A stretch of DNA of 64,000 bases from Arthrobacter mangrovi (lineage in GTDB: Bacteria > Actinomycetota > Actinomycetes > Actinomycetales > Micrococcaceae): positions 248,001 through 312,000 of the forward strand of contig NZ_BRVS01000008.1 of the NCBI RefSeq assembly GCF_026011795.1, written 5' to 3'. The notes under the pieces were generated by a model. The model saw only the letters and a list, made by a program, of their open reading frames with translations. It was not told the origin of the DNA and did no database searches. The first letter of the stretch is position 1. Each line of letters starts with the position of its first letter. Positions 1 through 64,000 of this stretch are shown here, in pieces. The translations under genes were made by a program, and so were the position numbers.

Positions 1-283
1 CGGAGCGCCCGCGGCAGCAGTAACGACGGCGGCCGACCAGGTCGCGGTGATTACCGCGGTGGCCGTGGACAACGCCGCCCGGGGTTCCGGGGCCGGACAG
101 CTGCTGGTGGAGAGGTTCCTCGAGGAAGCCCGGGCCGCCGGCGCCCCGCGGGCGGAGCTGGTCGCGATGCTCGGCGAGGGAAGCGCGGCCCCGTTCTACG
201 ACCGGCTGGGCTGGATCGCGGTGGGCGAGCATTCCTCGCGCGATGGCAGCCTCGCCCGGACCTACCGCTACAACCTCTCCTAG
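1..283 (+). CDS. GNAT-family N-acetyltransferase, C-terminal part (5' end outside window)
   Basis: The reading frame is open from base 2 to the TAG at 281-283, so only the C-terminal ~93 residues are present. They show the GNAT core: a beta strand (VAVITAVAVD), then the acetyl-CoA pyrophosphate loop (RGSGAG), helix 3 (LLVERFLEEARAAGA) and the closing FYDRLGW motif. An internal GTG at 47 lies inside the conserved strand and is not the likely start. The acceptor substrate cannot be deduced. The family assignment is firm; the specific function is unknown. Confidence 0.85.
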   Translation, partial: GAPAAAVTTAADQVAVITAVAVDNAARGSGAGQLLVERFLEEARAAGAPRAELVAMLGEGSAAPFYDRLGWIAVGEHSSRDGSLARTYRYNLS

Positions 284-376
284 CCGGCCGGCGGGCCCGG
301 CTGGAGGTGCCGGCCCTGCGGGACCCGGACTAGAGTTGGTACCAGGCAGGCAAGCACCTCCAAGGCCGGTGGCGCC

Positions 377-1486
377 ATGGATTCCGACGCGATCTCGATC
401 TTCCTCGCCGGCGACGTGATGACGGGCCGGGGCATCGACCAGCTGCTGCCCGCACCGAATCCGCCCGGGCTCCGGGAGTCCTTCATCCGTGACGCCCGGG
501 ACTACATTGCGCTGGCCGAGGCGGCCAACGGCCCGATCCCCCGCCCGGTCGCGCCCGAGGTGCCGTGGGGCGAGGCGCTGGCACTGCTCGACGAGGCCGC
601 CCCGGACCTGCGGATCATCAACCTCGAAACCAGCGTGACCACCAGCGGCCGCTTCGCTCCGGGCAAAGGCATCCACTACCGCATGCATCCCGGCAACATC
701 GGCTGCCTCACCGCGGCCGGGATAGATGCCTGCGTGCTGGCCAACAACCACGTGCTGGACTTCGGTGTGCGCGGGCTCGAGGAGACGCTGGACGTCCTGC
801 ACACCGCAGGCCTGCGGACCGCGGGCGCCGGCCGGGATGCCACCGAGGCATGGGCGCCCGCCGAGCTCCGCACACCCAACGGCCGGGTCCTGCTCTTCGC
901 CGCCGCGCATTCCTCCAGCGGCGTGGCCCGCGGCAACAGCGCCCTGGGGGAACGGCCGGGCCTGGCCTTCCTGCCCGACCTCTCCGAGGCAGCAGCGGAA
1001 TCGCTGCTGGAGCGGATCCGGGCCGAGCGCCGGCCGGACGACGCGGTTATCGTGTCGCTGCACTGGGGCTCGAACTGGGGCTATGGGGTTCCGCCGGCGC
1101 AGACCCGTTTCGCGCACCGGCTCATCGACGGCGGGGCCGACATCATCCACGGCCACTCCTCGCACCATCCGCGGCCAATCGAAATCTACCGCGGCCGGCC
1201 GGTGCTGTACGGCTGCGGCGACCTCATCAACGACTACGAAGGCATCCGCGGCTACGAGGAGTTCCGCGACGACCTGCGCCTGCTGGTGCTGGTGACGCTC
1301 GAGGCCGGAACGCCCGGGCTCCGCGGGCTGCGGCTGGTCCCCGTACGCTCGCGGCGGCTGCGGCTGGAACGCGCCGGCCGGGAGGACTCGGAGTGGCTTC
1401 GCCGCACCCTCGCGCGCGCCTGCTCGCCCTTCGGTACGCGCTTCGAGGACGACGGCGATGGCGGCTTCCGCTGCGGCATCCCCTAA
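377..1486 (+). CDS. CapA-family metallophosphoesterase-like protein
   Basis: A 369-residue protein of the CapA/PgsA type, which resembles calcineurin-like phosphoesterases and is associated in other bacteria with poly-gamma-glutamate or capsule production. Visible motifs in order are AGDVMTGRGID near the N-terminus, INLETSVT, ANNHVLDFG, LHWGSNWGYG and IHGHSSHHPRP, the usual CapA metal-site blocks, ending with a GCGDLINDYEG segment. No signal peptide is visible, unlike many membrane-anchored CapA proteins, so it is probably cytoplasmic. No poly-gamma-glutamate synthetase genes are nearby, so a role in polymer production is not supported here. A -10-like TAGAGT lies at 332-337; the ribosome site before the ATG is weak. 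Confidence 0.85.
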   Translation: MDSDAISIFLAGDVMTGRGIDQLLPAPNPPGLRESFIRDARDYIALAEAANGPIPRPVAPEVPWGEALALLDEAAPDLRIINLETSVTTSGRFAPGKGIHYRMHPGNIGCLTAAGIDACVLANNHVLDFGVRGLEETLDVLHTAGLRTAGAGRDATEAWAPAELRTPNGRVLLFAAAHSSSGVARGNSALGERPGLAFLPDLSEAAAESLLERIRAERRPDDAVIVSLHWGSNWGYGVPPAQTRFAHRLIDGGADIIHGHSSHHPRPIEIYRGRPVLYGCGDLINDYEGIRGYEEFRDDLRLLVLVTLEAGTPGLRGLRLVPVRSRRLRLERAGREDSEWLRRTLARACSPFGTRFEDDGDGGFRCGIP

Positions 1487-1670
1487 CCGCCGGTCCGCGG
1501 GCGGCAACATGAGCGGGCCTCGGCGTCTTACGCGCCCCGTTCCGTTCATAGGCAAAACCGTTGAACTTGGGCAGTTATTACAGTTTTACAGGGGTGGTTG
1601 TGACACGGATCATGGAAGGCAGAACAACCGGCCGAAGCCGGAACAGCTCATCCTAAGGACTTCCCATTCC

Positions 1671-2747
1671 ATGAAGACTTCCCTGAATCCGCATGTCGTC
1701 ACGCTCGGCACCGCGGGCGGCCCGCGCTGGTGGACGGGCGAGAATGCCGGCCGCCGCACCGGCATCGCCACGGCGGTCGTCGTCGGCGACGCCGTGTACC
1801 TGGTGGACGCCGGCAGCGGAGTCGGGCGCCAGCTCATGAAGGCCGGCCTGCCGATCTCGTCCCTGCGCGGCATCTTCCTCACCCACCTGCATTCGGACCA
1901 CACCATCGACCTGGCCAGCCTGGCCATCTTCGGCATGTTCACGCTCAAGCAGGACCAGCACACCATCCGGATCGTCGGCCCCGGCAACCGCGGGGAACTT
2001 CCGCCGGCTTCACTGCGCGCTGCGACGCCGCCGTCGCCGGTGTTCCCGGAACTGCCCACCCCGGGCACCCGCGAGATGTTCCACCACCTGATGCAGGCCT
2101 ACGGCACGGACCTCAATGACCGGGTCATCGACGCGCTGCGGCCGTCGCCGCTGGATTACTTCGCGGCCGAGGACATCGCGATTCCCGCGTCGTCGGGCTA
2201 CCACCCCAACGGCAACCCCACCCCGGCCGGCATGGAGCCGTTCGAGATCTACCGGGACGAGCTGGTCACCATCACCGCCACGCTCGTGGAGCACCCGCCG
2301 ATCGCCCCCGCGTTCGCCTTCCGGTTCGACACCGAGGAAGGCTCGGTCACCATCTCGGGCGACACGGCACCGTGCGACAACCTGGTCCGGCTCGCCCGCG
2401 GCACCGACCTGCTGCTGCATGAGGCCATCGATTTCGACTGGGTGCAGCGCGCCTACGGCAGCATCGACACGGACGAGGCCCGCGCCTCCATCGACCACCA
2501 CCGCCGCTCGCACACCTCTCCCCAGGATGCGATCCGAATCGCCCGGCAGGCAGGTGCCGCGAGCCTGGCGCTGCACCACCTGGTCCCGGGCACGACGCCC
2601 GACTCGGTGTGGCGCGCGCACGGCGCGTCGTTCGAGGGCGGCTTCCATATCCCCGACGACCTCGACATCATCCCGTTCTCTTCCCGCTCTGCCGGCGGCG
2701 CTTCGGTCGCCACGACGGACAATCTTGAAATGGCGGTTGCACGATGA
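1671..2747 (+). CDS. Metallo-beta-lactamase-fold hydrolase
   Basis: A 358-residue MBL-fold hydrolase of the RNase Z/arylsulfatase-like branch. The zinc motif THLHSDH is at about residues 69-75; later ligand regions are SGDTAPCDN and the C-terminal LHHL. The ATG at 1671 is preferred over upstream in-frame starts because an AAGGA ribosome site lies at 1655-1659 and the homologous fold begins there (VVTLGTAGGPRWW). Its stop overlaps the start of the next gene (ATGA at 2744-2747), so it is co-translated with an MHS transporter: a hydrolase plus uptake pair for an organic acid or ester, probably controlled by the convergent LysR gene. The substrate is unknown. The ~160 bp upstream is AT-richer than its surroundings and is the likely promoter region. 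Confidence 0.85.
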   Translation: MKTSLNPHVVTLGTAGGPRWWTGENAGRRTGIATAVVVGDAVYLVDAGSGVGRQLMKAGLPISSLRGIFLTHLHSDHTIDLASLAIFGMFTLKQDQHTIRIVGPGNRGELPPASLRAATPPSPVFPELPTPGTREMFHHLMQAYGTDLNDRVIDALRPSPLDYFAAEDIAIPASSGYHPNGNPTPAGMEPFEIYRDELVTITATLVEHPPIAPAFAFRFDTEEGSVTISGDTAPCDNLVRLARGTDLLLHEAIDFDWVQRAYGSIDTDEARASIDHHRRSHTSPQDAIRIARQAGAASLALHHLVPGTTPDSVWRAHGASFEGGFHIPDDLDIIPFSSRSAGGASVATTDNLEMAVAR

Positions 2748-4114
2748 GCACACGCACGACGGCGAAGTCGGCTTCGCTGCCCCAGCCTCCTGCCGGCGGC
2801 CAGGGCGAGCCGCTGAAGGTTCCCAGCCTCAACACCCCGCAGATGCGGCGCATCCTGGCCTCCAGCTTCATGGGCAGTGCCATCGAGTTCTACGACTTCA
2901 TCCTGTATGCGACGGCGGCCTCGCTGGTGTTCAACAAGGTGTTCTTTGTCAACGTGGACCCGGCAGTGGGGATCTTTGCGTCCTTCGCGACCCTCGCCGT
3001 CGGCTATATCGCCCGGCCGCTCGGCGGCATCGTCTTCGGCCACTTCGGTGACCGGCTCGGCCGCAAGGGCGTGCTGATCACCTCGATGCTGCTGATGGGC
3101 GTGGCCACCACGCTGATCGGCCTGCTCCCGACCACGGCGCAGATCGGCATGGCCGCACCCGTCGCACTGATCGCCCTGCGCCTCGTCCAAGGCCTGGCCG
3201 TCGGCGGCGAGTGGGGCGGCGCCATGCTGATGGCGCTCGAGCACGCGCCCAAGGAACGCCGCGGCTTCGCCGCCAGCTTCGCCAACATGGGCGGACCTGC
3301 CGGCGCCGTCATGGCCACCCTCGCCGTCTCGGCCGTCTCGGTGCTGCCGGACGAGGCCTTCCTGAGCTGGGGCTGGCGCGTGCCGTTCCTGCTGAGCGTC
3401 GTACTGGTGGGTATCGGCCTCATCATCCGGCTCAAGGTCGCCGAGTCGCCGCTCTTCCTCGCCTTGGAAAACAAGGCGGAAGAACGCAAGATGCCGATCA
3501 TGGAGGTGCTGACCAAGTACCCGAAGAACGTCATCATGGGCACCTTGGTCGGCATGAGCTCCTACACGGTGCAGGGCCTGATGACCGTCTGGGCCATCTC
3601 TTACGTGGTGGACCACGTCGGCCTGGACCGCACCGGCGTGCTGAACATCAAGGCCATCGGTGCCGCGCTGACAGTCGTCGCCATCTGGTTCGCCGCCCGC
3701 TACTCGGACCGGATCGGCCGCAAGCCCGTGATGCTGATCGGCATCCTGGCCGGCGCCGTACTGGCCTTCCCGATCATGTGGATGCTCGAACTCGGCGCCC
3801 TGTGGCTCTTCGCTATCGGCCTGTTCCTGGCCAACGGCGTCATCCAAGGCACCATCTTCGGCCCGTTCGGCGCCTTCACGGCGGAGCTCTTCCCCACCCG
3901 GATGCGCTACACCGGTGCCTCGCTGGTCTACCAGCTGTCGTCCACGCTGGGTGCCGGGTTCACGCCGATGGTCGCGTCGGGACTGGTCCTCGCTGCCGGC
4001 GGCGAACTCTGGATGGTCGCCGCCGCCTGGGCCGGCGCGTTCGTCGTCGCCGCCCTCTGCCTGCTCGGGGTCAAGGAAGGCAAGAACCAGGACCTGACCG
4101 CGGAGAAGATGTAG
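2744..4114 (+). CDS. MFS transporter, metabolite:H+ symporter (MHS) family
   Basis: A 456-residue, 12-helix permease. The MHS hallmarks are visible: SFMGSAIEFYDF in helix 1, GHFGDRLGRKG in the loop between helices 2 and 3, RLVQGLAVGGEWGGA in helix 4 and SWGWRVPF before helix 6. The family imports organic acids such as shikimate, citrate, proline/betaine or aromatic acids with protons. It overlaps the MBL hydrolase by 4 bases (ATGA), so the hydrolase probably acts on the imported compound or its derivative. A perfect 15-bp hairpin terminator follows. Confidence 0.9.
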   Translation: MSTRTTAKSASLPQPPAGGQGEPLKVPSLNTPQMRRILASSFMGSAIEFYDFILYATAASLVFNKVFFVNVDPAVGIFASFATLAVGYIARPLGGIVFGHFGDRLGRKGVLITSMLLMGVATTLIGLLPTTAQIGMAAPVALIALRLVQGLAVGGEWGGAMLMALEHAPKERRGFAASFANMGGPAGAVMATLAVSAVSVLPDEAFLSWGWRVPFLLSVVLVGIGLIIRLKVAESPLFLALENKAEERKMPIMEVLTKYPKNVIMGTLVGMSSYTVQGLMTVWAISYVVDHVGLDRTGVLNIKAIGAALTVVAIWFAARYSDRIGRKPVMLIGILAGAVLAFPIMWMLELGALWLFAIGLFLANGVIQGTIFGPFGAFTAELFPTRMRYTGASLVYQLSSTLGAGFTPMVASGLVLAAGGELWMVAAAWAGAFVVAALCLLGVKEGKNQDLTAEKM

Positions 4115-4151
4115 CCCGGCCCTCCCGCCGGCCCCGGCCGGACCCTCCCGC

Positions 4152-4186
4152 GAAGGCGGCCGCTGCCCAGCGCAGCGGCCGCCTTC
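4152..4186. terminator. Bidirectional hairpin terminator
   Basis: A perfect 15-bp inverted repeat (4152-4166 with 4172-4186) around a 5-nt loop lies between the convergent MHS transporter and LysR genes. It can end transcription from both sides. No long T tract is present. Confidence 0.75.
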
Positions 4187-4195
4187 CGGCGTCGG

Positions 4196-5125
4196 CTACC
4201 CCGTCGCCCTGGCTGCCGGGCCACCCGCCGCTCCGCCGGCTTCCGCGCAGAAGTCCAGGAACGCCCGCAGGCGCAGGCTCGGCCGGGCCGTGGACGAATA
4301 GGCAACGCAGACGTCGCTGTGGCCGACGGGGCCGTCGATCTCCACCGTGGCCAGCGGCAGGCCGTCGTAGCTCGTGTTGACCGGCGGGCGCTGGACCAGC
4401 ACGGTGTAGCCGAGTCCCCGGGCGACCATGCCGCGGACGGCTTCGAAGCTGGAAGAGCGCCAGGCGATTTTCGGGTCCAGTCCGGACAGCCGGAGGTTGA
4501 CCAGCTGGTTGTCGCGGACCGTGGGGATGTCCAGCGAGACGAAGTCTTCCTCGGCGAGTTCTGCCAGCCTCACGCTCTTGCGCCCGGCCAGCGGATGGTC
4601 CGCGGCGAGCAGCACGTAGGGGCGCCCTTCCTTGACCGTGCGTGCTTCGACCCCGGGCAGCAGGTGCCGCGTGTGGGTCAGCACGGCGTCGAGGTAGCCG
4701 TCCAGCATCTTCTGCTGCAGCTCCCTGCCTTCGCCCTCTTCCAAGGTGACCTCGAGCCGGCGGTTCGGCTTGATGAACTTCTGGCTGATTACCGGAACCC
4801 AGAAGGCGGCAAGCGTGGTGTAGCAGCCGATGGCCAGCGGACCAACCAGCCCCTGCTGGCGCTCCACGATGGTGTCCTGGACGTCATCCGCGTGGCGCAC
4901 CAGGGAGCGGGCGTCCCGCAGGAACTGCTGTCCGACGCCGGTGAGCGAAATGCCGCGGGAGCGCTGGCGGACCACCAGTTGCGAACCGACGGTCCGTTCC
5001 AGGTCCGTCAACGCCTGCGACATCGCGGCCTGCGAGATGTGGCTGGCGGCTGCCGCTGCCGAGATGGATCCGTGGTCCGCGACGGCGACGAAGTACTGGA
5101 GCTGCTTCAGCGTGAAATTGACCAC
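4196..5125 (-). CDS. LysR-family transcriptional regulator
   Basis: A 309-residue LysR regulator. The N-terminal winged helix-turn-helix is clear (FTLKQLQYFVAVADHGSIS, then the recognition helix ISQAAMSQALTDLE), followed by the linker helix and a periplasmic-binding-like effector domain from about residue 90. It converges on the MBL hydrolase/MHS transporter pair and is the obvious candidate regulator for that catabolic unit. LysR proteins usually act from a divergent position, so the convergent layout makes this an inference. The effector is unknown. Confidence 0.88.
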   Translation of the reverse strand: MVNFTLKQLQYFVAVADHGSISAAAAASHISQAAMSQALTDLERTVGSQLVVRQRSRGISLTGVGQQFLRDARSLVRHADDVQDTIVERQQGLVGPLAIGCYTTLAAFWVPVISQKFIKPNRRLEVTLEEGEGRELQQKMLDGYLDAVLTHTRHLLPGVEARTVKEGRPYVLLAADHPLAGRKSVRLAELAEEDFVSLDIPTVRDNQLVNLRLSGLDPKIAWRSSSFEAVRGMVARGLGYTVLVQRPPVNTSYDGLPLATVEIDGPVGHSDVCVAYSSTARPSLRLRAFLDFCAEAGGAAGGPAARATG

Positions 5126-5262
5126 CGGCCCAGCCTACGCGGCCCGCTCCCGTCAAGGGGCGGCATCCGGCGGCGGCGCCGGCGGGCCGTATTTGTTGAT
5201 CGGAGGGCCGCGCGGGGATGATAAGCGATGAACCCTTTCACTCCCGGAGGTTGGCAGCGACG

Positions 5263-6558
5263 ATGACGAAGCATGTTCCCGAGTCCCGGACGGCTGAGAC
5301 CGTCGGGCAGCCAGCCAGCCGGCGCGCCCTGCGGCAGTCGCAGCCCGGCACGCCTCCCGGACAGCCCGCCCAGCCGCCGCGGCCGCTGTCCGCGCCGGCC
5401 GAACCGATCCCGCCGGCACCTTCCGCGCCCGCCGAACCGATCTCGAAGGTGCCTTCCTCTCCCGCCCAACCGATCTCCTCGGTGCCCTCCGTGCCGGCCG
5501 CACAACCAGCTCCCGGCCAGCGGGCGATTCCCTCCCGGACATCGGAGGGCGCGGCCCGGTCAGGCGCCCCCGAGGCTTCCATCCCGGCCGCTCCCCCGGC
5601 CCGCCGCCGCGACCTGCGCGAGACGTCCTTCCTGGTGACCTGCTCAGCCCAGCAGCCTGCGACGAAGGGCTGGCGCGGCGTGCTTTCGCGCATGGGCCTG
5701 CGGATCGAGCCGTCCCGCGAGGAGCTGGCCGAGCGCGAGGATGTGCGGATGGTCAGCCAGCACTGGCCCGGGCCGAGGACGGTAGCCGTCGTCAACCGCA
5801 AGGGCGGGGCGAATAAGACCCCCACCGTCGTGATGCTGAGCGCGATCCTCGCGCGCTACGGCGGCGGTCCCGTGCTTGCCTGGGACAACAACGAGTCGCA
5901 GGGCACGCTGGGCTGGCGCACCGAGCAGGGGCCGCATAACTCCAGCGTGCTGGACCTGGTGGATTCGTCCGGTAAGCTCCTCTCCCCCGAGTCGAACGCC
6001 GCGGACCTGGCGCACTACGTCCACCATCAGGCCGCCGACAAGTTCGACGTGCTGCGTTCGGACGAAGACGACGAGGGCGACCACGAGGTCACGGCGGAGG
6101 AAGTCGACATCGCGCACCGGGTAGCCAGCAAGTACTACCGGCTGATCGTCATGGACTCCGGCAACACCTCGCGCTCGGCCAACTGGCGGCGGATGATCGA
6201 CCACAGCAACCAGCTCGTGGTGCCGGTGACGGCCATGGAGGACCGCGCGGAAGCGGCACGGCTGACCCTGCAGACACTCGAGTCGCGCGGCGAGCATGAA
6301 GCGAAACTCGCGCGCAACGCCGTCGTGGTGGTCTCCGAGTCGACCGACGCCGGCCGCGGCATGACGGGTGAAGCCCGCAAGCGCGCCAAGATCGAGGCGG
6401 AGCGGATCGAGGAGGGCTTCCGCCCGTTTGTCCGCGAAGTGGTGCGGATTCCCTACGATCCGGCGCTGGTGAACGGGCTCATCCGGTACGCGATGCTGCA
6501 GCCGGCCACGCAGCGGGCCTGGCTGCGCGCGGCGGCCGCGGTGGCGAAGGGGTTCTAG
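5263..6558 (+). CDS. ParA/MinD-like P-loop ATPase with proline-rich N-terminal region
   Basis: A 431-residue protein if started at the ATG at 5263, which has GGAGG at 5246-5250; an in-frame ATG at 5218 lacks a ribosome site. The first ~110 residues are low-complexity Pro/Ala/Ser with a recurring PAEPI/PAQPI unit. The C-terminal ~260 residues are a ParA/MinD-type ATPase: a deviant Walker A KGGANKTPT, the switch region AWDNNESQGTLGW and the Walker B-like LIVMDSG. The position normally occupied by a DxDPQG-type motif reads DNNESQG. There is no parB gene or obvious parS site beside it, so it is an orphan, perhaps in cargo or protein positioning. The cellular role is unknown. Confidence 0.75.
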   Translation: MTKHVPESRTAETVGQPASRRALRQSQPGTPPGQPAQPPRPLSAPAEPIPPAPSAPAEPISKVPSSPAQPISSVPSVPAAQPAPGQRAIPSRTSEGAARSGAPEASIPAAPPARRRDLRETSFLVTCSAQQPATKGWRGVLSRMGLRIEPSREELAEREDVRMVSQHWPGPRTVAVVNRKGGANKTPTVVMLSAILARYGGGPVLAWDNNESQGTLGWRTEQGPHNSSVLDLVDSSGKLLSPESNAADLAHYVHHQAADKFDVLRSDEDDEGDHEVTAEEVDIAHRVASKYYRLIVMDSGNTSRSANWRRMIDHSNQLVVPVTAMEDRAEAARLTLQTLESRGEHEAKLARNAVVVVSESTDAGRGMTGEARKRAKIEAERIEEGFRPFVREVVRIPYDPALVNGLIRYAMLQPATQRAWLRAAAAVAKGF

Positions 6559-6571
6559 GCCCGCCCGCCGT

Positions 6572-6619
6572 CCCGCCCGGTTCGCTGCCCGAGTGCCGCC
6601 GCCGGAATAACCGGGCGGG
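6572..6619. terminator. Possible hairpin after the ParA-like gene
   Basis: CCCGCCCGG (6572-6580) and CCGGGCGGG (6611-6619) form a 9-bp inverted repeat, but the loop is about 30 nt and no T tract follows. It may be a weak terminator. Confidence 0.3.
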
Positions 6620-6668
6620 TGCCGTCGGTTGCCGCTTAGGAAGCCATCCGCAACCAAGGGAAAACCAC

Positions 6669-7742
6669 GTGAACCTCTTTACTCCCCTGTCCGTCGGCGC
6701 CCTCGACCTGCCGAACCGCCTCGTTATGGCCCCGCTGACCCGCCTGCGCTCCGGCACGGACGGTGTGCCCGGCCCGCTGGTGGCCGAGCACTACCGGCAG
6801 CGCGCCTCGCTGGGCCTGATCGTGACCGAGGGGACCTACCCGAGCTTCGCCGGACAGGCCTACGCGCACCAGCCCGGGCTGGTCACGGAGGAACAGATTG
6901 CAGGCTGGCGGCGGGTCGCTGAGGAGGTGCATGCCGACGGCGGACGCATCGTCGCGCAGGTGATGCATTCCGGCCGGGTCAGCCACCCGGCGACCAACGG
7001 CGGCCGCGACGTGGTGGCACCCAGCGCCATCGCGATCGACGGCGAAACCCACACGTATGAGGGAAAGAAGCCCTATCCGGTCCCCCGCGCCCTGGCCACG
7101 GACGAACTGCCCGGGATCATCGACGAGTTCGTGCAGGCCTCGAAGAACGCCGTCGACGCCGGGCTGGACGGGGTGGAGCTGCACGCCGCCAACGGCTACC
7201 TGCTGCACGAATTCCTGGCGCCCTCGTCCAACCAGCGGACCGACGCCTACGGCGGTTCCCCGGAGAACCGCGCCCGCCTCGTCGCGGAAGTAGCCGCCGC
7301 CGTCGTACAGGAAATCGGCGCTGACCGCGTGGGCATCCGTATCTCCCCCGAGCACAACGTCCAGGATGTGCTTGAGTCCGACCCGGAGGAGACCCGCGCC
7401 ACCTATGCCGCCCTGCTTGACCGGCTGGCGCCGCTGGGCCTGGCCTACCTGAGCATCCTGCACAAGGACCCAGCCGGCCCGCTGGTCCAGGACCTGCGCG
7501 CCCGCTTCGGCGGCGCGGTGCTGGTCAACACCGGGTTCAGCGTGGTCACCACGCGCGAGGAAGCCCTCACGATCCTCGACGACGGACTGGCCGACGGCGT
7601 CGTCGTAGGCCGCCCGGCCCTTGCCAACCCGGACCTGGTCCGCCGCTGGCAGGAGGATCTGCCGCTGAACACGCCGGACCCGCAGACGTTCTACACTGAG
7701 GGACCTGCCGGCTACACGGACTACCCCGCCCTGGCCAACTAG
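6669..7742 (+). CDS. Old Yellow Enzyme-family alkene reductase (NemA-like)
   Basis: A 357-residue FMN-dependent ene-reductase. It matches N-ethylmaleimide/xenobiotic reductases throughout: NRLVMAPLTRLR at the N-terminus, QVMHSGRVSHP, the long conserved block GVELHAANGYLLHEFLAP, then SNQRTDAYGGSPENR and the FMN phosphate-binding end (NTGFS, GVVVGRPALANPDLV). Such enzymes use NAD(P)H to reduce activated C=C bonds, nitro-compounds and quinones. The GTG start at 6669 has an AAGGG ribosome site 8 nt upstream. It is a single gene. No redox regulator is adjacent. Confidence 0.9.
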   Translation: MNLFTPLSVGALDLPNRLVMAPLTRLRSGTDGVPGPLVAEHYRQRASLGLIVTEGTYPSFAGQAYAHQPGLVTEEQIAGWRRVAEEVHADGGRIVAQVMHSGRVSHPATNGGRDVVAPSAIAIDGETHTYEGKKPYPVPRALATDELPGIIDEFVQASKNAVDAGLDGVELHAANGYLLHEFLAPSSNQRTDAYGGSPENRARLVAEVAAAVVQEIGADRVGIRISPEHNVQDVLESDPEETRATYAALLDRLAPLGLAYLSILHKDPAGPLVQDLRARFGGAVLVNTGFSVVTTREEALTILDDGLADGVVVGRPALANPDLVRRWQEDLPLNTPDPQTFYTEGPAGYTDYPALAN

Positions 7743-7775
7743 GCCGCTGCGGTGCGCGGCGCCCCGCGGCGCACC

Positions 7776-7781
7776 TAGGCT
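7776..7781 (+). promoter_or_regulatory. -10 box (TAGGCT), leaderless start of the glutaminase
   Basis: TAGGCT ends 6 nt before the ATG at 7788 and no ribosome-binding site is present. Transcription would begin at or within a base of the start codon, giving a leaderless mRNA. Confidence 0.55.
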
Positions 7782-7787
7782 GGCGGT

Positions 7788-9617
7788 ATGGACTCCCCCA
7801 TCCAGACGTACCTGCAGGCCCTGCACGACGAGATCGCCGGCATCCGCGACGGCACCCCGGACAGCAGCATCCCGGGCATCGCCGGCGTGGATCCGGACCG
7901 CTTCGGCATCTGCCTGGCCACGGCGGACGGCTATGTCTATGAGGTCGGCGACACGCGGGAGGACTTCACCATCCAGTCCATCTCGAAGCCCCTGACGTAC
8001 GGGCTGGCGCTGGCCGACCTGGGCGCCGAGGCGGTGGACGGGAAGATCGACGTCGAGCCCTCCGGGGACGCGTTCAACGAGCTGTCGCTGGCCGAGGGCA
8101 CCGGCAGGCCGGCCAACGCGATGATCAACGCCGGTGCCATCGCGGCGGCCTCGCTGGTCAAGGGCAGGGGCGGCAGCTCCCGGTTCGAGCGGATCCTGAA
8201 GACCTACTCGGACTTCGCCGGCCGGGAGCTCGACTACAGCGCTCGGGTCTACGAGTCCGAGCGGCGTAGCGGTTTCCGCAACTACGCGATGGGCTACCTG
8301 CTCCGGCAGTTCAATATCCTCGAGCAGGATCCGGTCCCGGTGCTGGAGGACTACTTCCGGCAGTGCTCGGTCCTGGTCACCTGCCGCGACCTCGCAATGG
8401 TCGCCGCCACGCTGGCCAATGCCGGCGCCAACCCGGTGAGCGGGAAGCAGGTGCTGGAACTGGACGTGGTGGAGCGGGTGCTGTCCGTGATGGCCACCTG
8501 CGGAATGTACGACGACGCGGGTTCGTGGCTGAGCTCGGTCGGCATGCCGGCCAAGTCCGGGGTCGGCGGCGGCATCATTGCGGTGCTTCCGGGCCAGGTC
8601 GGCGTCGGGATCTACGCGCCGCCGCTGGACGGGCACGGCACGAGTGTCCGCGGCGCCGCGGCCTGCCGGCGGCTCTCCCGCGACCTCGGACTGCACTTCG
8701 TGCATGCCGCCAGAACCGGCCGCTCCGCGATCCATGCCAGCTACGACATCACCGCCGCCCCCTCGGGCATCCGGCGGAACGACGAGGGCGCCGAGGTGCT
8801 CCGCTCCCACGGCCACCGCGCCCGGATCATTGAGCTCAACGGCGACCTGCTTTTCGCCGGCACCGAATCCGTCATCCGCGAGGTCAGCGCGCAGAGCCCG
8901 GACGTGGAGCTGGTCATCCTGGACCTGCGGCGGGTGGACGAAACCGGGCGGGTGGCGGCCAAGCTGCTTCCCCGGCTCCGCGATGCCTTGGCCGATGCCG
9001 GCTGCGGGCTGCTGCTCATCGATCCCGGTGGCGTACTGGCCGGCGCCCTCGGCAGCAGCGAAGACGGCGGAGACGGCTGCGCCCCCGCCTTCGGCACCCG
9101 GCGCGCCGCCGTCGAAGACGCCGAAAACCAGCTGATCGCCCGCTACGGCAGCGAGCTCTGCCTGCCCGAAACGGTGGCGGTCCCGGATTCCCCCGCCCTC
9201 GGATCGCTGGACCCTGCCGTGGCAAAGGCGCTGGCGGAGCGGATGGAGCCACGGGAGTACGACGACGGCGACGTCATCCGGCGCGCGGGCCAGCGGTTCG
9301 GCGGGATCTACTTCATCAGCTCCGGCAAAGTGGCCAGCTCCCTCCCCGCGCCCGGCGGCGGCCGGATCCGGATCAGCACGCTCAGCGCCGGCATGACCTT
9401 CGGCGAACTGGCCCTGGCCAGCGACGACCGCCAAGAAACCACCGTCAAGGCAGTGGGCCCCGTCCAGGTCAGCGTCCTGACCGCGGAAGCCATGGCGGAG
9501 ATCGAAGCGGGCGACCCGCGGCTCGCCGTCGAGCTGTGGAAAACGCTGACCCGCGATGCCTACGTGCGGGTGGACCAGTACCTGCGCGAAACTGCCATCC
9601 GGGACGACGGGAGATAA
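7788..9617 (+). CDS. glsA: Glutaminase A fused to STAS and cyclic-nucleotide-binding domains
   Basis: A 609-residue three-domain protein. Residues ~10-310 are a beta-lactamase-fold glutaminase (glutamine to glutamate plus ammonia) with the S64-x-x-K67 catalytic motif, the NAMINAGAI and NYAMGYLLR blocks and a GMYDDAGSW tyrosine motif. Residues ~335-450 look like a STAS domain (RIIELNGDLLFAGTE, LVILDLRRVDE). Residues ~475-600 form a cNMP-binding domain (DGDVIRRAGQRFGGIYFISSGKV, GMTFGELAL). The N-terminal glutaminase alone would be about 310 residues, the normal size of a stand-alone enzyme, so the fusion suggests activity tuned by a nucleotide or a partner. The mRNA is probably leaderless. Confidence 0.9.
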   Translation: MDSPIQTYLQALHDEIAGIRDGTPDSSIPGIAGVDPDRFGICLATADGYVYEVGDTREDFTIQSISKPLTYGLALADLGAEAVDGKIDVEPSGDAFNELSLAEGTGRPANAMINAGAIAAASLVKGRGGSSRFERILKTYSDFAGRELDYSARVYESERRSGFRNYAMGYLLRQFNILEQDPVPVLEDYFRQCSVLVTCRDLAMVAATLANAGANPVSGKQVLELDVVERVLSVMATCGMYDDAGSWLSSVGMPAKSGVGGGIIAVLPGQVGVGIYAPPLDGHGTSVRGAAACRRLSRDLGLHFVHAARTGRSAIHASYDITAAPSGIRRNDEGAEVLRSHGHRARIIELNGDLLFAGTESVIREVSAQSPDVELVILDLRRVDETGRVAAKLLPRLRDALADAGCGLLLIDPGGVLAGALGSSEDGGDGCAPAFGTRRAAVEDAENQLIARYGSELCLPETVAVPDSPALGSLDPAVAKALAERMEPREYDDGDVIRRAGQRFGGIYFISSGKVASSLPAPGGGRIRISTLSAGMTFGELALASDDRQETTVKAVGPVQVSVLTAEAMAEIEAGDPRLAVELWKTLTRDAYVRVDQYLRETAIRDDGR

Positions 9618-9682
9618 CCGGAGTACGGTGGAAGTACCAGTCCGCCCCGTGCGGCGGACGCTTCTGTTGGAGGACAGCAGCT

Positions 9683-9829
9683 ATGGCACAACCAACCATC
9701 CCGCAGGAATTCGACCGCAGGCATAGCGAAGACGCCGTAGAGGGCGAGGCGGAACAGGCCGTGCAGATGCCCCATCCGCACTCCCAGGACGCGGCTGAGG
9801 GGCCGGATATCGAGGAAGCCCCACGCTAG
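9683..9829 (+). CDS. Small hydrophilic protein, 48 residues
   Basis: A 48-residue acidic, His/Gln-containing protein. GGAGGA at 9669-9674 is a strong ribosome site 8 nt before the ATG, which is the main reason to believe it is a gene. There is no membrane segment or known motif. It resembles in size and composition the small acidic proteins common in Micrococcaceae genomes, but lacks the DDRGLTT ending seen in two others of this window. Function unknown. Confidence 0.6.
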   Translation: MAQPTIPQEFDRRHSEDAVEGEAEQAVQMPHPHSQDAAEGPDIEEAPR

Positions 9830-9843
9830 GACCCGCCTCCCAC

Positions 9844-9870
9844 CGGGCCGGGCCGAAAGGCCTTAGCCCG
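9844..9870 (+). terminator. Possible hairpin terminator after the 48-residue gene
   Basis: GGCC-GAAA-GGCC (9851-9862) is extended by CGGGC/GCCCG arms across small bulges. It lies just before the next promoter, and no T tract follows. Confidence 0.35.
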
Positions 9871-9885
9871 ACCACGAGGCCCGCA

Positions 9886-9891
9886 TAGGGT
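9886..9891 (+). promoter_or_regulatory. -10 box (TAGGGT), leaderless start of the MDR gene
   Basis: TAGGGT ends exactly 6 nt before the ATG at 9898 and there is no Shine-Dalgarno sequence, the same geometry as at the glutaminase gene. Confidence 0.55.
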
Positions 9892-9897
9892 TGCAGT

Positions 9898-10965
9898 ATG
9901 AAGCGCGTCGTGGTCCAGCGATTCGGCGGCCCTGAGGTCCTCCAGGTGGTGGAGGACGAGGATCCCCGGCCGGCGCCCGGCGAGGTTGTTGTGAGGGTAC
10001 TGGCAGCAGGCGTGTCCTTCACGGATTCGCAGCTACGGGCCGGCACCTATTTCCACGTCCCGAAGCCTCCGTTTACGCCGGGCTACGAGCTCGTGGGGGT
10101 CGTCGAGGAACTCGGCGCCGGACGCTCCCTGCTCCATATTGGAGATCGCGTCGCCGCCTTGACGGTCTGGGGCGCCTACGCGGAACGGGTCTGCGTGCCG
10201 GAGGCAGAAGCAGTGGAGGTGCCGGAGGACCTCGACCCGGCGGAAGCCGTCTGCCTCGTCCTGCCCTACATGACCGCTTACCAGGTGCTGCACCGCGTGG
10301 CGAACGCACAGCGCGGCGAAAGTGTGCTGGTGCAGGGCGCGGCCGGCAGGGTGGGAGTCGCCGTCCTTGAACTCGGGGCGGCGGCCGGACTCCGGCTTTA
10401 CGGCACCGCCTCCGCCGAGGACTGTGCGTCCATCGAGCGGCTGGGCGCAGTGGCGATCGACTTCCGGAGCGAGGACTTCGTGGCCCGTGCGCACGCCCTT
10501 CCAGGGAAAGGGGTGGACGTTGTGCTCGACGGGATCGGCGGCCCGCTGTCGCTCCGTTCGTTCCGCGCGCTGCGTCCGGGGGGCCGGCTTGTCGTGTTCG
10601 GCCACTACGCGACGCTGTCGCACGGCCGCAAGAGCCGGCGGGGGTGGTTCGAATGGTACGTCTCCACTGCTGCCGTCGCGGCGTGGGGCCTGCTCTCCCC
10701 TCGGCGCCGTGTCCTCGCCTACCGGGTCCAGAAGGTGCACGAGCGTGCCCGGCCGCTGGGCGTCGGAGGAGGACCTCGGGACCCGGACTGGTACCGGGAA
10801 GACTTTCGTGCGCTGCTCGACCTGCTTCGCGGCGGACAGATCCACCCGGTTGTCGCGGAGCGGCTGCCGTTGTCCGAGGCCCGTCATGCCCACGAGCTCC
10901 TCGAGCACTCGGCGGAGAAAGGCAAGCTTGTGCTGGTCCCGTACGGCGCGCCGGGCGCTGGCTGA
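9898..10965 (+). CDS. Zinc-free medium-chain dehydrogenase/reductase, quinone oxidoreductase-like
   Basis: A 355-residue MDR-superfamily NADPH oxidoreductase. The N-terminal GroES-like domain (PAPGEVVVRVLAAGVSFTDSQLR, FTPGYELVGVVEELG) is followed by a Rossmann domain (VLVQGAAGRVGVAVLELG; DVVLDGIGG). The zinc-binding Cys/His residues of alcohol dehydrogenases are missing, so it should be zinc-independent, like quinone oxidoreductase/VAT-1-type enzymes. A longer insert around residues 240-290 (GRKSRRGWFEWYVSTAAVAAWGLLSP) is typical of the VAT-1-like branch. The substrate is unknown. Confidence 0.85.
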   Translation: MKRVVVQRFGGPEVLQVVEDEDPRPAPGEVVVRVLAAGVSFTDSQLRAGTYFHVPKPPFTPGYELVGVVEELGAGRSLLHIGDRVAALTVWGAYAERVCVPEAEAVEVPEDLDPAEAVCLVLPYMTAYQVLHRVANAQRGESVLVQGAAGRVGVAVLELGAAAGLRLYGTASAEDCASIERLGAVAIDFRSEDFVARAHALPGKGVDVVLDGIGGPLSLRSFRALRPGGRLVVFGHYATLSHGRKSRRGWFEWYVSTAAVAAWGLLSPRRRVLAYRVQKVHERARPLGVGGGPRDPDWYREDFRALLDLLRGGQIHPVVAERLPLSEARHAHELLEHSAEKGKLVLVPYGAPGAG

Positions 10966-11016
10966 CGGGCGATGATGCCGAACAGGCACCGCTCAACCCG
11001 CCCATGGCGCAGCGGC

Positions 11017-11637
11017 TCAGGCGCGGGCGGCCAGCCCCAGCCCCGCTAGGACCGTGTCCACCCCGAAGAGGAACGCCTCGTCGTCGTTGTTCCGCTCCGC
11101 CCCTTCCGGCAGCAAACCGGCGGCGGCGAGGTCGGCGTGCGTCTGCTCCTCCGCCACCGAGCCCAGGATGCAGTGGGTCAGCGTGCGCGCGCCCCAGGCA
11201 GCGGGCTGCGCACCCAGCCCGCGGCGCTCGAGCAGCCGGCGCAGGGTGCTGATGGCCGGAAGAGCCTCGGAGGTCATCGCCTGTGCCAGCGAGACGACAT
11301 CCGCGCCGTCCCGCACGGAGAGCAGGGCCGAGCGGATGTCCAGGGCCAGCTGCCGGACGGGCTCCGGTCCGCCGATTGGAGACCCGGTATCCGCAGCGGC
11401 GCCGGACACCTCGCCCTCCGGCCCGTCGGGATGATCGGCGTCAGGCTCCGGCACGGCGGCCAGGATTTGACGGGCCAGCACGCCCAGCAGTTCCTGCTTG
11501 TTCTTCACGTGCCAGTACAGCGCCCCGGGCTGCACGCCGAGGTCGCGGGCCAGCCGCCGCATGGACAGGTCGGCCAGCCCATAGCTGCGCAGGATCTGCA
11601 TCGCCGCGTCCTCGATCTGCCGGCGGGTCAGCGCCAT
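11017..11637 (-). CDS. bioQ: TetR-family repressor of biotin genes, BioQ-like
   Basis: A 206-residue TetR-family repressor. Its N-terminal helix-turn-helix (ALTRRQIEDAAMQIL, GVQPGALYWHVKNKQELL) is standard and the rest is a ligand/dimer domain. It is divergent from bioB, and the shared region holds two perfect TTGAAC-N3-GTTCAA palindromes, like the TGAAC-N3-GTTCA-type site reported for BioQ of corynebacteria and mycobacteria. One operator covers a possible bioQ -35 (TTGAAC at 11727-11722, GAATGT -10 at 11703-11698), so autoregulation is likely. The start has AGGAGG 5 nt upstream. Naming rests on position plus operator, not on sequence comparison. Confidence 0.8.
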   Translation of the reverse strand: MALTRRQIEDAAMQILRSYGLADLSMRRLARDLGVQPGALYWHVKNKQELLGVLARQILAAVPEPDADHPDGPEGEVSGAAADTGSPIGGPEPVRQLALDIRSALLSVRDGADVVSLAQAMTSEALPAISTLRRLLERRGLGAQPAAWGARTLTHCILGSVAEEQTHADLAAAGLLPEGAERNNDDEAFLFGVDTVLAGLGLAARA

Positions 11638-11712
11638 CGGGTCCTCCTGTTGGTCGTATCCGCCGCAGCGGCAGGTTCCAGTCCATCATGCCGCGTCACA
11701 TTCGAAGCAAAC

Positions 11713-11727
11713 TTGAACGCCGTTCAA
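11713..11727. promoter_or_regulatory. BioQ operator 1
   Basis: Perfect palindrome TTGAAC-GCC-GTTCAA. It lies 7 bp upstream of the bioB -35 box and overlaps a possible bioQ -35, so binding could affect both directions. It has the same half-sites as operator 2. Confidence 0.8.
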
Positions 11728-11734
11728 TAATCTC

Positions 11735-11763
11735 TTGACACCGCCTCCGCCCATTCCGATACT
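11735..11763 (+). promoter_or_regulatory. bioB promoter, TTGACA-N17-GATACT
   Basis: The -35 TTGACA (11735-11740) and -10 GATACT (11758-11763) are separated by 17 bp, a near-consensus primary-sigma promoter. The predicted start point (about 11769-11770) falls on the bioB GTG and inside operator 2, implying a leaderless, repressible transcript. Confidence 0.8.
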
Positions 11764-11777
11764 TGAACGGTGTTCAA
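11763..11777. promoter_or_regulatory. BioQ operator 2, over the bioB transcription and translation start
   Basis: Perfect palindrome TTGAAC-GGT-GTTCAA. Its centre is 50 bp from that of operator 1, about five helical turns, so both sites face the same side. The bioB GTG at 11770 lies inside it. Confidence 0.8.
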
Positions 11778-12906
11778 TTACTTTAGCGACCTGGCCGCGA
11801 AACAGCTGGACGGCGGCACCCTGACCCGCGAGGAAGCCCTCGCCATCCTGCGGTCGACCGACGATCAGCTGCTCGACGTAGTGTCGGCCGCCGCCCGCCT
11901 CCGCCGCGCCCACTTCGCCAACACGGTCAAGGTGAACTACCTGGTGAACCTGAAGTCCGGCCTCTGCCCGGAGGACTGCACCTACTGTTCGCAGCGGCTG
12001 GGGTCCGCGGCCCAGATCCTCAAGTACACGTGGCTGAAGCCGGAGGAAGCGGCCGAGCAGGCGGCAACCGGTATCCGGGCCGGCGCCTCCCGCGTCTGCC
12101 TCGTAGCGAGCGGCAAGGGCCCCACGGACCGGGACGTGGACCGGGTGGCCAGCATGGTGGAGGGCCTGAAGGACGAGCACCCGCAGGTCGAGGTCTGCGC
12201 CTGCCTGGGCATCCTCAAAGACGGCCAGGCGGACCGGCTCAAGTCCGCCGGAGTCGACGCCTACAACCACAACCTCAACACCAGCGAGTCCAACTACGCG
12301 GACATCTGCACCACGCATGAGTACGCCGACCGGGTCCGCACCGTGGAACATGCCAAGGGCGCCGGGCTCTCCCCGTGCTCCGGCCTGATCGTCGGCATGG
12401 GCGAGTCCGACGACGAGCTGGTCGACGCGGTGTTCGCGCTGCGCGACCTCGACGCCGACTCCATCCCGGTCAACTTCCTGATGCCCTTCGAGGGCACGCC
12501 GCTCGAGGGCACCTGGCTGCTCACGCCCGCGCACTGCCTGCGCATCCTCGCGCTGGTCCGCTTCGCCAGCCCGGACACGGAGCTGCGCATGGCCGGCGGC
12601 CGCGAAATGCACCTGCGCTCGCTCCAGCCGCTGGCCCTGCAGGTGGCCAACTCGCTCTTCCTCGGCGACTACCTCACCAGCGAGGGGCAGGCCGCGAAGG
12701 CCGACCTCGAAATGATCGCGGACAGCGGCTTCGTGGTGCTCGGCGCGGACGGTGCCGCGGCGGCTGCCGGCGCGGAGTACGACGGCGGCGCCGCGGCTTC
12801 AGCGTCCGAGCCCGCCGCGGCGGTGGTCGACGATAACGATCCCGCGAGCGTCCCGGTCACGATCCGACGGCGCGGGGCCGGAACCCGGCTCGCCCCGAAC
12901 GCCTAG
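11770..12906 (+). CDS. bioB: Biotin synthase
   Basis: A 378-residue radical-SAM enzyme converting dethiobiotin to biotin. The iron-sulfur motif CPEDCTYC (C66, C70, C73) is followed by the BioB blocks [17 protein letters not shown] and [33 protein letters not shown]. The last ~60 residues are an Ala-rich, probably disordered extension beyond the conserved core. The GTG start at 11770 has no ribosome site and coincides with the predicted transcription start, so translation is probably leaderless. First gene of bioB-bioA-bioF-P450-bioD; the gap to bioA is 7 nt. Confidence 0.95.
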
Positions 12907-12913
12907 GCGCGCC

Positions 12914-14310
12914 GTGGTACTGCACTCCCCCGCCGCCGTCGTTCCCGGCACGGCCCCCGGCTCCGGGACCGAAACCACGCGCCGGCGTACGCCCGGCACC
13001 GGCACCATCCGTCGCGACCGCGGCCTCCTCTGGCATCCCTACGCCCCGCTGGACGGCCCGGCGCCCTTTGCCGTCGAGGCGGCCGGCGGCGTCCGGCTGC
13101 AGCTGCGGGCGGCGGACGGCGAGCGCTTCGACGTCGTCGACGCGATGAGCTCGTGGTGGTCCATGATCCACGGCTACCGGAACCCGGTGCTGGACGAGGC
13201 ACTGCGGCACCAGTCGGAGCGGTTCAGCCATGTCATGTTCGGCGGCCTCACGCACGAGCCCGCGGTGCGGCTGGCCGAGCAGCTGGTCCGCCTCGCGCCG
13301 CAGCCGCTGGAGCACGTATTCCTCGCCGACTCCGGCTCGGTCTCGGTGGAGGTGGCGCTCAAGCTGGCAGTGCAGTACCAGGCGGCGACGGGCCGGCCGG
13401 AGCGGCAGCGCTTCCTCGCGCTGCGCGGCGGCTACCACGGCGACACCTTCGCGGCCATGAGCGTCTGCGATCCGGTGGATGGCATGCATTCGGCCTTTCC
13501 CGGGCTGGTGGCGCAGCAGGAGTTCCTGCCGCGGCCGCCGGCGGCGCGATTGGACAACGACGGCGAACTGGTCGCCGATGCGGCGGCGGTGGCGGGCTGG
13601 ATCGCCGCCCTCAAGGAGACCGTTGCCCGGCAGGCCGGGGGGCTGGCGGCGATCATCGTGGAGCCGGTGCTCCAGGGCGCCGGCGGCATGTTCGCCTACG
13701 CCCCGGAGTGCCTGCGTGCGGCGCGGCGGGTGGCGGACGAGCACGGCCTGCTGCTGGTCTTCGACGAGATCGCCACCGGCTTCGGCCGGACGGGCCGGCT
13801 TTTCGCTGCGGAATGGGCCGGGGTCTCTCCGGACATCATGTGCGTGGGCAAAGCGCTGACCGGCGGCTACCTCACGCTGGCGGCCGTGCTCTGCTCCGCC
13901 GAGGTCGCCTCGGCCGTCACGAACTCGGAATTCCGGGCACTGCTGCACGGGCCGACCTTCATGGGGAATCCGCTGGCGTGCGCGGTCGCCTCGGCGTCGC
14001 TGGACCTGCTGGAGGCCAACGGGTGGCGGCAACAGGTGGGCGGGGTGGAGCGCGGCCTGGCCGCCTCGCTGGCCCCGGCCGCCGCACTGGGATCCGTGCG
14101 CGAGGTGCGCGTGCTCGGCGCCGTCGGCGTGGTGCAGCTGGACCGGCCCGTGGACATCCCCGCCCTCACCCGGGCCGCCCTGGATCGCAGCGTCTGGGTC
14201 CGCCCGTTCCGCGACCTGGTCTACACCATGCCGCCCTATGTCTCGTCCGCGGCGGACGTCGCCGCCATCGGCGCGGGCATCACCGGCGCCATCGCGGAGG
14301 TGCACGGCTG

Positions 14311-14311
<1 letters not shown>
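12914..14311 (+). CDS. bioA: Adenosylmethionine-8-amino-7-oxononanoate aminotransferase
   Basis: A 465-residue class III PLP aminotransferase that makes 7,8-diaminopelargonate from KAPA. Motifs: WHPYAPLD near the N-terminus, [44 protein letters not shown] and the PLP lysine in [14 protein letters not shown]. The GTG at 12914, 7 nt after bioB, is chosen because upstream in-frame codons run back through bioB; no good ribosome site is visible, so coupling to bioB is likely. About 35 non-conserved N-terminal residues precede the core. Its stop overlaps the bioF start (14311). Confidence 0.92.
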
Positions 14312-15551
<1,240 letters not shown>

Positions 15552-15555
<4 letters not shown>

Positions 15556-16622
15556 ATTTCCACGTCGTCACCGAGCCCGCGCAGGTCCGCGAGGTCATGC
15601 GCCGCACGGAAGATTTCCTCCCGACGAACGCGCTCACCGCCGTCGTTCCCCTGGCCCCGGCCGCGCTGCGCATCCTTAGCCGCGCCCGCTTCGCGCTGCC
15701 GCCGGTGCTTGCCTCCGCGACCGGCGAGGCGCACTTGCGCGTTCGCCGCCTCGTCGCCGGCTTCTTCACCCCCGCGAAGGTCGCCGCCGTCACTCCCCGC
15801 GTGCGGGAACTTGCCGCAAAGCGCTGCGCGGAGGCCGCGCCGGCGCTGCGCAACGGACCGGTCGATCTGGCGGACATGGTGGCAAAGCACGTCCCGCCGG
15901 TGGTGATGGCGGAGCTGATCGGCATCGGCCTGCCGGACCTGGACACATTGAAGCGGTGGAGCCGCGACTCGCTGGAGCTGTTCTGGGGCTGGCCGGACGC
16001 GGACCGCCAGCCGGCACTGGCCGCCAGCGCAGCCGAGTTCTACACCTGGCTGCGGTGCGAAGTCGCCGCCGCGCGGGGCACGGACACGCTGTTCGGCGTG
16101 CTGGACCGCGCTGGCCTCAAGCCTGCCGAAATCTGCTCGCTGGGCTACTTCCTGGTGATCGCCGGGCAGGAGACCACCGCCCAGCTGATCGCCACCGCGT
16201 TCTACCGCACGCTGCAGCACCCGGACCGGTGGCGGCTGCTCGCGGCGGGCGGTTCCGGCCGGGACTTGGTTCGGCGAGTGCTCGCGACCGAGTCATCGGT
16301 CCACACGTGGCGCCGCGCCGCCGCCCGCGCCACCGAGTTGGGCGGCACCGTGCTGCCCGCCGGGGCCGAGATCGTCCTGGAGCTTAGCGGCCATCACGGC
16401 CCCGATGCCGGCGCCACCGCCTACTCGCTGGCCTTCGGCCACGGACTGCACCGGTGCCTCGGGGCGAAGCTCGCCGAGCTGGAAACGGTACTCGTCCTCG
16501 AGGAGACGGCGCGTGCCCTGCCGCAGGTGCGGCTGGATGGGCCGGACCCCGCGTGGCTGCGCCTGCTGTCGTTCCAGAGTCCCCGGACCGTCCTCGTCCG
16601 GCAGGAGCCCGATCTTCCATGA
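15552..16622 (+). CDS. Divergent cytochrome P450 inside the biotin operon (no ExxR motif)
   Basis: A 356-residue P450, shorter than the usual ~400. The I-helix oxygen motif AGQETT (A204 onward) and the haem loop FGHGLHRCLG with Cys302 are intact. In the K helix the normally invariant ExxR is absent: lined up with CYP107-type sequences, residues 241-245 read RRVLA. About 11 residues are also missing from the meander before the haem loop (no FxxPxxFDxxR). It overlaps bioF and bioD by 4-base ATGA junctions, so it is co-translated with them. In Bacillus the P450 BioI releases pimelate from acyl-ACP; a comparable pimeloyl-supply role is an inference. No bioC, bioH, bioW or bioZ is in the window. 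Confidence 0.8.
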
Positions 16623-17353
16623 CCGTCCCTACACAGTCAGGCCCACGGCCCCTCGGCGGGGACCTCGCCGCCGGGATGCGGGAGCTGCCGCGGATCATTT
16701 TCGTCACCGGCACGGATACCGGCGTGGGCAAGACCCGAACGACGGCGGCGCTCGCCTCGGCCCTGTCCGGCCACCCGGAGGGGCCGGTGGCGGTCTACAA
16801 GCCGGCGCAGACGGGCGTGGCTCCGGACGAGCCCGGAGACATCGACGAGATCCGCGAACTCTCCGGCGTGGACCGGGTCTCCGAAGGCGTCCGGCTGCTG
16901 CACCCGATGGCCCCGCGCGCGGCCGCGCGCCGGGAAGGCGCGGTCCTCCCCGGCCTGGACGACCACGTCCGGCACATCCGGACCGAGGCTGAAACGGCCG
17001 CCCATGTGCTGGTCGAAGGCGCCGGAGGGCTGCTGGTCGAGCTGGACGGCGAGGGGCATACCCTGGCGGACCTGGCCGCACAGTTCCCGGACAACTCGGC
17101 GACCGTCGTCGTCGCCCGCAGCGGCCTCGGCACGCTCAACCACACGCTGCTTACGCTCGAGGCCCTGCGCACCAGGAAGCTGCGCGTGGCCGGCCTCGTC
17201 ATCGGCTGCTGGCCCTCCGACCCCGATCCCGTAGAAACGGACAATCTCAAATTTTTCTACGGTCTTAATACCCCCCTCTTGGGCGCCGTACCGGCGGGCA
17301 CATCACTCCTAGTCAGGCCGGATTTGCTCGATCAATCCCCAACTGTGGATTAA
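16619..17353 (+). CDS. bioD: Dethiobiotin synthetase
   Basis: A 244-residue ATP-dependent carboxylase closing the ureido ring of dethiobiotin. The P-loop GTDTGVGKT lies at about residues 31-39, KPAQTG follows, then VEGAGGLLVEL and a C-terminal AGLVIGCWP segment. The ATG overlaps the P450 stop (ATGA, 16619-16622). The first ~23 residues before the P-loop strand are an extra N-terminal extension. It is the last gene of the operon. Confidence 0.92.
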   Translation: MTVPTQSGPRPLGGDLAAGMRELPRIIFVTGTDTGVGKTRTTAALASALSGHPEGPVAVYKPAQTGVAPDEPGDIDEIRELSGVDRVSEGVRLLHPMAPRAAARREGAVLPGLDDHVRHIRTEAETAAHVLVEGAGGLLVELDGEGHTLADLAAQFPDNSATVVVARSGLGTLNHTLLTLEALRTRKLRVAGLVIGCWPSDPDPVETDNLKFFYGLNTPLLGAVPAGTSLLVRPDLLDQSPTVD

Positions 17354-17380
17354 CAGAATCTGAATGTGAAGTTGTCCACA
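17344..17380. promoter_or_regulatory. Two DnaA-box-like 9-mers between bioD and the riboswitch
   Basis: TTGTCCACA at 17372-17380 matches the DnaA box preferred in high-GC actinobacteria. TGTGGATTA at 17344-17352 is the complement of TAATCCACA, a weaker match. The first lies within the inverted repeat AGTTGT-CC-ACAACT (17370-17383). They may titrate DnaA or tie the downstream cell-wall gene to replication; chance is not excluded. Confidence 0.4.
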
Positions 17381-17465
17381 ACTGCCCGGTTCCGAGTTGG
17401 TGGTTACCAAACCGTTATGTAGTGTTGTCGAAGCGTCGGGCCCTACCCGGCCAGCTCGAGTGGAT

Positions 17466-17638
17466 TGCCTAACTCTGCCACCACAATTCGAGCCCGTTCA
17501 GTAACCGCTGGCAGAGGCGGGGGACCCAAGTTTTTCGGGCTTCCACGGAAGCCCTTGGGGTTAAGCCGAGGAGTACGTTCCGTACTGCTCCACGGCCGGG
17601 TGACTCCCATCCGAACCCGACAGCTCACCTCGTAGGCA
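17466..17638 (+). ncRNA. Cyclic di-AMP riboswitch (ydaO/yuaA type)
   Basis: The aptamer core is recognisable: GCCTAACTCTG at the 5' side, GGCAGAGGCGGGGGACCCAA, then TTGGGGTTAAGCCGAGGAG, and the 3' block CCGAACCCGACAGCTCACCT followed by CGTAGGC. P1 is TGCCTA (17466-17471) paired with TAGGCA (17633-17638). P1 ends 2 nt before the ribosome site (GGGAGAGG, 17641-17648) of the NlpC/P60 gene, so ligand binding could directly affect translation. In actinobacteria this class commonly precedes cell-wall hydrolase genes and switches them off at high c-di-AMP. Confidence 0.93.
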
Positions 17639-17655
17639 TTGGGAGAGGCACAACT

Positions 17656-18558
17656 GTGTTCACGAACAATTCCGCGCGCCACCGCGCCACCCCGGCCCGC
17701 AACTTCCTCATCAGCGAGGCCACCAAGTCCGTTTCGGCCAACGCCGGCAAGGTCGGCCGCAGCGCCGCCGTCGTCACCGCCGGTGCCGGCCTGATGCTCG
17801 GTGCGGGCATGCCCGCCGCCAACGCCGCGGGCGAGGCCCCGGACCACGCCGCCGCGTACGTGGCTCCGGCCGCTGCCACCGAAGCCGCCGCCTCCGAGGC
17901 CGTGGCCGCAGTTGCCCAGTCCGCCGCTTCCGATGCCGCCGCCACCTCCCACACGGTGAAGCCGGGCGATACCCTCGGCGCCATCGCCAGCCAGTACGGC
18001 GTGGCCCTCGAGGATGTCTTCGCCGCCAACGGGATGGGCATGGAGTCCATCATCTACCCGGGCGACGTCATCGCCCTTTCCGGTGCCGCCGAGTCCGCTC
18101 CGGCTGCCCCGGCTCCCGCCGCCGAGGCCCCCGCCGCCGAGGCTCCGGCCCCGGAGATCGCCGCCGCTCCGGCCGGCAGCATGAACGTCTCCCTGGCCAG
18201 CGCCGAGATCTCCCCGGCGTCCGCCACCTCCGGCATTGCCGGCATCGCCAAGTCGATGGTCGGCAGCCCGTACGTCTGGGGCGGCACCACCCCGGCCGGC
18301 TGGGACTGCTCCGGGTTCACCAAGTGGGTCTACGCCCAGGCCGGAATCGACCTGCCCCGCACCAGCCAGGCCCAGGCCGCTGCCCTGACCCCGACCAGCA
18401 ACCCGAAGCCGGGCGACCTGGTGTCGCAGAACGGCGGAAGCCACATCGGCATCTACCTCGGCGGCGGCAAGATGGTCAGCGCCCTGAACCCGGGCGACGG
18501 CACCCTGGTCCACCCGACCAGCTGGATGAGCGTCGACGGTTACTACACCGCTGGCTAA
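17656..18558 (+). CDS. Secreted LysM-NlpC/P60 peptidoglycan endopeptidase
   Basis: A 300-residue exported wall hydrolase. A long N-terminal signal sequence (hydrophobic stretch AAVVTAGAGLMLGAGM, cleavage near ANA-A) is followed by an Ala-rich linker, one LysM domain (residues 99-142, HTVKPGDTLGAIASQYGV) and an NlpC/P60 domain (~195-300) with Cys218 in DCSGF and His263 in SHIGIY. It should cut peptide stems of peptidoglycan. The GTG start has a strong ribosome site 7 nt upstream, immediately after the c-di-AMP riboswitch, so expression responds to this cell-wall/osmotic signal. A hairpin follows. Confidence 0.95.
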   Translation: MFTNNSARHRATPARNFLISEATKSVSANAGKVGRSAAVVTAGAGLMLGAGMPAANAAGEAPDHAAAYVAPAAATEAAASEAVAAVAQSAASDAAATSHTVKPGDTLGAIASQYGVALEDVFAANGMGMESIIYPGDVIALSGAAESAPAAPAPAAEAPAAEAPAPEIAAAPAGSMNVSLASAEISPASATSGIAGIAKSMVGSPYVWGGTTPAGWDCSGFTKWVYAQAGIDLPRTSQAQAAALTPTSNPKPGDLVSQNGGSHIGIYLGGGKMVSALNPGDGTLVHPTSWMSVDGYYTAG

Positions 18559-18608
18559 AACGTAGGCTTCCGGGCCGGCCCTTCCCCCATAGGCCGTCCC
18601 GGGATCGC

Positions 18609-18648
18609 GGAGCAGCTCCGTTCGGATTCGTTCCGGCGGAGCTGCTCC
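18609..18648 (+). terminator. Hairpin terminator after the NlpC/P60 gene
   Basis: A perfect 12-bp stem (18609-18620 with 18637-18648), 16-nt loop, followed by CTTT. Confidence 0.7.
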
Positions 18649-18780
18649 CTTTAACTCCCTGGCTCCGGTTAACTCCCCGGCCCCGGGAACCTGCGGACCG
18701 GCCCGGATTCACTCTTCCGGGGGAGCGGATCCGCCCCTCCGGGGGATCACCGGCACAGGCGGACTGGCCAGACTGAAGCC

Positions 18781-19917
18781 ATGGCTATTTCACCCCCACC
18801 GTCCCCCGGTCCCCTGCCGCCGTCAGATAGCACCTCGGGTGCCGTATCCCGTAGTTTCCGCGTGCGCGGGGACGGGCTGGTTTCCGCCGCCCCGCTGCTG
18901 ACCGCGGTAGCCGCGCTCAGCTACGCCGCCGCCGCCTTCGCCGTCGTCTTTACCGGCGGTACCCTGCCGCTCGCCGACCCCGCCGTACCCGTGGCATTGG
19001 CCCCGCTGAACGGTCCGCTTGGCGAAGTGCTCCTGTACCTGCTGCCAGCGGCCGCCGTGCCCGGCGGCCTGCTGGCGCTGGCCGTCCACGTGCGCCGGCG
19101 CCCGCGACGGCTGCTGGTCGGCGCGGCCGTCACCTTTGCGGGCCTCTATGCCGCGGCGGTCCTGCTGCTCATCGTGGACACCCGCATCCTGACCATGCTG
19201 GGATATGTTCCCTTCCTGCTGGTCCTCGCGCTGACCGATCCGGCTGCCCTGCCGGGAGATTACGGCTGGCCGATCGTCGGGCACCAGGTCGTGCTGCTGG
19301 CCGGGGTCGCGCTCTGGGCCATGACCGCGGCCGCCTGCCTCCGGAAGTCCCAAGGCGGCTGCCGGCGCTGCGGCCGCCGAAAGGGTGGCGGCCCGTTCAC
19401 CGCCAGCGCCGCCCGCAGCTGGGGTAAGCCCGTAACCATAGCCGCCGCTGCGATTCCTGCGGCCTATGGAGCCACGCGGTTCGCGTGGGCAGCCGGGATC
19501 CCGCTGGGGATCAGCCCGGAGGTCCTCGCCATGATGCAGGAGACCGGGATGGTGTACGCAGGCCTCGGCCTGGCCTCGATGGCGCTGCTTGGCACGATCC
19601 TGACGCTCGGGCTCCTCCAGCGCTGGGGTTCGGCCGTTCCCCGCTGGATCCCGTGGCTGGGCGGACGCCGGGTGCCGGTCCGGCTCGCGGTCATACCCGC
19701 CGGCCTGGTCTCCGTCGTGGTAGTCCCGGCCGGAGCCACCTATTTGAGGATCTTCACCTCGGGAATCTCCACCGGCATCCCGTTCGATGCGGTCAACTGG
19801 GCCACCGGCGCGCCCACCCTGCTCTGGGTCCTGTGGGGCCCGCTGCTGGCGGCCGCCACGCTGGCCTACTACCTGAAGCGGCGCCCCGGCTGCCTGCGGT
19901 GCGGACGGGAAGGATGA
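18781..19917 (+). CDS. Multispanning membrane protein of unknown function
   Basis: A 378-residue protein with about eight or nine hydrophobic segments. Two Cys motifs face soluble loops: CRRCGRRKGG in a central loop (near residue 195) and CLRCGREG at the extreme C-terminus, so each end of the cytoplasmic face carries a CxxCG element that could bind metal together. Gene order places it directly before a two-component system (69 nt to the kinase start), so it may be a sensor accessory or a target. A -10-like CAGACT ends 6 nt before the ATG, suggesting leaderless translation. I do not recognise the family. Confidence 0.7.
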   Translation: MAISPPPSPGPLPPSDSTSGAVSRSFRVRGDGLVSAAPLLTAVAALSYAAAAFAVVFTGGTLPLADPAVPVALAPLNGPLGEVLLYLLPAAAVPGGLLALAVHVRRRPRRLLVGAAVTFAGLYAAAVLLLIVDTRILTMLGYVPFLLVLALTDPAALPGDYGWPIVGHQVVLLAGVALWAMTAAACLRKSQGGCRRCGRRKGGGPFTASAARSWGKPVTIAAAAIPAAYGATRFAWAAGIPLGISPEVLAMMQETGMVYAGLGLASMALLGTILTLGLLQRWGSAVPRWIPWLGGRRVPVRLAVIPAGLVSVVVVPAGATYLRIFTSGISTGIPFDAVNWATGAPTLLWVLWGPLLAAATLAYYLKRRPGCLRCGREG

Positions 19918-19986
19918 CCGGTGCGGGGCACGAAGGCTGATCCGGCGCGGGCGCACCTTCCCGGCCGGATAGGCAAGAATAGGGCC

Positions 19987-21393
19987 ATGACCGAGTCGGG
20001 CCGTCCCGTGGCGCGGCGGGCGGGGCTGATCTTCAGGCACTTTGTGTTCATGATGATCGGCGCCCTGCTCGCCGTGCCGTATTTCGCGGTGTTCATCTGG
20101 GCCACGCAGCTGGCGGCGGTGAGTGCCGGCCTGGCGTCGTTCGCCTTCGCGATCCTCTTCGCCCTTCTGGCCGTCCCTGCTCTGCTGCCCGTGACGCGTG
20201 AACTCGAGCGCACGGCGGTGCGGGAACTGCTGGCGGTGGACCTGCCCGGCTCGCCGGACATGTCCGCCCTGCCCGGCCAGCCAGGCCGGCCAGGCTTCGG
20301 CCGGCGTTGGCGCGGCGCGGCTTGGTACCTGATCCACCTGCTGTCCGGGTCCCTGCTGCTGCTCGCCCTGGTTGTGGCCGGCCCCGTGCTTCTGTCGATC
20401 ATTTTCTCCTGGCTCGCAGGAAGGCGGCAGGCCGTCGCGGAGGTGGCCGCCGCCGTCGTCCCCTTTGCGGATACGGCGACGGCCGCCCTCTGGGCCGCCG
20501 GACTGGGACTGGCCGTGCTGGTGTTCACGGTGTTGACCGGCAGCGCCCTGCCGCACTGGGCCCGCGGCCTGCTCGGGCCGGGCCCCGAGGAACTGGCAGC
20601 CCTGGACGAGGCGCGCGCCCGCGACGACGCGAGGCGGAACGGGCTGGCCCGGGAGTTACACGATTCCGTCGGGCACGCGCTGACCGTCACCACGCTGCAG
20701 GCCACCGCCGCCCAGGGCCTGCTTGCACGCGATCCCGCGGCGGCGGCGCGTGCCATGCAGGCCGCCGCCGAGACCGGCCGGGCAGCCCTCGCCGAACTGG
20801 ATCGCGTCATCGGCATCCTTCGGTCGCCCGTCCCCGAGGAACCCGGTGCCGGCCTTGAGGAACTCCCGCGCGTGCTCGCCCGCTTCGCCGGCCAGGGCCT
20901 GGCGGTGGAGCATGATCACGACGGCGAGGGGCTCGCCCGGCTCCCCGGGGACGTCTCGGCCGCCGCGCTCCGGATCCTGCAGGAGGGCCTGACCAACGCC
21001 CTGAAATACGGGCACCCGGCGCGGGCCCGGCTCCGGATCAGCGCCGACGCCGGCACTCTGCGCGTCCGGCTCAGCAATCCCGTCCGTGCGCGGGCAGATG
21101 ATGCCGGCGCGGTTGCCGGTTCCGCGCCGGCACCGGGGGTCGCGGCCCGTAACGCCGCAGCCTCGCCGGGACCTGCCGTTCCAGGCGCTTCCCCTCTTGC
21201 CTCCGCCGGGGGCCGCGGCCTCGACGGCATGCGCGAACGCGCCCGGCTGGTCGGCGGGACCGTGCAGGCGGGATTGGCGGACCGCCAGTGGATCCTCGAC
21301 GTCGCCCTGCCGATCCCCGGCACACCCGGTTCCGGCGGCGCGGCCGGGCGGCGAGGGGTGGATGCCGCCGCCGGGGGTGACCGGCATGAGTGA
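19987..21393 (+). CDS. Membrane sensor histidine kinase, NarL/DesK-type (HisKA_3)
   Basis: A 468-residue kinase. The N-terminal ~180 residues hold about four membrane segments (FRHFVFMMIGALLAVPYFAVFIW and others). The phospho-acceptor helix has LARELHDSVGHALTV, typical of HisKA_3, and the ATPase domain has ILQEGLTNALKYG and GRGLDGMRERARLVGG. A disordered Ala/Pro insert separates the N box from the last G box. The ATG at 19987 is chosen because a -10-like AAGAAT ends 6 nt before it; an in-frame GTG at 19921 with GGAAGGA upstream is a real alternative. It overlaps the response-regulator gene by 8 nt. Confidence 0.88.
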   Translation: MTESGRPVARRAGLIFRHFVFMMIGALLAVPYFAVFIWATQLAAVSAGLASFAFAILFALLAVPALLPVTRELERTAVRELLAVDLPGSPDMSALPGQPGRPGFGRRWRGAAWYLIHLLSGSLLLLALVVAGPVLLSIIFSWLAGRRQAVAEVAAAVVPFADTATAALWAAGLGLAVLVFTVLTGSALPHWARGLLGPGPEELAALDEARARDDARRNGLARELHDSVGHALTVTTLQATAAQGLLARDPAAAARAMQAAAETGRAALAELDRVIGILRSPVPEEPGAGLEELPRVLARFAGQGLAVEHDHDGEGLARLPGDVSAAALRILQEGLTNALKYGHPARARLRISADAGTLRVRLSNPVRARADDAGAVAGSAPAPGVAARNAAASPGPAVPGASPLASAGGRGLDGMRERARLVGGTVQAGLADRQWILDVALPIPGTPGSGGAAGRRGVDAAAGGDRHE

Positions 21394-22084
21394 GCCGATC
21401 CGTATCCTGCTCGCCGACGACGAGCCCCTGATCCGCTCCGGCCTCTCCGCCATCCTGTCCCTGGAGCAGGACCTGGCCGTCGTGGGTGAAGCAGGCGACG
21501 GGGCCGAAGTCTGGACCCAGGTCCGGCGGCTGGAACCGGACGTCGTCATGATGGACGTCCGGATGCCGCGGATGGACGGCATCGAAGCCACCGCGCGGCT
21601 CGTCGCGGACTCGGGACGGCTCAACCGGGTCCCGCGGATCCTGATCCTGACCACCTTCGAGAGCGACGACTATGTCTACGACGCCCTCAAGGCCGGTGCC
21701 GACGGTTTCCTCCTCAAGCGTGCCCGCCCCGATGAGCTCATCCGCACCGTGCGGGCCGTGGCGGCGGGCGAGTCCATCGTCTTTCCGGCCAAATTGCGCG
21801 AACTCGTGGCCGGGAGGCGATCGCGGGGACTGGCAGCCGCACCGGGCGGACAGGCCGCCGGACCGGACCTCGTGTCGCGGGCGGGGCTCAGCGTCCGCGA
21901 GGCCGAAGTCCTGCGACACATGGCCGAGGGACACAGCAACCAGGAAATCGCCGGCCTGCTGTTCCTCGGGGTAGAGACGGTCAAGAGCCACGTCGGCTCC
22001 ATCCTCGCCAAACTGGGCGTGCGGGACCGGACGCAGGCCGTCATCGCCGCCTACGAGTCCGGGTTCATCCGTCCCGGTCGCTGA
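21386..22084 (+). CDS. LuxR/NarL-type response regulator
   Basis: A 232-residue regulator with an N-terminal receiver (ADDEPLIRSGL; phospho-acceptor in VVMMDVRMPRMDG; conserved Thr in LILTTF; Lys in FLLKRA) and a C-terminal LuxR helix-turn-helix (LSVREAEVLRHMAEGHSNQEIAG, VKSHVGSILAKLGVRDRTQAV). It is translationally coupled to the kinase. This pair resembles LiaSR/DesRK-like envelope stress systems in domain layout, but its signal and targets cannot be read from the sequence. Confidence 0.92.
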   Translation: MSEPIRILLADDEPLIRSGLSAILSLEQDLAVVGEAGDGAEVWTQVRRLEPDVVMMDVRMPRMDGIEATARLVADSGRLNRVPRILILTTFESDDYVYDALKAGADGFLLKRARPDELIRTVRAVAAGESIVFPAKLRELVAGRRSRGLAAAPGGQAAGPDLVSRAGLSVREAEVLRHMAEGHSNQEIAGLLFLGVETVKSHVGSILAKLGVRDRTQAVIAAYESGFIRPGR

Positions 22085-22096
22085 ATGTGCCCCGGG

Positions 22097-22330
22097 CTAC
22101 GCCCGGTCGGCCAGGTCGGTGTGCCCTGATTCGCGTGCGCAGTGTGCACAACAGTAGATCTGACCGCCGGCCTCTACACCGTGGCCCAGGATCCGGCAGC
22201 TGCAGTGGGCGCAGGCCGGTGCCATGGCCTGCACGGCACATTCGAAACTGTCGAAGGTCTTGGTCTCCTCGCCCTTCGTGATGGTGAACGTCTTGTCGTA
22301 GGTGTTGCCGCAGGTATCGCACGTCGCCAT
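22097..22330 (-). CDS. Small Cys-rich metal-binding protein, bacterial metallothionein-like
   Basis: A 77-residue protein with nine cysteines. The N-terminal part has CDTCGNTYD, like a treble-clef zinc ribbon. The C-terminal part (CAHCSCRILGHGVEAGG, YCCAHCARESGH) resembles cyanobacterial SmtA-type metallothioneins with the CxxCxC ... YCC/S..C..H pattern. It would chelate Zn, Cd or Cu. The start at 22330 has GAGGGAG upstream; longer in-frame extensions lack a ribosome site. No metal-responsive ArsR regulator is adjacent. It converges on the response-regulator gene with an 12-nt gap. Confidence 0.75.
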   Translation of the reverse strand: MATCDTCGNTYDKTFTITKGEETKTFDSFECAVQAMAPACAHCSCRILGHGVEAGGQIYCCAHCARESGHTDLADRA

Positions 22331-22451
22331 GGCGAGGCTCCCTCTTCGATCGCGGCGGCCACCGGAGCCGCCGGCTGCCGTTGCCGTATCCGGCACGAGC
22401 CAACTTACTCGCGCCCGCGGCAAATGCAACGCCCAAATCCGGGCCCGCGGG

Positions 22452-22457
22452 TAAGGT
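22452..22457 (+). promoter_or_regulatory. -10 box (TAAGGT) for the coiled-coil gene
   Basis: TAAGGT ends 7 nt before the GTG at 22465, and no ribosome site is present, suggesting a leaderless mRNA. Confidence 0.45.
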
Positions 22458-22464
22458 GAGGTCC

Positions 22465-23403
22465 GTGGACCTCGTGACCATCGCCGTCGAACTCTACGCC
22501 CTGATGCCCGATGAGTTCACGGCGGCGCGGAACGCGAAGGCGAAGGAACTCGGCGCGGCCGGCGAGAAGGAACTGGCCCGGCAGGTCAGGGCGCTGCCCA
22601 AGGCGTCCGCGGCGGCGTGGCTGGTCAACATGCTGGTCTCGCGGCGGCGCGAGGAAACGGACCAGGTGCTGGAACTGGGGGCGGCGCTCCGCGAGGCGCA
22701 GGAGGAGCTGGATCCGGGGCAGCTGAAGGAGCTCGGCCGGCGGCGTCACCAGCTCCTGGCTGCCATCGTGAAGGAGGGACGTTCGCTCGCCGGGGAACTC
22801 GGTCATCCGATCAGCGCGGCCATCGGCGACGAGGCAGAGCAGACGCTCCGGGCGGCGATGGCGGATGCCGATGCGGCCGCCGCCGTGGCCAGCGGCCGGC
22901 TTGTCAGGTCGTTGACCGCCAGCGGGCTGGAACCGGTAGAGCTCGACGGCGCCGTGGCCGGACCGCTGCCCTCCGTGCGTTCGGCGCGGACCGGCCGGCC
23001 GGCGAAATCCACCAGGCCCAAGGTGGTCGAGGAGCCCGTCCCTGCCGGGAAGCGGCGCGCCGACCGGGCAGAGCGTGCCGAGCAGCGGAAAGCGGAAGAA
23101 GCCGCGCGCGCTTCCCAGCAGGCCCGCGCGGAACTGGAGCGGGCCGAGAAGCGGGTGGCCAAGGCCGAGGCGGAGGCGGAGAAGGCGCAGCATCGGCTGC
23201 AGGACGTGGCGGCGCGGCGGGAAGAACTGGCCGGGGAGCTGGCGGAGCTCAAGGCGCGGATGCGCGAGCTGGACAAGGAAATCGCCGCCGCGGACCGGGA
23301 GGCGGATATCGCCCAGGCTGTCAAGGAGGAAGCCGAGGCCGGCCTGGGCAAGCTCGAGGCCGAGGCTTACCGGGCCCGGAAGCGGCTGGACCAGCTCGGC
23401 TGA
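22465..23403 (+). CDS. Coiled-coil protein of unknown function
   Basis: A 312-residue protein. The N-terminal ~150 residues are helical without a recognised fold (LVTIAVELYALMPDEFTAARN, LPKASAAAWLVNMLVSRRREE). Residues ~205-305 form a strongly predicted heptad coiled coil rich in Glu, Ala, Arg and Lys. The GTG at 22465 is chosen over upstream codons because a -10 box lies directly before it and the upstream part overlaps the divergent promoter region. It has no membrane segment. Similar proteins are found in actinobacteria as conserved hypotheticals; function unknown. Confidence 0.7.
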   Translation: MDLVTIAVELYALMPDEFTAARNAKAKELGAAGEKELARQVRALPKASAAAWLVNMLVSRRREETDQVLELGAALREAQEELDPGQLKELGRRRHQLLAAIVKEGRSLAGELGHPISAAIGDEAEQTLRAAMADADAAAAVASGRLVRSLTASGLEPVELDGAVAGPLPSVRSARTGRPAKSTRPKVVEEPVPAGKRRADRAERAEQRKAEEAARASQQARAELERAEKRVAKAEAEAEKAQHRLQDVAARREELAGELAELKARMRELDKEIAAADREADIAQAVKEEAEAGLGKLEAEAYRARKRLDQLG

Positions 23404-23496
23404 CCTTGCGGGTTGAACGCGCTCGGGGCTACGAGACCGTTTGATCCGGCCCGGCCGTAGCGCGGCTCGGACCGGTCAAACCGGAAAGGCCTGGAC

Positions 23497-23904
23497 CTAG
23501 TTCTCGGCGTTCTCCGCCTCTTCACCGTTCTCGGAGTTATCCGAGTTACCGGACTCGTGCGTGTTCTCCGAGGAGCCGGAGCAGTTCGCGCCCAGCTGCC
23601 GGACGGCCTCCGCGGGAACCGCGTCGCCGGCCTGGGCGACCTGGTTGAGCGGCCCGGTCACGGACTCGGGCGCGCCCGCCCTCTCGGCGGCAGAGACCAG
23701 GCCGGCCAGGAACTGCTGCTCCGACGCGCTGACTGCACCGTCGTCGAGCACGCCGCAGATCTGGTCGGTCACTTCCTGGACGGCAGCGTTGGTGATGTCG
23801 TCGACCGCCTGGTTCGCGGCATCGGAGGCGGCATCCCCCACCGCGCTGCAACCGGTGGCAAGGAGGGCAAGGGGCACAAGGATCAGGGCTGAGAAACGGC
23901 GCAT
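23497..23904 (-). CDS. Secreted lipoprotein with acidic tail
   Basis: A 135-residue lipoprotein. The start at 23904 gives a classic lipid signal (ALILVPLALLATGC, lipobox cysteine near residue 19). The body is helical with two further Cys, and the last ~28 residues are Ser/Asn/Glu-rich and probably disordered (SENTHESGNSDNSENGEE). The gene follows the DHA2 exporter on the same strand at an 17-nt distance, so they may share transcription. No functional family is recognised. Confidence 0.75.
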   Translation of the reverse strand: MRRFSALILVPLALLATGCSAVGDAASDAANQAVDDITNAAVQEVTDQICGVLDDGAVSASEQQFLAGLVSAAERAGAPESVTGPLNQVAQAGDAVPAEAVRQLGANCSGSSENTHESGNSDNSENGEEAENAEN

Positions 23905-23921
23905 CGCTGACCACCCTACCG

Positions 23922-25439
23922 TCAGTGGACCGGAACGCCCGCTTCGGACGGCGCGGCCACCTCCGGCAGCCTGACGAAGAAGCCCGCGACGACGCCCAGG
24001 ACGGAGATCACGGCGCCGCACAGGAAGGCCGCATGGATGCCACCGGCCAGGGCCTGCTGCTCCCCCGCCCCCGTGGCCGCGAGCGCGGCCGACTGCAGCG
24101 TCATCACCGAGATGAACAATGCCGTGCCGGCGGCACCGGCCAGCTGCTGCACCGTGCCGACCACCGCGGAACCGTGCGAGTACAGCTCCGGGCGCAGCGA
24201 GGCCAGCGCCGAGGTCAGCAGCGGCGTGAAGGTCAGCCCCAGTCCCACGCTCAGGCACACGTGCGCGGCCAGGACCAGGAACACCGGCGTCGTTTCATTC
24301 ATCATCGCCAGGCCCCAGAACACCAGGCTCACCAGGACCGTACCGGGCAGCACGAGGATCCGGGCGCCGCGGGCGTCGTAGATCCGTCCCACCACGGGCC
24401 CGAGCAGGCCCATGACCAGGCCGCCGGGCAGCAGCAGCGCCCCCGTGGCCAGCGGGTCCAGCCCGAGGACCGACTGCAGGTAGATCGGCAGCACGATGAT
24501 CATGCCGAACAGCGCCATCATGAGCACGACGACGGTCAGGATCGAGATCGTGAAGGAGCGCGAGGCGAACGTGCGCAGGTCCAGCAGGGCCCGGTCCGTG
24601 CGCTGCAGCCGGAGCTGCCGGAGCACGAAGAGCAGCAGCGCCGCTCCGCCGACGACGAGCGGCAGCCATGCCGGCATCGTTCCCCCGCCATGGGCCGCTT
24701 CGCCCAGCTGGCTCAGGCCGTAGATCAGTCCGCCGAAGGCGAAGGCCGACACGACCACGGACAGCACGTCGATCGGCTTGTGCTTGGGCTCGGTGACGTT
24801 CTGGATGCGCAGCAGGCCCATGGTCAGGGCGGCCAGGGCGATCGGCAGCACCAGCCAGAACATCCAGCGCCAGTCGAGGATGCTGAGGATGAACCCGGAG
24901 ATGGTCGGGCCGATGGCCGGTGCCACGGAAATAACGATCGAAATGTTGCCCATGACTTTGCCCCGGGACGACGGCGGCACCAGCGTCATCACCGTCGTCA
25001 TCAGCAGGGGCATCATGATCGCGGTTCCCGTCGCCTGGACCACCCGGCCCGCGAGCAGGACCTCGAAGCCCGGTGCCAGCGCGGACACCAAGGTGCCCAG
25101 GCTGAACAGGCTCATCGCCGCGGCAAACACCGGGCGGGTATTGAAGCGCTGGAGCAGGAAGCCCGTCACCGGGATCACCACCGCCATGGTCAGCATGAAG
25201 GCGGTCGTCAGCCACTGCGCCGCGCCGGCAGTGATGTCCAGGTCCTCCATCAGGCGCGGCAGCGCCACACCCATGATGGTCTCGTTGAGGATCACCACGA
25301 ACGCCGACACCAGGAGCAGCGTGATCACCGTGCGGTCGCGCGGGGACAGCTTCTCCCCGACGGCGGAGGATTCAGCGGGCGCCTGGGGCGGCTGCGGCGG
25401 TGCCTGCCCGGGTGCAAGGGGCGATTTGTTGTCAGGCAC
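23922..25439 (-). CDS. DHA2-family multidrug MFS exporter (EmrB/QacA type)
   Basis: A 505-residue, 14-helix proton-driven exporter. Marks of the family: FVVILNETIMGVALPRL in helix 1, WLTTAFMLTMAVVIP in helix 2, LAGRVVQATGTAIMMPL in helix 4 and the antiporter motif C region VAPAIGPTISGFI in helix 5. It starts with GTG at 25439, preceded by AAGGA 7 nt upstream. A lipoprotein gene lies close downstream. No regulator gene is adjacent. The substrate is unknown; drugs or quaternary ammonium compounds are typical. Confidence 0.92.
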   Translation of the reverse strand: MPDNKSPLAPGQAPPQPPQAPAESSAVGEKLSPRDRTVITLLLVSAFVVILNETIMGVALPRLMEDLDITAGAAQWLTTAFMLTMAVVIPVTGFLLQRFNTRPVFAAAMSLFSLGTLVSALAPGFEVLLAGRVVQATGTAIMMPLLMTTVMTLVPPSSRGKVMGNISIVISVAPAIGPTISGFILSILDWRWMFWLVLPIALAALTMGLLRIQNVTEPKHKPIDVLSVVVSAFAFGGLIYGLSQLGEAAHGGGTMPAWLPLVVGGAALLLFVLRQLRLQRTDRALLDLRTFASRSFTISILTVVVLMMALFGMIIVLPIYLQSVLGLDPLATGALLLPGGLVMGLLGPVVGRIYDARGARILVLPGTVLVSLVFWGLAMMNETTPVFLVLAAHVCLSVGLGLTFTPLLTSALASLRPELYSHGSAVVGTVQQLAGAAGTALFISVMTLQSAALAATGAGEQQALAGGIHAAFLCGAVISVLGVVAGFFVRLPEVAAPSEAGVPVH

Positions 25440-25788
25440 AGTATTTCCTTAAGGAGCGCAAGAAGAAGAAAGAAGAATATGGGGCGGAACCGGAAGCCTG
25501 CCTAAGTGATCGGCACATCTCAATCAGTAAGCCCAAGCAAACAGCATAAACGCCGGCCGGCTCCAGGTCTATTCCCCAACCCCGAGGTTTGCGTCCGTCA
25601 CACTCGTTCCGGCCCGAGGGTTCGTGGGCTTCGCGCGCACGGAAAGCCCCGGCGGCCCGGAAGCCTGGGCGTCACCGGCCACGCCGGCGCCGGATAGGAG
25701 GACCGGAGCTGCATCGATTAAGATCGATGGTCGGGTCCCACCTCAGCCAGAGTCCCACCGCAGCCAAGCGGCCGGCAGAAAGTTCTTG
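25440..25788. other. Intergenic region between the exporter and the jetABC operon
   Basis: 349 bp between divergent genes. Bases 25441-25560 are relatively AT-rich and A-runs (AAGAAGAAGAAAG) sit just before the exporter gene. I see the exporter ribosome site but no clear palindrome, riboswitch, terminator or small gene. Promoters for both directions must lie here. Confidence 0.6.
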
Positions 25789-27249
25789 ATGCGTTCCACT
25801 CAGCAAGCCGTCGCCAACTGGCATGCCCAGAAGGAGTTCAAGCTCTCTCCCGCATGGAAGCTGCTGTCGGCCGCCCCCTGGACTGTCGCCTTCTTCCGGT
25901 CCGAGTTCACCTCGAACCGGCCGCGGATCGGGATGGAGGAGTTCCACGCATCGCTGGCCGCCTTCATCGCCGAACTGCGCGAGGAGCACCTGAGCCTGAA
26001 CGAACAGTGGCAGGCGTCGAACTACGCGGACTCGTGGGTCCGCCAGCAGTTCCTGGCCCGCCCCATGATCGACGGCCAGTTCGTCTATGAACCGACGGCG
26101 TCCACGCAGCGCGTGCTGAACTTCATCGACGGCCTGACCCGGGAGCGGACCAACCTGAACTCGTCGCGGCTCAATACGCTGCTGACGAGCATCGAGTCGC
26201 TCGCCCACGAGACCGATCCCGACGCGGACACCCGGATCCGGCAGCTCGAAGCGGAAATCGAAGAGCGACAGGCCCAGATCCGGGCGCTGAAAGCCGGCGC
26301 GGAACCAGACGTGCTCCCGCACGATACGGCGGTGGCGGCCGCACGGAGCATCCTGGACCTCGCCTCCAGCCTGCCGGCCGACTTCAAGCGGATGCGCGAC
26401 GGCGTCGAACGGATGCTGCACGCGATCCGGCAGGAAATCATGGAATCGAGCGTGGCCAAAGGCGTCGCCGTCGGACAGGTCCTGGAAGGCGACCGGCAGC
26501 TGCGCAGCACCGCCGAAGGCGAGACGTTCCGCGGCTTCACCGAATTCCTCAATGATCCGCAGCAGCAGTCGCGGTTCCGTCAGGCCGTTCGCGAAGTACT
26601 GGAGCGCGAATTCGTCGAGGAGCTGGCCGCTGACGAGCGCCACACACTTGCGAACCTGGTCCGCGAGCTGCGCCGGCAGGCCTCCGAGGTGCACGCGATC
26701 TACGGCCGCCTGTCGGAGAGCCTGCACACCTACGTCCAGAGCGACGAGTTCCGCGAATCGATGCTGCTGCGCCGGGCGATCCGGGCCGCCGAACTCTCGG
26801 TGGCGCGCTCCCCCGCGCTGCGCACCCGCACCCCCGTAGCCCGGCTCCACCTCTTCGCCCCGGAGTTCGAGACCCTCGCCGGGATCGGACTCTTCAACCC
26901 CGATGACCATGTTCCGCCGCCGAAGCTGGCGGACCCGCCGCAGCTGGGCGAAGCGGACATCCAGCGAACCCCGGCAACCCCGAAGGCGGACTTCGCCGCC
27001 ATCAAAGCCGCGGTGGCCGAGGCGACGGCGGCCGGACCGGGCGGCCGGGCCACACTCCGGGCGGTGCTGGACCGGCTGCCCGCGGGCCACCGGCACATCA
27101 ACACCGTCCGCGGGCTGGTGCTCACCGCGCGCAATACCGGGCAGGACGTTTCCGGCGACCGCTTCGAAGAGGTCGAGTTCACCGAGCTTGGCGGCGCCAG
27201 CCGCAAGGCCTACCTGCCGCTCATCACGTTCACGAAGGAATCCGCATGA
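25789..27249 (+). CDS. jetA: Wadjet/Mks kleisin-like subunit JetA (MksF-like, DUF3375)
   Basis: A 486-residue DUF3375 protein, the MukF/kleisin counterpart of Wadjet (JetA) and MksBEF condensins. It opens with the family-typical start (HAQKEFKLSPAWKLLSA, AAFFRSEF-like WTVAFFRSEF), has a long helical middle with a coiled-coil stretch (~140-180, RIRQLEAEIEERQAQIRALK) and a C-terminal domain ending in YLPLITF. It should bridge the two JetC heads and bind JetB. The ATG at 25789 is preceded by AGAAAG. Its stop overlaps the jetB ATG (ATGA), the first of two tight junctions in the operon. Confidence 0.85.
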   Translation: MRSTQQAVANWHAQKEFKLSPAWKLLSAAPWTVAFFRSEFTSNRPRIGMEEFHASLAAFIAELREEHLSLNEQWQASNYADSWVRQQFLARPMIDGQFVYEPTASTQRVLNFIDGLTRERTNLNSSRLNTLLTSIESLAHETDPDADTRIRQLEAEIEERQAQIRALKAGAEPDVLPHDTAVAAARSILDLASSLPADFKRMRDGVERMLHAIRQEIMESSVAKGVAVGQVLEGDRQLRSTAEGETFRGFTEFLNDPQQQSRFRQAVREVLEREFVEELAADERHTLANLVRELRRQASEVHAIYGRLSESLHTYVQSDEFRESMLLRRAIRAAELSVARSPALRTRTPVARLHLFAPEFETLAGIGLFNPDDHVPPPKLADPPQLGEADIQRTPATPKADFAAIKAAVAEATAAGPGGRATLRAVLDRLPAGHRHINTVRGLVLTARNTGQDVSGDRFEEVEFTELGGASRKAYLPLITFTKESA

Positions 27250-28016
27250 CCGCCGCTGACCTCCCTTCCGACGTCGAGAACGGCTACCGCGCCGAGCGGC
27301 AGCTTTTCGACGGCGATACCGGCACCTTTGCCCTGGCGCTGCGGCAGGCGATCGTGCGGTTGCTGCGGGGGCCGTATATCGACGGCGTGGCCGAGCCTCG
27401 GCTGTGGAGCACCATCCTCGACAATCGCAGCGCCATCGCCGACTACTTCTGCGAGATCTTTCTGATCCTGAGCCTCGACCCGGAACGCAAGATTGCCATG
27501 CTCGCCCCGGCGGAGGTGGACGCAGTGCATACGACCGCCATCCAGCCGCGCAAGCCGCTGCGCCGCGAGGAGACCCTCCTGGCGCTGCGGCTGCGCCTGC
27601 TGCTGGACCGGCACGCCGGTTCCGGGACGGACGCCACGATCTCACGTGCCGGAGCGCGCGAGATCCTCGAGGAACACCGGCAGCCCGGCTCGGCCGACGA
27701 CAAGCGGCTGGAGGAACTCACCGACGCCTCGATCCACCGGCTCCTGTCCCTGCGGCTGCTCCTGCCGACGGAGCTGGAGGGCGTCTACCGGGTCAGCAGC
27801 GCGCTGGCCATGGCGCTGCCGTTCGACCACATCGACGAAATCCCGCCCTATCTGGAGGCCCTGGCCCGGAGCGCCGGGACCCTGCCCGCCGACGGGGATG
27901 GCGGCCCCGACGAATCCGGCGAATCCGACGACGACGCCGGCGGCACGGCGGACGGGAGCGACCTGATGGAGACCGGCCCGATGGCTGTGGCCGAAGAAGA
28001 GGATGACGACCTGTGA
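27246..28016 (+). CDS. jetB: Wadjet/Mks KITE-like subunit JetB (MksE-like, DUF4194)
   Basis: A 256-residue DUF4194 protein, equivalent to MukE. The conserved parts are LRQAIVRLLRGPYIDG, WSTILDNRSAIADYFCEIFLILSLDPERKIAML and RREETLLALRLRLLLDRH, a winged-helix pair. The last ~45 residues are strongly acidic (DDDAGG, EEEDDDL) and probably disordered. It overlaps both neighbours by 4 bases (ATGA and GTGA), which supports a fixed stoichiometry within the complex. Confidence 0.85.
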   Translation: MTAADLPSDVENGYRAERQLFDGDTGTFALALRQAIVRLLRGPYIDGVAEPRLWSTILDNRSAIADYFCEIFLILSLDPERKIAMLAPAEVDAVHTTAIQPRKPLRREETLLALRLRLLLDRHAGSGTDATISRAGAREILEEHRQPGSADDKRLEELTDASIHRLLSLRLLLPTELEGVYRVSSALAMALPFDHIDEIPPYLEALARSAGTLPADGDGGPDESGESDDDAGGTADGSDLMETGPMAVAEEEDDDL

Positions 28017-31000
28017 GCATCGCGCAGACGCTGCCGTTGGGCGAAGAGATCAATCCGGGCCAGTACAGGCTGAGCAGCATCCAGGTGATCAACTGGGGCA
28101 CGTTCCACGGGCGGCACTCGATGTACGTCGACCGGGCCGGCACCCTGCTGACCGGCCATCCCGGCGTGGGCAAGTCCACCCTGTTCGACGGCATCCAGCA
28201 CATCTTCTATGCGGCGCCGCGACTGAACGAGTCCGCGAACGAGGCCAGCAACCGGCAGGACCGGCGCACCACGTACAGCTACATGCGCGGGCGCAAGGCC
28301 AAGACCAACGCCGGGGTCACCTACCAGCGCCCGGGCGCCACATGGTCGGCCATCGCCCTGGTGTACGACGACGGCCTGGGTCGCCAGGTGAGCATCGCGG
28401 CACTCTTCGACCTGCCGGCCAACGGTCTCGAGGGCCAGGTTGGCAAGCACTACGTCATCCACAACCGGCCGCTCGACACGGCCGCCCTGGAGAACCACGG
28501 CGGGCGCCGCTTCTCCCCCACCTCCCTCCAGGCGGCGCTGCCGGGCTGCGAAGCCTTCGACGTCCACAAGGCATTCGCCGAGCGGTTCCGCCGCCGGCTC
28601 GGCATCGACAATGACAAGGCCTTCAGCCTGCTCCGCACGCTGCAGAACGGCAAGGGTCTGGACAAGGGTGTGAACAAGTTCTTCCGCTACGAGGTGCTGG
28701 ACATCCCCTCGACCCTCGCCGCTGCCGCGGGCGCCGCGGAAGACTTCAGCCATCTGCGCGGGATCTACCGCCAGCTGGAAGACGCCCGCGGCCAGCGCGA
28801 CGCCCTGGCCAAGGTACCGGAGCAGCACCGCCGGTACCGGGAACTGGCCGGGCTGCTCGGGCGCAACACCGAGCTGGCCACCGTCCAGCTGCCGCGGCTG
28901 CGGCAGCAGCAGGCCGCGGCGGTGCTGGCGGCCGGGACGAAGCGGCTGGAGGACCAGCGCGCGGAAACGGCGGCGCAGATCGAGGCCGAGGCCGCCGCGA
29001 AGGAGAGCCTGGAGGAACGGGTCCTCTCGCTCGAGGAGCGCCATGCCAGCCACGGCGGCCGCGCCATCGAGTCACTGGAGCGGGACATCCGCGCCGCCGG
29101 CGTGGAGCTGGAGCAGCGCGAACGGGTCGAATCGCAGGTCCGGCGCGAGATGGACGACGCCGGGCTGGGGCTCGAGTGGTCCGCGGCGGGTCTGGCTGCG
29201 GCCCGGGAAGAGGCCGCGCGGACCGTCGATTCGCTCGCCGAGGAGGCCCAGGCCGCGCGGACGCTGGAATACGAAGCAGTCGCCGCGAGCATCAATGCCA
29301 AGGACCGCGAGAAGAAGCTGCGGGCGGAGATCGCCTCCTACCAGCGGCGCGGGAGCAATATCGACGGCGCCAGCGCGGCGGCCCGCCGGCAGATCAGCGC
29401 CGCGACCGGTATCGCCGCCGAGGACATGCCGTTTGCCGGCGAGCTCGTGGACATCGGGCCGGAACACCTGGCCTGGCGTCCCGCGGCGGAGAAGGCGCTG
29501 CGTTCCCTGGCCACCACGCTGCTGGTCCGCGGCGAACACCTCCGCGCCGTCACCCGCGCCATCGACGGACTGCAGGCGCACGGCAAGCTGCGCTGGATCA
29601 ACATCGCCTCGGAGCCGCGCCCGGCCACCGCCGGCCCGGCGGACCTGGTCACCAAGCTGGAATTCAAGAACTCCGACGCCGGTGCCTGGCTGCGGGGCAA
29701 GATCACCGCGGACTACGCTTTCACCTGCGTCGAATCCGACGAGGGCCTGCATAACGAGGACAAGGCCATCAGCCTGGCGGGTACCCTCAAACTCGGCCGC
29801 AGCGCCTTCGAGCGCGACACCCGGACCGTCAACCCCGGCGACTATCTGCTCGGCTTCAACAACACGGAGAAGATCGCCCAGCTCCAGGCGCAGGCCGAGG
29901 CCATCCGGCAGGAGCAGGAGGACGCCGCGGAGCTCGCCGACGAACGCAGCAAGGCCAAGGACGCACTCTCCGGCCGGCTGGAGGCCCTGCAGCGCGTGGC
30001 CGCGGACCGGCGGGAGTTTGCCGCCGTCGATGCCTCTCCGCTGCGCACCGCGCTGGAGGCGCTGCAGGACCGGCTGCGCGAAACCGTGGACAGCAGCGCC
30101 ACCCTCGCCGGCATCCATGCGGAACTCAAGGCGGCCAAGGCCGAGCTGGAGGCCTGCGTCGGCCGGCTGGCGGTGCAGCGCAATGAGCTCCAGGGCCTGG
30201 ACAAGCGGTTGGAGCAGTCCCGCACCGCTTGGAAACAGACCGATGCCCAGGCGGCGGCCAACGTCCCGGCTGAGTGGGCTGCCGAGGCCCTGGCCGCCTA
30301 CGTCCCGGTGCCGGCAGACCAGCAGTCGCCATCCGACGGAGCCTCGGCTGATTCGTCCGGGCCTGCCGCTTCCTCCGGGCTGGACGCGCTCGAAGCCCGG
30401 TTCCACGCGGCGCACCTGAGGCTGAACGAGGAAGCCGCCGCGCTCCGCGAGGAACTGCACCGCACCGAAACCGCGCTGACGGACACCTTCAAGTTCTTCG
30501 CCCGCGACTTCGGCGAGCACTTGAACGCATCCTTCGGCACCGGCGTCGAAAGCGCCGCGCAGTACGAGGCGCTCTACGAAAGCATCATCGACGAAGGCCT
30601 GCCGCAGCGCGAGGACGAGTTCCGCGAGTACTTCAACAACCGCTCGTACGAGCGCTTCTCCGACCTGCTGCAGCTGCTGGAGGAGGAACGCCGTGCCATC
30701 GAAGAGCGGATCCTGCCCCTAAACCAGATCCTCGCCGACGTGCCCTTCGACCACGGCAGCCGGCTCAAAATCGAAGTCAGGACCACCATTCCGGAGGAGG
30801 CACGGACCTTCCGCACCCAGCTGAAGGAGGCGCTCGGCAACGCCTACGTGAAGCAGACCCCGGAGCAGATGTCGGCCAGCTACCGGGCGCTGGAGCGCAT
30901 CGTCGAGGCGCTGAACGATCCGGCGCGGCAGCACTGGCGGGACACCGTCCTCGACGTCCGCCAGCATGTGACCATCAGCTGCAACGAACACCGGCCGAAC

Positions 31001-31369
31001 GGCGAGATCGAGACCGGCCTGGAGCCGGGCACGCTCTCCGGCGGCGAAGGCCAGCGCTTCACCTCGTTCATCATGGGCGCCGCGCTGGCCTACCAGCTCG
31101 GCATCGCCAGCCAGGGCTACAGCAGCTACGGCACGGTCATGATCGACGAGGCCTTCATCCAGGCCAACTCCGAATATGCCGGGGCCGGCATCAATGCGCT
31201 GCAGGAATTCGGCTTCCAGCTGCTGCTGGCCGCTCCCGAAGACAAGGTGGACCTCTCGCGGCATCTCGGCTCGATTACCGACATCATCAAGCACCCGGAC
31301 GCCAATGTGTCCGGCTTCGTGGTCTCCGGCAAATCGCCGGCGACGGCCACCGAGATCGTGCTGCGCTGA
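28013..31369 (+). CDS. jetC: Wadjet/Mks SMC-like ATPase JetC (MksB-like)
   Basis: An 1118-residue SMC/MukB-like ATPase. Walker A GHPGVGKST is at residues 48-56; long coiled coils run from about 270-430 and 620-760; a probable hinge is near 455-560 (PFAGELVDIG, LLVRGEHLRAV). The ABC signature LSGGEGQRF starts at residue 1008 and Walker B is MIDEAF with D1045/E1046. All ATPase residues look intact. In Wadjet it extrudes DNA loops and delivers circular plasmids to JetD for cutting. The expected downstream jetD is absent; a convergent crcB gene follows after 39 nt. Confidence 0.88.
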   Translation: MSIAQTLPLGEEINPGQYRLSSIQVINWGTFHGRHSMYVDRAGTLLTGHPGVGKSTLFDGIQHIFYAAPRLNESANEASNRQDRRTTYSYMRGRKAKTNAGVTYQRPGATWSAIALVYDDGLGRQVSIAALFDLPANGLEGQVGKHYVIHNRPLDTAALENHGGRRFSPTSLQAALPGCEAFDVHKAFAERFRRRLGIDNDKAFSLLRTLQNGKGLDKGVNKFFRYEVLDIPSTLAAAAGAAEDFSHLRGIYRQLEDARGQRDALAKVPEQHRRYRELAGLLGRNTELATVQLPRLRQQQAAAVLAAGTKRLEDQRAETAAQIEAEAAAKESLEERVLSLEERHASHGGRAIESLERDIRAAGVELEQRERVESQVRREMDDAGLGLEWSAAGLAAAREEAARTVDSLAEEAQAARTLEYEAVAASINAKDREKKLRAEIASYQRRGSNIDGASAAARRQISAATGIAAEDMPFAGELVDIGPEHLAWRPAAEKALRSLATTLLVRGEHLRAVTRAIDGLQAHGKLRWINIASEPRPATAGPADLVTKLEFKNSDAGAWLRGKITADYAFTCVESDEGLHNEDKAISLAGTLKLGRSAFERDTRTVNPGDYLLGFNNTEKIAQLQAQAEAIRQEQEDAAELADERSKAKDALSGRLEALQRVAADRREFAAVDASPLRTALEALQDRLRETVDSSATLAGIHAELKAAKAELEACVGRLAVQRNELQGLDKRLEQSRTAWKQTDAQAAANVPAEWAAEALAAYVPVPADQQSPSDGASADSSGPAASSGLDALEARFHAAHLRLNEEAAALREELHRTETALTDTFKFFARDFGEHLNASFGTGVESAAQYEALYESIIDEGLPQREDEFREYFNNRSYERFSDLLQLLEEERRAIEERILPLNQILADVPFDHGSRLKIEVRTTIPEEARTFRTQLKEALGNAYVKQTPEQMSASYRALERIVEALNDPARQHWRDTVLDVRQHVTISCNEHRPNGEIETGLEPGTLSGGEGQRFTSFIMGAALAYQLGIASQGYSSYGTVMIDEAFIQANSEYAGAGINALQEFGFQLLLAAPEDKVDLSRHLGSITDIIKHPDANVSGFVVSGKSPATATEIVLR

Positions 31370-31408
31370 TGGGAAGGGCGGGTGCTGCCGGCCGAAGCCC
31401 GCTCAGGG

Positions 31409-31774
31409 TCAGGCCGCCAGCGCCAGCCCCGCCGCGCAGGCCACCGCGGTCAGCAGGATTGTCCCCAGTGCGTTGGCGAGCGCGGATCCCCAACGCGCCC
31501 GCTGGACCAGCCGGACCGTATCCACGCTGGCGGTGCTGAAAGTCGTGTAGCCGCCGAGGAACCCCGTCCCGAGGATCAGCTGCAGTTCCGGCGCCGCCTG
31601 GTGCGAAAGCACGGCGCCGGTCAGCAGTCCCAGCAGGAAGGAACCCGTGGCGTTCACCAGCAGGGTCCCCAGCGGAAAGGCGGCACGCTCCACCCACTGG
31701 TGGACGAGGCCATCGACCAGGAAGCGGGTGCCGGCGCCGGCGCCGCCGGCAAGGGCCATCAGCAGCAGCGTCAT
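31409..31774 (-). CDS. crcB: Fluoride exporter channel CrcB (Fluc), second of a pair
   Basis: A 121-residue, four-helix Fluc channel subunit. The motifs GAGAGTRFLVDGLV, PLGTLLVNATGSFLLGLL (the Asn of the pore) and GFLGGYTTFSTASVDT (the Phe-box/Na site) are present. Its ATG overlaps the stop of the other crcB gene (31771-31774). Adjacent pairs of Fluc proteins typically combine into a heterodimer with opposite membrane orientation, so both are needed for fluoride export. Confidence 0.92.
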   Translation of the reverse strand: MTLLLMALAGGAGAGTRFLVDGLVHQWVERAAFPLGTLLVNATGSFLLGLLTGAVLSHQAAPELQLILGTGFLGGYTTFSTASVDTVRLVQRARWGSALANALGTILLTAVACAAGLALAA

Positions 31775-32211
31775 GCGCCGCGGCCGCCCCAGCGCGACGC
31801 CGCGGCCACTCCGGCCAGGCTCGCGAGGAAGCCGCCCACCAGGGTGAGGAGCCAATAGCCGGCAGCCAAGCCTGGCCCGGATGCGGCCAGCAGCTGGTTG
31901 CCCTCCAGCGCCAGCGTGCTGTAGGTGGTAAAAGCCCCGATGAACCCCGTTGCCGCCACCAATCGCAAGGCCCGGCGGCCGCCGTCGTCCGGGGCCCGAA
32001 GCAGCAGGAACTCCAGCAACAGTCCAAGCGCAAACGCCCCGCCGAGGTTCACCGCCAGTGTGCCCAGCGGCCAGCCACCCGCCGGCGGAAGCAGCCGTGA
32101 AACGACGAACCGTGCCAGCGTTCCAAGCGCACCGCCGGCCACCACGAGCAGGATCGCGCCGGGCTGCAGGTGCAGGGGCCGCTGGTCTGGACCGTCGGTC
32201 GGGGTGTGCAT
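31771..32211 (-). CDS. crcB: Fluoride exporter channel CrcB (Fluc), first of a pair
   Basis: A 146-residue Fluc subunit with VAGGALGTLARFVVSRLL, PLGTLAVNLGGAFALGLL and GFIGAFTTYSTLALE. The N-terminal ~25 residues precede the first helix. The start at 32211 has AGGAGG only 3 nt away, which is tight; an in-frame ATG ten residues upstream is the alternative but has no ribosome site. No fluoride riboswitch (crcB motif) is visible upstream. It is co-translated with the second crcB. Confidence 0.9.
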   Translation of the reverse strand: MHTPTDGPDQRPLHLQPGAILLVVAGGALGTLARFVVSRLLPPAGGWPLGTLAVNLGGAFALGLLLEFLLLRAPDDGGRRALRLVAATGFIGAFTTYSTLALEGNQLLAASGPGLAAGYWLLTLVGGFLASLAGVAAASRWGGRGA

Positions 32212-32323
32212 GCGCCTCCTGAAAATTTTTCCTTGACCCATTGAACCCGATGCCTCACGCTTACGTCTAAGGAGTATCCGGCGCGTTCTCCTCGTGCCGG
32301 GCATTGCCAGAGGGGGGATTCCA

Positions 32324-32638
32324 ATGCCTGCCGTCCAAGACGACCATCTGAGCGCACAATTCACGATTTATTGGGATGGAGTAGTTGCCGGTTCACTGCG
32401 CTACCGGCTCGAAGGAAATGAAATCTGGTTCCTGCGGACCACGATCGACCGTGGCTTCAGGAACCGGAATCTCGAAACCGTGTTGGTGATGAACGCCCTC
32501 GACAGCGCCCACCGCCGGCACCTTGCGGTCCGCCCGTTCGATCGCACGGTGCGCAAGACCATGGTGGAACATCCTGAGTACCACCACCTGCTGGCCCGGC
32601 GCCAGGCCGTGCCCGCCCGTTCCCTGGCCACTCGATAG
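32324..32638 (+). CDS. Small GNAT-like protein (YidJ-type)
   Basis: A 104-residue protein resembling the small YidJ/YjdJ-type N-acetyltransferase-like domain: AQFTIYWDGVVAGSLRYRLEGNEIWFLRTTIDRGFRNRNLETVLVMNALD-like order of strands (listed in parts), then RPFDRTVRKTMVEHPEYHHL, whose final HPEY is typical of this group. The usual acetyl-CoA loop RGxGxG is degenerate here (NRNLE), and the normal catalytic Cys position reads D, so acetyltransferase activity is doubtful. AGGGGGGA upstream of the ATG is a good ribosome site. Confidence 0.65.
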   Translation: MPAVQDDHLSAQFTIYWDGVVAGSLRYRLEGNEIWFLRTTIDRGFRNRNLETVLVMNALDSAHRRHLAVRPFDRTVRKTMVEHPEYHHLLARRQAVPARSLATR

Positions 32639-32766
32639 GCGTCCGGGGACCTGCCGGCGCCGCGGGCCGGGACCAACGACGGCGGCGCGCCCATCGCGGG
32701 AGGTCCGGCTGCCGCGCTGCCCCACATGTGCGGCGCGGCAGGAGCCTGCCTGTCAGTGGCGGTGGC

Positions 32767-32772
32767 TAAGGT
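32767..32772 (+). promoter_or_regulatory. -10 box (TAAGGT), leaderless start
   Basis: TAAGGT ends 6 nt before the ATG at 32779 with no Shine-Dalgarno sequence, matching the spacing at other leaderless genes of the window. Confidence 0.5.
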
Positions 32773-32778
32773 GTTGGC

Positions 32779-33189
32779 ATGGATCCGAATCTGCCCCCGG
32801 ACGTGCATCGGCTGCCCCGCCGTCACAGCGGCCGTGACTTAGCCCCCGGGCACGCCCTGCCGGACGGCCCGGCAGTCCGGGATGCGGTGGAAGTAGCCGC
32901 GCTGTTCTGCGAGGCGCTCTTGGACCGCCGCCATTACCGGGCCACGCTGGAGAGCCTGGTGGTGCCCGGGTCGCTGGCTGGCTGGGGCGACTTCAGCGCG
33001 GCGGCCCGGATCATGGAGGCCATTCCCGAGCCCGAATACCTGGCAAACGGCACGCAGCCCGACCGGGGCGCGGTCGAGGTGGCCGTGCGGTCCACCCTGC
33101 CTGCGGGCACGCACGCAACGGTGGAAATGGTCTGGCAGGAAAGGATCGGAGCCTGGCTCGTGGCCGGGATGGCTAGCGCGCCGGCGTGA
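32779..33189 (+). CDS. Hypothetical protein, 136 residues
   Basis: A soluble alpha/beta protein of unknown family. Residues ~35-135 look like a compact domain similar in length to SnoaL/NTF2-like folds (VAALFCEALLDRRHYRATLESLV near its start and TVEMVWQERIGAWLVAGM at its end), but no signature residues allow assignment. Its 3' end overlaps the convergent DUF3040 gene by 17 nt. Probably leaderless. Confidence 0.6.
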   Translation: MDPNLPPDVHRLPRRHSGRDLAPGHALPDGPAVRDAVEVAALFCEALLDRRHYRATLESLVVPGSLAGWGDFSAAARIMEAIPEPEYLANGTQPDRGAVEVAVRSTLPAGTHATVEMVWQERIGAWLVAGMASAPA

Positions 33190-33457
33190 CGTCGGCGGGC
33201 CCGGTCCCCGTGCCGTGGGCGAGGAACAGGCCGACGGCGATGCCGAGCAGTCCGATCGACGCGACCGGCACGAGGGAGGCATACAGGCCGAGCAGGATGG
33301 CCACGGCCCCCAGGAAGGCCAGCAGCCACCCGGCGAGCAGCCGGTTTCGATGGGATGCTGCGGGCGCGGCCAGGAACTCGTGGAGTTCCGGGGCCTCCGT
33401 CCTGAGCTGCTGCTCCAGCAGCCGAAGCTGTTCGCGTTCGTAGTCAGAAAGCGGCAT
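33173..33457 (-). CDS. DUF3040 membrane protein
   Basis: A 94-residue actinobacterial DUF3040 protein: the N-terminal signature MPLSDYEREQLRLLEQQLR is followed by two transmembrane helices (LLAGWLLAFLGAVAILLGLYA and VASIGLLGIAVGLFLA). Function is unknown; members are often encoded near cell-division genes in other actinobacteria, which is not the case here. The 3' end overlaps a convergent gene. Confidence 0.85.
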   Translation of the reverse strand: MPLSDYEREQLRLLEQQLRTEAPELHEFLAAPAASHRNRLLAGWLLAFLGAVAILLGLYASLVPVASIGLLGIAVGLFLAHGTGTGPADVTPAR

Positions 33458-33617
33458 CGCCGTCTCCGACTCCTGTGAAGTCGGGACGCACGCGTCCTTG
33501 CGCTGAAAGTTCCATGGTTTCTCCCGTGAGGGCCTGCTGCCACCGTTGTGGCCTGCAACAGATTACGAGATCTCCCGCCGCCCTGCGAGGCAAGACGCGC
33601 CGGGAAAATGCCGGGGC

Positions 33618-33641
33618 GGCGGCCCGGATCTCCGGGCCGCC
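33618..33641 (-). terminator. Hairpin terminator after aconitase
   Basis: A perfect 11-bp inverted repeat (33618-33628 with 33631-33641) followed, on the minus strand, by CCCCGGCATTTTCC. It lies 48 nt beyond the acnA stop. Confidence 0.7.
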
Positions 33642-33688
33642 GAAGCCGCTCCGTTCGTGCGGCTCTCCTGCACCGTTCCGCGGCCGTC

Positions 33689-36511
<2,823 letters not shown>

Positions 36512-36605
36512 GGTGGGGTCCCTTCGAAGACCGATGGGTGGGGCTAGGACTAGGCTATTTCGCTTGCTTGTCGTTTGTACATGGACGGTTGTGTATGGAC
36601 GGCGG

Positions 36606-37505
36606 TCAGGCCAGGTGCATGCCTCCGGTGACGCCGATCACCTCGCCGGAGACGTAGCGCGCGTCGTTCGAGGCGAGGTAGACGAAGGCCCCGGCGACCT
36701 CGGCCGGCTGGCCGGCACGACCCAGCGGCGTCGCGTCGCCGAAGCTCTCCAGCTTTTCCGGTGACGTGGTGGCCGGCTGCAGCGGCGTCCAGATCGGTCC
36801 CGGCGCCACGGCGTTGACACGGATGCCCTTCGGGCCCAGCAGTTCGGCCAGGCTGAAGGTCAGGTTGTTCAGCGCGGCCTTCGTGGCGGCGTAATCCATG
36901 AGGCCAGTGGAGGGGTGGTAGCCCTGGATCGAGGTCGTGTTGATGATGGCCGAGCCGGCCGACAGGTGCGGCAGCGCGGCCTGGATCATCCAGAAGGTGC
37001 CGAAGACGTTGGTCTCGAAGGTCCGCCGCAGCTGCCCGGCGGTGATGTCGGCGATCCCGTTGGGCTGCTCCAGGTGGTAGCCGGCGTTGTTGACCAGGAT
37101 GTCGAGCCCGCCCAGCTCTTCGACCACCTCGGCGACGGCCTTGGCAGCGTAATCCTCCTCCCGCACGTCCCCGGGGACCGCCAAGGCCTTGCGGCCCTCC
37201 GCGAGGACCAGTTCCAGGCAGTCCTGCCCGTCCTCTTCCTCCTCCTTCAGGTAGGAGATTGCGACGTCGGCGCCCTCCCTGGCGAAGGCGAGCGCGACGG
37301 CGCGGCCGATGCCGGAGTCTCCCCCGGTGATCAGTGCCTTCCTGCCCTCGAGCCGGTTGTTGCCGCGATAGCTGTCCTCGCCATGGTCCGGGCGCGGCTG
37401 CATCTCCTCGGTGAAACCCGGATACTCCTGGGTCTCGGTGGAAATGTCGACCTTCGGCTCACGGGGATTCTCCCCGTCCAGCGTCCCGTGCGGCTCCTCG
37501 CTCAT
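36606..37505 (-). CDS. SDR-family oxidoreductase (general-stress type)
   Basis: A 299-residue short-chain dehydrogenase of the YdaD/YhdF-like stress subgroup. The N-terminal ~50 residues ([17 protein letters not shown]) are the typical extension of this group. The cofactor motif is GGDSGIGRA, followed by NNAG, catalytic Ser in [12 protein letters not shown] and YxxxK in YAATK. The substrate is unknown; homologues are linked to osmotic or desiccation stress. Strong ribosome site GAGGAGG 5-6 nt before the ATG at 37505. It is divergent from the MarR-like gene. Confidence 0.9.
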
Positions 37506-37664
37506 GCTGTCCTCCTCGTCAGGTGGTGCAGACGGGTCCGCGGTTCGCCTGCGCGGGCCCGTTCCTCACGCTATAAGCGCCCCGGCACCGCGGCAAGGCA
37601 CCTGCCCAAGCCGGGCTCCGCCGTCGTTGTTCTGCGCCCTTGCCCCAGGTGTTGACCGGCTTTG

Positions 37665-37670
37665 TATGGT
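37665..37670 (+). promoter_or_regulatory. -10 box (TATGGT), leaderless start of the MarR-like gene
   Basis: TATGGT ends 6 nt before the ATG at 37677 and there is no ribosome site. No clear -35 is present at 17 bp. Confidence 0.5.
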
Positions 37671-37676
37671 GGGTGC

Positions 37677-38096
37677 ATGGCAGAACAACGTCCCCTTGGA
37701 TTCTGGCTCCGGCTGGTCGACGGCCTGATCAACGAGCAGTTCGACACCATGGTCGAGGAACACGGCGTCACCCGGCGCCAGTGGCAGATCCTCAACGTGC
37801 TGGCGGAACAGCCCTCGACCGCGGCCGAACTGAACGACGCGCTGAAGCCGTTCTTCAGCCAGACCGCGGATGAGTCGTCCGCCGAGCACCTGGATGAGCT
37901 GCTGGAGAGCGGCTGGGTCTCCAACGCGGACGACCGCTTCTCCCTGACCGACCTGGGCCGCAGCAGCCTCGCGTCGCTGGGCGAGGTAGTGGACCGGAAC
38001 CGCCAGCGGATCACCGAGGGCGTGTCCGCGGACGAGTACGACGCGGCCCTCGACGTGCTGCAGCGGATGGCGCGCAACCTGGGCTGGGACGGCTGA
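37677..38096 (+). CDS. MarR-like winged-helix protein
   Basis: A 139-residue protein with MarR-type layout: N-terminal helices (FWLRLVDGLINEQFDTMVEEHGVTRRQWQILNVL, given as its role not its full match), a winged helix-turn-helix (STAAELNDALKPFF ... LDELLESGWVSNADDRFSLTDLG) and a C-terminal dimer helix. It is a candidate DNA-binding regulator with unknown target. No TTGA-N4-TCAA site is in its own promoter, so there is no direct evidence that it controls the DoxX and FMN-reductase promoters. Confidence 0.75.
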   Translation: MAEQRPLGFWLRLVDGLINEQFDTMVEEHGVTRRQWQILNVLAEQPSTAAELNDALKPFFSQTADESSAEHLDELLESGWVSNADDRFSLTDLGRSSLASLGEVVDRNRQRITEGVSADEYDAALDVLQRMARNLGWDG

Positions 38097-38187
38097 CCGC
38101 CGCAGGGTAGTCAACCCCGTGGCGGCTCGCTAGGCTGGCGGATAGGCACTGTGCACGGTTCCGACGACCTACGTCAAAGGATGTCCG

Positions 38188-38577
38188 ATGGGCTTTGACC
38201 AATACCACGAGCCGGCCGGGGAGCTCTCGGCCGAGACCCGCACCTTCGCCCGCATGTGCGCGAACCTGACGGAGGAAGCCGAGGCGATCGGCTGGTACGA
38301 GCAGCGGATCTCGCTGGAACCCGATCCTGCCGCCCGCGCCATCATGGAGGACTCCATGGGCGAGGAGTTCAAGCACTTCAGCATGGACCTGGAGTTCCTG
38401 CTGCGGCGCAAACCGAAATGGCGCGAGACCGCCCGCGGAGTGCTGTTCCGCGACGGGGACATCGTGGAACACGGCGAGGCCGCGGAGGCCGCCGCGAGCG
38501 GTTCCGCCGCAGAGCCGGCGGCTTCCGATCCCTCGCTCGGCATCGGGAGCCTGAAGGGGCAACAGTCATGGCGATGA
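38188..38577 (+). CDS. Encapsulated ferritin-like protein (EncFtn), encapsulin cargo
   Basis: A 129-residue cargo ferroxidase. The ferritin-like two-helix core has the iron ligands expected for EncFtn: E29/E30/E32 in TEEAEAIGWYEQR and E60-F-K-H63 in GEEFKHF. A disordered Ala/Ser/Glu linker follows, and the C-terminus carries the encapsulin targeting peptide SDPSLGIGSLKG (residues ~113-124), nearly the same as the GSLGIGSLR peptide known from Rhodospirillum. It would form a ring oligomer that oxidises Fe(II) and needs the encapsulin shell for storage. AAAGGA is 8 nt before the ATG. The encapsulin gene overlaps its end. Confidence 0.92.
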   Translation: MGFDQYHEPAGELSAETRTFARMCANLTEEAEAIGWYEQRISLEPDPAARAIMEDSMGEEFKHFSMDLEFLLRRKPKWRETARGVLFRDGDIVEHGEAAEAAASGSAAEPAASDPSLGIGSLKGQQSWR

Positions 38578-39383
38578 ACCATCTCCTGCGCGAGCACGCG
38601 CCGATTTCCGACGGCGGGTGGCGGCTGCTCGACGAAGAGGCCCGGCAGCGTCTCACCGTCGCGCTGGGCGCCCGGAAGCTGGTGGACTTCAAGGGTCCGC
38701 TCGGCTGGGAATACTCTGCCACCAACCTCGGCCGGACCGAGGACGTGGACGGCTCTCCCGCTGACGGCGTCTCGGCACTGCGCCGGCGGATCCTGCCTCT
38801 GGTCGAGGTGCGGGCCGACTTTGCGGTCTCGCGCCACGAGCTGCTCAACCACGACCGGGGTGCCGCGGATGTCGACCTGACTGATCTGGACGAGGCAGCC
38901 CTTCGGATCGCCAGCGCCGAGAATGTGGCAGTGTTCCACGGCTGGCCGGGCGCCGGCATCACCGGCGTCACTGAGGCCACGCCGCTGTCCCCCGTGCCGC
39001 GGGTGGAGGACTTCAACGACTACCCCAAGCGGATCGCCAAGGCCGTGGCGGTGCTGCTCAAGGCGGGCATCGGCGGCCCGTTCGGGCTGGCGCTCGGGCC
39101 CGGCCACTACACCGCCGTCGTCGAAACCGCCGAACGCGGCGGCTACCTGCTGGCTGAGCACCTCCGGCGGATCCTCGACGGTCCGATCGTGTGGGCGCCG
39201 GGTGTCCGAGGTGCCGTGGTGATGAGCATGCGCGGCGGAGACTTCCTGTTCGAGTCCGGCCAGGACCTGTCGCTGGGCTACGACCATCACGACGCGGAGA
39301 ACGTGTACCTCTATATCGAGGAGTCGTTCTCCTTCCGGGTGGCGACGCCGGAGGCTGGCATCCACTTGACCAGCAGCGGCTGA
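38568..39383 (+). CDS. Encapsulin nanocompartment shell protein
   Basis: A 271-residue HK97-fold shell protein (linocin M18 family). Typical blocks: NHLLREHAPIS near the N-terminus, the E-loop region VDFKGPLGWEYSATNLG, ELLNHDRGAADVDLTDLDEAA, NVAVFHGWPGAGITG, and the terminal LGYDHHDAENVYLYIEESFSFRV. Shells of this size usually form T=1 particles of 60 subunits. ATG 38568 is preferred because AAGGGG lies 8 nt upstream; ATG 38574 is an alternative. Overlap with the EncFtn gene (10 nt) couples shell and cargo synthesis. A strong terminator lies downstream. Confidence 0.95.
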   Translation: MAMNHLLREHAPISDGGWRLLDEEARQRLTVALGARKLVDFKGPLGWEYSATNLGRTEDVDGSPADGVSALRRRILPLVEVRADFAVSRHELLNHDRGAADVDLTDLDEAALRIASAENVAVFHGWPGAGITGVTEATPLSPVPRVEDFNDYPKRIAKAVAVLLKAGIGGPFGLALGPGHYTAVVETAERGGYLLAEHLRRILDGPIVWAPGVRGAVVMSMRGGDFLFESGQDLSLGYDHHDAENVYLYIEESFSFRVATPEAGIHLTSSG

Positions 39384-39420
39384 GGCACCGGGAGGATGGC
39401 GGAATCCGGCCCCGGGCACC

Positions 39421-39451
39421 AAAAAACCCCGCGCTGGCGGGCGCGGGGTTT
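39421..39451. terminator. Bidirectional rho-independent terminator
   Basis: AAACCCCGCGC (39424-39434) pairs with GCGCGGGGTTT (39441-39451) around TGGCGG. On the minus strand it ends in a run of six T, ideal for the DUF4193 gene; it also serves the encapsulin operon from the other side. Confidence 0.9.
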
Positions 39452-39473
39452 GATGTTGCTGTACGCGGGCTGC

Positions 39474-39776
39474 TTAGCCTTCGCAGTCGCGGCAGTACAG
39501 TTCGCCGTTCTTTTCGCGCGCCACCTGGCTGCGGTGGCGGACCAGGAAGCAGGAAGAACAGGTGAACTCGTCCTCGCGCGGGGGGACGACCTGGACTACC
39601 AGTTCCTCGCCGGAGAGATCGGCACCGGGGAGGTCGATGCCTTCAGCGGTGTCCGAATCTTCAACATCGATGATTGCGGTCTTGGCGCCGCCCCCACGCT
39701 GGGACTGCAGCGCTTCCAGGGACTCGTTACTCTGGTCTTCGTCCTTGTTGCGGGGTGCGTCGTAGTCGGTTGCCAT
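39474..39776 (-). CDS. DUF4193 zinc-ribbon protein
   Basis: A 100-residue conserved actinobacterial protein. The start MATDYDAPRNK and the C-terminal FTCSSCFLVRHRSQVA ... YCRDCEG are diagnostic of DUF4193; the two CxxC pairs should bind zinc. The central part is acidic. In related genomes it is near-essential-looking and highly conserved, but its function is unknown. AGGAG lies 12 nt before the start. Followed by a strong terminator. Confidence 0.92.
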   Translation of the reverse strand: MATDYDAPRNKDEDQSNESLEALQSQRGGGAKTAIIDVEDSDTAEGIDLPGADLSGEELVVQVVPPREDEFTCSSCFLVRHRSQVAREKNGELYCRDCEG

Positions 39777-39964
39777 GCGGGTTTAGAACTCCTGAAGCTG
39801 TTGTCGTATTGACGAGGTGTCGGCCCATTTTAGCGTCTCGCACTGATTAATCAACATCTATTTTCCTCGTCGCGATGATAACGAGTGGCGGGGGCCAGTA
39901 ATTCCCGCTGGCGAGGCGGATTTTCGCCGGATGGATCCGCGGCCGAAGCGGCCGGCCGGCGGGG
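39777..39964. other. AT-rich intergenic spacer upstream of DUF4193
   Basis: 188 bp with the lowest GC of the area around 39820-39890. It holds the DUF4193 ribosome site and, presumably, its promoter, plus the end of the M50-like transcription unit. A possible weak inverted repeat CTCGT ... ACGAG lies near 39866-39887. No RNA gene is recognisable. Confidence 0.5.
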
Positions 39965-40726
39965 TCAGGCGGGGAAGCCCGCCACCGCCGCAACGGCCAT
40001 TCCGGCGTGCACCCAGCAGGCGGTGATCACGGCTGCAAAACCGGCGAGCCACAGGGCCGACGGGACACCCGTGCGGCGGGCGAGAATGTGGGCGTCCGAA
40101 TTGGCCAACTGGTGGCGCCTGCGGGTGTGCACACCGAGCAGGTTCAGCCAGTCCCGGACGGATCCCACGAGCAGCCCGATCCCGAGGGCCAGGGTCAGGT
40201 GGCCCAGCAAAGCCGCCGGCGCGAACCAGACCAGGAGGCTGGATGCGAGGGCCAGCCCGACGGCGATCACCGCGCCCTGGGCGTTGCGGATAAACAGCAG
40301 CGTGGCCAGGAGCAGCAGCGCACTTACGGAAAGCGCGAGGGAGGACCAGCCGCTGAAGGCAGCCAAAACCAGGATGCAGCCGACGACCGCCGGCACGGGA
40401 TAGCCCCAGAACCCGGTCCAGGCAGCGCCGGCGCGGCCGGACCCGCGGCTCATCATGGCGCCTGACTGATCGAACCTGAGATGGATCCCCTTGACGAGGC
40501 GCCCGGTGGTCAACGCGGCGAAGGCGTGGCCAAGCTCGTGGACCATGGTGACGAAGAGCCCGAAGTACCGCCAGCTGGCCCGCGGAACGGACACCGCCAG
40601 CGCAACCGCGAGGATCAGGCCAAGCTCCAGCAGTGTCGGCTCCAACCCCGCGTCCCGGTGGAAGCCGGCGAGGATCCTGCTCCACCATCCGGCGCCGATT
40701 CCGTGCAGGTCGTTCAGATCCATCAT
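39965..40726 (-). CDS. M50-like membrane metallopeptidase
   Basis: A 253-residue membrane protein of the M50B-like class common in actinobacteria. The zinc motif HELGH lies in a hydrophobic segment (FVTMVHELGHAFAALTTGRLV), with later hydrophobic helices and the conserved FDQSG and GYPVPAVVG segments. A third ligand Asp could be in SVRDWLNLLG. No PDZ domain is present. Such proteins are site-2-protease relatives, but substrates of this branch are unknown. Two adjacent ATG codons (40726, 40723) could start it. Confidence 0.8.
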   Translation of the reverse strand: MMDLNDLHGIGAGWWSRILAGFHRDAGLEPTLLELGLILAVALAVSVPRASWRYFGLFVTMVHELGHAFAALTTGRLVKGIHLRFDQSGAMMSRGSGRAGAAWTGFWGYPVPAVVGCILVLAAFSGWSSLALSVSALLLLATLLFIRNAQGAVIAVGLALASSLLVWFAPAALLGHLTLALGIGLLVGSVRDWLNLLGVHTRRRHQLANSDAHILARRTGVPSALWLAGFAAVITACWVHAGMAVAAVAGFPA

Positions 40727-40845
40727 TCCCTTTTGTCCAGAGCCGAAGCTGTTCCGCTGCGGACTGTAGCAGGCCTAGCTGTACGACCGCCCCATGCCCG
40801 GTGTCCGGCTTCCATGCGCGTGACAGGCACCACAAGGAGCAAAAC

Positions 40846-40857
40846 TTGACAGTTCAA
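40846..40857. promoter_or_regulatory. TTGA-N4-TCAA operator, DoxX promoter, site 1
   Basis: TTGA-CAGT-TCAA. Its left part is a consensus -35 (TTGACA, 40846-40851), with a degenerate -10 CAGTCT (40869-40874) 17 bp further. A MarR-type repressor bound here would block RNA polymerase. Confidence 0.55.
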
Positions 40858-40878
40858 CCTATGGCTGACAGTCTTTTA

Positions 40879-40890
40879 TTGAAGCGTCAA
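40879..40890. promoter_or_regulatory. TTGA-N4-TCAA operator, DoxX promoter, site 2
   Basis: TTGA-AGCG-TCAA, 33 bp downstream of site 1 and covering the predicted transcription start. The same two-site layout occurs before the FMN reductase gene at 48411-48453. Confidence 0.55.
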
Positions 40891-40955
40891 CAATTGATGC
40901 TTGTAGCTCGTTCCAGACGGCCGCTCCAATGACCAAACGAAACGGTGAAAACATC

Positions 40956-41390
40956 ATGAAGAACCCCGCTTTGAACACGACCGCCCGCACCGTCCTGCGC
41001 GTTGTCCTCGGCTTCCTCTTTGCAGCCCACGGCTTCCAGAAGTTCAACGAATGGACCATCGCCGGCACCCAGGCGGCATTCGGCCAGATGGGCATCCCGG
41101 CCGCTGAGATCGCCGCCCCGCTCGTCGCAGTGCTGGAAGTCGCGGGCGGCATCGCCCTGATCCTTGGCCTCCTCACCCGTCCGGCGGCCGTCCTGCTGAT
41201 GCTCAACATGCTCGGCGCCATGTTCCTCGTCCACGTCAGCGCCGGAGTCTTCGCCGCCAACGGCGGCTACGAACTGGTGCTGCTGCTGGCCGCCGCCTCG
41301 CTGGCCATCGCCCTGGTCGGCCCGGGCCGCATTTCCGTTGACCATGCCCTGTTCGGCCGCAAGGACAACAAGCTCAGCGTCCTCGCGTAA
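40956..41390 (+). CDS. DoxX-family membrane protein
   Basis: A 144-residue, four-helix DoxX protein. The FLFAAHGFQKF motif, AAPLVAVLEVAGGIALILGLLTRPAA and NGGYELVLLLAAASLAIALVGPGRISVD are typical. DoxX proteins are linked to quinone, thiol or oxidative stress; in Bacillus and mycobacteria they sit in redox-stress regulons. The ATG at 40956 is preferred over 40929, though neither has a strong ribosome site. It is preceded by a ~100-bp leader with paired operators and followed by a very strong terminator. Confidence 0.88.
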   Translation: MKNPALNTTARTVLRVVLGFLFAAHGFQKFNEWTIAGTQAAFGQMGIPAAEIAAPLVAVLEVAGGIALILGLLTRPAAVLLMLNMLGAMFLVHVSAGVFAANGGYELVLLLAAASLAIALVGPGRISVDHALFGRKDNKLSVLA

Positions 41391-41422
41391 CCAGCACCGA
41401 GGCCGCTTCCTTCGGGAAATGC

Positions 41423-41492
41423 GCCCGCAGCCCCAGGCCCTCCCGCCGCCCCTCCGGACGGCGGGAGGGCCTGGGGCTGCGGGCGTTTTTTG
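41423..41492 (+). terminator. Very long perfect hairpin terminator after doxX
   Basis: A perfect 27-bp stem (41423-41449 with 41460-41486), a 10-nt loop and TTTTTT at 41487-41492. It is an unusually long, fully complementary intrinsic terminator. Confidence 0.95.
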
Positions 41493-41553
41493 ACGCCTCC
41501 TTCGGAGTGCCCTCGTCAAGATACAACCCGATGCGGCACTTCGACGGGCGGCG

Positions 41554-42099
41554 TCATGCGGCGCGGTCCCACACGAGGCCGTCGTCCGTCATCCGCGCCC
41601 CTTCGGAAGGACGATGCCCGGACCGCTTTCCACCGGGCATCAGGTGGACGACTTCCACGCCGTGCCGCAGGACCAGGACGTCGGAAATGAGCCGGCGGTG
41701 GCAGCGCCACCACACCGTTTCGCTGCACATGATCGCGGCGGCTTGGCCCGCGGCCAGTTCCAGGAGCCGGCCGAGTCCTGCCTCGAACGGCGGGGTCCGG
41801 GTATAGGCCGCGTACGCGCGGAACGCCTCGACGTTCCACCAGGTGTCGGGGGCCGGTTCCCCCGCAGGAATACGCCGGCGTCCGCCCAGGCCTTCTTCCC
41901 AGCGGTAGCCGATGCCGGCACGCGGCAGCCACTCGCCGAGGGCCTCCCTGCCCATCTCAGGATGCTTCCTGCTCCCGGGAAAACGGCGGACATCCACCAG
42001 GACCTCGACCCCGGCGGCGGCCAGCGTTCCGGCCAGGTCGTCCGGGCTGCTGGTCCCGTGGCCGAGGGTGAAGATCCGAGTCGCCGAGGAGGATGCCAT
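41554..42099 (-). CDS. DUF488-family protein
   Basis: A 181-residue DUF488 protein. Family motifs: IFTLGHGTSSPDDLAGTL, VDVRRFPGSRKHPEMG and the cysteine block IMCSETVWWRCHRRLISD. The function is unknown; the two conserved Cys and the DVR motif suggest a catalytic or metal site. It lies 91 bp downstream of the thioesterase gene on the same strand and may be transcribed with it. Converges on DoxX with the long terminator between. Confidence 0.88.
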   Translation of the reverse strand: MASSSATRIFTLGHGTSSPDDLAGTLAAAGVEVLVDVRRFPGSRKHPEMGREALGEWLPRAGIGYRWEEGLGGRRRIPAGEPAPDTWWNVEAFRAYAAYTRTPPFEAGLGRLLELAAGQAAAIMCSETVWWRCHRRLISDVLVLRHGVEVVHLMPGGKRSGHRPSEGARMTDDGLVWDRAA

Positions 42100-42190
42100 C
42101 TGCCCAGTCTCGGCGCCGGCGTCGGACGGTGTCCAGCGGCGGCGCCCGGACCCGACGCTGGGCGCCGAGGCAGCGCCCGGCTCCGGGCCC

Positions 42191-42697
42191 CTAGGGGAAG
42201 TTGGACTCTCCCAGGTATGGAGCCAGCCGCTCCTTGTGGTCTGCGGTCACCCGAAGCAGCCGGCCGGTGCCTTCGTTGAAGAACGCCAGCATCGTCTCCG
42301 CCTTCACGCACTCCTCGAGGGTCACGGGATCCTTGACCACGTATGCAATGGTCAGGCTCGCTGCTTTCAACGCGCTGATCCACACCTCGACGTGTGCCGG
42401 AATATTCCGGTAATTGAGCGGCCGGACGTACCTGACGCGGTGCTCCACCACCAGGGCCTGCGTGCCTGCGGGCAGGTCGGAGAAGACCGGCAGGTCCACC
42501 TCCAGCCCCTCGCCACCGGTGCCGGCCGGTGGACCGAAGGCGTGGATGCGCGCTTCCTCGAGGATGCGCAGGATCTCCACGTTGTTGATGTGCCCGTAGG
42601 CATCCATGTCTCCCCAGCGCATCGGCACGCTGCAGCTCAGCCGCAGGCCTGCCGCCGGACCGCCGGGATTGCGGTTCACAGCCGTTGTATCAGTCAT
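42191..42697 (-). CDS. Hotdog-fold acyl-CoA thioesterase
   Basis: A 168-residue thioesterase of the FadM/4-hydroxybenzoyl-CoA class. The signature SVPMRWGDMDAYGHINNVEILRILEEAR-type block, shown here as RWGDMDAYGHINN, has the catalytic Asp, and RVRYVRPLNYRN follows. Such enzymes release free acids from acyl-CoA. The start at 42697 overlaps the stop of the pRiA4b ORF-3-like gene (4 bp), so they are co-translated, although a functional link is not evident. Confidence 0.88.
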   Translation of the reverse strand: MTDTTAVNRNPGGPAAGLRLSCSVPMRWGDMDAYGHINNVEILRILEEARIHAFGPPAGTGGEGLEVDLPVFSDLPAGTQALVVEHRVRYVRPLNYRNIPAHVEVWISALKAASLTIAYVVKDPVTLEECVKAETMLAFFNEGTGRLLRVTADHKERLAPYLGESNFP

Positions 42698-43941
42698 CGG
42701 TAACTATTTTGCCGCCGCTGGACCTCCAGCAGGAACTTCATGCCGGCCTCGGAGAGTTCCTGGCTCAGCCACGGCCTGTTCGAGGGCAGGTAGATATTCA
42801 GGTGTCCGAAGGTGTCCGCCATCTGGCGGGCGAGGTCCCGGCCCGCCGGCAGCCCGATGGGCCGCTGGTCGGGCCCGTGGAAGCCCTCCGCGGCCATGAT
42901 CTCCACCAGGATCTCGCCGCGCACGGACACCGGGGGCAGCTGGTTCTCCACCAGCCACTGGGTGAACAGCCGATGCAGGAAGTCCTCGCCGAGGCTGCCC
43001 GGCTTGGCCACCCGCGACGCGAGATAGTGCCAGAGCCCCTCGTCGTCGTCGCAATGCTCACGGCCCGCCGGCGTGCGGAGCAGCCGGCCCTTGTACTTGC
43101 GCAGCAGTCCCCAGTCCTGCACCTGCCGGCGCAGCCCGAGGACCTCACGCGTGTTGACCTCCCGGTTCCCCTTGCCGTAGACGCGCCCGGCCAGTCCCAG
43201 CGCGACGACCGCTTCCTGCACCACGGCGGGGCGGAGGTAGCCGTCCTTGGTCAATTCCAGCCCGTCCGGCCCCACGCGTTGCAGCAGCCATTTGACCGGC
43301 CGGACCACCTCGGCGACTTCCTCGGGCGTCGGCGGCGCGTCGGACCAGCGCAGCCCCAGCCGGGTGAGCCTGCGGTTGACCTGCTCGCGGTCGAAGTGCG
43401 CCGGATCGAAGGACAGTTCCCCCGCGACCCCGTAGAGCCACTCCTGCACGGCCTGGTGTTCCGGGTGTGCGGGGTCCTGGGCAGCGGCGCAGAGCCGGGC
43501 ATAGCCATCCATCCCGCCCGAGTCTTCCACCGGCCCCCGGTTGGCGCCCGCCAGGCAGACCAGTTCCCCCGCGGGCACGACGGCGTGTCCGGCCACCTCG
43601 ATCTCGTGTATCCAGCAGTCGCCGAAGTCATACTCGTACACCAGCCGCGTATTCCTGGCGGAGAAGATGTCTTCCAGTGTGAAGCCCTCGGCGGACTCCA
43701 TGCCGAGTTCCAAGGCGGTATCCTCATCCCCGGCGAAGATCCGCTCGCGGCCGCCGGGACCGCGGGTCCGGAACAGGTGGAGGTGCCGGTCTTCCCAATC
43801 GAACGCGAGCTGGATGACGCGGTGCATTTCGGGCAGTGTCAGCGCGGCCGGAACGCGAACGTCGCGCCAGATCGGCTTGTCCGTCCCGGTCAGGACGATG
43901 TGCAGATCGAGGGCTTTCACGGCGGCTCGCATGAACGACAT
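42694..43941 (-). CDS. pRiA4b ORF-3-like protein
   Basis: A 415-residue protein. Residues ~10-185 are the pRiA4b ORF-3 domain: LHIVLTGTDKPIWRDVRVPAALTL (parts), HRVIQLAFDWEDRHLHLF, YEYDFGDCWIHEIEV and the GGMDGYARL block. The rest is a helical region of unknown function. The domain is widespread in plasmids and chromosomes but has no established biochemical role. It follows the TetR gene by 30 nt and precedes the thioesterase with a 4-bp overlap. Confidence 0.85.
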   Translation of the reverse strand: MSFMRAAVKALDLHIVLTGTDKPIWRDVRVPAALTLPEMHRVIQLAFDWEDRHLHLFRTRGPGGRERIFAGDEDTALELGMESAEGFTLEDIFSARNTRLVYEYDFGDCWIHEIEVAGHAVVPAGELVCLAGANRGPVEDSGGMDGYARLCAAAQDPAHPEHQAVQEWLYGVAGELSFDPAHFDREQVNRRLTRLGLRWSDAPPTPEEVAEVVRPVKWLLQRVGPDGLELTKDGYLRPAVVQEAVVALGLAGRVYGKGNREVNTREVLGLRRQVQDWGLLRKYKGRLLRTPAGREHCDDDEGLWHYLASRVAKPGSLGEDFLHRLFTQWLVENQLPPVSVRGEILVEIMAAEGFHGPDQRPIGLPAGRDLARQMADTFGHLNIYLPSNRPWLSQELSEAGMKFLLEVQRRQNSYR

Positions 43942-43971
43942 TCTGCCAGTCGGCGGCGCCGTTCGGCAGAC

Positions 43972-44607
43972 CTACTTTGCGAACTCGAGTGCCCGCCGGT
44001 AGATCGCCGCCAGATCCGCGGGGCCGCCGGCTTCCAGCTGCGAGGCCCAGGTATCCAGCGAGGCGCGCACGACGACCGAGGCGATGTCGATGGCCAGCCG
44101 CAGTTCGAGCGGATCCGTCCGCTCCGGCCCGAGCCTGGCCGCCAGAGCCTGCTGCACCTCCTCGGTGCGCTCGAGGTTTTGCCGCACCATGGCCGCGCGC
44201 AGCGCCGGCTCTTTCCGGATCAGCCGGCTGACCTGCAGCATCCGCTGGGCCGCCGGCGAATCGTTGTCCAGATAGGGGCGGACCATCAGCCCGTACAGCC
44301 CGTTGACCTCCCGACGCAGATCGCTGCCCGGGTCCACGGCAGGGAGCCCGTCGGCGAGGGCCGCATTGAACTCCTGGTGCACCGGCAGGGCCGCTTCCTC
44401 CTTGCTGGCGAAGTAGCGGAAGAAGGTCCGCGGAGATACTCCCGCGGCCGAGGCAATATCGTCCACGGTCGTCGCCGCGACTGAGCCCTGAGCGAACAAT
44501 TCAAGCGCCGCGTCCGTGATTTCGGCCCTGGTCTGCTGCCGCCTGCGCTCCCGCAGGCCCTGCCCGGCCGGCTTGATCGCGCGTAATTCCGCGGTCCTTG
44601 CGCTCAT
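43972..44607 (-). CDS. TetR-family transcriptional regulator
   Basis: A 211-residue TetR regulator. The helix-turn-helix is canonical (RAEITDAALELFAQGSVAATTVDDIA, GVSPRTFFRYFASKEE). The C-terminal part resembles MftR-type regulators. The start at 44607 has GGAAGGGG upstream. The intergenic region to carD contains a perfect 15-bp palindrome (44700-44714), the likely operator. It heads a minus-strand group: TetR, pRiA4b ORF-3-like, thioesterase, perhaps DUF488. Confidence 0.88.
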   Translation of the reverse strand: MSARTAELRAIKPAGQGLRERRRQQTRAEITDAALELFAQGSVAATTVDDIASAAGVSPRTFFRYFASKEEAALPVHQEFNAALADGLPAVDPGSDLRREVNGLYGLMVRPYLDNDSPAAQRMLQVSRLIRKEPALRAAMVRQNLERTEEVQQALAARLGPERTDPLELRLAIDIASVVVRASLDTWASQLEAGGPADLAAIYRRALEFAK

Positions 44608-44699
44608 GGGCCCCTTCCGATTCCTCCTGCCGGCGCCGGGAACGTCCGGAAAGCCGTGAGGTTCCACGATATCGCACGTTTGCGCCCTCCCTGTCAATA

Positions 44700-44714
44700 T
44701 GGCAGTATCTGCCA
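44700..44714. promoter_or_regulatory. TGGCAG-TAT-CTGCCA palindrome at the carD promoter
   Basis: A perfect 6-bp inverted repeat with 3-bp spacer. It overlaps a possible carD -10 (CAGTAT, 44703-44708; TTGCGC at -35, 17 bp away), 21 bp before the carD ATG and 93 bp before the TetR start. Probable operator of the divergent TetR protein. Confidence 0.6.
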
Positions 44715-44734
44715 CAATGGCATGAGAGGACAAA

Positions 44735-45265
44735 ATGAAACTTAAAGTGGGCGAAAACCTTGTCTACCCGCCGCACGGCGCCGTCACTGTCACGGGACTG
44801 ACCAACCGGACGTTCAAAGAGACCGAGACCACCTATGTGCAGTTCCGAGTCCACCACGACGGCCTGACCATCGAGGTCCCCGCCGACAAGGCCAAGGATC
44901 TTGGCGTCCGGCCGGCCATCGGCAAGAAGGGCGTGCAGAAGGTCGTTGGCATCCTGCGCCAGCCGGCCTCGATGGAGAAGGAAATCTGGTCCCGCCGCTT
45001 CAAGGCGAACCAGGAGAAGATCACCACCGGCGATGTCTATAAGGTGTCCGAAGTCGTCCGCGACCTCACCCGGCGGCTGCAGGCAGGGCTGGCACCGGCC
45101 GGCGAGAAGCGGCAGCTGGACCAGGCCCGCCGCATCCTGGTGTCCGAGCTGGCCCTGTCCGAGCAGACGGACGCCGAGGGCGCCGGCGCCATCATCGACG
45201 ACATCCTGCTTCCCGAGGACGTACAGCAGGAAGGTACGACGGCGAAGCGCGCCAAGGCGAGCTGA
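44735..45265 (+). CDS. carD: CarD-family RNA-polymerase-binding regulator
   Basis: A 176-residue CarD. The N-terminal RNAP-interacting Tudor-like domain (LKVGENLVYPPHGAVTVTGL) and the C-terminal helical DNA-binding domain (EIWSRRFKANQEKITTGDVYKVSEVVRDL) are both present. In actinobacteria CarD stabilises the open promoter complex, particularly at rRNA promoters. The last ~20 residues are a variable tail. GAGAGGA lies 4-5 nt before the ATG. It is not next to ispD/ispF, the usual actinobacterial neighbours, so this may be a second CarD-like copy. Confidence 0.88.
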   Translation: MKLKVGENLVYPPHGAVTVTGLTNRTFKETETTYVQFRVHHDGLTIEVPADKAKDLGVRPAIGKKGVQKVVGILRQPASMEKEIWSRRFKANQEKITTGDVYKVSEVVRDLTRRLQAGLAPAGEKRQLDQARRILVSELALSEQTDAEGAGAIIDDILLPEDVQQEGTTAKRAKAS

Positions 45266-45288
45266 CCACCTCGGCGGAACCGGCCGGG

Positions 45289-46356
45289 TCAGTCCGGGGC
45301 GATAATCCCCAGCTCGCGCAGCTGGGCGGTAATGCCGGCCCCGTCCGGGGCGTAAATCCACGGAATGCCGGGCGTGGCGTTGCCGGGTTTGGCCTGCGAG
45401 CGGCCGCCGGCGAGCACGGCCTCACTGGCCGAAAGCTGGCGGATAGCGATGGCCGCCACGTGGTCGGGATAGCGCTGGGCGAAGCCGGCGTAGATGGCCT
45501 CGTCGTGCTGGCCGTCATCGCCGATCAGCAGCCACTTCACCTGCGGGAACTCCTCGGCCAGGCGCATCAGCTGCGTGGTCTTGTGTTCCATCCCGCTGCG
45601 GAACCATCGGTCTTTCGTCGGCCCCCAGTCCGTCAGCAGCAGCGCCCCGTCCGGGTACATGTTCCGGGTGAGGAAGCGCGTGAGAGTCTGCGCCACGTTC
45701 CAGGCGCCGGTCGACAGGTAGAGCACCGGACTGCCGGGGTGCTGGCGGGTGACGCGTTCGAGCATCACGGCCATCCCCGGGGTCGCGTTGCGCGCGTGCT
45801 CATCCAGTACGAAGGTGTTCCAGGCGGCGAGCATCGGCCGCGGGAGCGCGGTGACCATGACGGTGTCGTCGACGTCGGATACTACGCCGAACTTCTTCTC
45901 GGACGGGACGATGTACACCGGTGTTTCCACCGGCGTCGACCCTTCGCAGCTGAGGCGGACAGTGTTCCACCCCTCCGGCAGGTCCACCGGAACGTGCGCG
46001 TCGATGACCCCGCCGCGGTCAGCGGTGACTTCGTGCTGCTCGCCGTCCACCTGGATGCTGACCTTGGCGCTGGCCACGGGCGGGCTGATGAAATTGCGCC
46101 ACCCGCGGATGCCGTCGGCGATGAGCTTGGAAGACACCCGGCCGTTCTCGAATGCCTCGGGCTTGGCCATCACGACCCGTCCGAGGACGCGGACCCAGCC
46201 GGCGGACCCGTAGCCGGTGAAAGGCAGCACGGTCGCCAGGTCACCGCGCTCGCGCGCACGGCGTTCACGCCAGATCTGCCACCGGTCCTCGATGCGCATA
46301 CCGATGTGCGCGGCCTTGTCCTGGATCTCGGCCTTGTGTTCCGTCCGCGATGACAT
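45289..46356 (-). CDS. App1-family phosphatidate phosphatase-like protein
   Basis: A 355-residue App1/DUF2183 protein. The haloacid-dehalogenase-like catalytic motif DVDDTVMVTALP is near residue 175, then YLSTGAWNVAQTL and LLIGDDGQHDEAIY. Yeast App1 is an Mg-dependent phosphatidate phosphatase; bacterial homologues are assumed to act on lipid or another phosphate. The N-terminal half is a beta-sandwich-like domain. It converges on carD. A hairpin lies between it and sodC-like. Confidence 0.85.
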   Translation of the reverse strand: MSSRTEHKAEIQDKAAHIGMRIEDRWQIWRERRARERGDLATVLPFTGYGSAGWVRVLGRVVMAKPEAFENGRVSSKLIADGIRGWRNFISPPVASAKVSIQVDGEQHEVTADRGGVIDAHVPVDLPEGWNTVRLSCEGSTPVETPVYIVPSEKKFGVVSDVDDTVMVTALPRPMLAAWNTFVLDEHARNATPGMAVMLERVTRQHPGSPVLYLSTGAWNVAQTLTRFLTRNMYPDGALLLTDWGPTKDRWFRSGMEHKTTQLMRLAEEFPQVKWLLIGDDGQHDEAIYAGFAQRYPDHVAAIAIRQLSASEAVLAGGRSQAKPGNATPGIPWIYAPDGAGITAQLRELGIIAPD

Positions 46357-46402
46357 ACCGACAGTTTGCCACGCCGGGGCCGCCGCCGCGCAAACGGAAG
46401 CC

Positions 46403-46453
46403 CTTCCGGGTAGCCGTGGCCACCCCCCAGGTGGCCCCCGGCTACCCGGGAAG
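46403..46453 (-). terminator. Long GC-rich hairpin after the SodC-like gene
   Basis: Arms 46403-46424 and 46430-46453 are almost fully complementary with one mismatch area. On the minus strand it follows the SodC-like stop by 6 nt; the T tract is poor. Confidence 0.6.
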
Positions 46454-46458
46454 CGGCC

Positions 46459-47130
46459 CTACTGCCGGATATTGATGCAGGCCAGCCGATCGCCGGCGGT
46501 CCCCGCCTTGCCTGGCTCGGTCGCCGTAGGCATGGCGTGGATGACCACGGACTGGCCCTCGCCGTCGCGCAGCTTCCAGCCGACCTCGCTTTCGGCCTCA
46601 CCTTCGCCCTTGCCGTCCGTGGTGAAGTCCAGCCAGATCTCGTTCTGCGGATTGGCATACTCAGGATCGGTCGACGGCTTCTGGGGATCCGCCTTGTCCT
46701 GGTAGTGCGGGCCGGCGTCGTCGGGGTTCTCGCCGCAGGCTGCGACGTGCACGTGCGAGCCGAAGGCGGTGTCCGGCTCCAACCCCTCGACCTTCAGCTT
46801 GACCTTGGTGCCGCCGTCTTCGTTTTCGACTTCCACCTCGGCCTCGGCCCCCACTGGTACGCGCTGTGGATCGTAGGTTATGGCGGCGGCACCGGCCGAG
46901 TACTCCTCGAACTTGGCCGACACTTCCTGGCCTTCCGCACCCCCGGAGGCGCTCGGCGAGCCGCTCTGTGCTGCTGCCCCGGATGTGGCGGCGGAGGCGG
47001 TCGGGACCGCGGTTTGCGGGGAGGGGTTGTCGGGCAGTTCCTGGTCCGGCTCTGCGGGCCCGCAGGCGGCCAGGACCATCGCCAGCGCCGCGGCACCGAG
47101 CAGCGGGATTCCGTATTTGCGCTCCATCAT
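46459..47130 (-). CDS. Cu/Zn superoxide dismutase-like lipoprotein, zinc site reduced
   Basis: A 223-residue exported lipoprotein (signal LLGAAALAMVLAACG; lipobox Cys near 23), a Ser/Ala/Pro-rich spacer and a SodC fold. The copper ligands expected for SodC are visible: HVH in GSHVHVAACG, H in AGPHYQ and H in VVIHAM. The loop that normally supplies the Zn His residues reads KADPQKPSTDPEYANPQNE (part), with no His. Mycobacterial SodC also lacks zinc, so a Cu-only dismutase is plausible. Two adjacent ATG codons; the second (47127) has better spacing to AGGAG. Confidence 0.82.
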   Translation of the reverse strand: MMERKYGIPLLGAAALAMVLAACGPAEPDQELPDNPSPQTAVPTASAATSGAAAQSGSPSASGGAEGQEVSAKFEEYSAGAAAITYDPQRVPVGAEAEVEVENEDGGTKVKLKVEGLEPDTAFGSHVHVAACGENPDDAGPHYQDKADPQKPSTDPEYANPQNEIWLDFTTDGKGEGEAESEVGWKLRDGEGQSVVIHAMPTATEPGKAGTAGDRLACINIRQ

Positions 47131-47298
47131 CGGCTCCTGAATCGGGGGTGGCTTACGGTTCGAAGCCTAGTGATCCGGCCGCGCCCCCGACAGGGGTTGT
47201 GGGTTTTCCGGCAGCCAAAAGCCGGCATCCGCCATCGTGGTTGGCCACGCCCGCGGGTTACGGCGTGCCGGCTGCCGGCTGGCAGCGCACACGGAAAA

Positions 47299-47320
47299 TG
47301 CCCCGCATTCGTGCGGGGCA
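47299..47320 (-). terminator. UUCG-type hairpin terminator
   Basis: TGCCCCGCA (47299-47307) pairs perfectly with TGCGGGGCA (47312-47320) around TTCG-type loop bases; on the minus strand TTTTCC follows. It ends the small gene at 47357-47506. Confidence 0.8.
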
Positions 47321-47356
47321 CATCCTCATGCTGACGGCTGCCTTCGGTGCGGAAGG

Positions 47357-47506
47357 TCAGTCCGTCTCGGGGACCGCCTCCTTGCTGGGCCCGTCCTCGT
47401 GCCCGAGGGGCTCGTCCAGTTCCGCACTGTCCTGGGCCGATGGTCCGGTGGATCCGGGCTCCGGGACCGGCCGGTCCCCCTGTTCCATCTGATCCTGCGT
47501 TCGCAT
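47357..47506 (-). CDS. Small acidic protein, 49 residues
   Basis: A 49-residue protein rich in Glu, Asp, Gly and Pro, probably disordered. Confidence that it is a gene comes from AGGAGG 6 nt before the ATG at 47506 and the terminator downstream. It belongs by composition to the group of small acidic proteins in this window but lacks the DDRGLTT ending. Function unknown. Confidence 0.6.
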   Translation of the reverse strand: MRTQDQMEQGDRPVPEPGSTGPSAQDSAELDEPLGHEDGPSKEAVPETD

Positions 47507-47625
47507 TGTCCGCCTCCTGCAGGCTGGCGCCTCTGACTTCCCCCGGCCAGCCTGCCTGCCCAACTGCCGGTACTTCCACATTAACAGCGTGGCGTTCCGT
47601 TGGTAAGCCCCGGGGAACAACAGCA

Positions 47626-47658
47626 AACCGCCCTGCAGCGTGCGGCTGCAAGGCGGTT
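47626..47658 (-). terminator. Hairpin terminator after the FMN reductase gene
   Basis: AACCGCC (47626-47632) plus TGCAGC (47634-47639) pair with GCTGCA (47645-47650) plus GGCGGTT (47652-47658), with one unpaired base on each side. It is 24 nt beyond the stop; minus-strand TTTGCTG follows. Confidence 0.75.
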
Positions 47659-47681
47659 CCGGCAGTACGGTCGAAGGCAGG

Positions 47682-48392
47682 TCAGGCGGCCGCGACGGCC
47701 GCTTCGCTGCGGACAGCTGCGAAGCCTTTGGTCCAGGGGACCAGCTGGTCGACCATCGGGGCCAGCGTGCCGGCATTCTGCTCGGTCGGCTTGAAGTCGG
47801 AGAAGTTCTCGAAATCGGTGAACAGGCTGAACATGACCTGGTTCCGGACCACGGCAACCTGCAGTTCGGCCAGGATGTTGCGCAGGTGCTCCGCGGAGCG
47901 GACGCCGCCCATCGAACCGTAAGACACGATGCCCGCGGCCTTGTTATTGAACTCGGCATTCAGGAAGGACAGCGCGTTGGTCAGGGCCGGCCCCACCGTG
48001 TGGTTGTACTCGTTGGCGACGAAAATGAAGCCGTCGAACGCGGCGACCTTCGCGGACCAGGCGATGGTGTGCTCGTTCTGGTAGCTCTGGTAGGCGGCGG
48101 GAGCCGGCTCGTCCAGCAGCGGCAGGTTGAAGTCGTTAATGTCGACGAGTTCGAACACGGCGTCGCTGCGGTCGGCCAGCTCGGCGATCACCCAGTCGGC
48201 CACGGAATTGTTGACGCGCCCGGGCCGGGTGCTTCCGGTAACGACGGCGATGCGCGGCAAAGGCTGTTCAGTTACCTGCTCGGGGACTGCGGTGACGGGA
48301 GCAGCAGCATGCCTGCCGGCAGGAGATTCGGCTGGGACGGGCGTGCCCTCGGTGCGCGCCTTGGACGAAAAGAGCTTCTTGAACCAGGACAT
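47682..48392 (-). CDS. NADPH-dependent FMN reductase-like flavoprotein
   Basis: A 236-residue flavodoxin-fold reductase. The FMN phosphate loop is VTGSTRPGRVNNSVADW (from about residue 49), followed by DFNLPLLDEP, FVANEYNHTVGPALTNALSFL and SYGSMGGVRSAEHLR, all typical of the NADPH_FMN_red/azoreductase family. The first ~45 residues are an extra basic and disordered N-terminal tail (MSWFKKLFSSKAR). It would reduce quinones, azo or nitro compounds with two electrons. Its promoter carries two TTGA-N4-TCAA operators. Confidence 0.88.
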   Translation of the reverse strand: MSWFKKLFSSKARTEGTPVPAESPAGRHAAAPVTAVPEQVTEQPLPRIAVVTGSTRPGRVNNSVADWVIAELADRSDAVFELVDINDFNLPLLDEPAPAAYQSYQNEHTIAWSAKVAAFDGFIFVANEYNHTVGPALTNALSFLNAEFNNKAAGIVSYGSMGGVRSAEHLRNILAELQVAVVRNQVMFSLFTDFENFSDFKPTEQNAGTLAPMVDQLVPWTKGFAAVRSEAAVAAA

Positions 48393-48410
48393 CTCTACCC
48401 TCACAGTTGG

Positions 48411-48422
48411 TTGACGTTTCAA
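48411..48422. promoter_or_regulatory. TTGA-N4-TCAA operator, FMN reductase promoter, site 2
   Basis: TTGA-CGTT-TCAA, covering the predicted transcription start (about 48418 on the minus strand), 19 bp before the ATG. Confidence 0.6.
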
Positions 48423-48424
48423 TC

Positions 48425-48453
48425 ATTGTTGCAGAAGCTAATTGACACGTCAA
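48425..48453 (-). promoter_or_regulatory. FMN reductase promoter and TTGA-N4-TCAA operator site 1
   Basis: On the minus strand TTGACG (48453-48448) and AACAAT (48430-48425) form -35 and -10 boxes 17 bp apart. The -35 is the left half of the operator TTGA-CGTG-TCAA (48442-48453). Sites 1 and 2 are 31 bp apart, nearly the same as at the DoxX promoter. Confidence 0.65.
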
Positions 48454-48476
48454 CAACACGCGCGCGTTGCCGGCTG

Positions 48477-48959
48477 CTAGGCGGAGGACTGCCCCTCCGC
48501 TATGGCCCGCAGGCGCTCCAGGCTGGTCATGATGTCCTTGTGCATGGTCCGGCGGCGGTCCTTGTCGGCCCCGAAGCCGCTGACGATGATCCAGCCAACG
48601 CGGGTGATCGGGCGGATCACGAGGTAGGACTCCGTGACCCGGGTGCCTCCGGCTTCCGGCTCGAACCGGTACCGCCATTGCACCGTGCCGCAGAACGGCT
48701 CGGTCCGGGCGAAGGAGAACTCCCGGCCGCGTTCGGCCGCCGTGACAATGGGAGTGTTGTGCCAAGAGAATTTTCCGCTGGTGTTCGTCGCCCTGAACCT
48801 GGCGCCGGCGACCGGCCCCTGTGCGCCGCCCACCCACTTGGCTTCGCTGACCTCGGGACTGTATTCGGGCGTCCTGGTAACGTCCGCGACCAGATCATAG
48901 ACAGCCTCCGGCGGCGCGTCGATGTGGATGCTTAGTTCGTCCTGATCCAGCGTCTGCAT
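48477..48959 (-). CDS. SRPBCC-family (START-like) protein
   Basis: A 160-residue SRPBCC/polyketide-cyclase-like fold protein. Typical start: LSIHIDAPPEAVYDLVADVTRTPEYSPEV (parts), then GARFRATN and a long C-terminal helix (TMHKDIMTSLERLRAIAE). The family binds hydrophobic ligands. It lies 7 nt downstream of the Lrp gene, with its ribosome site GAGGG inside the end of that gene, so both are probably co-translated. No ligand can be suggested. Confidence 0.82.
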   Translation of the reverse strand: MQTLDQDELSIHIDAPPEAVYDLVADVTRTPEYSPEVSEAKWVGGAQGPVAGARFRATNTSGKFSWHNTPIVTAAERGREFSFARTEPFCGTVQWRYRFEPEAGGTRVTESYLVIRPITRVGWIIVSGFGADKDRRRTMHKDIMTSLERLRAIAEGQSSA

Positions 48960-48966
48960 GCCGCCC

Positions 48967-49485
48967 TCAGTCTTCCGGCCGGACCGTGCCTGGCCTGACG
49001 TAGTCGAAGAGCACCGCGGTGCTGGTGCCGGCCACCTCGGGCCGGACGCTGAGGTTGCTGGCCACCAGCTCCCTCAGCGCCGCCGAGTCCGGAACGGCAA
49101 CATGGATGAGGAAGTCCCGGTCTCCCGTCACGAAGAAGATACCTTCAACTGCCGGCAGCTCGGCCAGGTACTCCTCGAAGCGCGTCAGGTTGGCGCGGGC
49201 GTGGGCCTGCAGCCGTATCGAAATCAGCGCCTGCAGTCCGCGCCCGACGGCGGCGGGGTCCACATCCGCGTGGTAGCCGCGAATGATGCCACGCTCCTGC
49301 AGCGACCTGATCCTCGCATGGCAGGTGGAGGCGGCAATGCCGGCAGCGGCCGCGATGGCATTGTTCGGCAGCTTCGCGTCATCCTGCAGAAGGCGCAGGA
49401 TCAGCCGGTCCGTGTCATCCAATTCGGCACCCCGAAGGTTCTTCGGTCCCGCGGAAGAGTTTCGCAGGCTTTCCGAAATATTCAT
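48967..49485 (-). CDS. Lrp/AsnC-family regulator
   Basis: A 172-residue Lrp/AsnC protein. The N-terminal HTH is LDDTDRLILRLLQDDAKLPNNAIA followed by IAASTCHARIRSLQERGII, and the C-terminal RAM domain has FFVTGDRDFLIHVAV. It is divergent from a DadA-like D-amino-acid dehydrogenase gene and is the likely regulator of it, sensing an amino acid. It is co-transcribed with an SRPBCC gene. Confidence 0.92.
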   Translation of the reverse strand: MNISESLRNSSAGPKNLRGAELDDTDRLILRLLQDDAKLPNNAIAAAAGIAASTCHARIRSLQERGIIRGYHADVDPAAVGRGLQALISIRLQAHARANLTRFEEYLAELPAVEGIFFVTGDRDFLIHVAVPDSAALRELVASNLSVRPEVAGTSTAVLFDYVRPGTVRPED

Positions 49486-49504
49486 ACCCTACCGTCCTCC
49501 TTCG

Positions 49505-49563
49505 CGAATGATCTTCGATTCTATTGAGTCACGCCTTCCAGATATTCACAATGAAGCTAGAGT
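49505..49563 (+). promoter_or_regulatory. Lrp/dadA divergent promoter region with inverted repeats
   Basis: Two short inverted repeats, CGAA-TGATC-TTCG (49505-49517) and TTCA-CAA-TGAA (49545-49555), precede a -10-like TAGAGT (49558-49563) for the DadA-like gene. The region is AT-rich and fits an Lrp-type binding area. The exact sites are uncertain. Confidence 0.45.
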
Positions 49564-49594
49564 ACGTGTCGTAGGTCACGACCAAGGAGAGTGT

Positions 49595-50842
49595 ATGTAT
49601 TCGCGCGCCCGCAAGCCGCAGACCGCCGTCGTCGTTGGGGCCGGAATGGTGGGCCTGTCCACCGCGTGGCACCTGCAGGAACACGGAATCGAGGTGACGG
49701 TCGTGGACCGGTCCGGCGTCGCGGCCGGCGCCTCATGGGGCAATGCCGGATGGCTGACGCCCGGCATGGCCATGCCGCTGGCGGACCCGACGCTGTGGTC
49801 CTACGCACCCAAGGCACTGCTGGACGTCACCGCCCCGCTGCATATCCCGGCGCGGCTGGATGTCAGGCTATGGATGTTCCTGGCGCGGTTCGGGCTGCAT
49901 GCCACGTCCAGGGCGTGGAAGCGCACGATGGATGCGCTGACGCCCATCGACCGGATGGCGCTCGATGCGTTCGACGAGCTGACCTCGAACGGCGTTGACT
50001 CTTGGACCCGCAGCGGGCCGTTCATCGTTGGCTTCGAGAACGAGCAGGAGAGCAAGCCGTTCATCCACGAGATCCAGCAGGTGGAGCGGGCCGGGCAAAG
50101 CGTTCCGCTGCGGCCGCTTGAGAGCCCGCGGCTGAAGGTGCCGCAGCTTTCCGCCGGGGTCAGCACCGTCCTCGAGATGGAGGGCCAGCGCTTCATCGAA
50201 CCAGGGCCGTTTGTCGACGCCCTTGCGGACGCCGTGCGGGCGCGCGGCGCGTCCATCATTTCCGGCGCCGAGGTGCGCGGGCTGCGGCATGGCCCGGGCG
50301 GGATCGCGGTGGACAGCTACGGGCACGATCCGCTGTCCGCCGACGTCGTGGTCCTGGCCACCGGCGCGTGGCTGCCGAAGCTGGCCAAGCCGCTCGGCGT
50401 TCGGACGCAGATCCAGGCAGGACGCGGGTACTCCTTTAGCGTCGCCACCGAGGAGCCGGCCGAGTTCCCGATCTACTTCCCGGCCCGCCGCGTCGCCTGC
50501 ACCCCGTACCAGGGGCGGCTGCGGATCGCCGGGACCATGGAGTTCCGCGGACCGGACGAGCCGCTGCAGACGGGCAGGATCGAGGCGATCCTCGCCGCCG
50601 TGCGGCCGCTCTTCACCGGCATGGACCTGGACCAGCTCGAGGACCTTTGGGTCGGTCCTCGCCCGGTGACTCCTGACGGGCTGCCGGTCATCGGCGCCAC
50701 CCGCTCCCCCGGCGTCTTCGTTGCCGGCGGCCACGGCATGTGGGGCATCGTGCTCGGTCCGGCCACTGGCAAACTGCTCGCGGGCCAGATCGTCAACGGC
50801 GCCGTCCCCGAGGAACTCAAGCCCTTCGATCCGCTGCGTTAG
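49595..50842 (+). CDS. FAD-dependent D-amino-acid dehydrogenase-like oxidoreductase
   Basis: A 415-residue DadA-type flavoprotein. The FAD motif VVVGAGMVGLSTAWHLQEHGIEVTVVDR (opening GAGMVG, closing acidic D) is at residues ~11-38; GASWGNAGW, LATGAWL and the C-terminal GGHGMWGIVLGPATGKLLA follow. It should deaminate a D-amino acid or oxidise a related amine such as sarcosine. AAGGAGA is 5 nt upstream of the ATG at 49595; in-frame starts further upstream overlap the Lrp gene. Position next to an Lrp regulator supports amino-acid catabolism. Confidence 0.88.
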   Translation: MYSRARKPQTAVVVGAGMVGLSTAWHLQEHGIEVTVVDRSGVAAGASWGNAGWLTPGMAMPLADPTLWSYAPKALLDVTAPLHIPARLDVRLWMFLARFGLHATSRAWKRTMDALTPIDRMALDAFDELTSNGVDSWTRSGPFIVGFENEQESKPFIHEIQQVERAGQSVPLRPLESPRLKVPQLSAGVSTVLEMEGQRFIEPGPFVDALADAVRARGASIISGAEVRGLRHGPGGIAVDSYGHDPLSADVVVLATGAWLPKLAKPLGVRTQIQAGRGYSFSVATEEPAEFPIYFPARRVACTPYQGRLRIAGTMEFRGPDEPLQTGRIEAILAAVRPLFTGMDLDQLEDLWVGPRPVTPDGLPVIGATRSPGVFVAGGHGMWGIVLGPATGKLLAGQIVNGAVPEELKPFDPLR

Positions 50843-50949
50843 CGGTCCGCTGCGGGGGTTCCGGCCGCCCGCGAGGCGGCCGGAACACCCGGCGATGACA
50901 GCCGCCCGCGGCGGGTCTAGCATGGACTTCACGCAGGAAGGTGGCGGTC

Positions 50950-51153
50950 ATGGAAGCGCTGACAATACCCGGCCTGGAGCCTCGGATCATGGAGGGCCTC
51001 CGCATCCTGGCGGAGTCCCACGGGCGCACGCTGGAGGCCGAGGCGCGGGCCATTTTGTGTCAGGCCGCCCGCGGGCTGACGGAAGCCGACGAGTTCCTGG
51101 CCTCGATGGTCGGCGAGCCCGGGCTGGAGCACCCCAAACATACTGCGCCCTAG
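50950..51153 (+). CDS. FitA-like ribbon-helix-helix antitoxin without a toxin partner
   Basis: A 67-residue protein matching the FitA/VapB group: a short strand (ALTIPGLEP) followed by GLRILAESHGRTLEAEARAILCQAA, the RHH signature with EAEAR. Starts at ATG 50950 with AGGAAGG 8 nt upstream. FitA normally binds a PIN-domain nuclease encoded directly downstream. Here the next gene is a minus-strand lipoprotein, and no PIN domain is in the window, so it is a solitary antitoxin or a DNA-binding protein. Confidence 0.75.
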   Translation: MEALTIPGLEPRIMEGLRILAESHGRTLEAEARAILCQAARGLTEADEFLASMVGEPGLEHPKHTAP

Positions 51154-51209
51154 GTCCCGGCCCAAGGCGGCGTAGGGAATGGTCTCCGTGCTGACACGCT
51201 GAGCCGGCT

Positions 51210-51707
51210 TCAGAGCGGCTGCTGCACCTCAAACACACTGTCCCACAACGCTGCGTCGCACTCCGGCGGGACGGGGACACCCGCATAGCCGCCGCCGAAC
51301 TCGACCTCCGTGTCGAAGGCGAATCGCTTACCGGACAGCCCGACGACGGCCTTGCCGTCCTCGGCCAAATACGTTCCGGCGGGCCAGCGCAAGAGCGTCG
51401 GCTTCGACTTTGGATCGTATGGGGATCGTATCCCGACGCAGCCATCGGCCAGCTTGCTGAGGACTCCGACGCCGCTGAGAGCCAGCATCGCGTCGTCTCC
51501 ATTTCGCCAGTTCGTCACAACGAGATGCGCCGCCGACGCTGGGACGGGTGCCTGTGAAATCGATGGAGGTGCCGACACGCCGGTCGGCACCCGTGCACAG
51601 GCGGCCAGGCCGAGGCACAGCAGCAACGCCGCCGTGCCCGCGGTTGTGCCGGTAATGCGGCGTCCTCTAGCCGGTGCGGGCCACCCGATGACCGAAGACG
51701 GGAACAT
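51210..51707 (-). CDS. Putative lipoprotein, 165 residues
   Basis: A protein with Arg-rich N-terminus, hydrophobic stretch (GTTAGTAALLLCLGLAACA) and lipobox Cys near residue 38, then a ~125-residue exported domain with two Cys (CVGI, PPECD) and strands (THLVVTNWRNGDDAM-like, VVGLSGKRFAFDTEVEFGG). No family recognised. The start at 51707 has GATAAT 5 nt upstream, so the mRNA may be leaderless. Confidence 0.65.
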   Translation of the reverse strand: MFPSSVIGWPAPARGRRITGTTAGTAALLLCLGLAACARVPTGVSAPPSISQAPVPASAAHLVVTNWRNGDDAMLALSGVGVLSKLADGCVGIRSPYDPKSKPTLLRWPAGTYLAEDGKAVVGLSGKRFAFDTEVEFGGGYAGVPVPPECDAALWDSVFEVQQPL

Positions 51708-51736
51708 ACCTCATTATCCGCCGTCGTTGTTAAAGC

Positions 51737-51773
51737 GCGCTGCCTGCGCACCGCGAGGGTGCACAGGCAGCGC
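51737..51773 (-). terminator. Hairpin terminator after the Nramp gene
   Basis: GCGCTGCCTG (51737-51746) pairs with CAGGCAGCGC (51764-51773), and GCACC/GGTGC extend the stem after one mismatch. On the minus strand TTTAAC follows. Confidence 0.75.
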
Positions 51774-51803
51774 AGCGGGTCCGCATGGGTCCGCGTTGGA
51801 GAG

Positions 51804-53111
51804 TCAGCCGCCGAAGGCCGGGGCGATCGCCTTGACCAGTTGCTGGATGCCGAGGACGCCGAACAGCAGCGCGCACACGCCCAGTGCGATGTTGGTGTGC
51901 AGCCGGTTGGCCCATTCCTTCGGGATGCGCTTGCCGTTGAGCAGGCCCAGCAGGGTCAGGGCCAGGAACGGCATGAACAGCGAGCCGAGCACGCCGTACG
52001 CCAGGATCAGCGCGATCGGCTTGCCGAGGGCAAACAGAATCATCGGCGGGAACGTCAGCCAGAGCACGTAGAACTTGAAGTACTTGCCGCCCACACGCGT
52101 GTCCGGGTGGCCCGATTCCTTCTTGCGCATGTGGCCCCAGAAGTCCGCGAACATGAGGGACACGCCGTTCCACACGCCGATGATGGAGGAGAACGATGCG
52201 GCCCAGAAGCCGACCAGGAAGCCGGTGCCGATGACTTCGCCGTAGCGGGCATTCAGGACCTCGGCCAGATCCAGCAGGCCTTCGTCTCCGCCGCTGATCG
52301 AGACCCCCGCGGAGCGGACTACCTCGGCGCCGACAACCAGCATGGCCAGGACGAAGATGCCGGTCATAATGTAGGCGACCGAGTTGTCGATCCGCATGAC
52401 GCGCATCCACTTGGGGGTGTACCAGCCCTTTTCGCGCAGCCAGTAGCCGTAGGCCGCCAGCGTGATGGTGCCGCCGACGCCGCCGGCGAGGGCCAGGGTG
52501 GACAGCAGGCCGCCCTTCTCCGGGATGGACGGAACCAGGCCCTTCAGCATCTCGGGAATGTTGGGCAGCGCGATGACCGCCAGTCCGACGACGGTAACGA
52601 ACATGATGCCGACCAGTGCGGCGGTGATCTTCTCGAACGTGGCGTACTTGCCGAACCACACCATGACGAAGCCGGCCAGGCCCATCAGGATGGCCCAGGC
52701 CCACAACGGCAGCACCGGGAACAGCGCGGCCAGCGGCAGGGCCGCCGAGGACATGGCCGTACCGCCGTAGACGAAGCCCCAGATGAGGATGTACGGGCCG
52801 AAGTACCAGGTGGTCCAGCGGCCCAGCGAGCGCCAGCCCTCGAAGATCGTCTTGCCCGTGGCGAGGGTGTAGCGGCCGGCGCCCTCGACCAGGACGATCT
52901 TCAGGATGACGCCGACAATCACGGCCCAGAACAGCTGGTAGCCGAACTGGGATCCGGCCACGAGCGTGGCCACCATGTCCGCAGCACCGACGCCGGTGGC
53001 CGCGACCACGAGGCCCGGGCCGATAATTTTCCATTTCGCGGGTGCGCCGCCGTCGTTGTCGACACGATCGGCGTGGCTCACCGTCCCCGCGGGGATGTGT
53101 TCAGAGGACAT
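51804..53111 (-). CDS. Nramp-family transporter lacking the canonical metal-site motifs
   Basis: A 435-residue, 11-helix Nramp homologue. GPGLVVAATGVGAADMV is helix 1 and AGSQFGYQLFW the next loop, as in Nramp. The DPGN metal motif of helix 1 reads GAAD, and the MPH motif of helix 6 is missing (region GGVGGTITLAAYGYW). The Asp, Asn and Met that coordinate Mn or Fe in canonical Nramps are therefore absent, as in non-canonical members such as the magnesium-type branch. The substrate may be Mg or something else. The start has AAGGAA upstream. Confidence 0.82.
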   Translation of the reverse strand: MSSEHIPAGTVSHADRVDNDGGAPAKWKIIGPGLVVAATGVGAADMVATLVAGSQFGYQLFWAVIVGVILKIVLVEGAGRYTLATGKTIFEGWRSLGRWTTWYFGPYILIWGFVYGGTAMSSAALPLAALFPVLPLWAWAILMGLAGFVMVWFGKYATFEKITAALVGIMFVTVVGLAVIALPNIPEMLKGLVPSIPEKGGLLSTLALAGGVGGTITLAAYGYWLREKGWYTPKWMRVMRIDNSVAYIMTGIFVLAMLVVGAEVVRSAGVSISGGDEGLLDLAEVLNARYGEVIGTGFLVGFWAASFSSIIGVWNGVSLMFADFWGHMRKKESGHPDTRVGGKYFKFYVLWLTFPPMILFALGKPIALILAYGVLGSLFMPFLALTLLGLLNGKRIPKEWANRLHTNIALGVCALLFGVLGIQQLVKAIAPAFGG

Positions 53112-53399
53112 TTGTGGGGAATTCCTTACGTATCAGAGTGCGGGAGCCGCTGCCTGCCGTGTCCCGGCCGTCACAGGGCCCCGTGTATTCTCCCACAGGT
53201 TCCGACCGGTCAGTCAGTAATTCGCCTGCCGAGCCGCAATGGCGGCGTAATTTATCACCGCATGGCCTCTCTGTGAAGTGCCAAACGAAACCCGGTCATT
53301 GCCCGCGCCTACTTTCTAAAATTACGACACGAAAGTTTGACGTTAAGGATTACCTAAGTAAGGCTTGCCTTTGTTTTGTCCGGCCTACAAGGAGTCCCC
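53112..53399. other. Divergent intergenic region between Nramp and desA
   Basis: 288 bp. The left half carries the Nramp ribosome site and a GC-rich stretch that can form weak hairpins; no manganese or magnesium riboswitch is recognisable. The right half becomes AT-rich and contains the desA promoter and iron box. Confidence 0.6.
53337..53372 (+). promoter_or_regulatory. desA promoter overlapped by an IdeR/DtxR-type iron box
   Basis: A -35 TTGACG (53337-53342) is followed 16-17 bp later by a TAAGGC/AAGGCT -10. The iron box 53354-53372, read on the minus strand as AAAGGCAAGCCTTACTTAG, matches 15 of 19 positions of TTAGGCAAGCCTTACCTAA-type DtxR/IdeR sites. It overlaps the -10, so iron-loaded regulator should repress the siderophore operon. 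Confidence 0.75.
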
Positions 53400-54929
53400 A
53401 TGACCCTCTCGCCCCACCTCGACGAACTGGAGCTCGGCTCCGCCGTCGAATTTCCCCCGGAACCGCATGCACAGCTGCTCAATCCGCGGAACACGGAGCG
53501 GTACACCGCCGACATGCTGCAAGCCGTCAACGCGGTGGCGGCCAGGATCGCGGCGACGGACAGGCCGTTCACGGGAACCTCGCCGGCGCGGCTGCGTCCC
53601 GCCGTCAACGCGATCAACCTGGACCGGCCCCTGTCCGACACGGCCGCGGCCCTGGAGGAACTCGAGACCGTCTATCTGCGCGACGCCGTCTACTTCCACG
53701 ACACCAAGTACGCAGCCCATCTGAACTGCCCGGTGGTGATCCCGGCGCTGGCGGCCGAGGCGGTGCTGTCCGCGGTCAATTCCTCGCTGGACACCTGGGA
53801 CCAAAGCGCCGGCGCCACGCTCATCGAGCGGCGGCTGGTCGACTGGACGGCGGAACGGCTGGGCTTCGGCCCCGGGGCCGACGGCGTCTTCACCAGCGGC
53901 GGCACGCAGTCCAACCTGCAGGCGCTGCTCCTGGCCCGCAACCACGCGGTCGAGCAGCTACACGGGCCCACCGGCCCCCGGCGTCTGCCCCATGCCCTGG
54001 CGCCGCTGCGGATCTTCGCGTCCCGCGCCAGCCACTTCAGCATCGCCAAGTCCGCCGCGCTGCTGGGGCTGGGGTACGACGCCGTCATCTCCGTCGAGTG
54101 CGACCGTCACCGGAGGATGGACCCGGACGCGCTGCGCACGGCCCTCGCGGAGAGCCAGGTCCGCGGTGAGTATCCCATGGCGGTCGTGGCCACCGCGGGC
54201 ACCACCGACTTCGGCAGTATCGACCCGCTGGGACCGGTGGCGCGGCTGTCGCGCGAGGCCGGGAGCTGGCTGCACGTGGACGCAGCGTACGGCGGCGGCC
54301 TGCTGGCATCGCTTCGCTACCGGCACCTGCTGGACGGGATTGCGTCGGCGGACTCGGTCACCGTGGACTTCCACAAGACGTTTTTCCAGCCGGTCAGTTC
54401 CAGCGCCGTGTTGGTCCGCGACGGCTCGATGCTGCGCCACGTCGCCTACCATGCCGACTACCTGAATCCGGCGAGCGCGGCCCGAGAGCAGATTCCCAAC
54501 CAGGTGGACAAGAGCCTGCAGACCACCCGGCGCTTCGACGCACTCAAACTGTGGCTGACGCTGCGCACGATGGGGGCGGATGCCATTGGCTCGCTTCTCG
54601 ACGCCGCGATCGACCTGACCTTCCGGACCGCACGGCTATTGGAAGCGGACCCGGATTTCGAACTCGCCGCTCCCCCGCAGCTGAGCACCATCGTCTTCCG
54701 CTACCGCCCGGCGGGCGTAGGCGAGGACTGCACGGACGACCTCAACCGCCATATCCGGCGCGCGCTCTTTGCCTCCGGCGATGCGGTCGTCGCGGGCACC
54801 GTCGTGGACGGCCGGCATTTCCTGAAGCTCACGCTCCTCAATGCCGAGACAACCTTGGCCGACCTGGCCGGGATCCTGGGCCTCATCAGCCGGACCGGCG
54901 ACGCCTGGCTGCGCGGAGGCGAAGCATGA
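53400..54929 (+). CDS. desA: Lysine decarboxylase of desferrioxamine biosynthesis
   Basis: A 509-residue group II PLP decarboxylase. The PLP lysine is K326 in [10 protein letters not shown], with VDAAYGGG and [20 protein letters not shown] as further signatures. In desferrioxamine pathways DesA makes cadaverine from lysine. The ATG at 53400 has AAGGAG 5 nt upstream. It is followed by desB with a 4-bp overlap (ATGA), so all four des genes are translationally coupled. Substrate specificity (lysine rather than tyrosine or DABA) is inferred from the operon. Confidence 0.9.
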
Positions 54930-56275
54930 GCGACCACATCCATGACTTCCTCGCCATCGGCGCCGGCCCGTTCAACCTGGGGCTGGCAGCCCTGGCCGAA
55001 CCCATCGCGGAGCTCGACGGCCTCGTCCTCGAATCCCGCCCGGGGTTCGACTGGCATCCCGGCATGATGCTGGAGGGCTCGCACCTGCAGGTTCCGTTCA
55101 TGGCAGACCTGGTCACTATGGCGGATCCGACGTCGCCCTACTCCTTCCTGAACTACCTGAAGCAGGCGGACCGGCTCTACCGCTTCTACATCCGCGAGGA
55201 CTTCTACCCGCTCCGTGCCGAGTTCAACGCCTACTGCCAGTGGGTCGCCGGGCGGCTGCCGAACGTACTGTTCGGAGAACACGTCACCGGCATCGACTAC
55301 AGCGGCGGCCTCTACCGCGTGCGGTCCCGGAACCGCCGCGGGGAAACCGTGCGCAGTGCCCGCCGGCTCGTGCTCGGAACCGGCACCGTGCCCTACGTGC
55401 CTCGCGCCTGCCGGGAAATCCTCGGGGCCGGCGGGGCCGCCTTGCACAACTCCACCTACCTGGCGCGGAAGGCAGAGCTGCAGGCCCGTCCCAGCATCAC
55501 GATCGTGGGCAGCGGCCAGAGCGCCGCGGAGATCTACTACGAACTGCTCCAGGACATCGATGCCTGCGGCTACGAGCTGAACTGGGTCACCCGCTCCGGC
55601 CGCTACTTCCCGCTGGAATACACCAAGCTGACCCTCGAGCTCACTTCGCCCGAATACGTGGACTACTTCCACGCCCTCCCCGGCGGGACCCGGCAGCGGC
55701 TCAATGCCGAGCAGAAGAACCTCTACAAGGGGATCGACGGGACTCTGGTCAACGCGATCTACGACCTGCTCTACGCGAAGAGCCTCGCCGGAGCGGTCCG
55801 CACCCGGCTGCTGCCCGGCTCCGCCGTGACCGGCGCTTCCTATGACCGGGCCTCCGGCCTCCACCGGCTGGAACTGCACCACGGCGAACAGGACCGCCGG
55901 CACCAGCTGGACAGCGCCGCCGTCGTCCTCGCCACCGGTTACCAGTACCGCGAACCGGACTTCCTCGCCGGCATCGGAGACCGCATCCGCCGCGGCCCGG
56001 ACCGCCGGTTCGACGTCACGCGCGACTACAGCATCGGCATCCAGCCGGCCGAAATCTTCGTGCAAAACGCCGAGCTGCACACGCACGGCTTCGTGACTCC
56101 GGACCTGGGGATGGCCGCGTACCGCAATTCCTGCATCATCCGAGACATGCTCGGCTGGGAGTACTACCCGGTGGAGCGGCGGATCGCCTTCCAGGAATTC
56201 GGTGCGCCGCTGCCGGGGCCGGCGCCGGAGCCAGTGCCGGTTCCGGTTCCCGCGGGCGCGGAGGCCGTCCGATGA
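54926..56275 (+). CDS. desB: Cadaverine N-hydroxylase (FAD/NADPH monooxygenase)
   Basis: A 449-residue lysine/ornithine N-monooxygenase-family flavoprotein. The FAD site is [14 protein letters not shown], the NADPH site [16 protein letters not shown] and the C-terminal [13 protein letters not shown] motif is typical. In the des pathway it hydroxylates the terminal amine of cadaverine. The C-terminal ~30 residues are Pro-rich and variable. Both ends overlap neighbours by ATGA. Confidence 0.92.
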
Positions 56276-56865
56276 GCGCGCTGCCGGAATTCCGCTTCGT
56301 CCCCGCGGACCCCGAGGCCCACGCCGTCCTGCTGCACGGATGGGTCACGCGCGGCTATGCGCGTTTCTGGGGCATGCTCGAAGCCTCCCCAGGGGACGTC
56401 CGGGCCGAACTCGCCAGCATCGCCGCCAATCCGCACCATGAGGCTTGGCTGGGGTACGACGGCAGTGTTCCCGCCTTCCTGATGGAGCGGTACGAGCCGC
56501 AGCACTCGCCCCTGGCCGGGCTCTATCCGGCTGCGGAGGGCGATATAGGGATGCATCTGCTGGTGGGACCGCCGGACGCCCCCAGGGCGGGGTACACCAC
56601 GGCGGTCTTCCGCAGCGTGCTCGAATTCCTCTTCTCCTCCCCCGCTGTCCGCCGGATCGTGGTCGAGCCGGATGTCCGCAACACCAAAATCCTGGACCTG
56701 AACCGGCGCCTCGGCTTCCGTCCGCAGCGCCGAATCCGGCTGCCGGACAAGGAGGCCTTGCTCAGCTTCTGCAGCCGCGAGGACTTCGCCGCAGCCACCC
56801 TCTCCCTTTCTGACCCGATGTCAACCCGAACTTCCATCCGACAGTCCGAAGGAGCCACCCTATGA
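56272..56865 (+). CDS. desC: Hydroxycadaverine acyltransferase (GNAT)
   Basis: A 197-residue GNAT of the IucB/RhbD/DesC siderophore group. Typical: [34 protein letters not shown] (part), [19 protein letters not shown] and [19 protein letters not shown]. It acylates N-hydroxycadaverine with succinyl- or acetyl-CoA, giving the hydroxamate. Its last ~30 residues are an extra tail. Coupled to desB and desD by ATGA overlaps. Confidence 0.9.
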
Positions 56866-58721
56866 CCGCCGCAGCACTCCCCCGCGCCGCAGCCGCCGGT
56901 ACCGCAGCACCCGAGCGCTCGTCCACCGTGGAACCCGCACATCTGCAGCCCGATGCCTGGGCCGCTGCCAACCGCCGGCTGGTCCGCAAGGCGATCGCCG
57001 AGTTCTCGCACGAGCGCCTTCTGCAGCCCGAGCCCCTGGGCGGCGGTGCCTACCGCCTCGCCTCGGACGATGGTGCCTCTGTCTACCACTTCGCGGCCGA
57101 TCGGCTGGCGCTGGACCATTGGAGCATCCCCGCCGCCAGCATCCACCGGGTGCGCCAGGGCAGGGAACTCGCGCCGGATGCGCTGGACTTCATCCTGGAG
57201 TTCCGGCGCACTCTGGGCATCGGCGAGGAGATGCTGCCGGTGTACCTCGAGGAGATCAGCAGCACGCTGGCCGGGCACGCCTACAAGCTCAGGGCGCAGG
57301 ACCCCGGCGCACCCCGGCTCGCCGCCGGGTCCAGCGCGGGCCAGGACCCGGCGTCGGACTTCCAGGAGATCGAACGAAGCATGTCGGAGGGACACCCGTG
57401 CTTTGTAGCCAACAATGGCCGGCTGGGCTTCGGACTCGCCGACTACCTGGCCTACGCGCCGGAAGCAGGCCAGCCGGTGCGGCTGGTCTGGATCGCCGTC
57501 CATCGCGGCAACGCAGCCTTCAGCGCGCTGCCCGGGCTGGGCATCCGCGAACACCTGGCCGCCGAGTTGGGCAGCGGCACGCTGGCCGCCTTCGAAGCGG
57601 ACCTTGCAGCCCGCGGGCTGCTGCCGGAGGACTACCTGATGATGCCGGTGCATCCGTGGCAGTGGGAAAACAAGCTCACGGTAACCTTCGCGGCGGAGAT
57701 CGCCCAGTCCCGGATCGTCCTGCTCGGCGAGACGGCGGACAGCTACCAGGCCCAGCAGTCGATCCGCACGTTCTTCAACCGGACCGCGCCGCACAAGGGC
57801 TACGTGAAGACGGCGCTGTCCGTGCTCAACATGGGGTTCATGCGGGGACTCTCGGCGGAGTACATGGCCGCGACGCCGGCGATCAACCAGTGGCTTCACG
57901 AACTGGTCTCTGCCGATCCGACGCTGCGGCGGCACGGCTTCGGCGTGCTCCGCGAAACTGCGGCGATCGGCTACCGGAACCGGTACTACGACGAGGGCGC
58001 GCCGACCGGTTCGGGCCACCGCAAGATGCTGGCCGCACTGTGGCGGGAGAGTCCGCTGCCGCAGCTCAAGCCGGGGCAGCAACTGGCCACGATGGCTTCC
58101 CTGCTGCACGTCGACAGCTCGGGGCGCCCGCTCGTGTCGGAATACATCCGGCGGTCCGGGCTGCCCGCCGCCGAATGGCTGCGGAGCTACCTGGAGGCCT
58201 ACTTGGTGCCGCTGCTGCACTGCTTCTACCGGTACCAGCTGGTCGGTGTGCCGCACGGCGAGAACATCATCCTGGTGCTTGAAGACGGGGTTCCGGTGCG
58301 GGCGCTCCTGAAGGACATCGGCGAAGAAGTGGTGCTCATGGCGGACACCGTACGGCTGCCGGACGAGGCCGCGCGGATCCGGGTCGAGGTGCCGGAGGAG
58401 GACAAGCTGCTGTCCATCTTCACCGACGTCTTCGACTGCTTCTTCCGCTTCCTCGCCGCCATTCTGGATGGCGACGGGCAACTGGGCGAGGCCGAGTTCT
58501 GGCGCACCGTGGCAGGAACCGTGACGGCCTACCAGGCGGAGCACGAGGACCTGCACCCGGCCTTCACCAAGTACGACCTCTTCGCCCCGCAGTTCGCGCT
58601 GTCGTGCCTGAACCGGCTGCAGCTGCGCAACAACCAGCAGATGCTGGACCTAGCCGATCCTTCCGGAAGCCTTCAGTTCGCCGGGACCCTGGCCAACCCG
58701 CTGGCCGGGTTCCGGCCCTGA
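56862..58721 (+). CDS. desD: NIS siderophore synthetase
   Basis: A 619-residue IucA/IucC-type NRPS-independent synthetase joining hydroxamate units to a desferrioxamine-type trimer with ATP. Signatures: HPCFVANNGRLGFGLADYLAYAPE (part), MPVHPWQWENKL, SQQSIRTFFN-like QAQQSIRTFF, KTALSVLNMGFMRGLS and PHGENIILVLEDGVPVR. It ends the operon. No siderophore exporter, receptor or reductase gene lies in the window; the next gene converges within 5 nt. Confidence 0.93.
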   Translation: MTAAALPRAAAAGTAAPERSSTVEPAHLQPDAWAAANRRLVRKAIAEFSHERLLQPEPLGGGAYRLASDDGASVYHFAADRLALDHWSIPAASIHRVRQGRELAPDALDFILEFRRTLGIGEEMLPVYLEEISSTLAGHAYKLRAQDPGAPRLAAGSSAGQDPASDFQEIERSMSEGHPCFVANNGRLGFGLADYLAYAPEAGQPVRLVWIAVHRGNAAFSALPGLGIREHLAAELGSGTLAAFEADLAARGLLPEDYLMMPVHPWQWENKLTVTFAAEIAQSRIVLLGETADSYQAQQSIRTFFNRTAPHKGYVKTALSVLNMGFMRGLSAEYMAATPAINQWLHELVSADPTLRRHGFGVLRETAAIGYRNRYYDEGAPTGSGHRKMLAALWRESPLPQLKPGQQLATMASLLHVDSSGRPLVSEYIRRSGLPAAEWLRSYLEAYLVPLLHCFYRYQLVGVPHGENIILVLEDGVPVRALLKDIGEEVVLMADTVRLPDEAARIRVEVPEEDKLLSIFTDVFDCFFRFLAAILDGDGQLGEAEFWRTVAGTVTAYQAEHEDLHPAFTKYDLFAPQFALSCLNRLQLRNNQQMLDLADPSGSLQFAGTLANPLAGFRP

Positions 58722-58726
58722 ACCTG

Positions 58727-58996
58727 TCAGTCGCTGGGCGTGGTATCCGTGGTCAGGCCCCGGTCGTCCGAGGTCTGCCGGTCCTTCTCTTCTGAGGGGC
58801 CGGCGGCCTCGTCCGGCTCCGCAGAGCCCCCATCCGCGCCTGCGGTATCCGGGGCCGCTTCCGGTGTCTCCTCCGGTTCGAAGGTGGAGTCGGCACCGCC
58901 TGCGCCCACACCGACACCGTTCTTGGTATTGGGGATGGTGCCTTCGGGTCCGGCCTTGTCGTCGGGGCGGGACTGGGAACCGGTGTCTTCGCTCAT
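58727..58996 (-). CDS. Small acidic protein ending in DDRGLTT motif (copy A)
   Basis: An 89-residue, strongly acidic, probably disordered protein. It ends in SDDRGLTTDTTPSD. The paralogous protein at 59635-60000 ends in PDDRGLTTETSSSG, and 25 bp of DNA (58746-58770 and 59654-59678) are identical. The two genes flank the LapA-domain gene. Converges on desD with 5 nt between stops. No known family; perhaps a stress- or hydration-type protein, by composition only. Confidence 0.65.
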   Translation of the reverse strand: MSEDTGSQSRPDDKAGPEGTIPNTKNGVGVGAGGADSTFEPEETPEAAPDTAGADGGSAEPDEAAGPSEEKDRQTSDDRGLTTDTTPSD

Positions 58997-59150
58997 GGCC
59001 GTCTCCTTATGTCGGTTGCGTCGTTATATCGGTTGCGTCGTGTCGGCTGGTGCTGAATACGGCCCGGGGGCCGTAGACTCCACGCTAACAGCGGAACCAC
59101 ACGTTGGTCAGCAGGCTTACCTGATCCCGTGGACAGAAGGGAAACGTGCC

Positions 59151-59603
59151 ATGGCAGACCGAACCCCCACCAATCGACCCGGCAACCGTGAGGGCGGGAG
59201 CGCGAGCCGCACCGCGATGATCTGGATCTTCACGATCGCGGCCCTGCTCCTGCTCGTCCTCCTGATCGTCTTCATCCTGCAGAACCAGGATGCCGTCCTG
59301 GTCCGCTACTTCGGGCTGGAGGGGCAGCTGCCCCTGGGTGTCGCCCTGCTTATCGCCGCCGTCGCCGGCGGGCTGCTGGTCGCGGCGTCCGGTGTCGCCA
59401 GGGTCACGGCGCTGCGGATCAAGGCGCGCCGGGAGGCCAAGCGGCGGGCCGGCCGCCCGGCCTCCGCCGGGGTCCACGGGGAGGCGGCCGAAGCACCGGC
59501 GCCGGAACCGCGGCGCCTTGACGCGGGAGCCGGCGATGCGGGCTCAGCCGGGGCCCCCGCGGAGCCGCCGGCCGGACGGCGAAACCGCTTCCCGGAAGGG
59601 TAG
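59151..59603 (+). CDS. LapA-domain membrane protein
   Basis: A 150-residue protein with two transmembrane helices (MIWIFTIAALLLLVLLIVFIL and VALLIAAVAGGLLVAASGV) and the LapA/DUF1049 signature FILQNQDAVLVRYFGLEGQLPLGVALL (parts). The cytoplasmic C-terminal ~70 residues are basic, then Ala/Pro-rich. In enterobacteria LapA works with LapB in envelope lipid control; in actinobacteria the role is unknown. The ATG at 59151 has AGAAGGGAA ~10 nt upstream. Confidence 0.85.
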   Translation: MADRTPTNRPGNREGGSASRTAMIWIFTIAALLLLVLLIVFILQNQDAVLVRYFGLEGQLPLGVALLIAAVAGGLLVAASGVARVTALRIKARREAKRRAGRPASAGVHGEAAEAPAPEPRRLDAGAGDAGSAGAPAEPPAGRRNRFPEG

Positions 59604-59634
59604 GCAAGCGGCGGCCTAAGGCAACGAGCCGCGG

Positions 59635-60000
59635 CTACCCGCTGGAGGACGTCTCCGTGGTCAGGCCCCGGTCGTCCGGAGTCTCGCGGTCGAGTTCCTC
59701 CGCAGGCCCCGGTGTCACCCCGGGATCCGGAAAGGTGATGTCCTCGGGACGGGCCAGCGGGTCGTCGGCGGACGCGACCTCGGCCTCGCCGAGTTCGGGC
59801 GCCTCTTGCTCAAATGCCACCGGCTCCGGCCCCGGGTAGGCAGCCTCGGCCGGCTTGCCTCCGCCCTCCGGCTCGGCGTCCTGCGCCTGCCCTGTCTCCT
59901 GCTCCCGGTCCTGCCCGGACCTCCGCTCCTGCGCCTGCTCGCCCTGGTCCCGCCCATTCGGCGTCGACCGTTCCCCTGCTGCTTCCGGTTCCTCGCTCAT
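59635..60000 (-). CDS. Small acidic protein ending in DDRGLTT motif (copy B)
   Basis: A 121-residue acidic, Glu/Gln/Pro-rich protein, probably disordered, ending PDDRGLTTETSSSG like the protein at 58727. The start at 60000 has GAGGAG 6 nt upstream. Sequence in the N-terminal part differs from copy A, so only the C-terminal motif is held constant, implying a binding function there. Divergent from the GlgC-like gene. Confidence 0.65.
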   Translation of the reverse strand: MSEEPEAAGERSTPNGRDQGEQAQERRSGQDREQETGQAQDAEPEGGGKPAEAAYPGPEPVAFEQEAPELGEAEVASADDPLARPEDITFPDPGVTPGPAEELDRETPDDRGLTTETSSSG

Positions 60001-60119
60001 CGTGCGCTCCTCACCTTGGCACTGCATCGCGCACGGCCGTCGGCCGCGCACAGCCCACGCTAATCCGCCGGACGCTGCCGGTAAAGGGAGCACGGGCACC
60101 GCCTACCGCGGGTGGTCAG

Positions 60120-60125
60120 TAGGCT
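60120..60125 (+). promoter_or_regulatory. -10 box (TAGGCT), leaderless start of the GlgC-like gene
   Basis: TAGGCT ends 6 nt before the ATG at 60132. The AGAGGG between them is too close to act as a normal ribosome site. Confidence 0.5.
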
Positions 60126-60131
60126 AGAGGG

Positions 60132-61298
60132 ATGAAGCGTCCGACCATCCTCGCAATCATTCTGGCCGGAGGTGCCGGCAGCAGGCTCGGCGTGCTGACG
60201 GACCGGCGGTCCAAACCGGCGATGTCCTTCGGCGGCCACTACCGGCTCATCGATATCCCGCTCTCCAACCTCAAGCACAGCCACATTCCCGATGTATGGA
60301 TAGTCGAGCAGTACCTTCCGTACTCGCTCAACGACCACATCTCGAACGGCCGGCCCTGGGACCTGGACCGCACCAGCGGCGGATTGCGAATCCTGCCGCC
60401 GTACGAGGGCGCAGAGGGCGAAGGCTTCGCTGAGGGGAACGCCGACGCGCTGCACCGGCAGGCCGGCCTGATCCGTGAATTCGATCCGGACCTGGTGCTG
60501 GTGCTGAGCGCGGACCACCTCTACCGGCTCGACTTCCGCGACGTCGTCGACACCCACCTGGCGGCGGAAGCCCCGCTGACCATGGTCACCACGACCATAG
60601 ACGGCGATGCATCGCGATACGGCGTGGTCCAGGCGGAGCACGGCCGCGTGACCGGATTCGATTACAAGCCGGAAAGGCCCGAATCCAACCTGGTTGCCGC
60701 CGAAATCTTCCTGTACGACGCCGACGCCCTGCTGGAAGCGATGGACCGGCTGGCGGAAGCAGACGGCGGCCTAAAGGACTACGGCGACAGCCTGATCCCG
60801 GACTTCGTCGAGCGGCAGGCCGTGGCCGAACACCGGCTGGACGGCTATTGGCGTGATGTCGGCACGATCCGCAGCTATTGGGAAGCGCACATGGAGCTGC
60901 TCACCGATAACGGCTTCGACCTGCACGATGCCGGCTGGCCCATCCTGACCGCCAGCCCGCAGCTGATGCCCGCGCGCGTCGCCGCCGGGGCACGGATCGA
61001 GGACAGCCTGGTTTCCGCGGGTGCCACGGTCCGCGGCACGGTGGTGCGTAGCGTCATCGGGCCCGGCGCGGTAGTCGAGGCCGGTGCCTACGTGGCCGAT
61101 TCCGTGCTCCTGCAGGACTCCAAGGCGCGCAGCGGCGCCAGGCTGGTGCGGGTCGTGGCCGACGCTTCATCCGAGGCCGGCAGCGGCGCCATGGCGGGCT
61201 CTTCCGACGGCGACATCACCGTGCTCGGTAGCGGCGCTTCCGTGCCGGGAGACCAAAAGATACCCGCTGGCGCCGAGCTGGACCCCGAGGCCCCATAG
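60132..61298 (+). CDS. Glucose-1-phosphate adenylyltransferase-like nucleotidyltransferase
   Basis: A 388-residue ADP-glucose pyrophosphorylase-type enzyme. The nucleotide loop LAGGAGSRLGVLTDRRSKPAMSFGG (parts), LIDIPLSNLKHS, LVLSADHLYRLDF, the sugar-phosphate region RYGVVQ and VAAEIFLYD, and GYWRDVGTIRSYWEAHMEL match GlgC. A left-handed beta-helix C-terminus (SLVSAGATVRGTVVRSVIGPGAVV) follows. The degenerate motif SRLGVLTDRRSKP differs from the usual RGxRLxPLTxxRAKP, so another sugar nucleotide is possible. No glgA, glgB or glgP gene is adjacent. Confidence 0.85.
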   Translation: MKRPTILAIILAGGAGSRLGVLTDRRSKPAMSFGGHYRLIDIPLSNLKHSHIPDVWIVEQYLPYSLNDHISNGRPWDLDRTSGGLRILPPYEGAEGEGFAEGNADALHRQAGLIREFDPDLVLVLSADHLYRLDFRDVVDTHLAAEAPLTMVTTTIDGDASRYGVVQAEHGRVTGFDYKPERPESNLVAAEIFLYDADALLEAMDRLAEADGGLKDYGDSLIPDFVERQAVAEHRLDGYWRDVGTIRSYWEAHMELLTDNGFDLHDAGWPILTASPQLMPARVAAGARIEDSLVSAGATVRGTVVRSVIGPGAVVEAGAYVADSVLLQDSKARSGARLVRVVADASSEAGSGAMAGSSDGDITVLGSGASVPGDQKIPAGAELDPEAP

Positions 61299-61352
61299 TT
61301 GTCCTCCACAGCAGCACGCGGGCAGGTCATACCGCCGGCCACGCGTGAAAAG

Positions 61353-64000
61353 ATGGAAGGCGTGCCACAGCTTTCCTTCCCTCAGGTCGACGCCGGCGAA
61401 ATCATCCGCCACGTCGGCGGGGCGGCCTTTGCCCGCGGAAAGGCATACTCCAGCGGCCGCTCGGTCCAGGACCTGAGCTGGGACCCGGACACCGGTGTGC
61501 TGGCAAGCCGCGTCCAGGGCACGGCGGCCGTGCCCTACCGCTGCCGCATCCGGTTAAAGCAGACGGGGACCGGCTACCGGCTCGAGGAGAATTCGTGCAG
61601 CTGCCCGGTGGGCTGGGACTGCAAGCACGTCGCGGCCACGCTGCTCTTCGCCAACCTCAGCAACCTCCAGTCCCGGGAGGAGCTCAAGCTGCCCGTCCAG
61701 CCCGCCTCCCCTTCCGGAGTACCGCAGTGGCAACAGGCGCTGGGTCCGCTGCTCGAGCCTGCGGCGGCAGCTTCCGCCCGCACGCCCCGGCTCGCCGGCA
61801 AACGGGCCCCCGGCAAGGTCCAGCCGCTCGGCCTGCAGTTCGAAGTGCGCGACCAGACCCTGCAGGCGCATCAACAGTGGCGGCCGGGCTCGGGCGTCAG
61901 CCACAGCGGCCGGGTGCCCGCCAGCCGTCTGCAGTTAGGCGTCCGTCCGGTCGTCCGCAGCGACAATGGCCGCTGGGTGCGCAGCAACCTGCGCTGGAAC
62001 TCGATCAGCTTCAAGACGTACGGGCTGAGCCTGGACCCCGAACAGCACCGCTGGTTCTCCCAGTTCGTGCCGCTGCACCGGGCCAACGGTCAACTGCATT
62101 TCGGCGAAGACAATGACTGGCTCTACCTGGACGAGTTCAGCAGCCCCCTGCTGTGGCGTCTCCTCGATGAGGCCAGGCAGCTGGGGATCGAGCTGATGGG
62201 CGCCAAGGCGGACACCAGCCTGATCATCGGCCGGCATGCGGAACTGCGGCTGGACGCGCGCTCCCCGGAAGAGGGCACCGGCCTCCGACTCGATCCAGTG
62301 CTCTTCATCGACGGCGAGCTCCAGCCGCTCCAGAGCGCCGGAGCCATCGGCAACCACGGCGCCTACAGCTACGACGCGGAACTGCGGCAGATCACCCTGG
62401 CTCCGGTGGACCGGAAGCTGAGCCGCGCGGAGCAGGAACTGCTGCAGCGCCCCGCGACCGTGAGCGTACCGGCCGGGGACGTCGCGGAATTCCTGGAACG
62501 GGTCTATCCCCGGCTGCAGCGCACGATCAGCGTGACCAGCACGGACGCCTCCGTCGAGCTGCCCGAGATCGTCCCGCCGCAGCTCGTGCTCACTGCTGCG
62601 TACGGCAAGGCCAACACCCTGAAGCTCGGGTGGGAGTTCGAATACCGCTCCGGCGAAGACGCCGTGCGGAAACCGCTCGACGCTGCCGCGCCGGATGGCG
62701 GATACCGCGACACGGAGACCGAAAGCGCGCTGCTGGCCGCGGTCCGCCGGGTCCTCGGCTCCGAACTCGCGCAGCCGGAATCGACGCTGCGGGAGATGGC
62801 GGCCGTCGAGTTCACGCAGGACGCACTCCCGCGGCTGGAGAAGCTGGACGGCGTCAGGGTGGACATTGTCGGCGAGCGCCCGGACTACCGGGAGCTGACC
62901 GCCACGCCCGAGCTGACCATCAGCACCGTGGAGACGGAACAGACAGACTGGTTCGACCTCGGCGTCATGGTCAAGATCGAGGGACGCGAGATTCCCTTCG
63001 GCAATATTTTCCGCGCGCTCTCCAGGGGGCAGAAGAAGCTGCTGCTGGTAGACAAGACCTATCTCTCCCTCGAACAGCCGGTCTTCGACCGGCTCCGCGC
63101 CCTGGTCGACGAGGCGATGGCCTTGCAGGACCGCAACAGCGGCGAGCTCCGGATCAGCCGCTACCAGGCCGGCCTCTGGGAGGACCTCGAGGAGCTGGCC
63201 GTCGAAACGGAACAGGCCAAGGCCTGGCAGGACGCCGTCGGCGGCCTGCTGCAGCTTTCCTCCGTGGAGCCGGCTGAACTGCCCCGGGGCCTGCACGCCG
63301 ACCTGAGGCCGTACCAGCGCGAGGGCTTCAACTGGCTGGCCTTCCTATGGCGCTACCGTCTGGGCGGCGTGCTCGCGGATGACATGGGCCTCGGCAAGAC
63401 CCTGCAAACGCTGGCGCTGATCAGCCACGTGAAGGAATCCGCGGACCCGCCCGCGGCCCCGTTCCTGGTGGTCGCACCGACCTCCGTGGTGCCGAACTGG
63501 GTCCATGAGGCTGCCCGCTTCACGCCCGGGCTGAGGGTCGCCGCGGTGGCCGAGACCCAGGCACGCAGCCGCCGGCCGCTGGCCGAAACCGCGGCGGGAG
63601 CGGACGTCGTCGTTACTTCCTACGCGATTTTCAGGATCAATGCCCAGGAGTACCAGGCGCAGGAGTGGGCCGGCCTCATCCTCGACGAGGCCCAGTTCGT
63701 CAAGAACCGCACCACCAAGGCTCACCACGCGGCGCGGGACCTGAAAACCGGGTTCAAGCTGGCCATCACCGGCACGCCGATGGAGAACAACCTGATGGAA
63801 CTGTGGTCCATCCTCGCGATCGCGGCTCCCGGGCTGTTCCCCTCGGCGCAGAAGTTCGCGGACCACTACCAGCGGCCGATCGAACGCTCGGGCAGTGCGG
63901 AATTGCTTGGCAAACTGCGGCGACGCATCCGCCCCCTCATGCTGCGCCGCACCAAGGAAGCCGTCGCGACGGACCTCCCGCCGAAGCAGGAACAGGTGCT
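61353..64000 (+). CDS. SNF2-family helicase with N-terminal SWIM zinc finger (3' end outside window)
   Basis: The first 882 residues of an SNF2/SWI2 ATPase. The SWIM motif CSCPVGWDCKHVAATLL is at about residues 77-93. A long non-conserved region follows (~100-645). The helicase motifs are DDMGLGKT (Walker A, ~690), LDEAQFVKN (motif II) and ITGTPMENN (motif III). The second RecA lobe is cut off. The ATG at 61353 is chosen; GTG at 61362 with AAAGAT 7 nt upstream is an alternative. Such proteins move along double-stranded DNA; a role in repair or transcription is typical. Confidence 0.92.
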   Translation, partial: MEGVPQLSFPQVDAGEIIRHVGGAAFARGKAYSSGRSVQDLSWDPDTGVLASRVQGTAAVPYRCRIRLKQTGTGYRLEENSCSCPVGWDCKHVAATLLFANLSNLQSREELKLPVQPASPSGVPQWQQALGPLLEPAAAASARTPRLAGKRAPGKVQPLGLQFEVRDQTLQAHQQWRPGSGVSHSGRVPASRLQLGVRPVVRSDNGRWVRSNLRWNSISFKTYGLSLDPEQHRWFSQFVPLHRANGQLHFGEDNDWLYLDEFSSPLLWRLLDEARQLGIELMGAKADTSLIIGRHAELRLDARSPEEGTGLRLDPVLFIDGELQPLQSAGAIGNHGAYSYDAELRQITLAPVDRKLSRAEQELLQRPATVSVPAGDVAEFLERVYPRLQRTISVTSTDASVELPEIVPPQLVLTAAYGKANTLKLGWEFEYRSGEDAVRKPLDAAAPDGGYRDTETESALLAAVRRVLGSELAQPESTLREMAAVEFTQDALPRLEKLDGVRVDIVGERPDYRELTATPELTISTVETEQTDWFDLGVMVKIEGREIPFGNIFRALSRGQKKLLLVDKTYLSLEQPVFDRLRALVDEAMALQDRNSGELRISRYQAGLWEDLEELAVETEQAKAWQDAVGGLLQLSSVEPAELPRGLHADLRPYQREGFNWLAFLWRYRLGGVLADDMGLGKTLQTLALISHVKESADPPAAPFLVVAPTSVVPNWVHEAARFTPGLRVAAVAETQARSRRPLAETAAGADVVVTSYAIFRINAQEYQAQEWAGLILDEAQFVKNRTTKAHHAARDLKTGFKLAITGTPMENNLMELWSILAIAAPGLFPSAQKFADHYQRPIERSGSAELLGKLRRRIRPLMLRRTKEAVATDLPPKQEQV

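Follow-up and report, generated by a model that had tools for sequence, protein, structure and literature searches.

A short cytochrome P450 without ExxR in the biotin operon of Arthrobacter mangrovi, predicted to serve pimelate supply

The involvement of a cytochrome P450 in biotin synthesis is already known from BioI (CYP107H1) of Bacillus subtilis, which, along with BioWF—in which a pimeloyl-thioester supplier is naturally fused to BioF, as in Desulfosporosinus and Corynebacterium amycolatum—provides a precedent for the locus described here (PMC9544090). BioI is reported to be dispensable in B. subtilis (PMC12915131, PMC11089781) and has been described as unique to that species (PMC12915131). 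The diiron oxygenase BioE, a ferritin-like, non-haem iron enzyme whose fold differs from that of a P450, is likewise credited with cleaving long acyl thioesters oxidatively to a pimeloyl group (PMC12915131), and the Streptomyces P450 MkpG is proposed to make methyl-pimelic acid for a BioF-like enzyme (PMC13336041). P450s that depart from the near-universal ExxR motif are also known, in the CYP157 proteins of Streptomyces; the motif is reported to stabilise the ‘meander’ loop, with most mutants being inactive and misfolded (PMC3990721).

The stretch of DNA analysed here (‘the window’; 64,000 nucleotides of A. mangrovi contig NZ_BRVS01000008.1) contains a biotin operon of the order bioB-bioA-bioF-P450-bioD, with all five genes on the plus strand. 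Working from the regulatory end of the operon downwards, its features are:

11017..11637, minus strand: TetR-family regulator adjoining bioB, a BioQ candidate (name taken from the literature); PF00440 and PF02909 both over cut-off
11713..11727, no strand: operator-like palindrome TTGAACGCCGTTCAA, a perfect TTGAAC-N3-GTTCAA
11763..11777, no strand: operator-like palindrome TTGAACGGTGTTCAA, a perfect TTGAAC-N3-GTTCAA
11770..12906, plus strand: bioB, biotin synthase; TIGR00433, 387 bits, over cut-off
12914..14311, plus strand: bioA, 7,8-diaminopelargonate aminotransferase, with an uncertain start codon; over cut-off for TIGR00508 at 515 bits
14311..15555, plus strand: bioF; best match TIGR00858, at 351 bits short of that model's cut-off (426)
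15552..16622, plus strand: cytochrome P450 (P0001), short and lacking ExxR, PERF and the N-terminal region; over cut-off for PF00067 at 29.9 bits
16619..17353, plus strand: bioD, dethiobiotin synthase; TIGR00347, 118 bits, over cut-off

An earlier note on this DNA had placed a short P450 between bioF and bioD with ATGA overlaps on both sides, and direct reading bears this out: the 356-amino acid reading frame shares four bases with each neighbour, the stop codon of bioF occupying 15553–15555 and the ATG of bioD starting at 16619. We also confirm that the I helix (AGQETT, residues 204–209) and the haem loop (FGHGLHRCLGA, with Cys302) are intact. The K helix, RRVLATESSVHTWRR, aligns without gaps to that of a CreJ-type paralogue from the same genome (DEVLRYSGSIVGWRR, containing EVLR) and to that of PDB entry 5gwe; the Glu and Arg of ExxR fall upon R242 and A245 respectively (residues 241–245, RRVLA), exactly the replacement that had been claimed. 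The meander is shorter by ∼12 residues than that of the same paralogue, close to the ∼11 previously estimated; a further loss, which the note had missed, is that of ∼50 N-terminal residues, present in the paralogues but absent both from the window protein and from the relatives that we read. The AlphaFold2 model is a confident one for a P450 (pLDDT 92, pTM 0.92), and the protein matches structures in the PDB. Its fold and profile, the haem-thiolate cysteine within FxxGxxxC and the (A/G)Gx(D/E)TT of the I helix are those of the superfamily, whilst the K-helix ExxR (here RVLA) and the PERF/meander arginine are lacking; as absence of ExxR is a rare but known exception, the fold still places the protein amongst the cytochromes P450.

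The bio-operon P450 is not an orthologue of BioI, but lies nearer to CreJ and the haem domains of CYP116B type. Like BioI, it is encoded within a biotin operon. Against the profile of the family, however, BioI (PDB: 3ejb/3ejd/3eje) scores 106 bits and CreJ 191; the fold match to BioI is tied with those to many other P450s, and identity in the structural alignment is 20%, below the 40% that a place in CYP107H would call for short of orthology. CreJ and CYP116B score far higher against the profile. The nearer relatives, CreJ (5gwe, 5xjn) and the CYP116B-type haem domains, differ in their own way: unlike the window protein, the seven CreJ-type paralogues in our alignment show EVLR, a complete meander and an ordinary N-terminus, and no bio genes are found in eight stretches of 4.6–12 kb around genes for CreJ-type paralogues. 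Homologues carrying ExxR at the same place but away from bio genes—which the earlier note had expected to overturn its observation—do exist, then; the observation nevertheless stands, since what they indicate is that the motif was lost here. Assignment to the CYP157 type (Arg lost, Glu kept) was also rejected: the quoted CYP157 sequences keep the glutamate (EVLW, EQSLW; PMC3599690), whereas the window protein has R..A, and Glu without Arg is seen in only 11 of the 95 bio-operon P450s collected in the census described below, 78 having neither residue.

Orthologues sharing 51–92% identity are found in 16 others of the 59 genomes searched (the host's own included), amongst them 9/9 genomes of the same genus; in all 17 the P450 lacks ExxR and adjoins bio genes. 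A scan of named genomes returned 179 P450 loci, of which the best 80 were fetched. Every one of these 80 adjoins bioF or bioD; they come from Arthrobacter and its allies, Kocuria, Cryobacterium, Salinibacterium, Knoellia, Ornithinimicrobium and a metagenome-assembled Propionibacterium.

For a census, the host's family was sampled evenly to give 395 genomes. At a threshold of E 1e-100 for the P450 profile (93 genomes) and E 1e-60 for bioF (115 genomes), 92 genomes had both genes, one had the P450 only, 23 had bioF only and 279 had neither, giving a Fisher p of ∼1e-66 when genomes are treated as independent of relatedness; P450 and bioF are thus co-inherited. In the sole P450-only genome (G006) the contig begins 98 bases upstream of the gene. 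Inspection of all 23 bioF-only genomes located a divergent P450 in the same slot in two of them (G326, 48%; G566, 43%), so that the P450 is absent from 21 of the 115 bioF genomes in this family. Adding these two brings the number of census genes to 95, and in 95/95 genomes the P450 adjoins bio genes: 67 have the arrangement bioF-P450-bioD, 18 have bioF-bioD-P450, and in eight bioF and the P450 share one frame, followed by bioD; the remainder are contig ends, with bioF-P450 in G563 and P450-bioD in G006. In a sample of 297 genomes from the order, BioF matches at E 1e-45 are present in 42, and identity reaches 52% or more in 24 of these; the 18 with weaker matches (33–44%) were left out, as they may represent Kbl or a distant BioF. 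Of the 24, eight have the P450 and 16 do not, from which it follows that pimelate, or KAPA, is also obtained in other ways.

Turning to the motifs themselves, ExxR is complete in five census genes, reduced to the Glu in 11 and to the Arg in one, and without either residue in 78. Its loss is therefore predominant but not universal; to the question of whether all homologues lack ExxR, raised by the earlier note, the answer is that 90 of 95 do and that the five which keep it are all fusions to BioF. A sequencing error or decay as the cause is contradicted by the same count. A set of 96 distinct relatives, more biased than the census, has R at position 245 in none and E at position 242 in one. As a control, 21 other P450 loci (L001–L008, L026–L038) yielded 17 reading frames with a haem pattern, 17/17 of which have E..R within the 105 residues upstream of it, albeit by a loose test. 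A PERF-like pattern, sought as a regular expression, occurs in 0/94 readable census genes as against 7/7 paralogues. The catalytic residues, on the other hand, are conserved: the haem Cys in 93/93 readable genes (the other two being affected by a contig end and by an N), both I-helix threonines in 95/95 and the glutamate in 92/95 (AGQETT in 92, AGQYTT in two and AGQATT in one). Two divergent P450s with AGQYTT, those of L204 and L206, are without the usual acid of the acid–alcohol pair. Measured against five relatives, dN/dS of the P450 is 0.13–0.32 (dS being saturated in the most distant comparison), in the same range as bioF (0.18–0.25) and bioD (0.17–0.40); the gene is under purifying selection.

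The in-frame fusions of BioF to the P450 occur in eight census genomes belonging to four genera (G414, G371, G387, G397, G559, G505, G438 and G021). The frame shared by the two genes has no stop codon at their junction, so that a ribosome translating bioF necessarily continues through the P450. A further fusion, in the Propionibacterium MAG (L129), is the only one amongst the 79 named loci with bioF in view (within the best 80 of 179). Pfam recognises the aminotransferase domain in 6/6 fusions submitted and p450 in 5/6, the latter over cut-off in two; L054 goes unmatched by p450, yet aligns to residues 5–352 of the window protein at 51% identity. Five of the eight census fusions keep ExxR (ETLR, ECLR), a sixth reads QTLR and the other two lack both residues, whilst PERF is found in none of them; the PERF arginine can evidently go while ExxR remains, and its loss from the meander may be the reason that ExxR is free to drift. 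In a quick tree, the forks of which are weak, the fusion members are nested inside the P450 family rather than basal to it. The linkers of the fusions (e.g. L211, L212, L213) contain CPFAHGD-like words resembling the RCPFGHG at the start of the CreJ-type paralogue; perhaps these are a remnant of the lost P450 N-terminus. Compared with BioWF, where a CoA ligase sits N-terminal to BioF, the partner here is a P450 and sits C-terminal.

Taking these observations together with the analogy to BioI, we think it likely that the window gene encodes a haem-thiolate oxygenase that supplies a pimeloyl thioester to BioF. Such a role in pimelate supply had been suggested previously, and the prediction now draws support from the tracking of bioF, the adjacency to bio genes and the occasional fusion to BioF. 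As to the substrate, reaction, redox partners and channelling, we infer that the P450, like Bacillus BioI, would take a long-chain acyl-ACP (or acyl-CoA) as its substrate, oxidise adjacent carbons of the chain in successive rounds and then cleave the C–C bond between them, leaving pimeloyl-ACP or -CoA for BioF to condense with alanine; BioA, BioD and BioB would then complete biotin. Translational coupling, or covalent fusion in some species, would keep the P450 next to BioF and possibly allow the intermediate to be handed over. A BioI-like role would in this case be convergent, given the closer relationship to CreJ/CYP116B, and were the product free pimelic acid, a CoA ligase would also be required, with BioW (PF03744) being found in 0/59 relatives whilst the positive controls, B. 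subtilis and M. jannaschii, were matched. Several points count against pimelate supply: the bioF genomes without a P450 (21/115 in the family, 16/24 in the order sample), the three census genes without the I-helix Glu, the absence of a redox-partner gene from the bio operon of the window, the lack of any special closeness to BioI in sequence or fold, and the reported dispensability of BioI—although in this last respect the two systems differ, the bio-operon P450 being almost never found without bioF. More tentatively, the family might constitute a distinct P450 route to pimelate: compact, separate from BioI, and without PERF, the N-terminus and usually ExxR because it is docked to BioF, the complex or fusion trimming an acyl thioester oxidatively and passing the pimeloyl thioester to the PLP site.

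An alternative is that a Tam/BioC plus BioH-type route, encoded elsewhere in the genome, delivers the pimeloyl-ACP, with the P450 as an accessory, salvaging odd acyl chains for example. BioC (TIGR02072) is over cut-off in 0/59 relatives (best 83 versus 185 bits); this absence is weak evidence, since BioF too reaches its own cut-off in 0/59 though bioF is plainly present, so that the BioC cut-off may be too strict here and a divergent BioC could have been missed. Tam is reported to be the BioC of Mycobacterium smegmatis, unlinked to bio genes (PMC9302846), and a homologue, counted from E 1e-30 downwards although no match exceeds the 297-bit cut-off, is present in 37/59 relatives, the host's own genome included, and in 16 of the 17 with the P450. 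That the P450 occurs only where other pimelate genes are missing, which the earlier note had proposed to test, is left unsupported by this last count, and bioF genomes without a P450 also fit an independent route. Tam, however, is found in 21 of the 42 genomes without the P450 and in genomes with no strong BioF/Kbl match (G010, G020, G029); it does not, then, track biotin synthesis. Conversely, no match to Tam is seen in G028, which carries both the P450 and bioF, and the fusion of the P450 to BioF would go unexplained. Tam may still act as a BioC in the host, but we consider this route, with the P450 as accessory, unlikely.

Less probable still is that the protein is a non-catalytic P450 fold which activates or stabilises BioF, in the manner of the P450-derived glycosyltransferase activators. 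The erosion of ExxR, PERF and the N-terminus, the fusions to BioF and a weak TIGR04515 match could be read in this way, though that match, at 47.1 bits against a cut-off of 343, falls short of assigning the protein to those activators, which are not known to retain the haem Cys. The near-invariance of the haem and oxygen-activation residues noted above makes an altered, non-catalytic function, the other possibility considered by the earlier note, improbable, and the 21 family genomes with bioF alone, a few of whose bioF genes look damaged, indicate that BioF as such does not need the P450. A step downstream of BioF, or the synthesis of a biotin-like antimetabolite, is a role for the P450 that we find hardly credible: actinobacterial P450s (MkpG, AcdE) do occur in biotin-analogue clusters (PMC13336041), but MkpG is itself placed upstream of a BioF-like enzyme by the proposal cited at the outset, and the P450 here belongs, as judged by the bio genes, to an otherwise ordinary bioBAFD set, in which it mostly follows bioF or bioD directly and in some genomes forms one protein with BioF.

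We found no description in open papers of an actinobacterial bio-operon P450 family that is nearer CreJ, without PERF, mostly without ExxR and sometimes fused to BioF. For these Micrococcales, with BioW absent and BioC not over cut-off in the 59 relatives, the family offers an answer to the source of pimelate that is testable in soil bacteria which grow easily: by analogy, the shortened P450 that many such bacteria carry among their biotin genes is the probable producer of the vitamin's first building block. If so, a P450-based pimelate route would be widespread, as against the description of BioI as unique to B. subtilis, and biotin enzymes that are fused in nature, of which there are few (PMC9544090), would gain a further example in BioF-P450. 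The natural series of proteins with and without ExxR, PERF-less wherever readable, could also serve to probe the purpose of a near-universal P450 motif.

The two main arrangements seem to differ both in their regulation and in their BioB. Near the start of bioB the window has two TTGAAC-N3-GTTCAA palindromes, against none expected (100 shuffles). A tetR gene adjoins bioB in 24/80 named clusters (the best 80 of 179 loci), and the TGAAC-N3-GTTCA core is present in 22/23 named loci of this tetR-bioB type, as compared with 2/46 loci (L082–L127) that are nearly all of the bioD-P450 type; for the bioF-bioD-P450 arrangement, which makes up most of L082–L127, tblastn detected no tetR beside bioB. Close reading of two loci with this arrangement (L050, L052) showed a distant type of bioB next to the P450 cluster (33–35% identity). 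Around the bioA-bioF-P450-bioD genes of L204, L206, L214, L215 and L217 the 10–14 kb fetched gave no match to bioB, which may lie elsewhere. The operons of L207 (G328), where the bioF match ends early beside reading frames that by eye are transposase-like, and of L205 (G538), where bioA is matched as two fragments and bioF over a short length, are perhaps in decay. Within the window, a c-di-AMP riboswitch (RF00379, 57.5 bits; 17481–17652, plus strand) is found just behind bioD and upstream of a LysM-NlpC/P60 gene (17656–18558), and a 609-amino acid glutaminase (7788–9617, plus strand) carries, according to Pfam, a C-terminal cyclic-nucleotide-binding domain, an unusual joining for a metabolic enzyme.
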